Part shown: positions 1 through 22,671 of the stretch, piece by piece
Position numbering within the stretch: the stretch's first letter is position 1
Layout of the letters: every line of letters starts with the position of its first letter
Origin: a virus
Length of the DNA: 22,671 bases
Virus record (IMG/VR): IMGVR_UViG_3300042992_000086
Coordinates: 1-22,671 of that record
Direction: 5' to 3' (one strand)
The notes under the pieces: generated by a model
What the model was told of the DNA's origin: nothing
What the model saw: only the letters and a program-made list of their open reading frames with translations
The model's database searches: none
Translations under genes and position numbers: made by a program

Positions 1-650
1 ACCTTTGTACCCGAGAATCCGTTTTGAACTTCGTTTATTAAATAGTCGCTTACTTCTTCTTCTAAAACTGCGTAAGGTATAGCGCCTTGGTAGTCGGGGT
101 AAGCGTAGTATTTCATTCCAACCCCGTAAGGCTTAACGAACATTATTTCTACTTTGTCTTTAGAGTGTCCAAACGCGGGAATTCGCGTAGGTGGAAACTT
201 GCGTACGTCTTCCCAATTATCCGAATAAAAATAACCCGTTATTTCGCCTTTATCGTTGCATTTTTCCGCACGTAAAAGATTCACGGGCATATGGTAAACT
301 TTTAAGATTTTATCGTGCTTATCGTTGTAATGAATTTGAATAGCAAACTGCCCGAATAGTTTTCTATCGAATACCATTTTACGCAAACAATCCGCACTAA
401 ACAAGGTCATCATTTGAGCGTATTCGTTAGGCTTACGCGAAGCGTCTAAGGCGCTAAGACCTTTGCCGTAAATTAAACGGCTTACGTTATTTATTATCGC
501 GCTGTTTGTAGTGGATTTCGTGTACCTATCTATTAAGTACCCGAAGTAGTTATTATCTTCCCCGAATTCTACCCACGCGTCGCGTTTAGATTCTTGGATA
601 GTTGGTTGTTGATATTCCGCGAGTTGAAGTATATGGACGTTATTACTCAT
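1..650 (-). CDS. Phage portal protein (N-terminal part, cut by window edge)
   Basis: The minus-strand frame from ATG 650 stays open to position 1, giving 216 codons of a longer gene. Sequence recognised as portal: EYQQPTIQESKRDAWVEFGE, DNNYFGYLIDRYTKSTTNSA with IINNVSRLIYGKGL, then CLRKMVFDRKLFGQFAIQIH, a YHMPVNLLRAEKCNDKGEI loop and GYFYSDNWED. This matches the wing/clip region of portals from Bacteroidota phages, which form the dodecamer at the unique vertex, bind terminase and pass DNA. The start overlaps the upstream stop by 8 nt. The portal comes after the capsid and tail-tube genes here, unlike the normal place directly after terL. Confidence 0.82.
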   Translation of the reverse strand, partial: MSNNVHILQLAEYQQPTIQESKRDAWVEFGEDNNYFGYLIDRYTKSTTNSAIINNVSRLIYGKGLSALDASRKPNEYAQMMTLFSADCLRKMVFDRKLFGQFAIQIHYNDKHDKILKVYHMPVNLLRAEKCNDKGEITGYFYSDNWEDVRKFPPTRIPAFGHSKDKVEIMFVKPYGVGMKYYAYPDYQGAIPYAVLEEEVSDYLINEVQNGFSGTK

Positions 651-975
651 ACATTATAAAGTCGTTAGTTGTTTGGTTGCTAATGTAACCGCCGTTATTT
701 ACTGAAAACGTGTCTATCGGTTGGTTAGTGCAAAAGATACGCTCCTTTAGAACTAAATCTCCGTTCGCGTCTTTTAATACCATCCAATAAAATCGGTTTT
801 CTTCGGTTGGTAAGATAGCCGTAAATTGGTAGACGTAATCTCCTGCCGTAAACGTACCCGCAACCGATACAGGAACGTTCGTGTTTTCGTTAATTAATTC
901 GCACGTTGTTGGTGTACCATAACGCGGAATAAAATTAAACGTTTGGCTTGTTAATTGTTCTTTAACTACTATCAT
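643..975 (-). CDS. Small beta-rich structural-region protein, unknown function
   Basis: 110 residues from ATG 975. Beta-rich with an Ig- or carbohydrate-binding-like look (TFNFIPRYGTPTTCELINEN, NVPVSVAGTFTAGDYVYQFT, FYWMVLKDANGDLVLKERIF). Two Cys and no membrane segment or enzyme motif. It is between the tail-tube terminator and the portal start; its stop TAA (645-643) overlaps the portal gene by 8 nt. A small head- or tail-attached protein is likely. I recall similar proteins near portals in Bacteroidota phages, without known function. Confidence 0.6.
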   Translation of the reverse strand: MIVVKEQLTSQTFNFIPRYGTPTTCELINENTNVPVSVAGTFTAGDYVYQFTAILPTEENRFYWMVLKDANGDLVLKERIFCTNQPIDTFSVNNGGYISNQTTNDFIMYE

Positions 976-1010
976 ATATTAATAACTAGTAATCCGTTTT
1001 TTTGTGCAAT

Positions 1011-1033
1011 AAAAAAGGGGTGTTTCCACCCCC
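1011..1033 (-). terminator. Intrinsic terminator after the tail-tube gene
   Basis: On the minus strand GGGGTG (1032-1027), GAAA tetraloop (1026-1023), CACCCC (1022-1017), then six T (1016-1011). It is a near-ideal Rho-independent terminator with a GNRA loop. The gene 643-975 follows 35 nt later with no visible host-type promoter. Confidence 0.9.
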
Positions 1034-1056
1034 TTAACGCATATGAAACAAAGTTC

Positions 1057-1617
1057 TTAAGAATTAACTACCGTAGGGGAGTTAAGCAAAGTAACTAATT
1101 GTGCTTCGGTTTGAGCATCCAAGAAGTTAGCAGGAACGGCTTCTTGTCCTGTAAAAGTCAAAGAATATCCGTTCATATCTCCTAATGCAGTTCCGTTAGA
1201 AATAGTACCCGCTGTTACGTCCATTCCTCGTAAAAGACCGCCAATAAAGTATTGTCCCGCGTTCGTTTCAACGATAATGTTTGGACGTCCGTAAGATAAT
1301 AATTTAACTTGTTTGTGAGTAATCGCGTCTTGTTTCTTAAGTTGAACGCTTAATACTTGTTCGAAGAACGTTGTACCATTTTCACGTGAACTTGTAATAG
1401 TTGTTTCGAAGGAGTTTGTACCCTTTAATTCGAATTTGTAAATTGAACTTAAAGCAGGTAAAGAAATACCCGTGATTAGGTCTTCTAATCCTACCGTAGC
1501 AGAATAAGTAATATCGGTTTCGTCGTAAAGTCCGTAATTCAATACGTAGATGTTTTTTAATCCACCTACTACGTCTTTACAAGGTTCTAATCTACCGTGT
1601 GATATATCGCAACTCAT
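1057..1617 (-). CDS. Probable major tail (tube) protein
   Basis: 186 residues from ATG 1617. The start (SCDISHGRLEPCKDVVGGLK) followed by NIYVLNYGLY, then ELKGTNSFETTITSSRENGT and FFEQVLSVQL, and RPNIIVETNAGQYFIGGLLR with GYSLTFTGQEAVPANFL, is a pattern I connect with tail-tube proteins of Bacteroidota siphophages. All-beta, of the size of lambda-type tube proteins (about 180-250). It stands between two terminators, next to the capsid gene, which suits another abundantly made protein. A head-decoration protein is the alternative. Cys 3 and Cys 13 could form a disulfide or metal pair. Confidence 0.65.
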   Translation of the reverse strand: MSCDISHGRLEPCKDVVGGLKNIYVLNYGLYDETDITYSATVGLEDLITGISLPALSSIYKFELKGTNSFETTITSSRENGTTFFEQVLSVQLKKQDAITHKQVKLLSYGRPNIIVETNAGQYFIGGLLRGMDVTAGTISNGTALGDMNGYSLTFTGQEAVPANFLDAQTEAQLVTLLNSPTVVNS

Positions 1618-1639
1618 TTTATTTTAGTTTTTTAATGTT

Positions 1640-1671
1640 AAAAAAAAGGGTGGTAGTTTTATCCACCACCC
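1640..1671 (-). terminator. Intrinsic terminator after the capsid gene
   Basis: On the minus strand GGGTGGT (1671-1665) pairs perfectly with ACCACCC (1654-1648) across a 10-nt loop, followed by eight T (1647-1640). It starts 22 nt after the capsid stop. No TAnnTTTG box is seen between it and the next start at 1617, so downstream genes depend on read-through or on a promoter of another type. Confidence 0.85.
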
Positions 1672-1693
1672 CGTTATATTTTGGTTAGGTTGA

Positions 1694-2626
1694 TTATCCG
1701 TAAATTACGATGTCTTCAATAACTCCGTATTGCGCACCCGCAGCGTATCGCATAATTACACGTACGTTGTCATCTCCTAAAGTAGCAGAAGTATCAATTA
1801 CTCTAACTTCTTGCGTGTCGCTTAAAAGCGAGCATCCAAAGTAAAGGTTAGAAGTAGTTGTAGCCATCATTGAAGAAGAAGGCAATCCGTTAGCCATAAA
1901 GATAGGAACTCCGTTAAAAGTTACCGCTCCGTTGTTATACCACATTGTACCTTGAGCGTTAACCCCTGAGTTAGACGTAGCCAATACTGAGAAACCACCT
2001 AATGCAGCAACATACGCTTTAAGAACGTTTTGTGCAACATATATTTTTAGGTCGGGCTTACCGAACAAAGAAGCAGGGATAGCATCGTAAACCGATTGCA
2101 AAGCAGGAATAACGTTACCCGCGTTAATTACACCACCTGCGATATTTTGTGCAGGAGGTAACAATAAATCCGCTTGAGCGGTTGTAAATAACCCGTCAAA
2201 TTGTCCACTTGTAGATGAAGAACCTTGCCAAATAGAAATTTCGTTTGCGGCTGCAACTTTTTCAGCAGCGTATGCGATAAGGTAATCAGCAAAAGATTTT
2301 GGTAAAGTATCGAAAGAAGAGTAACCCATTTCGATGGATTGCCAAGTTGAATGAAACTCTTTTTTACAAAGTGTCATATTTACTTGAAGGTCTTTAACTT
2401 CTAAGATACGCTCGGTTAAGTTAACTTGTCCCGCAGGGTTAAAGTCGCACGTTGCATCTTGTAAAAAGTTAGTTGTTTCTAAACGTTGGATAACGCTTTT
2501 GAATTTGATGTTAGGCATAACGGTTACCCCGCCACCTTCGATAGTTGGTGCGCTCAAAAGAGCCGCAGAAACGTACTTACCTGCCCATTGGCCTGCGTAA
2601 GTAGTTGTAATGTTTGGATTTGGCAT
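1694..2626 (-). CDS. Major capsid protein (HK97-fold type)
   Basis: 310 residues from ATG 2626, with an A-rich leader (AAAAAAAAGAAAAA) that is the usual kind of strong start in this phylum. Order: a short N-arm (NITTTYAGQWAGKYVSAALL), an extended-loop-like region (VMPNIKFKSVIQRLETTNFL), the FHSTWQSIEMGYSSFDTLP spine-type segment, the A/P-domain (SIWQGSSSTSGQFDGLF, PDLKIYVAQNVLKAYVAALG) and a C-terminal strand pair (VRVIMRYAAGAQYGVIEDIV). The type and size agree with HK97-fold capsids of Bacteroidota phages, and it follows protease and scaffold. A strong terminator follows it, which fits high, separately controlled expression. Confidence 0.85.
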   Translation of the reverse strand: MPNPNITTTYAGQWAGKYVSAALLSAPTIEGGGVTVMPNIKFKSVIQRLETTNFLQDATCDFNPAGQVNLTERILEVKDLQVNMTLCKKEFHSTWQSIEMGYSSFDTLPKSFADYLIAYAAEKVAAANEISIWQGSSSTSGQFDGLFTTAQADLLLPPAQNIAGGVINAGNVIPALQSVYDAIPASLFGKPDLKIYVAQNVLKAYVAALGGFSVLATSNSGVNAQGTMWYNNGAVTFNGVPIFMANGLPSSSMMATTTSNLYFGCSLLSDTQEVRVIDTSATLGDDNVRVIMRYAAGAQYGVIEDIVIYG

Positions 2627-2642
2627 TTTTTCTTTTTTTTAA

Positions 2643-3236
2643 TTATTTATTAATTTTTTCTAGTACGGAATCCATTATTCCGCGTGGTGCTTTTTTCCCG
2701 ATTTTAGTAAACTCGGTTTTAGCTTCGTTTTCGGGGTTAAAAGAAATTGGGGTAGGTGTTTCGCTAAGTTCGGTTGCTTCGTTTGCAATCACTTCAACTT
2801 TGGAAAGTTTAGCCAATTCTGCTTTTAACGCTTCGTTTTCTTCTTTAAGTTTTTCCATTTCGCTAAAGAACGTTTCTTTAACAATGGATTCAATAGTTTT
2901 TTTAGGAGTAGATACGGGAGCTGACATTTCTTCTTCGGGCATCGCTTCGGTAACTTCTTCTTCTTTTACTTCTTCTTCAACCTCTTCTACCTTTTCTTTG
3001 ATTTCGGAAATGATACCTTCTTCAACGATAACAAGAATTCTTCCGTCTTCTAATTCGTATTCTCCAACGGGAACGGCTATCTTTTGTTCGTCTTCCGTTA
3101 CAACGAATACTTCTTTACCTGCTTCGAACGAATCCGCTTCGATTTTAGTTACTCCGTCGCCCATAAGCATTTGCTCTAACTTTACTTCGTTAGACAACAA
3201 CGCTTTTATTTTTTCTAGTAGTGTGCTATTTTTCAT
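2643..3236 (-). CDS. Scaffold-like protein
   Basis: 197 residues from ATG 3236. N-terminal part (LLEKIKALLSNEVKLEQMLM, then GDGVTKIEADSFEAG) with a beta domain PVGEYELEDGRILVI; a strongly acidic stretch (EVEEEVKEEEVTEAMPEEEM, about 85-105); a coiled coil (about 115-145, EMEKLKEENEALKAELAKLS); and a basic C-terminus (KIGKKAPRGIMDSVLEKINK) that could bind the capsid shell from inside. This organisation and the place just before the capsid gene are those of phage scaffolds, often cleaved by the prohead protease. It is separated from the capsid gene by 16 nt. Its antisense Ser-rich frame is a shadow of the acidic coding. Confidence 0.75.
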   Translation of the reverse strand: MKNSTLLEKIKALLSNEVKLEQMLMGDGVTKIEADSFEAGKEVFVVTEDEQKIAVPVGEYELEDGRILVIVEEGIISEIKEKVEEVEEEVKEEEVTEAMPEEEMSAPVSTPKKTIESIVKETFFSEMEKLKEENEALKAELAKLSKVEVIANEATELSETPTPISFNPENEAKTEFTKIGKKAPRGIMDSVLEKINK

Positions 3237-3253
3237 TTGTGTTTATTTATTTA

Positions 3254-3658
3254 TTAAAAGTCGCTAGTTAAATCTAAATACTGAAGTTCGTATTTTTCTA
3301 TTGATTTTCTTAATTCCAATAGGTCGCTTTCTTCGGCAATAGCATTTTTTATATTTGCTGTAACGTTTGCAGGAATTTCAATACCTAAATCTTTAGTTTG
3401 CTTTAAGATTATTTCGTAATCTTTTTTAGCTTGTTCGATTTTTTTTCTTGTTGAATCAATTAACGGAAAAGTAGTATTAACTAAAGCGCTTACGGATTTT
3501 CTTCCCGTTTGTGCTATATTTCTTCCCGCGCCTTTTATTTCTTCCAAAAGTTTATTTAAGTTATCGATTGAACCTAATTCGACTTCGTGTTTAGCTAACT
3601 CAACTTTGCTCGCTTGGATTTCGTCCGCTTTGTTTATTTTGTCTAAAATTGTTTTCAT
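3254..3658 (-). CDS. Coiled-coil head-region protein B (paralogue of 4027-4425)
   Basis: 134 residues from ATG 3658, after a 39-nt gap with an AT-rich leader and no promoter match. Helical: KTILDKINKADEIQASKVEL, AKHEVELGSIDNLNKLLEEI, a basic stretch (AGRNIAQTGRKSVSA) not present in its paralogue, RKKIEQAKKDYEIILKQTKD, and LGIEIP. The shared KHE(I/V)EL and KQTKDLGIE parts mark it as a duplicate of the 132-residue protein. It stands directly before the scaffold-like gene (17-nt gap). Likely part of the procapsid or its scaffold; no function is proven. Confidence 0.65.
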   Translation of the reverse strand: MKTILDKINKADEIQASKVELAKHEVELGSIDNLNKLLEEIKGAGRNIAQTGRKSVSALVNTTFPLIDSTRKKIEQAKKDYEIILKQTKDLGIEIPANVTANIKNAIAEESDLLELRKSIEKYELQYLDLTSDF

Positions 3659-3697
3659 ATTATTATAATTAAGGTTTAAAAGTTTTGTTGCATTTTG

Positions 3698-3880
3698 TTA
3701 CGGCTTCGGATACCAAAGCGGCGGTGGTGGAACGGGGTTCGGTGGTGTTACATCGCTTCCTATCCCTTGGTTTTGTAGTTCGCCCGTACAACACTTAAGG
3801 CGGTATTTTCCGTCTTTACATAAACACGCTCTTTTTCCACTTGTTCGCGCTGCTCGTGGTTTGTTTCCGTTTTCGTTCAT
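3698..3880 (-). CDS. 60-residue Cys motif and Pro-rich protein
   Basis: 60 residues from ATG 3880, coupled to the 44-residue gene by ATGA. A basic start (NKPRAARTSGKR) is followed by a cysteine knot-like ACLCKDGKYRLKCCTG, with four Cys in 14 residues, then QNQGIGSD and a Pro-rich end (PPNPVPPPPLWYPKP). The Cys-x-Cys and Cys-Cys pairs suggest a metal site or disulfides. Similar 'ACLC-DG-CC' small proteins occur in Bacteroidota phages as far as I recall, with no known role. No signal peptide is present, so it should act in the cytoplasm or virion. Confidence 0.6.
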   Translation of the reverse strand: MNENGNKPRAARTSGKRACLCKDGKYRLKCCTGELQNQGIGSDVTPPNPVPPPPLWYPKP

Positions 3881-4011
3881 CCTTGACCTTTATTTAATTT
3901 AACGTAATTCTTACTCGTTTTTAGTTTGCTCGTTTTACTTTTAGCGTGAACGTTAGGACGTTTTACCTTTGGTTTGCGAACGTGAGTAGTTACGCTTGTT
4001 TGTTTAGCCAT
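3877..4011 (-). CDS. 44-residue very basic protein
   Basis: A short gene from ATG 4011 to TGA 3879-3877. It encodes a 44-residue protein starting MAKQTSVTTHVRKPKVKRPN and continuing with a KSKTSKLKTSKNY part. About a third of the residues are Lys or Arg and there are no acidic residues. The stop overlaps the next gene's ATG as ATGA, the same coupling seen between other genes here, and the gap would otherwise be a 146-bp hole in a compact operon. I recall almost identical tiny Lys-rich proteins in Bacteroidota phage head regions. Possibly it binds DNA or the capsid; function unknown. Confidence 0.7.
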   Translation of the reverse strand: MAKQTSVTTHVRKPKVKRPNVHAKSKTSKLKTSKNYVKLNKGQG

Positions 4012-4026
4012 TTATTTCGTGTTTAT

Positions 4027-4425
4027 TTATATTGGCTTATTGTATTCGTCAATAGTTTTTGAAATAACACTAATATAAGCATAAGACTTTTTACCTTCCT
4101 TAAATGCGGGTATTGTATTTAAGTCCACTCCAATTTCTTTAGATTGTTTTTCCAACTTTTCTAATTCGCCTTGTAAAACATCGGTAGCAATTTTTGCTTC
4201 TTGTTTATACGCGTTCATTTGTTTTCTTAAAGCTAAAATCTTTTTTTCTGCGGGTTCGAATTCATCTTCTAATTTTTCAAACTTTGAAATAATATCTTCC
4301 GATTTTACAACATAGTTTATTATATTTTGTATCGTATTTAACTCGATTTCGTGTTTACCTAGATTAGTTTCGTAAATTTCTTCGATTTTCCCTAGTTTGT
4401 TTAGGATTGTGTTTAAGTTACTCAT
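4027..4425 (-). CDS. Coiled-coil head-region protein A (paralogue of 3254-3658)
   Basis: 132 residues from ATG 4425, 1 nt after the protease stop. Helical throughout: LNTILNKLGKIEEIYETN, then LGKHEIELNTIQN, a long charged coiled coil, and KQSKEIGVDLNTIP. It shares with the 134-residue protein at 3254-3658 the order ILxK(I/L)xK, KHE(I/V)EL, and KQ(S/T)K(E/D)(I/L)G(V/I), at about the same spacing. So the two are duplicated genes that have diverged. No enzymatic motif. Between protease and scaffold, a procapsid component or scaffold helper is likely, but function is unknown. Confidence 0.65.
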   Translation of the reverse strand: MSNLNTILNKLGKIEEIYETNLGKHEIELNTIQNIINYVVKSEDIISKFEKLEDEFEPAEKKILALRKQMNAYKQEAKIATDVLQGELEKLEKQSKEIGVDLNTIPAFKEGKKSYAYISVISKTIDEYNKPI

Positions 4426-4426
4426 T

Positions 4427-5008
4427 TTATTTTATGTTTAATAATTTTTTAAGTTCGTTTACCACCTCGGTGGCTTCGTCTTCTTCCGCGCTCATTTCGA
4501 ATTTATCAGCAAAATAACCCTCTATTGAAAAGCCTTTTACTTTGCCTTCTTTAACATCGTTCCAAACTTCTTCGTTATTAACTTTCATCGAAATCATCCA
4601 AGTACCTTTAGGTAGGTCGAATCCGTATAGTTTAGATTTGTCTTTTTCTTCGTCTTCGATTATCCAAGATTCAACTACGCTTAAACCCGTTAACTTTTTC
4701 TCGTGTTCGTAAGTCGCGTTGTTTTGGTTTGAGCGCATTAAAAACAATTCACTTGCTTTTCTAATCGTGTCCGAACTGAAATAAATATAGTATTCTTCGT
4801 TCTTTGCGTTTCGTCGGTAAATTTGTTTGTTAGGAACTAATGCCGCACCCATTAGAATTCTCTTTTCGGTGTCAACTTCTTTAAGTTCGATTTCGTGTTT
4901 ATTTAGGGCTATAAAGTTTTCTTCAATCGCAGGGGAATGAACTACGCTAACCGCATCTATTCCGCTTTGTTCGTCTTGTTCGTCTATAATCAATTCTATG
5001 ATTCTCAT
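4427..5008 (-). CDS. XkdF-type prohead protease
   Basis: 193 residues from ATG 5008, 21 nt after the tape-measure gene. The XkdF pattern is visible: GIDAVSVVHSPAIEENFIAL, EKRILMGAALVPNKQIYRRN, ATYEHEKKLTGLSVVESWII with the active-site-type His (H101), and GTWMISMKVNNEEVW, then VKEGKVKGFSIEGYF. XkdF proteins are putative prohead proteases (herpesvirus-assemblin-like serine peptidases using His and Ser). S112 (in LSVVESW) and S156 (in FSIEGYF) are visible candidates for the serine. It would cleave scaffold and capsid delta parts during maturation. It contains a KHEIEL motif (38-43) also found in the two nearby small proteins. Confidence 0.75.
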   Translation of the reverse strand: MRIIELIIDEQDEQSGIDAVSVVHSPAIEENFIALNKHEIELKEVDTEKRILMGAALVPNKQIYRRNAKNEEYYIYFSSDTIRKASELFLMRSNQNNATYEHEKKLTGLSVVESWIIEDEEKDKSKLYGFDLPKGTWMISMKVNNEEVWNDVKEGKVKGFSIEGYFADKFEMSAEEDEATEVVNELKKLLNIK

Positions 5009-5029
5009 AACTTATTAATTTAATTATTA

Positions 5030-7477
5030 TTAAAGTGTTGCGTTTTGTATTCTATTCCTATCCAAACTTTGAGCCGTGGTTACTTGTCCACTAACTACGT
5101 AGGCTTGCGTAGGTTGTTGTTGAAGTTGCGCTAATTGGTTTAGTCCGTTATTACCTACAACGTTGAATGAAGGCGCTTGTGTACCGCCACCCATACCACC
5201 CCCGCCACCTTCAGCGCCACCACCACCACCACCCGAAGCCGAACCACCGCCCTCGAACTTTTGCGAAGCTATTTTAGCAACCCCTACCAATCCCGTAGCA
5301 ACTGCTAACCCCGCCGCAATACCACCACGAACGGGACTACTCGGGTCGGGAACGGGTGTAAACTGCGATAAATAAGCCGAACGCGCACTTAAGAACGTAT
5401 CTATTAATGCGCTTGATATACTCGCCGCCTTTTTAATTTGAAACGCTTTCTTTGCTTGTTTTTCTCCTTTTTTACCAAACATTTCGGTAAGGTCGGAAAT
5501 AATCGATAACCCTTGTTTAGCAAAATCCGCGTTACGTTGAATACTCGCTTCCCTTCGTGCTTTGTCTTCTTCATCGTACTTTTTGTTTATCGCGTCTAGT
5601 TCGCGCCCTTTGGCTTCGGCTATGGTCTTTTCTGCGTCCGCGTTACCTTTTGCCATTTGCTCCATTTCCGCGTACTTTTCGTCTAGTAAATAAAGTTCAC
5701 GTTGTTGCTCGGTTAAACTTTGTTGGTAGTTTTGTTCTTGTAACTGCTCTATTTGCATATCGAAATCTAACCGCCGTTTCTTTTCGTCTTCTTGCATTTT
5801 CTTTTGAAAATCCTCGGTACGTTTTTTAACTTCGGCTTGGTGCTTTTCGTCTATTGCTAATAAATCTTTATTCAAAAGGTCTTTAGCGTTTACAAGTATT
5901 TGTCGTTCTTGTTCCGTTAGTTTAGATTCAGCGTTTAAGCGTAATTCTTCTACTTGTTTATTGTATTCCTCGCGGCTTATTTTTCCGTCTTGGTATTGCT
6001 TATCTAACGCGGCTTGTTCTTCCTGTGTACGTTCCTTTAAGAAGTTGTCGCGGTAATCGTTAAACGCGTCTTGTCGAAGTGCTTTTTCTTTGTCTATTCC
6101 GTCTTGCATTAACGCAAGTTTTTGGTTTTCCGCTTCTTCTTCTAACTTGGCTTGGTCGTCGTTTTGTTTTTTTAAGTTGTCTATGTATGTTTTTCGGTTT
6201 TGTTCCGCGTTTTGTTTGGCCTTATCCCCCGCTTCTTTAGCCTTATCCGCCATTTCTTTTTGGTGTTCGGCTTCCATTATTTGAATGGAGTGTTTTGTGT
6301 CTACGTTGTCTTTGTAGGTTTCGTCCATTATCTTGCGAATGGCTTCCGTTCGTTTTTTCAACTCCTTGTACCTATCGGAATCCTTGTCTTCGGTTTCTAG
6401 TAGTAAATCCATTTCGGCTTTTATTGCCTTCATTTTTGACTTTTGAACTTCTAAGTAAACGCGACCACTTGCAAGATGTGATTTCGCCTTGGATAGTTCC
6501 ATTTCGTAAGTGGCCTTACCCGAAGCCTTTGCTAAATCTATTTCTCTTTGTGCTTTTAAGTCGTTTTGGGTTTGTTCTTTTTTAATTGCTTTTGCTCGTT
6601 TATCCGCGCTTTTAATAACCGCTTCCGTGTGCGCTTCAGCGTTCTTTTTTAATTTAGCTGTCTTAACATCGTCAACCACCCCCATTGCTTCGAGCGCTTT
6701 GGTTATTCCGTAAATAATTCCAACAACAGGAAACAAAACGGAAATTAAAATCTTTGCTCCCGTTCCTAGTTTTTCGAACTTTTCACGCGCCCACATTACC
6801 GCGGCGGCTACTTTGTCAAAATTGGCAATTAATAAACCAACCGCAACAACGATTGCACCGATACCCGTGGAAATCAAAGCAACCCTAAATAATTTCATCG
6901 CGTTACTCGCTACCCCCGTTGAAGCGGCTACTCCCGTTTGAGCCGTGGCTAACCCCGTTGAAGCAACCCCCTGCGCTACCGTAGTGGCTACGTTTGTTTT
7001 ATCTACGGCTGCACCCGCTGCCGTTACCGCGTTCTTTTTGAATAATCCCGCTACTACGTCTTTAATTACCGTACCAAATTGCTTAAAGGAATCCCGCGCC
7101 TCTAATACCCCTTGTAAACCTTGCGAAAAAGCCATAGCGCTTTGAACGCGAACCATTGCTTCTTGAACCGCTTCGCCTTCTACTCCGATTAAACCTAACC
7201 CACCTTCAACGGCTTGGAATCCGTCTAACACACCGCCAAAAGATTTGGTCATAGCGTTAAATTTCGCGTCGGGGTTAAATGAGTTTACCATATCGTTCGT
7301 GAATCCGATTTGGTCTTTAAGTTCTGCGGCTGCCTTAGCGGCTTTTACGGCTTCGGCGCTTGTTTCTCCGTAGGCGGCGCTTACCCTTTGTAATTCTACA
7401 ACGGCTTCTTTATATTGCGCCTTAAGGCTTTTTACGTTGTCTTTAACCTCTAATTCAATCGTTCGTTTTTCCGCCAT
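5030..7477 (-). CDS. Tape-measure protein
   Basis: 815 residues from ATG 7477. Order: an N-terminal coiled coil (about 1-60); an Ala/Gly/Thr-rich region; hydrophobic segments near 195-265 (LISTGIGAIVVAVGLLIANF, then ILISVLFPVVGIIYG) that may enter the host membrane; a long charged coiled coil of KAK/EEQ type (about 275-690); a second hydrophobic Ala-rich part (SALIDTFLSARSAYLSQF); a Gly-rich linker (about 743-765); and a conserved-looking end (SFNVVGNNGLNQLAQLQQQP, then TQAYVVSG). This is the architecture of siphophage tape measures, which fix tail length and form or guide the DNA channel. Using about 1.5 angstrom per residue, the tail would be roughly 120 nm. It precedes the head genes. Confidence 0.88.
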   Translation of the reverse strand: MAEKRTIELEVKDNVKSLKAQYKEAVVELQRVSAAYGETSAEAVKAAKAAAELKDQIGFTNDMVNSFNPDAKFNAMTKSFGGVLDGFQAVEGGLGLIGVEGEAVQEAMVRVQSAMAFSQGLQGVLEARDSFKQFGTVIKDVVAGLFKKNAVTAAGAAVDKTNVATTVAQGVASTGLATAQTGVAASTGVASNAMKLFRVALISTGIGAIVVAVGLLIANFDKVAAAVMWAREKFEKLGTGAKILISVLFPVVGIIYGITKALEAMGVVDDVKTAKLKKNAEAHTEAVIKSADKRAKAIKKEQTQNDLKAQREIDLAKASGKATYEMELSKAKSHLASGRVYLEVQKSKMKAIKAEMDLLLETEDKDSDRYKELKKRTEAIRKIMDETYKDNVDTKHSIQIMEAEHQKEMADKAKEAGDKAKQNAEQNRKTYIDNLKKQNDDQAKLEEEAENQKLALMQDGIDKEKALRQDAFNDYRDNFLKERTQEEQAALDKQYQDGKISREEYNKQVEELRLNAESKLTEQERQILVNAKDLLNKDLLAIDEKHQAEVKKRTEDFQKKMQEDEKKRRLDFDMQIEQLQEQNYQQSLTEQQRELYLLDEKYAEMEQMAKGNADAEKTIAEAKGRELDAINKKYDEEDKARREASIQRNADFAKQGLSIISDLTEMFGKKGEKQAKKAFQIKKAASISSALIDTFLSARSAYLSQFTPVPDPSSPVRGGIAAGLAVATGLVGVAKIASQKFEGGGSASGGGGGGAEGGGGGMGGGTQAPSFNVVGNNGLNQLAQLQQQPTQAYVVSGQVTTAQSLDRNRIQNATL

Positions 7478-7640
7478 TTCTATTTAGTTTTTTTATATAT
7501 AACTCGCGAAGCATTTGTTTGTACGCGGGTTTAATTTTGTCGTTTAGTTTATATTTTCCTTTTGCGATTTCTATGTATTCGTGTTCGCCTACGAATTCCG
7601 CTATTTGTAAAAGTTGGACTATTTGATTAATATAACTCAT
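7455..7640 (-). CDS. Small protein before the tape measure, unknown function
   Basis: 61 residues from ATG 7640, overlapping the upstream stop (ATGA) and the tape-measure start (23 nt). Helical: INQIVQLLQIAEFVGEHEYI, a short basic hairpin (AKGKYKLNDKIKPAY), then KQMLRELYIKKLNRNGG. Both overlaps argue for a real gene. Its place next to the tape measure would suit an accessory tail chaperone, but I recognise no family. Confidence 0.6.
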   Translation of the reverse strand: MSYINQIVQLLQIAEFVGEHEYIEIAKGKYKLNDKIKPAYKQMLRELYIKKLNRNGGKTND

Positions 7641-10015
7641 TGCCTTATAATTACTATTTCTTGCGTTTGTGTAGTTCCGTTTTGGTAAGTGTATTCAGCG
7701 GTTACGCTTATAACATCGTTTCTTCCTTCCGTTTCTAATTCTTGTCCCGCCTCGGTTGTTCTTAATAAATTATTTTGTGTTGCTCGGTTTATATTACCAA
7801 TTACAGGCGGTAAACTTATTCTAATCGTTTGACTAGAACTTATCGAACTTGGTGTAATTACTACTCCCGTAGTTCCCGAAGAAAAATTACCCATTAACCC
7901 AAAATTAGGAAGTGTAATAGGTACGGTAACGTCTTCTTGACTTGGACTAGTTTGTATAACCCGAATAGGAAACACGGGCATAAAATCGTTCAATAGTTGG
8001 AACGTAGTTTCTCCCGTTACTAGATTCGTTTTCATTTCGTTAATTAAATAACGCTTGTCCCGAATTATTAATCTATCGTTTAACTGCAATCCCGTTAAAA
8101 TTGAAACGGGTAAATTCGCCTTAATAGTTGTTAGCCTATTTTTAGGATTAAATAAGTTAGTCAAGTACGGAAAATAATAAGTAGCGAAGATGCTTTGTTG
8201 AATCGGAGTTAACCAATACGAAGAAGTTTCGGGCGCAAAGTTTGTACTATACTTTATTCCGTTGTCGGTTAAGTCTTGTCCAAACATCGTATAGTCGTTA
8301 GTTTGGAATAAACTAATTCCGTTGGTAAAGTGGATATGGTCAACTAAATTAACACCGCCATACTTGTAAAGTAAACACGGCTTAGGAATGTAAGGAGAAA
8401 ACGAACTATCTAACGAATAGCCAACTTGTAAACCCGTTGGAGTTCCACTATGTACGAATTGATTAAATAAAAGATTTTCAAAAGGAACTTTAATAGTGAA
8501 CTCCCCGCCATCGTAAGGGTATTGGTATTCCGTGTTTCCGTATTCTTTTAACCCCTGCTCAAAGAATGCTTTATTCATTAACGAGTTCGATTGCTCAAAC
8601 GCAAAGCCTATCTTTTTGTAAAGTTTAACGCGGTCTACTCCTATTTCAGTTTTGTCTGTGAATTCAGTAATATCTATAATTGCACCCGCTGAATACCAAT
8701 CGTCTAAAGGTACAATTTCGTAAGTGTTTACACCCGTACCGAAACACGTTAAATTAAATTGCTTTAATATACCCGAAATAAAATCGTTTATTTTCATTTG
8801 TGGCGCAAGTTGCGCTAAATCGGTAAAAGCCGAAAGGTTTAATGTTATGTTTGAATAGCGAATGTACTCCGTTGTAGGAATCGGATTCACGGAAGTTATG
8901 TAGGTAACTTCGTATTGTATTTCGGAATCAAACGTTAACGGAAAATTAGAACGAATGTAAAATTCCCAAACATCGTTTAATCCTTGAACATTTGGCACGT
9001 TTGCAAGTCCATAAATAGCCGTTCCCGTTCCTTGAGTTGTAGAAAATAATGCGCCGTTTCTATAGGTGTCTATCCAATAAGTTGTTGTAGGCGAACTTAC
9101 CGAAGTAACGTCTAACGTTATTACGTGATTCATCCACGTAGCTCCGTTAAAAAATGGAGTTGTAATTTGGTTTAACGAAGGGTCAACGTATAAATTAAGC
9201 GGGTACGTAGGAATAAACGAACTTATTATAGTATCTAAGTCAAGTTGTTTAGGTTGTCCACTAAATTCGAAATCGTTTTTATTTTTATACCATAAATACG
9301 CTTGTGTAAATTTCGGGTCGGTTAAAAACGCACCTGTAAAACTTACTCCGTATTGTAAACCGATAATATCAAAAATTGATTTTACCCTAACTGCGGGAAA
9401 TAACTCACGGTAATCTATTGCTCCCGCGTTCGTATGTATATCGTTAGACGTTGAACCCATAAACGGAACTAACCAATTCGGAACGTTGCTTTGCGGTTGA
9501 GTGCTTAAATACTCCCATATACGATTAGAAGTAATTAGCGGGTAACATACATCCCAATCCGTTCCGTAATTAATTATACGTTGAAATACCTCGTTAAAGG
9601 TGTAATCGTGGTTTATGGTTGTATAATCTAGGTCGCTTAATAGGTCTTCGCCTACTAAATCTTTAAGCGTAGTTACATCTCCGTAAAAAGTTATCGTGTA
9701 GGAGTTAGGTTGTCCGTTTTTTAGTTGGCTCTTTTCCATTTGGATTTTACCCCTACGGAAAAAGGTCATATCTATTTCTATGTACCCGTCTAAGCGTTCT
9801 TGATAATTAATCGAACTATTTAACGCATTCTCGTAAAAGTATTCCCATATCGCGTTATTGTTCGCGCTCGTGGGTATCGTAAACGACTGCGAAAAGTCCG
9901 TAAACGTTTTGGAAATGTCTTGTATGTTTTGAATCGTAGAATTTACTTCGATTGTTTCATCGTTGAATAAATCTAATTGCCGTCCTTCTACAAATATGCG
10001 TACTTGTCTTTTCAT
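7637..10015 (-). CDS. Large tail (baseplate hub-like) protein
   Basis: 792 residues from ATG 10015. The N-terminus (VRIFVEGRQLDLF, then IQNIQDISKTFTDFSQSFTI with PTSANNNAIWEYFY) is a pattern I know from large tail proteins of Bacteroidota phages. The rest is beta-rich, with many Asn/Thr/Tyr and repeated strand-loop units, and the C-terminus (TVPITLPNFGLMGNFSSG, then SVTAEYTYQNGTT) looks Ig-like. No peptidase or lysozyme motif was noticed. Such proteins usually make the hub or tip of the siphophage tail. It lies upstream of the tape measure, which is unusual. The stop overlaps the next gene by 4 nt. Confidence 0.65.
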   Translation of the reverse strand: MKRQVRIFVEGRQLDLFNDETIEVNSTIQNIQDISKTFTDFSQSFTIPTSANNNAIWEYFYENALNSSINYQERLDGYIEIDMTFFRRGKIQMEKSQLKNGQPNSYTITFYGDVTTLKDLVGEDLLSDLDYTTINHDYTFNEVFQRIINYGTDWDVCYPLITSNRIWEYLSTQPQSNVPNWLVPFMGSTSNDIHTNAGAIDYRELFPAVRVKSIFDIIGLQYGVSFTGAFLTDPKFTQAYLWYKNKNDFEFSGQPKQLDLDTIISSFIPTYPLNLYVDPSLNQITTPFFNGATWMNHVITLDVTSVSSPTTTYWIDTYRNGALFSTTQGTGTAIYGLANVPNVQGLNDVWEFYIRSNFPLTFDSEIQYEVTYITSVNPIPTTEYIRYSNITLNLSAFTDLAQLAPQMKINDFISGILKQFNLTCFGTGVNTYEIVPLDDWYSAGAIIDITEFTDKTEIGVDRVKLYKKIGFAFEQSNSLMNKAFFEQGLKEYGNTEYQYPYDGGEFTIKVPFENLLFNQFVHSGTPTGLQVGYSLDSSFSPYIPKPCLLYKYGGVNLVDHIHFTNGISLFQTNDYTMFGQDLTDNGIKYSTNFAPETSSYWLTPIQQSIFATYYFPYLTNLFNPKNRLTTIKANLPVSILTGLQLNDRLIIRDKRYLINEMKTNLVTGETTFQLLNDFMPVFPIRVIQTSPSQEDVTVPITLPNFGLMGNFSSGTTGVVITPSSISSSQTIRISLPPVIGNINRATQNNLLRTTEAGQELETEGRNDVISVTAEYTYQNGTTQTQEIVIIRQ

Positions 10016-11109
10016 TAGATAACGTTGTTTATTAGGTCGTTACTTTGTTCGAATTCTAGTACGTAATTAATCGTCTTATTGTTTATGTTCTTTTGCTTTT
10101 CGAATTCTTTTGTTTTCATCTTAACGGGTTGATTGTTAAGTAAGATTCGTTCGCTTAAAAGTAGTTGCTGAATGTTTGAGTTAAAGGATTCGTCTACCCA
10201 CCCCGTGTTAACTCGGTAACTAATTATTCCGTTCGTGTTAAACGTTTGTCGTTGGTTTAAGTTTGTGTCCCACGAACCAAATAAGCCCATTGTTTGCATT
10301 AAGTTAAATTCGGTTGCGGTGGTAGTTAAACTTTCAAAAGAAGCCTTAAACATAAATTCACGTTGCCAAGCTCCGTACATATTTATAAAATCTATTGTAA
10401 TTACATCGTACCTACATTCTTCTACGGGGTAAAACGTTGCTTCCCAACTTAATACGGACGTAGGTGTAAAAATTTCTACTTTGTTGCCTGTAAGATAATA
10501 CGCGGGTCTTACCCTATAAAGGTTATACATATTATTCGCGCTAATCGTGTACGAATGCGTTAACCCCGTTTGTAATTGCGTATATTTCACGCTCCAACCC
10601 GTTTCTAACCACGCGGTAAATGTACCCGCTCGTTCTAATTGGTTAACTGCGGGGGAATTGTTTGCGTCGCTCCAAAAATAGTAATCTTTTTCGTCTAAGT
10701 GTACGGGCATTTGTGCAATATGCAAAGGGTTGTAACCTTGCGAATAATACCCGAACCCGTCGTAAGCGTAATAAGTAAAAGTGTCTAACAAAACGTAAGT
10801 ACTTAAAGATAACTTGTAACGCTTTACGTCAACTTTAATATAGTTGTCTACGCTCCATATACCCGAATCCGAATTATAGTTTTGAGATACGGCATCGTGT
10901 TTAATTTGCTCCATAACGTACGGAGAAATGTTATACAACGTTTGCGTGTTGTTACTCGCAGGGATTAATTTTTCTAACGTATAGTCGGGAGAAGTTGGCG
11001 GGGTTGTCCCGTTTTGGTAAATGTATAATTCCACTTTACTTCCGCTTTGCCCTACTTCGTTTACTTCAATTATATACGGGCTTCTTGCAAATATCCTATT
11101 TATAGCCAT
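10015..11109 (-). CDS. Tail/baseplate-region structural protein
   Basis: 364 residues from ATG 11109. Beta-rich, rich in Tyr, Asn and Thr, with no signal peptide, membrane segment or catalytic motif. The start AINRIFARSPYIIEVNEVGQ is one I associate with Bacteroidota phage tail proteins. Strand-loop patterns continue throughout (VELYIYQNGTTPP, DTFTYYAYDGFGYYSQGYN, WLETGWSVKYTQLQ). It overlaps the next gene by one base (TAATG), so expression is tied to the large tail protein. Likely a distal-tail or baseplate component, perhaps with a receptor-binding part, but the role is inferred from composition and location. Confidence 0.6.
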   Translation of the reverse strand: MAINRIFARSPYIIEVNEVGQSGSKVELYIYQNGTTPPTSPDYTLEKLIPASNNTQTLYNISPYVMEQIKHDAVSQNYNSDSGIWSVDNYIKVDVKRYKLSLSTYVLLDTFTYYAYDGFGYYSQGYNPLHIAQMPVHLDEKDYYFWSDANNSPAVNQLERAGTFTAWLETGWSVKYTQLQTGLTHSYTISANNMYNLYRVRPAYYLTGNKVEIFTPTSVLSWEATFYPVEECRYDVITIDFINMYGAWQREFMFKASFESLTTTATEFNLMQTMGLFGSWDTNLNQRQTFNTNGIISYRVNTGWVDESFNSNIQQLLLSERILLNNQPVKMKTKEFEKQKNINNKTINYVLEFEQSNDLINNVI

Positions 11110-11632
11110 TGTTCTTAAAATTTTCTTTCATTATTGTATCGAATGTTTCTTGAGCCTCTAACCCGTACGCTTCTATTAATTCGTTAGGTAGGTTCTTAAA
11201 TGCGTTGTTAAATGGTCTAGTAAAAAACAAAGAAGGCTTTATTCCCTTTTGCCAAATGGAACGCGTGATTATAAACGCAGTTGCATCCGTACTTAAAAAC
11301 CTTCCACCTTTATCCCTAAATTGAATTCGTCTTAATTTAACCCACTTTTTTATACCTTGAGTTAAACCGCCTTTTTTACCCGTTCCCGAACCGAACTTGA
11401 ACCCGCTTAAACTTTTACCGCTGCTTACCCCTTTAACTCCTTGGTCTTGATAAAACCCGTAGTCATCCATTTGAAAAAAGAAACGAATCGAATTCGGCAT
11501 TACCTTAATTTCTGCTCCTAAACTTTTACTTAAGTTTCCTGTGGTGTTTTTTTTGCGTAGGTTTGCTTTACTACGTCTTATTACGTAGTCCCTAAATTCT
11601 TGGAGTGCTTTAAGTTGTAGTTCCTTGTCCAT
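11096..11632 (-). CDS. Head-tail connector/tail-completion-like protein (HK97 gp10-like)
   Basis: 178 residues from ATG 11632, whose A is the last base of the upstream TAA (TAATG); an in-frame TTG two codons earlier is not needed. Basic protein: an N-terminal helix (KELQLKALQEFRDYVIRRSK), then DYGFYQDQGVKGVSSG, a glycine-rich FKFGSGTGKKGG loop, and a C-terminal TAFIITRSIWQKGIKPSLFF, then TRPFNNAF. This is the form of gp10/neck proteins, which bridge tail tube and head. The match is by pattern and position only. The gene overlaps the following one by 14 nt. Confidence 0.55.
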   Translation of the reverse strand: MDKELQLKALQEFRDYVIRRSKANLRKKNTTGNLSKSLGAEIKVMPNSIRFFFQMDDYGFYQDQGVKGVSSGKSLSGFKFGSGTGKKGGLTQGIKKWVKLRRIQFRDKGGRFLSTDATAFIITRSIWQKGIKPSLFFTRPFNNAFKNLPNELIEAYGLEAQETFDTIMKENFKNNGYK

Positions 11633-12087
11633 TAACAACGTGTCATATCGTTAGGGAAATCAACGTCAAATGTCATAGCCCAACCCGCTAAATAATTTTC
11701 AAAGCGTTCTATAAATGGTTCGCAAGTTGGCGCTCCGTTTAAGTGGTATAGGTTATCCCATATGTTTCCGTGTTTAAGCATTTCGAATGCGCGGTTTAAT
11801 ATCGCAAGTTGCGTATTAAGTACGTCTATTTCGTTATCCGCAGTTTCAAACGTGTCGGGTGCTTCTTCTTTTCGTTGGCTTACGTTATCCATAGCCATTA
11901 AAGTTACGTTAGCGCTTATTACGTTGTCATTAAAGGTAACTTGGTTTACCATTACGTGAACCAACGGGAAAATAGTTTGCTTACCTAAGTCAACGTTAAA
12001 AATGGAACCTTGCGAAACGGTGTTAACTAACGGGTCTGCGTTAAAGTGTGTTCTAAGTTCGTTTAGTAAAGAATAGTATCCGTTCAT
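11632..12087 (-). CDS. Tail protein, probably tail-terminator or tail-completion type
   Basis: 151 residues from ATG 12087, coupled by ATGA to the frameshift product. An N-terminal helix (YYSLLNELRTHFNADPLVNT) is followed by beta strands (FPLVHVMVNQVTFNDNVISA, then NVTLMAMD), a charged loop, and a C-terminal ENYLAGWAMTFDVDFPND. The helix-then-sheet arrangement and length resemble small tail-terminator or tail-completion proteins of siphophages. I recall this family in Bacteroidota phages but without a proven function. Cysteines are only C121 and the last residue. The gene overlaps the next by one base (TAATG). Confident that it is a real structural-region gene; the exact role is inference. 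Confidence 0.6.
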   Translation of the reverse strand: MNGYYSLLNELRTHFNADPLVNTVSQGSIFNVDLGKQTIFPLVHVMVNQVTFNDNVISANVTLMAMDNVSQRKEEAPDTFETADNEIDVLNTQLAILNRAFEMLKHGNIWDNLYHLNGAPTCEPFIERFENYLAGWAMTFDVDFPNDMTRC

Positions 12088-12847
12088 TTGTAACTTTTTT
12101 TAATTTCAATTAGTTCGATTTCGTTTTTTTCTTGTTCGAATGTAAGATAGGTAAGACACTTATATAATCCGTATTTAACAACCTCGTCATATTTTGTAAG
12201 GTCGCCTTTAGCGAGTCCATAGATTGAGCTATACCACCCCCACTTTTTTCCGAATTGAGTTCGTGCGCTAAAGTCGCTTGTTCGTTCGCGCTCATCGTCT
12301 TCAACTCCCTCTCTAAATAATTTAGGGTAGCGCTTAACAACTCGCTTCCTAAAGTCCAAAAAAAAACCGAAGCAGAAATAGCTACGTCCATAGGTGCGTA
12401 CTTCATTAGTTCCGCGTATTCTCCCGCTCCCGTGTATTCGATTATTTCGTATTTATCTTTGTTCCGTATTTTAATAGGTCGGTACATTACCGCCATAGCC
12501 TTGTGGAAATCGTCCCACTTTGCTAAGTAGTTATCTAAGTCGACGTATTCGCCAAAACTTATGTTTTCTAGGTCGGTAATAAACCCGAATTCAACGTCTT
12601 TAATCTTAAAGGTAGGTTTGAACTTTGGTTTTTCTGCGAATATATTCTTAAAGTGTATGATTAGTTCGTTAACGCTTGTTAGTTTCATTTTAACAACTTC
12701 CTTTAACTGAATACCGCAAAAGATTTCTATCATTTTCTGCGCTATAAATTCTTCGTCGTTGGAACTTTGCTGCAACTTTAGGAACTTTTGGTAGTTCACT
12801 AAAGGTATTTCGTTAATTGAACTTGGAACGTCTATTTCTAACTTCAT
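12084..12847 (-). CDS. Tail-assembly chaperone, -1 frameshift fusion product
   Basis: If ribosomes slip back one base on T-TTT-TTT within the nine T (12366-12358), they make 163 shared residues plus 91 from the -1 frame (start of the second part at TTG 12359), 254 in all. The new part contains a conserved-looking core, FGKKWGWYSSIYGLAKGDLT then KYDEVVKYGLYKCLTYLTFE, followed by a charged tail. The second frame has no good ATG of its own. Its stop TGA (12086-12084) overlaps the next gene's ATG at 12087 (ATGA), as with translated genes elsewhere here, whereas the zero-frame stop is 23 nt earlier. This matches the lambda gpG-T logic. Transcriptional slippage on the T9 run is an alternative mechanism. 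Confidence 0.65.
12110..12847 (-). CDS. Tail-assembly chaperone, zero-frame product
   Basis: 245 residues from ATG 12847. Residues 1-163 are alpha/beta with an N-terminal LEIDVPSSINEIPLVNYQKF and a PIKIRNKDKYEIIEY strand pair. After the T9 run the zero frame continues with W164, TLGSELLSATLNYLERE, and a GGGIAQSMDSLK segment. This pattern (FFW.LG.EL ... YLE ... GGGI..SM.SLK) resembles ends of related Bacteroidota phage proteins I recall, so the zero frame looks genuine. A second open frame overlaps the last 250 nt in -1 phase. Such pairs are the G / G-T chaperones that coat the tape-measure protein during tail assembly. The assignment rests on architecture rather than on a database match. Confidence 0.7.
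   Translation of the reverse strand: MKLEIDVPSSINEIPLVNYQKFLKLQQSSNDEEFIAQKMIEIFCGIQLKEVVKMKLTSVNELIIHFKNIFAEKPKFKPTFKIKDVEFGFITDLENISFGEYVDLDNYLAKWDDFHKAMAVMYRPIKIRNKDKYEIIEYTGAGEYAELMKYAPMDVAISASVFFWTLGSELLSATLNYLERELKTMSANEQATLAHELNSEKSGGGIAQSMDSLKATLQNMTRLLNTDYISVLPILHSNKKKTKSN
12358..12366 (-). other. Slippery T9 run, probable programmed -1 frameshift site
   Basis: On the minus strand the zero-frame codons are GTT TTT TTT TGG, giving nine consecutive T. The heptamer T TTT TTT permits both tRNAs to re-pair after a -1 slip, and the next codon becomes TTG then GAC. The shifted frame is open for 91 codons and ends in an ATGA overlap with the next gene. Confidence 0.7.
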
Positions 12848-12857
12848 ATACTTATAA

Positions 12858-13040
12858 TTATTTATTCGTGTTTTTGTAATTCACAACGTGTTCGTGTGCC
12901 TTAATTAGCATATCGAAGTGAGCCGTAAACCGCGCCATATTATTAAATACAATCGTAACTCGTTTGCCTGTACGCTCGTGTATGTATTGCTCTACTCGAG
13001 TAATCATTACTTGCATATCGTTCGTTTTATCGTATTGCAT
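12858..13040 (-). CDS. Small protein after terL, unknown function
   Basis: 60 residues from ATG 13040, overlapping the terL stop by 14 nt. Mostly helical and basic, with many His residues and a VEQYIHERTGKRVTIVFNNM segment suggesting helix-strand-helix. No family is recognised. The overlap and equal codon use support a real gene. It lies between packaging and tail-chaperone genes, where small head-tail or chaperone accessories are common. Confidence 0.6.
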   Translation of the reverse strand: MQYDKTNDMQVMITRVEQYIHERTGKRVTIVFNNMARFTAHFDMLIKAHEHVVNYKNTNK

Positions 13041-14187
13041 AACTTCCGTAGTTTGAACCTATTCCGAGCGTTTCCATTTCGTGGTATCTAAACGCGTCTA
13101 TTGCGTGGTTATTAAAATCTATTGGTTTGTTTAGTCGGTTGCCCTGCTTGTCCGTGTCCCAAACGTATGCGCGTAATTCTTTGATTAAATTACCGCTATT
13201 TGAAGTAACTAAGTATTCGTTACGCTGCATTACGTCTATTCCGTAGTTAATTGAATCCTTACCTTTAGTTACTCCTTTAATCGTTACCCCAAAGCGTTTT
13301 ATTTCGTCTATACTTTTTGGTTCGGAACTATCCGCGTATACGGGTACGTGTTTTGGTAGGAGTTTCGCTATATCGCTATTAAGTAAACCCGTTTGGTATG
13401 CTAACTCGTTAACTATTCTTTGCCCGTTGTAGTTGTATATTTCTATTATAGCGGTCGGGTCGTTTGTATAACCGAAGTCTAATCCTATCCCTAACAACTT
13501 CGCTTCTTTTGGTATCGTGTCTATTGTTTTCCAATTTGAGAACACAACCCCTTCTAACATTCCAAGTTGACCTTCCCCGTAAACCTTCCACCAATTCGCC
13601 CAATAACTAGACGTCTTCGCTTTGTCTCGGTTCTTTTCTATTTGCTCAACTATTGAATTATCTAAGGCTTCGTTATCCTTGTATGTTAGAATTAAGAAGT
13701 CCGAATCGGGTTCGTCTTTTAGTTCTGTATGTACCCAAAATTCGTTAGACGGGTTGAAATCTAAATAAACTTCCTTCCGTGTTCGAATAGCTAACTCGTT
13801 GTAAGAATCAAAAGTAACGTTATTACATTCGTTGATATAAAGAATATCCCTTCGCGCTCCACGTAGTTTACTAGAGTCATCTGCGGAAAAGAATTCTATA
13901 ACCGAACCATTGGCGAACTCATAACGGAGTAAAGATTTGTTAAACCTGTCTTCAAAGAATCTGCCCGTCCATTTCATTATCTTTAAGAAATCCTTTAACG
14001 CACCCCGTCTTAAATGTGGGATTGTTTCCGCAACTACGCTTATTTCTATTCCTTCAGTTCGTGCGGCTCGGTCAATTAACACGGGTAGAATTCCAAACGT
14101 TTTACCCGCTGAGGTTCCCCCTTGAATAATCTTAATCCGTTTTTTAAGATTCAGTATCTTCTTGATTGCCGTCGTTTTCCGAAACAT
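13027..14187 (-). CDS. terL: Terminase large subunit
   Basis: 386 residues from ATG 14187, overlapping terS by 44 nt. The ATPase half has Walker A GGTSAGKT (23-30) and Walker B DILYINE (114-120, E120 as catalytic carboxylate). The RNase H-like nuclease half has LGIGLDFGY (D237), VYADSSEP (D286) and NHAIDAFRY (D364), the three acidic residues that hold two metals. The protein pumps DNA into the procapsid and cuts concatemers. It is a little shorter than average (400-500) but has every motif, so it is complete. It overlaps the next small gene by 14 nt. Confidence 0.95.
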   Translation of the reverse strand: MFRKTTAIKKILNLKKRIKIIQGGTSAGKTFGILPVLIDRAARTEGIEISVVAETIPHLRRGALKDFLKIMKWTGRFFEDRFNKSLLRYEFANGSVIEFFSADDSSKLRGARRDILYINECNNVTFDSYNELAIRTRKEVYLDFNPSNEFWVHTELKDEPDSDFLILTYKDNEALDNSIVEQIEKNRDKAKTSSYWANWWKVYGEGQLGMLEGVVFSNWKTIDTIPKEAKLLGIGLDFGYTNDPTAIIEIYNYNGQRIVNELAYQTGLLNSDIAKLLPKHVPVYADSSEPKSIDEIKRFGVTIKGVTKGKDSINYGIDVMQRNEYLVTSNSGNLIKELRAYVWDTDKQGNRLNKPIDFNNHAIDAFRYHEMETLGIGSNYGSYAIR

Positions 14188-14584
14188 CGGTAAATAGTGG
14201 TTGCTCTACGTTGGTAATTTCTTTTTTCTCTACTAAGTTGTTTAGTCGCGCCGTAATACTAGAATTATATATCCCCGCCATACCACCACCGATTTGGTCG
14301 TTTCGTACTTCTTTACGTATGCGCGTAACGATGGTTGAAAATCTTTTATATCTATTATTTGAATTCGCAAAATAATTAGATAGGTCTTGAATTATTCCTA
14401 AATCTGCGCAATAGCATTCGAAGCCCTCTATGGTTAAAGGTCGTTCTAGTTCGCTATATTCGCTTCTTCCTTCCTTACCTACGAAAGTGTGCTTTAAGAT
14501 AGGGTTGTTCTTTACTTGACTTTTATAGTCGGTAAATAGTTCCCAAAGGTGTTCGGGACTATGTATTTTATTCGGTCTTCCCAT
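14144..14584 (-). CDS. terS: Terminase small subunit
   Basis: 146 residues from ATG 14584. The order of parts is that of gp3-like small terminases: a basic N-terminus (MGRPNKIHSPEHLWELF), a middle with RPLTIEGFECYCADLGIIQ that forms the DNA-binding HTH, an RFSTIVTRIRKEVRNDQIGG oligomerisation helix with GMAGIYNSSITARLNNL, and an acidic tail that docks the large subunit. Small terminases recognise the packaging site and regulate the ATPase. The gene overlaps terL by 44 nt, which fits this pair. Function is clear from the family pattern and neighbour. The pac/cos site was not located; it may lie in or near this gene. Confidence 0.85.
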   Translation of the reverse strand: MGRPNKIHSPEHLWELFTDYKSQVKNNPILKHTFVGKEGRSEYSELERPLTIEGFECYCADLGIIQDLSNYFANSNNRYKRFSTIVTRIRKEVRNDQIGGGMAGIYNSSITARLNNLVEKKEITNVEQPLFTDVSENDGNQEDTES

Positions 14585-14960
14585 TTTCTTGTTCGTCTTT
14601 ATATACTGCGTAAAGTTGATTTAGTTTGTTTACTACTTCCCGTAGACAACTACCACACGAAGTAGGTTGCATTCTTTGTTTTAATACTCGGTTGTAAATC
14701 TTTAATAATTCCCTTTGCTCACTTGGTGCAACTGAATTTCTACCCTTCTTAAAGAATTCGTCTAGGTAGGTGTATTCGTCTTCCGTTAGGCATTCGGGTT
14801 TGGTGTATCTCCAAAGGTCGTTAAGTTTTTGTTTGCGTTCTTCGCAGCCGCAGTCTTCGCCCATTACCCACTTTGCTACTTTTGCGATTCCTGTAGTTTC
14901 TAAAATGTTTTCTACCGTGTCGCCTAATCCTTCGGCTTGTTTTTTCTTTGGTCGTCCCAT
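14568..14960 (-). CDS. Cys-rich small protein upstream of terminase, unknown function
   Basis: 130 residues from ATG 14960, 7 nt after the sigma stop. The start MGRPKKK is basic and shares MGRP with the small terminase that follows. Two cysteine pairs are visible, C37-G-C39 and C102-G-S-C105, with C57 between, which could hold a zinc ion. The middle (ECLTEDEYTYLDEFFKKGRN) is helical. The stop lies inside the start of the terminase small-subunit gene (17-nt overlap), so the genes are coupled. I recall similar proteins before terminases in Bacteroidota phages but no known activity. A DNA-packaging accessory is a reasonable guess from place and charge only. Confidence 0.65.
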   Translation of the reverse strand: MGRPKKKQAEGLGDTVENILETTGIAKVAKWVMGEDCGCEERKQKLNDLWRYTKPECLTEDEYTYLDEFFKKGRNSVAPSEQRELLKIYNRVLKQRMQPTSCGSCLREVVNKLNQLYAVYKDEQENGKTE

Positions 14961-14967
14961 AGTTATT

Positions 14968-15501
14968 TTATTTAATTAATTCGTAATCCTCATTTTTGTA
15001 GTCTTCGTAGTCTTCCTTAAATTTCGTTCTTACTTTGCTTTTGCAGTTCTTTAACGTGTTGAAAATTGAACTAGAACTTATTGTAGTTTCTTTTGCTATA
15101 TCCCTTATTGATAAATCCGTGTCTTTGTAGATTGTGAATAGTTGCTTGTCGTACCAATGCCAACTATCAACCTCTTCGTGTATCTTACTGAGTAATCGCG
15201 TATAGGCTTCTTCTTTAGTTAGGTTGGTTGGTTCGTCTTTTAATACGGCCAACTCGTTTAGGCTTACCATTGCGTTCTTCTTTTCGCTTTTAATATGTAA
15301 TAAGTAAAGATTGCGTAAAACAAAATACATAAAACCTTTATTAATTTGCCCATCCTGTATAATGTTTTCGGGTTTACAATACTTGTGTAATCTAAGGTAA
15401 GATTCCTGTACAATGTCTTCCGCGAAGAAATCCTCGCCAAAACTTTGAACGAGTTTAACCCATTCTTTGTGGTCTTTTGCAACTATTTTAAGCCATTCCA
15501 T
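14968..15501 (-). CDS. ECF-like RNA polymerase sigma factor (phage-encoded)
   Basis: 177 residues from ATG 15501. A sigma region 2 pattern (FAEDIVQESYLRLHKY, residues about 26-41, then FMYFVLRNLYLLHIK) and a region 4 helix-turn-helix (LSIRDIAKETTISSSSIFNT, then LKNCKSKVRTKF, residues about 130-161) are joined by a linker, as in ECF sigma factors of about 170-190 residues. The acidic C-terminus (EDYEDYKNEDYELIK) is unusual. It has its own host-type promoter, follows an intrinsic terminator and heads the packaging and structural genes. Inferred: it redirects host RNA polymerase to late or other phage promoters. I could not identify a repeated non-host promoter motif for it. It may instead be a sigma-like regulator without promoter recognition. 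Confidence 0.7.
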   Translation of the reverse strand: MEWLKIVAKDHKEWVKLVQSFGEDFFAEDIVQESYLRLHKYCKPENIIQDGQINKGFMYFVLRNLYLLHIKSEKKNAMVSLNELAVLKDEPTNLTKEEAYTRLLSKIHEEVDSWHWYDKQLFTIYKDTDLSIRDIAKETTISSSSIFNTLKNCKSKVRTKFKEDYEDYKNEDYELIK

Positions 15502-15517
15502 TTGCTTAGTTTGTCGT

Positions 15518-15549
15518 CAAATATAATAATTAAATTCTAAACATAACAA
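15518..15549 (-). promoter_or_regulatory. Promoter before the sigma-factor gene
   Basis: On the minus strand TATATTTG (15525-15518) exactly matches the Bacteroidota -7 box. A TTG (15549-15547) lies upstream at 21-nt spacing, slightly longer than the ideal 19, so the -33 box is only fair. The start point would be near 15510, leaving a leader of about ten bases before ATG 15501. It directly follows the early terminator, so the late block probably begins here under host RNA polymerase. Confidence 0.6.
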
Positions 15550-15554
15550 TCCAT

Positions 15555-15585
15555 AAAAAACCCCACTTTTTACGGCGGGGTATTT
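15555..15585 (-). terminator. Intrinsic terminator closing the early block
   Basis: On the minus strand ACCCC (15581-15577) pairs with GGGGT (15564-15560), with further A-T pairs outside one mismatch and a 12-nt loop, then a run of six T (15560-15555). It begins just after the stop of the HTH gene at 15588 and precedes the promoter at 15518. Outer A residues on the other side make it partly bidirectional. Confidence 0.75.
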
Positions 15586-15587
15586 CT

Positions 15588-15797
15588 TTACTTAAAACCT
15601 TTTTGAGTTCGGTACACGTACTCATCTAACGTTCTTAAAGTTTTAATGCTTACAAGCGCTCCACTTAAAAAGCGGTCTATTGTATACTGATGCATCTTTA
15701 AGCCTTTGGACTTTATTTCCTTTACTACTTGGTTTCGTGTTTTCGTAAGGAGAATTTCTTTTAACTCCTTGCGTAGGCTGTTATCGTCTATAAACAT
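15588..15797 (-). CDS. Small helix-turn-helix-like DNA-binding protein
   Basis: 69 residues from ATG 15797, which lies 1 nt after the methyltransferase stop. A longer in-frame form from 15869 would overlap that gene by 71 nt and is less likely. Residues about 17-60 (TKTRNQVVKEIKSKGLKMHQ, then TIDRFLSGALVSIKTLRTLD) follow the pattern of a lambda-repressor/Cro-type HTH: turn, recognition helix beginning at MHQYTIDRFL, then a closing helix. Basic overall. It is the last gene before an intrinsic terminator and the late promoter. Inferred: a Cro-like or late-switch regulator; no operator was identified. The HTH match is by pattern only. Confidence 0.6.
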   Translation of the reverse strand: MFIDDNSLRKELKEILLTKTRNQVVKEIKSKGLKMHQYTIDRFLSGALVSIKTLRTLDEYVYRTQKGFK

Positions 15798-15798
15798 A

Positions 15799-16440
15799 TT
15801 AAAATAATTTTGTTTGTGCTTTGTGGTTATTAATTCGTTCCATAGCCTTGTTAAAGTATTCCTCGTCAAGTTCGCACGCTGTTAGGTCAAAGCCATAATC
15901 GTGGCAGGCTATTGCTATTGAGCCACTTCCCAAGTGCGTATCAAGTATTTTATCGCCTTCTTTCGCGTATTTGTCTAAGAGCCATTTATAAAGTGCTACG
16001 GGTTTTTGTGTGGGGTGTATTCGTGTTTCTTTATTTTTCATATCTTCTTGGTATGCACCGTGCCATAAAATTGAAACATAATCTATACCATAACCAAAAG
16101 ACTTAAATGCAATTTCACCATTCGAAGAAGTATAATTAGTTTGATTTTTGTGCCAAAATAAACAACCACCTTTTAATCCAAAATAATTAGCACCCCAAAT
16201 AATTTGATTTCTACTAACTCTAAACAGTTGCTCAAAGTATTCTTTATTGGGTGTTTCGTTATCCCAATTCTTTTTTATATAGTTTTTCCTTTTACTTCCT
16301 GCTTCTTTAGTTTTTATGTTAAATCTATTATCATTACTAGCACCAATCCCATACGGCGGGTCAACTATTGCCAAGTCAAAATACTTGTCAGGATAGCGAG
16401 CCATTAAAAGCATATTATCCTCATTCGTTATTGTTAGCAT
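15799..16440 (-). CDS. DNA methyltransferase, DPPY type (copy 2, paralogue)
   Basis: 213 residues from ATG 16440, 2 nt after the stop of the SSB-tip gene. DPPY is at 27-30. The AdoMet motif is DTHLGSGS, followed by CHDYGFDLTACELD. The first about 30 and last about 75 residues are nearly the same as copy 1 (20157-20810). The centre differs: this copy has an NYTSSNGEIAFKSFGYGI stretch, copy 1 has a different one. Both are beta-class amino-methyltransferases. The difference in the target-recognition part suggests that the two modify different sequences. Central DNA (about 16050-16340) is poor in CpG compared with neighbours, as in copy 1. No cognate endonuclease is adjacent, so it is likely an orphan anti-restriction enzyme. 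Confidence 0.85.
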   Translation of the reverse strand: MLTITNEDNMLLMARYPDKYFDLAIVDPPYGIGASNDNRFNIKTKEAGSKRKNYIKKNWDNETPNKEYFEQLFRVSRNQIIWGANYFGLKGGCLFWHKNQTNYTSSNGEIAFKSFGYGIDYVSILWHGAYQEDMKNKETRIHPTQKPVALYKWLLDKYAKEGDKILDTHLGSGSIAIACHDYGFDLTACELDEEYFNKAMERINNHKAQTKLF

Positions 16441-16442
16441 AA

Positions 16443-16682
16443 CTAAAAGGGTAAATCGTCTTTTTCAATTATTTGCGTGTGGACTTGTTTCGGGGATTCG
16501 TTCACGTATGGCTCGGAAAATGAACACGAAAAATACTTCGTGCCTTTACTAGATTCCTTAAACCATAAGGCTATCTCCATTTCTTTTCCGTTTACGTTTA
16601 CTTTTCCTCGGTAGTCGGGTTGCTTTTCATTCGTCTTTTTGTCGTTCTTAAAAATTGCACCTGTGTTTACTTTTGTTTCCAT
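16443..16682 (-). CDS. Small beta-rich protein with SSB-like acidic tip (DDLPF)
   Basis: 79 residues from ATG 16682. Residues 6-60 form a short, all-beta pattern (NTGAIFKN, DYRGKVNVNGKEMEIALWFK, GTKYFSCSF) like a small OB-type or DUF736-like fold. A flexible region follows, and the last five residues are DDLPF. This tip closely resembles the DDDIPF end of bacterial single-strand binding proteins, which docks SSB partner proteins. Seen: tail and beta pattern. Inferred: a reduced SSB-like protein or an SSB mimic that recruits recombination and replication enzymes. It sits in the same operon as ERF and the exonuclease, which supports this. DNA binding itself is not shown by any motif I can name. 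Confidence 0.6.
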   Translation of the reverse strand: METKVNTGAIFKNDKKTNEKQPDYRGKVNVNGKEMEIALWFKESSKGTKYFSCSFSEPYVNESPKQVHTQIIEKDDLPF

Positions 16683-16683
16683 A

Positions 16684-16932
16684 TTACTTAATTAAATTTA
16701 TTACTATTATTACTCCCGTTACATATCCAAAGGCCAACGAGAAGGCCATTTTAATTCGTTCGCTCCAAAGTTTTGATTCTACCATATAACCTGCAAAAGG
16801 TAAGCCTAGGAACGGCGCTATAAACGCAAAGAATAACATTCCTAACGTGTTCGCTTCCGAAACGTACCTAATGTAAAAGGTAGAACATATTTCGATAATT
16901 AAAGCGCTTAAAAAGATTATTCCATATTTCAT
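16684..16932 (-). CDS. Small integral membrane protein, unknown function
   Basis: 82 residues from ATG 16932. Three hydrophobic segments are visible: residues about 4-22, about 30-50 (LGMLFFAFIAPFLGLPFAGY) and about 62-81. A charged loop (ESKLWSERIK) separates the last two. No signal-peptidase site is seen, so it should stay in the inner membrane. It lies inside the early recombination operon, overlapping the gene before and ending 1 nt from the gene after. A membrane protein here could act in superinfection exclusion or host takeover, but that is inference from position only; a holin is less likely because no lysin is nearby. Confidence 0.65.
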   Translation of the reverse strand: MKYGIIFLSALIIEICSTFYIRYVSEANTLGMLFFAFIAPFLGLPFAGYMVESKLWSERIKMAFSLAFGYVTGVIIVINLIK

Positions 16933-17150
16933 TTGTTTAGGTTTATTTCGTGGTCATTTAAGCTATCGTTTAGAAAATCACGCATTCGTTCAACTATTAA
17001 CATTTCGTCTTTGTTTAGTTCTTCGTACTTGTATAACTTACGGAGTTCCTGTTGCATTTCCCAAAGAACGTTTAACATTGCAGTACCTTTGTTAGCGCAA
17101 TAGTATTCTACTTCGTCTTCGGGTAAGTTAAATTCTAGTATTGCCTTCAT
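16929..17150 (-). CDS. Conserved-type small phage protein, unknown function
   Basis: 73 residues from ATG 17150. The pattern is KAILEFNLPEDEVEYYCANK followed by TAMLNVLWEMQQELRKLYKY. Small acidic phage proteins with the form 'ILEFNLPED...VLWEMQQELR' are common in early regions, but I know of no function. It should be an N-terminal beta strand followed by two or three helices. No catalytic residues, cysteines arranged for metal, or membrane segments are evident. The stop overlaps the next start by 4 nt (ATGA), so the two are translationally coupled. Confidence 0.7.
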   Translation of the reverse strand: MKAILEFNLPEDEVEYYCANKGTAMLNVLWEMQQELRKLYKYEELNKDEMLIVERMRDFLNDSLNDHEINLNK

Positions 17151-17190
17151 AAGGGATAAATTTATAGGTTTTTGTTTCTTTTAAGGGATA
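17151..17190. repeat. Direct repeat AAGGGATA x2 in the gap between two early genes
   Basis: AAGGGATA is found at 17151-17158 and 17183-17190, 32 bp apart (about three helical turns), at the two ends of a 40-bp gap. The first copy adjoins the ATG at 17150. It could be an operator pair for the downstream genes, or chance in AT-rich DNA. Confidence 0.35.
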
Positions 17191-17406
17191 TTATTTTATT
17201 TCCTTCTTTAGTTTTTCAATATATAAAGTAGCGTCCATTAGTTCCTCTTGTAAGTGGTTTAACCACCCTAATAAATCAACGTCTTTTCTATCTAGGTTCG
17301 TTCCGTATTTTCGTATGCCGCGTTTACTGCGTTCGTGGTATTTTGTCATTACTGCCATTAATACCGTGTCTTCGTGTTTTATTTCGTTTTCGTGTGTTAT
17401 ATTCAT
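17191..17406 (-). CDS. MazG-like all-alpha NTP pyrophosphohydrolase-type protein, short
   Basis: 71 residues from ATG 17406, overlapping the exonuclease stop by 4 nt. The pattern KYHERSKRGIRKYGTNLDR, then LLGWLNHLQEELMDATLYI, looks like phage MazG-like dNTP pyrophosphohydrolases, in which an EExxD helix binds Mg and the nucleotide. E54, E55 and D58 fit half of the metal-binding motif; the second acidic helix of full MazG is missing. It may act as a dimer or tetramer, or have lost activity. Inferred role: cleaning or shaping the nucleotide pool during phage DNA synthesis. It is followed by a 40-bp gap containing a small direct repeat. Confidence 0.5.
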   Translation of the reverse strand: MNITHENEIKHEDTVLMAVMTKYHERSKRGIRKYGTNLDRKDVDLLGWLNHLQEELMDATLYIEKLKKEIK

Positions 17407-18074
17407 ATCGTTTTCATTAATAGGTTATAGTATTCACGGCATAGCTCCACGCGTTCTTTAATCTGCTCAATTACGGATTCATCGCGTTGAACAAACCAAT
17501 ACTTTACCCTTCGGTTGTTTGGTATATGGCTAAATTTGTGTTTAGATTCTATTTCGTTTCTTACTTCCGTGTTTTCTTCGATTAGGTGTAACTTCCAATG
17601 CGCTCGTCTTACTTCGTCTTCAACCATTTCTAACGGGGTGTCTATTAAGCAATACGCTAACACGGATTCCGTTTTACCCGTTAGCCACATATACCCTTGC
17701 AGTTGGTAAAAGTAATCTTTGTTAGGTAACTCCGTTTCGAAGAATGGAAACGTTGAAGCGTCCCAACTACTTTTAACGTCTATTAATACTTCGTCCGTGT
17801 TTACGTCGGGCGTTCCTGTAACCCAATCATTACTGAAGTGTTCGTCGTTTTTATAGATAAACTTGTAATTTAGTACCTCGTTAACCAACGCTATCGAAAG
17901 GTCTTCTACTTCGTTACCTTTGTCCGTGTAACGTGAACTAAATTCCTTACGTATTCCATACTTTTCTAATAAGACAAGGTCTTGTACGTACGTTTTTGCG
18001 GTTTGGCTTAGGACTTCCCCCGACTTGCGGGGGTTAGTCATTATCTTACCAATTTGAGAACATCGGACTTTCAT
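17403..18074 (-). CDS. YqaJ/lambda Exo-type 5'-3' exonuclease
   Basis: 223 residues from ATG 18074, overlapping the ERF stop by 4 nt. The YqaJ recombinase/exonuclease fold is shown by KGNEVEDLSIALVNEVL (52-68), then TGTPDV with D90, then VLIDVKSSWD with D99 and K101 as the PD-(D/E)XK metal site, then YFYQLQGYMWLTGK. The N-terminal CSQIGKIMTNPR is also typical. Such enzymes chew the 5' strand of duplex ends to give 3' tails that ERF anneals. Size (about 220) agrees with lambda Exo and its relatives. All expected active-site residues are visible, so the enzyme should be active. Confidence 0.88.
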   Translation of the reverse strand: MKVRCSQIGKIMTNPRKSGEVLSQTAKTYVQDLVLLEKYGIRKEFSSRYTDKGNEVEDLSIALVNEVLNYKFIYKNDEHFSNDWVTGTPDVNTDEVLIDVKSSWDASTFPFFETELPNKDYFYQLQGYMWLTGKTESVLAYCLIDTPLEMVEDEVRRAHWKLHLIEENTEVRNEIESKHKFSHIPNNRRVKYWFVQRDESVIEQIKERVELCREYYNLLMKTI

Positions 18075-18598
18075 ACGTTTTCAAGTAATTTGATTTGAGA
18101 ATCGGTTAAACTAAAGTTAGCTAATAGTTCTTCTTTAGTGTACTTACCCTCAGCGATTGCTTCTAATGCTTTGCCTAAACGCTTTTGGTCGATATTAGGT
18201 TTCTTTGGTTCGTGTTTTACTTGTTCGCCACTTGCGTCCGTGTCTTTGTCCGTAACTAATCCGAGCGCTGAAGACAACGCATAACGTCTAAAGTAAGTAA
18301 CCCCGCTCCCAAAACTTTGGTAATCGTTCATACCTTTTAATTCGACTTGCGGAATGGCTACCTTTGATTCTAACGTTTCGCCACTTTCAAAGTGAAAAAT
18401 AACCGTAGCAATATAGTCGATTCCTTCTTTAGTATCGAGTAATTGCGTAAAGCCTAATCCGTGTTTTTTTAGAAGCGGGTTAACTACTTCAAAAATCTTC
18501 GGTAAATCTGCGTAAGAATACCCATAGCCTTGTGTCCCCTTGTGAATTACGGGTACTTCTTGTTGGAAGGCTGCCAACGATTTCCATAAATTTTTCAT
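18071..18598 (-). CDS. erf: ERF-family single-strand annealing recombinase
   Basis: 175 residues from ATG 18598. An upstream in-frame TTG at 18628 is possible, but the ATG has the same leader (ACGCTATGAAAAA) as the gene before it. Hallmarks of ERF proteins: YSYADLPKIFEVVNPLLKKHG near residues 27-47, ATVIFHFESGE at about 64-74, and YQSFGSGVTYFRRYALSSAL followed by GLVTDKDTDA at about 93-124. ERF proteins form rings on single-stranded DNA and anneal complementary strands, allowing RecA-independent recombination and genome circularisation. The C-terminus is basic and then helical. The stop overlaps the exonuclease start (ATGA), the classic pairing of annealing protein and 5'-3' exonuclease. Confidence 0.9.
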   Translation of the reverse strand: MKNLWKSLAAFQQEVPVIHKGTQGYGYSYADLPKIFEVVNPLLKKHGLGFTQLLDTKEGIDYIATVIFHFESGETLESKVAIPQVELKGMNDYQSFGSGVTYFRRYALSSALGLVTDKDTDASGEQVKHEPKKPNIDQKRLGKALEAIAEGKYTKEELLANFSLTDSQIKLLENV

Positions 18599-18649
18599 AG
18601 CGTATAAATTAAAACGTGCGTTAACCAAGTCGCACCCCTTGTCTTATTA

Positions 18650-18883
18650 TTAAAATCCGTCTGTTCTTTTACTTATTGTCATTGAATTAAATCTCGAAAT
18701 TAATCTCGAAATTGTTGGTTCGTGTAAACAACCAACTTCTTCTTCCTTAAACCAATAATCCCCCTTTAGAGATAAAATATAAATATCGTCGTAATTATCA
18801 AATACCCCATATTGATATTCGCAATGTATACTCGATACATAAGGATTATTAATTAAATCTTTTTTGGTTCTGCATTTTTTCAT
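18650..18883 (-). CDS. Small protein, unknown function, first gene after an internal promoter
   Basis: 77 residues from ATG 18883. A longer form from TTG 18937 would begin inside the promoter, so I reject it. The leader before this ATG (ACGCTATGAAAAA) is almost the same as that before the ERF gene. The protein is a compact alpha/beta type with many aromatic and acidic residues (EYQYGVFDNYDDIYILSLKG, then DYWFKEEEVGC). A C-terminal ISRLISRF repeat is encoded by a perfect 12-bp tandem duplication (18690-18713). No family is recognised. As first gene of the ERF/exonuclease transcript it could be a regulator or recombination accessory, but nothing in the sequence proves this. Confidence 0.6.
   Translation of the reverse strand: MKKCRTKKDLINNPYVSSIHCEYQYGVFDNYDDIYILSLKGDYWFKEEEVGCLHEPTISRLISRFNSMTISKRTDGF
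18690..18713. repeat. Perfect 12-bp tandem duplication (AATCTCGAAATT x2)
   Basis: AATCTCGAAATT is present at 18690-18701 and again at 18702-18713. It is in frame and produces the ISRL/ISRF duplication in the C-terminal part of the 77-residue protein. The most likely cause is slippage or a recent microduplication. Confidence 0.9.
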
Positions 18884-18907
18884 AGCGTTTTCGTTTTTAA
18901 TTATACA

Positions 18908-18938
18908 CAAATATAAACATATTATTTCAATCTGCAAA
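18908..18938 (-). promoter_or_regulatory. Bacteroidota-type promoter (TTTG-N19-TATATTTG)
   Basis: On the minus strand TTTG (18938-18935) is followed after 19 nt by TATATTTG (18915-18908), matching the Bacteroidota consensus TTTG / TAnnTTTG at both boxes and in spacing. Transcription should begin near 18901, just upstream of ATG 18883. It lies in the gap after the nuclease-like gene at 18956 and would drive the small protein, ERF, exonuclease and following genes. This is the best promoter match in the window. Confidence 0.75.
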
Positions 18939-18955
18939 CTTTTTTGAATTTTTTT

Positions 18956-19363
18956 TTAGATTTTTTTTTCATTCAAATTAGTTGACCTATCAAAATAGGC
19001 CATTAACTCAATATCGTTAACGGAATGTTCGCGGGGTTTTCTACCACCTATTCTTATTTGTCCTTTAAGTTTTTCAAGTTTGCCGTATATAATTCCATCG
19101 TAACACTTCCAAATAATTACGGGGTTCGTCTTTTTGTCCATTAGCTTAACTAACTTCCTAACGGCTATTGGTAACGGGTAGGCTTCCTGTATTGTTTTGT
19201 TTCTTCCTTTTACTTCTGCGTAACCTATTATTCGTTCGTCTTTGATTAGTTCAAAATCTATATCGTTTTCGTCTAACTTCCTGCAACTTAATTCGTACTC
19301 ATCGCAAAAAATTGCTATTGCCTCGTATTCGTTTTGCAGGTCTTTAAGTGTTTCAAACCTCAT
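18956..19363 (-). CDS. PD-(D/E)XK-like nuclease, small
   Basis: 135 residues from ATG 19363, which overlaps the NinG stop by 11 nt. Residues 34-54 read DIDFELIKDERIIGYAEVKGR: an Asp in a first strand (D36), a hairpin, then E50-V-K52. That is the arrangement of a PD-(D/E)XK active site (D ... E-x-K), as in VRR-NUC or Holliday-junction resolvase folds. A helical N-terminus and a basic stretch near residues 100-112 (GKLEKLKGQIRIGGRKPRE) could contact DNA. Seen: motif and context. Inferred: metal-dependent DNA cleavage in recombination. It could be an inactive relative or a restriction-like protein. The gene ends 18 nt before a promoter. Confidence 0.55.
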   Translation of the reverse strand: MRFETLKDLQNEYEAIAIFCDEYELSCRKLDENDIDFELIKDERIIGYAEVKGRNKTIQEAYPLPIAVRKLVKLMDKKTNPVIIWKCYDGIIYGKLEKLKGQIRIGGRKPREHSVNDIELMAYFDRSTNLNEKKI

Positions 19364-19868
19364 TTATTTTTTGTTTATAGCGTTTAATAATTTCGTTTAG
19401 TTCGTCTTTTGTCCACTTCTTAACATCGTGAGCGCGGGAATGTAATTCTATTAACCTATCCGCTCCTATTCGTTGTTGGATTCCTATTTGGTAGTTTAAT
19501 AAGTTTCCGTGTTTATATTGGTTGCACGTTACGCATTGCGCGTGAACGTTGTCTTCGTCAAAGGTTACTGCCTTGTGTCCACCCATACTAAAATAATGTC
19601 CTGCGTCATATTTTGCCCCTAACGGCTTTTCGCAACTTACGCAAGGTTTATCCTTGTCGCGTAGTCGAATGTACTTGTTAAACGTTATTTGAGCCAATTT
19701 AAGTAACTCGGGTAGCGTTTGGAGTTCGTCTTTTAGTTGTTTTTTCTTTTTCTTCCATTGCTTTTCCTTTTCAGTTTCTACCCAAACACGAACGCAATCG
19801 GATTCTAGGCAATACTTTTGATTAAACCTAACGGGAATAAATACGCTTTTACAATTTTTGCAGCGCAT
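19353..19868 (-). CDS. ninG: NinG/Rap-type recombination endonuclease
   Basis: 171 residues from ATG 19868. An N-terminal zinc ribbon (C3, C6, C20, C25) is followed by a basic helix (KKKKKQLKDEL). Then comes the NinG core: YIRLRDKDKPCVSC, then YDAGHYFSMGG, a DEDNVHAQCVTCNQYKHGN block and an IGIQQRIG tail. This matches lambda NinG, which acts with phage recombinases as a structure-specific nuclease on branched DNA, with an HNH-like metal site. Length is close to lambda NinG (about 200 residues). The stop overlaps the next start by 11 nt, pairing it with a second nuclease-like gene. Together with ERF and the exonuclease downstream it forms a full phage recombination set. Confidence 0.88.
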   Translation of the reverse strand: MRCKNCKSVFIPVRFNQKYCLESDCVRVWVETEKEKQWKKKKKQLKDELQTLPELLKLAQITFNKYIRLRDKDKPCVSCEKPLGAKYDAGHYFSMGGHKAVTFDEDNVHAQCVTCNQYKHGNLLNYQIGIQQRIGADRLIELHSRAHDVKKWTKDELNEIIKRYKQKINEV

Positions 19869-19869
19869 A

Positions 19870-20157
19870 TTAAAATCTTATTGCGTTTAGTTCGGCTTTA
19901 AGCCTATTATTTTCCTCTCGTAAATCCAAGTTTATTAAATCGGTTCGGTATCCGTTTTGTCGCATCGCTCTAAATTCTTGTTCAAACTGATTCCAAGATA
20001 ACTTAACTTCTTGAATATGCGATAACGTTTCCTCCATTGAATTAATTAAGTCCGTTCGGGTTGGGTGCTTCGTCTTTATTTCGTCTAAACTAGATTGTAT
20101 TTTAGCGTAGGTAAACCCTAATAAAACTTGGCTTCGTAATATTGTATAATCGTCCAT
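19870..20157 (-). CDS. Small coiled-coil protein, unknown function
   Basis: 95 residues from ATG 20157, whose A overlaps the methyltransferase TAA (TAATG). It is helical throughout, with a C-terminal heptad-like stretch (LDLREENNRLKAELNAI) that should form a coiled coil. No catalytic motif, cysteine cluster or membrane segment is visible. It sits between a methyltransferase and NinG and ends 2 nt before the NinG start, so it is certainly co-transcribed with them. I recognise no family and give no function. A helper of DNA replication or recombination is possible from context only. Confidence 0.7.
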   Translation of the reverse strand: MDDYTILRSQVLLGFTYAKIQSSLDEIKTKHPTRTDLINSMEETLSHIQEVKLSWNQFEQEFRAMRQNGYRTDLINLDLREENNRLKAELNAIRF

Positions 20158-20810
20158 TAAAATAGTTTTTGTTGTGAAATATGGTTTTTAATTCTTTGTA
20201 TCGTCTTTTCGTAATACTCGGAATCTAGTTCGCAGGCTGTTAAATCAAAGCCGTAATCGTGGCACGCTATAGCTATTGAGCCACTGCCTAAGTGGGTGTC
20301 GAGTATTTTATCTCCTTCTTTAGCAAATTTATCTAATAACCATTTATATAATTTTATCGGCTTTGATGTTGGATGAAAGTGAGTTGAAGATTGGTGAGGC
20401 ATAATTCTATTAGATATTGTTACTTTTTGCATTGGATAATTAAAAGAAGTCCACGCTAATTCTCCTGCACTAAAATTAAAAGTATTTTCATATAGTTTAT
20501 CCCAAAAAATCCAACATCTGCTTCCATTTAAATAGTCGTAATAATTAGCTCCCCAAATAATTTGATTTTTTGAAACTCTAAACAATTCATCAAAGTATTC
20601 TTTTTTAGGAGAAACATCCCAATCTTTATTTTCTTTTTTTGCTATTCTTTTATTTTTTCTTTTTGAAGGAGTAGCTGTTATATTCATAATTTGCACTCCT
20701 GTACCATAAGGCGGGTCAACTATTGCCAAGTCAAAGTAGTTGTCGGGGTAACGTGCCATTAGTAGCATATTATCCTCGTTTGTTATTCTTATTTTATTTG
20801 TTAGTTCCAT
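20157..20810 (-). CDS. DNA methyltransferase, DPPY type (copy 1)
   Basis: 217 residues from ATG 20810, overlapping the helicase gene by 17 nt. The catalytic motif DPPY is at 32-35. The AdoMet-binding motif comes late, as DTHLGSGS followed by CHDYGFDLTACELD. This order (catalytic motif, target-recognition centre, AdoMet motif) is that of beta-class amino-methyltransferases, which make N6-methyladenine or N4-methylcytosine. DPPY fits either, with adenine more usual. The central part, about residues 37-135, is Lys/Asn-rich and AT-rich with very few CpG, unlike both ends. A paralogue lies at 15799-16440 with near-identical ends and a different centre. No restriction endonuclease is adjacent, so it is probably an orphan enzyme for anti-restriction or regulation. 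Target sequence unknown. Confidence 0.85.
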   Translation of the reverse strand: MELTNKIRITNEDNMLLMARYPDNYFDLAIVDPPYGTGVQIMNITATPSKRKNKRIAKKENKDWDVSPKKEYFDELFRVSKNQIIWGANYYDYLNGSRCWIFWDKLYENTFNFSAGELAWTSFNYPMQKVTISNRIMPHQSSTHFHPTSKPIKLYKWLLDKFAKEGDKILDTHLGSGSIAIACHDYGFDLTACELDSEYYEKTIQRIKNHISQQKLF

Positions 20811-21663
20811 TTCTCATTTCTTTTAACGGGTTGATTCCGTAAACTTCAAAACCTAACCCCGAGTTAAAATTACATAAAATTTGGTCGTTTATTCCCGTAT
20901 GCTTCCCGCCCGTTTCCATATCTTTTACTTTTTCAACTCCTATCATTGTGTTATATTTCATCGTTTCGTGTTTAATTAGCCTGTGAATAACAAACATATC
21001 ATCGCATCTATTTAGAAAAGCCTTCCCGCCTTCTATGTGGTCTTTAAGTGGTGGTTTCAAGTGTCCCTTAAAATCGCCGTCCGTGTATAAATTTGCGCTT
21101 CTTCCACTTTCAGTATTTGGGTGCGTGTTTATGTAAATAGTCATACCCGTTTTGTTTACGAATTCCCGCGCCTTATTCATAAACGTGTAATTTCCTTCGT
21201 AAGTCATTTCGCGGTCTAATCCTGTGAACGGGTCTATTAAACCGACATCGCATTTGGACTTAGAAAAGATTTCCAAAAGTTCCAACGGCTTGTAAAGTTT
21301 GCTATTATCCACGAAGTAGAAAAATTGTTCTAGGTAAGCGGAATAGGAATGTATTTGGTTTGTCGTTAGATTCTTGAATGGTTCGCCACTATACATTTGT
21401 ATTAAATCCCGCAGTATTTGTCCCTTTTGATTTTCTCCCGACCATATGCAGAATTTAAGTCCGTGTTTTAATGCAAGAACAAGGAAGTACCAAAATACCC
21501 AATAAGTTTTACCTACGTTGTCGTGTCCTAAAATTATGTTTAGTTGCTTAGGTTTGAAGCGTAAATAATCGTCTAATACGCAATCAATTTTTAAGCCTTG
21601 TTGAATCTTACCTTCTTTGTAGTCGAGTAGGTATTGTAAGCTATCTCCTTGTTTAGTCAGCAT
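20794..21663 (-). CDS. DnaB-like replicative helicase, RecA-fold ATPase
   Basis: 289 residues from ATG 21663, which overlaps the upstream stop by 11 nt. Walker A is GHDNVGKT (46-53). Walker B is VGLID at about 140-144, followed by PFTG. A motif-3-like YINTHPN has its His at about 181. A further basic, DNA-contacting-type segment follows. The size is that of a single RecA domain with no DnaB N-terminal primase-interaction domain. The family includes DnaB C-terminal domain helicases and RepA-like hexameric ATPases, which unwind DNA at the fork using ATP. Its place directly after the putative initiator supports a replication role. It could instead be a RepA/RadA-like ATPase rather than a processive helicase. 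Confidence 0.75.
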   Translation of the reverse strand: MLTKQGDSLQYLLDYKEGKIQQGLKIDCVLDDYLRFKPKQLNIILGHDNVGKTYWVFWYFLVLALKHGLKFCIWSGENQKGQILRDLIQMYSGEPFKNLTTNQIHSYSAYLEQFFYFVDNSKLYKPLELLEIFSKSKCDVGLIDPFTGLDREMTYEGNYTFMNKAREFVNKTGMTIYINTHPNTESGRSANLYTDGDFKGHLKPPLKDHIEGGKAFLNRCDDMFVIHRLIKHETMKYNTMIGVEKVKDMETGGKHTGINDQILCNFNSGLGFEVYGINPLKEMRNGTNK

Positions 21664-22264
21664 TTTTGTAATCTTTAGTGTCCTTCCAATTTAACTTAGC
21701 TAATATGTTTGCGGTTTGTTGCAGGTCGTCCGATAGTTCGTTAGGGTTAATTTTGCGAATATAAGGTAACGTGTTTAAAATAGTTGATTTCCAATTTAGA
21801 ATTTTTTTGTTCTTACCTTTTACGTTAGTACACCAATCGTTTACCTTCCAACTTTCATACTTTAATCGTAGTTCGTTTTTATCTGCGGTTGGTTCTTTAC
21901 TAATTGCATAAGCTATAAACTCTTCGCAAGAAGGTATAACATTTACATTATCATTTACATTATCATTTACATTATCATTTACATTAGCTTCGCTTTTGCT
22001 TATTTCTTGCTTCGGTTTTGCTTCGCTTTTGCTTTCGGTGTGCTTTGTTTTAGGTTTGCTTCCGTTTACGAATTTCTTGTAGTTTGCTTCTAATTGGGGT
22101 GCAATCAACGTAAAGATAGTTTTACTAATTCCTTCTAACTGAATGGTTTTCCCGTTTAATCCTAACTCATAAACTGCGCTCCATACTTCGGCTTGGTTTT
22201 CTTTTGGAAGTTCCTTAATTGCTTCGTAGAAACTTCGGTAAATAATCATTGAATCTCTTTTCAT
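21653..22264 (-). CDS. DUF6291-type phage replication protein (putative initiator)
   Basis: 203 residues from ATG 22264. Longer in-frame forms beginning at TTG 22315 or ATG 22285 would start inside the terminator hairpin, so I reject them. Residues about 1-65 resemble the DUF6291 domain found at the N-terminus of phage replication proteins. Residues about 66-115 are a K/S/E/A-rich linker ending in an N-V-N-D repeat. Residues about 118-190 (CEEFIAYAISKEP, then LRLKYESWKVNDW and NWKSTILNTLPY) resemble the C-terminal part of phage initiator or helicase-loader proteins. The gene overlaps the helicase gene by 11 nt. The linker DNA holds two repeat families (21941-22034), as in lambda O, where the origin lies inside the initiator gene. 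Seen: sequence and repeats. Inferred: origin binding and helicase recruitment. Confidence 0.65.
   Translation of the reverse strand: MKRDSMIIYRSFYEAIKELPKENQAEVWSAVYELGLNGKTIQLEGISKTIFTLIAPQLEANYKKFVNGSKPKTKHTESKSEAKPKQEISKSEANVNDNVNDNVNDNVNVIPSCEEFIAYAISKEPTADKNELRLKYESWKVNDWCTNVKGKNKKILNWKSTILNTLPYIRKINPNELSDDLQQTANILAKLNWKDTKDYKNAD
21941..21985. repeat. AT-rich 12-bp tandem repeat (ATTTACATTATC, 3.75 copies)
   Basis: Three perfect copies of ATTTACATTATC (21941-21952, 21953-21964, 21965-21976) are followed by nine bases of a fourth (21977-21985). In the coding frame they give an N-V-N-D repeat at residues about 94-108 of the replication protein. Together with the adjacent GC-richer 15-bp repeats this looks like an iteron block plus an easily melted region. 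A slippage-expanded linker is the simpler alternative. Confidence 0.9.
21987..22034. repeat. Iteron-like 15-bp repeats GCTTCG(C/G)TTTTGCTT
   Basis: On the plus strand GCTTCGCTTTTGCTT occurs at 21987-22001 and 22020-22034, and GCTTCGGTTTTGCTT (one change) at 22009-22023, overlapping the last copy by four bases. Start offsets are 22 and 11 bp, close to whole turns of the helix. Copy 2 is read in a different codon frame from copies 1 and 3, so protein repetition alone does not explain it. Weaker matches follow at about 22031 and 22042 at the same 11-bp step. Confidence 0.65.
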
Positions 22265-22272
22265 AGGTACAT

Positions 22273-22322
22273 AAAAAAACCCCATTAGGTTTCGCGGTGC
22301 AGCACTACTCCCCAATGAGGTT
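22273..22322 (-). terminator. Intrinsic terminator or leader attenuator upstream of the replication gene
   Basis: On the minus strand AACCTCATTGGG (22322-22311) pairs with CCTAATGGGGTT (22289-22278) as a 12-bp stem with two G-U wobbles. The 21-nt loop contains a small GTGC/GCAC inverted repeat, and seven T residues follow directly (22279-22273). The arrangement is that of a Rho-independent terminator. It ends only 8 nt before the preferred ATG of the next gene (22264), so it lies in that gene's leader. It could simply terminate the DnaA-like gene or act as an attenuator. The loop can also pair with sequence at 22355-22345. Confidence 0.75.
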
Positions 22323-22358
22323 AAATAAGTTTTGTAAATTCGGTCTGCACACCGCTCA

Positions 22359-22366
22359 CAAATATA
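22359..22366 (-). promoter_or_regulatory. Candidate -7 box (TATATTTG) before the replication operon
   Basis: On the minus strand TATATTTG matches the Bacteroidota -7 consensus TAnnTTTG exactly. It lies just after the stop codon of the DnaA-like gene and about 37 nt before the terminator-like hairpin at 22322-22273. The expected -33 element at 19-nt spacing (around 22386-22389) reads GAAC, a poor match to TTTG, so this promoter is weaker evidence than the ones at 18908 and 15518. Transcription would begin near 22352. Confidence 0.4.
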
Positions 22367-22371
22367 ACTAA

Positions 22372-22671
22372 TTAATTCAATATTTGTTCATTTTCGTAAA
22401 ATTTTATTTGATATTCCCCGCGTCTTATTCGTTCTTGAATGTGTTCAAGGTCTTTTAAGCCTCCTGCGTTTTTAACGTCTAGGTATAAATCATTCATCGT
22501 TCTGTTAACCTTAAAGTTATTCATTGCTGCGCGAAGGTGTTCCGTATCGTTGTAAAAGTGCCTATCGTTTATAGATTCCCAAAGGTTCGCATTGTTAAAA
22601 GCGTGAATGCAGGTAGCGTGGTTAAGCCCTAACATTTCGCCGATTTCTATATACGAGAATCCGTACCCGCG
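22372..22671 (-). CDS. DnaA domain IV-like DNA-binding protein (C-terminal part, 5' end outside window)
   Basis: The reading frame is open from the window edge to the TAA at 22374-22372, giving about 99 residues of a longer protein. The first visible residues (GYGFSYIEIGEMLGLNHATC, continuing IHA) read like the DnaA domain IV helix-turn-helix signature, in which an 'IG..LG..HATV.HA' pattern binds DnaA boxes. An internal ATG (22635) exists but lies inside that motif, so it is not the true start. The rest is charged and helical. Seen: the motif and open frame. Known: phages of Bacteroidota often carry small DnaA-C-like proteins beside replication genes. Inferred: it binds DNA, perhaps at the phage origin or a regulatory site. 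No ATPase domain can be seen because the upstream part is missing. A generic HTH regulator is the alternative. Confidence 0.65.
   Translation of the reverse strand, partial: RGYGFSYIEIGEMLGLNHATCIHAFNNANLWESINDRHFYNDTEHLRAAMNNFKVNRTMNDLYLDVKNAGGLKDLEHIQERIRRGEYQIKFYENEQILN

Follow-up and report, generated by a model that had tools for sequence, protein, structure and literature searches.

A viral contig of 22,671 nt, which belongs to an incomplete viral record and was analyzed over its whole length (the window), very probably carries a phage replication origin nested in its own initiator gene, as in phages lambda and SPP1. The candidate origin combines an array of short iterons with an adjoining AT-rich tract, and the likely origin of these phages is thereby narrowed to about 110 bp. 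The lambda O-like layout put forward in the original prediction holds, as the iterons lie within the initiator gene, the AT-rich tract adjoins them, and a helicase gene comes next. The window also encodes an ERF annealing protein (18071-18628), NinG (19353-19868), and a terminase; given these recombination genes and the terminase, we regard it as a tailed-phage contig.

Translation of the initiator gene (21653-22264, minus strand) gave the 203-residue protein that had been claimed for it, and Pfam and AlphaFold2 divide this protein into an N-terminal DUF6291 domain, a disordered linker, and a C-terminal domain. The protein is a member of the uncharacterized family DUF6291 (PF19808; 48.1 bits against a Pfam cut-off of 27.2, E=1.3e-12, aa 5-79); it did not match the O-family profiles, and its matches were confined to DUF6291 and PHROGs without known function. 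In the full-length AlphaFold2 model, the N-domain is confident, with helices at residues 10-17, 21-37, and 45-69, and modeled alone it forms three helices with a pLDDT of 95. The stretch encoding this domain (aa 1-79; 22028-22264, minus strand) is proposed to specify iteron binding, on the grounds of the Pfam match, the three-helix model, and the natural chimeras described below. The linker, modeled with a pLDDT of <60, corresponds to the DNA of the array and the AT-rich tract. The C-terminal domain (aa 111-203; 21656-21934, minus strand) was modeled as helices with a two-strand hairpin, in the order helix-helix-strand-strand-helix; the model and the replacement of this domain in loci L016-L019 suggest that it may contact the helicase or its loader. 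Comparison of the full-length and N-domain models with PDB structures gave no convincing match, and a PDB sequence search with the protein found nothing. The viral predicted structures that matched the full model were mostly DUF6291 proteins, together with proteins named replisome organizer or DnaD. DUF6291 was not mentioned in the literature searched, which did not extend to most subscription journals, and an earlier description is possible.

The gene following the initiator gene (20794-21663, minus strand, 289 aa) overlaps it by 11 bp and encodes a DnaB/primase-helicase-like ATPase; its matches to phrog_239 (E=3e-17) and phrog_19 (E=2e-7) bear out the DnaB-like helicase expected there. Among the matches listed, the downstream genes of array-bearing or homologous loci matched the phrog_239 primase/helicase in 48 of 101 cases and the DnaB-like phrog_19 in 42 of 101; others among the 101 matched DnaC-like loaders, and the match sets overlap. 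Just 5' of the initiator start codon, the minus strand at 22273-22292 (AAACCTAATGGGGTTTTTTT) holds a short hairpin followed by a T run, which could attenuate transcription into the initiator gene. A formal terminator scan did not call this hairpin, and the Rfam, tRNA, and promoter/terminator scans returned nothing relevant.

Direct reading of the minus (coding) strand showed an array at 21987-22045 in which six AAGC cores (AAGCnAA in most cases) follow one another every 11 bp exactly. It reads AAGCACACCGA AAGCAAAAGCG AAGCAAAACCG AAGCAAGAAAT AAGCAAAAGCG AAGCT and then passes into AATGTAAATGAT repeats; the same array was supported by TRF (period 11), by a periodicity scan, and by recoding. The cores start at 22045 (core 1, 22042-22045, codon phase 0), 22034 (core 2, 22031-22034, phase 2), 22023 (core 3, 22020-22023, phase 1), 22012 (core 4, 22009-22012, phase 0), 22001 (core 5, 21998-22001, phase 2), and 21990 (core 6, AAGCT, 21987-21990, phase 1), the last of which abuts the AT-rich tract. 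As 11 is 2 more than a multiple of 3, the codon frame shifts from one core to the next, and each of the three frames holds two of the six. Further AAGC copies outside the register start at 22061, 22028, and 21995; the first of these belongs to an AAGCAAA copy (22055-22061, minus strand) lying 16 bp upstream of core 1. The original prediction described three 15-bp iterons, GCTTCG(C/G)TTTTGCTT, at 21987, 22009, and 22020 with offsets of 22 and 11 bp and with the middle copy in a different codon frame. These 15-mers are present and the frame difference is real, but the 15-mer is not the repeat unit: each one consists of two neighboring cores, TRF and direct reading give a period of 11 bp, and there are six in-register cores instead of three copies.

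Immediately beside core 6 lies the AT-rich tract (AATGTAAATGAT)n (21940-21986, 47 bp, minus strand), which we propose as the DNA unwinding element from its TRF profile and from codon bias in homologues. The 12-bp array expected beside the iterons is thus present, although in 3.9 copies, not 3.75. A protein search of viral contigs yielded 72 homologous loci, or 42 once near-identical linkers had been removed; L001 and L008, both near-copies of the window, were counted separately, their linker ends having been set differently. The tract in relatives is C-poor and A-rich, has a 6- or 12-bp periodicity, and lies immediately 3' of the last core, and the junction of core and CTAATG seen at core 6 recurs in many homologues. 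Asn codons within the tract of these protein-selected homologues are AAT rather than AAC in a ratio of 335:7, compared with 361:290 elsewhere in the same genes (Fisher p=3e-55), and Asp and Val codons are biased in the same direction. In a set selected by DNA pattern, the 48 bp after the last core averaged A 0.50, T 0.25, G 0.18, and C 0.06, compared with A 0.395 and C 0.169 for the whole genes (both among the matches listed). The peptides encoded by the tract differ widely between relatives (NVND, KDKD, NNNN, VDVD, NENE, and EYEY), which again points to the DNA.

The composition of this tract also bears on whether the array might instead be an initiator-binding site for autoregulation, that is, a roadblock or operator of the replication operon and not a place where replication starts. 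What appears to be an operon could be repressed or attenuated by tandem in-phase sites in its first gene; however, operators normally lie upstream of the gene, and a codon-biased, AT-rich, C-poor tract attached to the array fits an unwinding element and would be superfluous for an operator. We therefore consider autoregulation unlikely as the function of the array.

Natural chimeras among the homologues separate the two domains of the initiator. In L016-L019, the N-domain is 84-87% shared with the window, the C-domains are unrelated (25-33%, from a forced alignment), and the array is kept. In L015, the C-domain is 86% shared with the window, the N-domain only 13%, and the array is absent. L054 has a DnaA-like neighbor that is 95.6% identical to that of the window, a different N-domain, and no 11-bp array. 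From these chimeras, it follows that the array goes with the DUF6291 domain and not with the C-domain or the DnaA-like gene, to which association physical linkage contributes, since array and N-domain are adjacent in the gene. Sequence comparison thus makes DUF6291 the likely iteron-binding domain. We also observed that, in L015, L054, and L016-L019 relative to the window, N- and C-domains have been swapped among close relatives, the iteron/AT-rich linker being the point of junction; the repeats held in common could act as a site of recombination, and the phage encodes the ERF annealing protein and NinG noted above.

Core type was mapped onto a tree of 104 N-domains, built from 68 columns and poorly resolved, where it required 27 changes; shuffled labels needed 44.8, and none of 200 shuffles came as low. 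Judged from this clustering, core type is heritable yet switches repeatedly. Mutual information between N-domain residues and the use of AAGC or AACC gave no clear determinant of specificity. In most AACC-type initiators (e.g., L036, L052, L053, and L069), the DUF6291 domain is immediately followed by GGRPK, a motif similar to an AT-hook core, where many AAGC-type initiators have KPK or KKK; GGRPK possibly contacts the minor groove within the array or the AT-rich tract.

That the array is read by another protein, either a host initiator or the stand-alone DnaA-like protein encoded upstream, is very unlikely on this evidence. The upstream gene (22372-22671, minus strand, cut by the contig end) resembles DnaA domain IV, as the original prediction had recognized; the full-length 135-aa copy in L001 (4486-4893) just reaches the Bac_DnaA_C (PF08299) cut-off, at 31.6 against 31.5 bits. 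The gene adjoins the initiator gene, and in Cellulophaga phages similar genes, annotated as DnaA, are found close to the DUF6291 gene. As an explanation of the array, however, it fails to track it: a recognizable DnaA-like homologue was found in just 1 of the 31 non-redundant loci with enough upstream DNA, L054 has the gene without an 11-bp array, and core type clusters on the DUF6291 tree. No DnaA box (TTATnCACA-like) occurs near the array, the matches in the window being confined to 18901 and 20990. The DnaA-like neighbor is accordingly disfavored as the reader of the array, and we return to the initiator itself as the protein that probably binds it.

Within the window, the 11/22-bp self-similarity of 21985-22061 (0.679) is the highest of the whole 22.7 kb, the next best site reaching 0.476 and the mean being 0.276 (sd 0.054). 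When the peptide was held fixed and codons were drawn from the usage of the window's other genes, matches at lags 11 and 22 were expected at 56.6 ± 6.5, compared with 86 observed, and none of 20,000 synonymous recodings reached 86; the peptide therefore does not explain the periodicity. Across the 42 homologous linkers, the mean self-match at lag 11 was 0.491, and synonymous recoding lowered it to 0.378 (z=18); lags 22 (z=14), 33 (z=11), and 44 (z=12) gave peaks as well. These z-scores overstate independence, since the homologues are related to each other; nevertheless, the pattern recurs with different cores among related homologues. Individually, 28 of the 42 loci had z of ≥2, and in 35 the linker was the most 11/22-bp periodic site of the fetched DNA, the best site lying elsewhere in the other 7. 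Pairs of AAGC cores numbered 76 at 11 bp, 52 at 22 bp, 48 at 33 bp, and 34 at 44 bp in the 42 homologues, with just 4 at 12 bp, and pairs of AACC cores numbered 71, 54, 40, and 22 at 11, 22, 33, and 44 bp, respectively. AAGC cores were on the sense strand in 135 instances and on the antisense strand in 1, and AACC cores behaved alike. The repeats are selected as DNA, and the suggestion of such selection in the original prediction is supported both by the recoding tests and by the spacing in homologues.

An alternative that these numbers address directly is that the repeats serve the protein, forming a disordered linker of repeated peptide that tandem duplication and slippage have spread. The linker is indeed disordered in the model, and the 33-bp (11-codon) periodicity comes partly from the peptide alone, as the shuffled lag-33 match was raised. 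Synonymous recoding, which destroys the periodicity, nonetheless led us to reject peptide repetition as the source of the repeats. In-frame duplication cannot yield a sub-period of 11 bp that crosses codon frames, the cores occur on one strand only at 11, 22, 33, and 44 bp, and the same DNA layout is kept where the linker peptides are unrelated. Overall, a protein-level role for the repeats is highly improbable. The original prediction had anticipated that, were it wrong, relatives might retain the peptide and drop the DNA repeats; the opposite was seen, with the 11-bp register and the AT-rich tract kept while the peptide and even the core change.

Spacing is thus conserved between relatives while core sequence varies (AAGC, AACC, or AACCCC). 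The core types comprise AAGCnAA, AACCnAA, AACCC(C) with steps of 11 or 11/12 bp, and palindromic AACC....GGTT-like sites at 22-23 bp; the exceptions among homologues are some with steps of about 10 bp or of 22-23 bp. Named relatives include phages of Riemerella, Cellulophaga, and Nitratiruptor. Riemerella phage GRNRAP2 and Nitratiruptor phage NrS-3 have arrays with 11-bp AACC steps, vB_RanS_PJN03 and PJA1 have steps of about 10 bp, and phi13:2 and phi19:3 have inverted sites in the array. GC skew in these two complete genomes is confounded by gene orientation: in GRNRAP2 it drifts with gene direction; in NrS-3 it has its minimum at 17.6 kb, about 1 kb before the gene, but this minimum falls at a strand switch. 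In the Cellulophaga baltica phages phi13:2 and phi19:3, the DUF6291-like gene (L487, 3989-4651; L488, 2489-3157) contains inverted TTCAACA/TGTTGAA sites and a (ACAGATACAGTA)n block encoding the peptide TDTV; the gene after it carries the annotation of a DnaC-type (COG1484) replication protein, and upstream there is a DnaA-like gene. The sites in loci L041, L051, L055, L056, and L064 are palindromic, of the ACC..GGT type, and lie 22-23 or 33 bp apart in place of one-turn direct cores, an arrangement that suggests dimeric binding. A 51-kb Bacteroides finegoldii "plasmid" (NZ_OY725926.1; L489 and L492) carries DUF6291, dnaB, and an 11-bp AACCCC array. The additional presence of ffh, rho, tilS, and feoB makes its plasmid status doubtful, and it resembles a stretch of chromosome containing a prophage more than a true plasmid; it was therefore set aside as a replicon test.

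All viral contigs were also scanned for runs of five cores, either AAGCnAA or AACCnAA, at 11-bp steps, using no protein information. Each scan gave at least 120 matches, and the layout recurs in well over 100 related phage genomes. The matches listed were mostly on the sense strand of an open reading frame, typically about 70-80 codons past the start. DUF6291 was found in 79 of the 91 non-redundant array carriers listed; other families among the 91 were Phg_2220_C, DnaB_2 ("replication initiation and membrane attachment"), Lin1244_N, DUF7833, and DUF1376, and the PHROG matches among them included replication initiation, replisome organizer, primosomal, and DnaD-like families. DUF6291 is joined to Phg_2220_C in L361 and, in L245, to a DnaB_2 match just under the Pfam cut-off. 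The profile of the array unit is biased at the positions fixed by the search pattern and is informative at the free positions only. A control scan for five AAGCnAA cores at 12 bp gave 71 matches, mostly four-residue peptide repeats in unrelated proteins and on either strand. At 10 bp, there were 23 matches, several of which are in initiator-like genes, so that a spacing of one turn (10-11 bp), and not strictly 11 bp, seems to be what is constrained. AAGC cores at exact 10-bp steps were seen in initiator-like genes of L461, L463, L464, L465, L469, L471, L473, and L474; their linkers encode peptides such as GSKPKQTEANGSKPKQTEA, and they make up a sister class of the 11-bp arrays.

The presence of iterons is not in itself proof of an origin, because partition systems also use iteron DNA bound by a small adaptor (PMC6669507), yet a centromere-like partition site comparable to the parC iterons of ParMRC systems is scarcely credible here, as the array sits beside a helicase gene, within an initiator gene whose relatives carry replication-initiation C-domains, and has an AT-rich tract attached, and the neighboring genes identified are replication genes.

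If the segment is an origin, as we favor, the DUF6291 N-domain would bind each AAGCnAA core, and as the cores recur once per helical turn and so share one face of the DNA, successive protomers would stack side by side in one nucleoprotein complex. Strain from this complex would melt the adjoining AT-rich tract, and the C-terminal domain would then recruit the DnaB-like helicase encoded by the next gene, or its loader. The linker peptide (SKSEAKPKQEISKSEA NVNDNVND) would be largely a by-product of the origin DNA, and tolerable as such, since nearly any hydrophilic sequence can serve as a linker. The odd linker peptides shared by these proteins (SKxEAKxKQ, NVNDNV, and KDKDKD) would thus be explained as translations of the 11-bp repeat and the 6-bp AT-rich repeat. 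For DUF6291, we offer a first functional assignment, as a putative origin-binding replication initiator.

Whether this extends to a general rule is, in our estimate, an even question. Such a rule would state that the linkers of initiators with DUF6291 and other domains, in phages of Bacteroidota, Campylobacterota, and probably Bacillota, are translated origins made up of one-turn cores and a C-poor unwinding tract of 6-bp period, with the core (AAGC, AACC, AACCCC, or palindromic) setting origin specificity and the linker acting as the joint where binding domains and helicase-loading domains are swapped. If it is true, origins of uncultured phages could be located and sorted into compatibility groups by a short DNA pattern alone. 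As the protein-blind pattern repeatedly finds the same gene class, origin identity in uncultured phages becomes directly testable.

The steps proposed above match published descriptions of lambda O (PMC7466680) and SPP1 gp38 (PMC6316719). In lambda, ori consists of iterons in the middle of gene O and then an AT-rich tract, and the helicase-recruiting gene comes next (PMC7466680); the AT-rich tract follows the iterons as in the window, and the lambda coding strand is purine-rich there. The lambda iterons, however, are four 18-bp units with start-to-start distances of 20, 24, and 23 bp, or about two turns (record J02459), whereas the window has six copies of a short 7-bp core at 11 bp, or one turn. 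Lambda O and DUF6291 were compared through family profiles only, and a few of the listed array carriers match the O-like phrog_678. SPP1 oriL, in gene 38, likewise places direct repeats and an AT-rich unwinding element within the gene for the origin-binding protein (PMC6316719). By published description, the loader gp39 and the DnaB-family helicase gp40 follow the replisome organizer gp38, a layout like that of the window; SPP1 has a second origin, oriR, outside the gene. For Francisella phage KIRK, a lambda-like origin (repeats in AT-rich DNA) has been inferred inside a Phg_2220_C replication gene (PMC7924643). This C-terminal family is common to some of the array carriers found here, but the KIRK origin was not reported as an 11-bp array and its N-terminal domain is likely different. 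The rep gene of Lactococcus phage TP901-1 (AF304433) encodes a replication protein and, as here, combines repeats with an AT-rich linker; a search of it for an 11-bp array found none. Origins nested in initiator genes are therefore already known; what is new is the one-turn phasing of short cores, the role proposed for DUF6291, and the breadth of phages in which the arrangement occurs.
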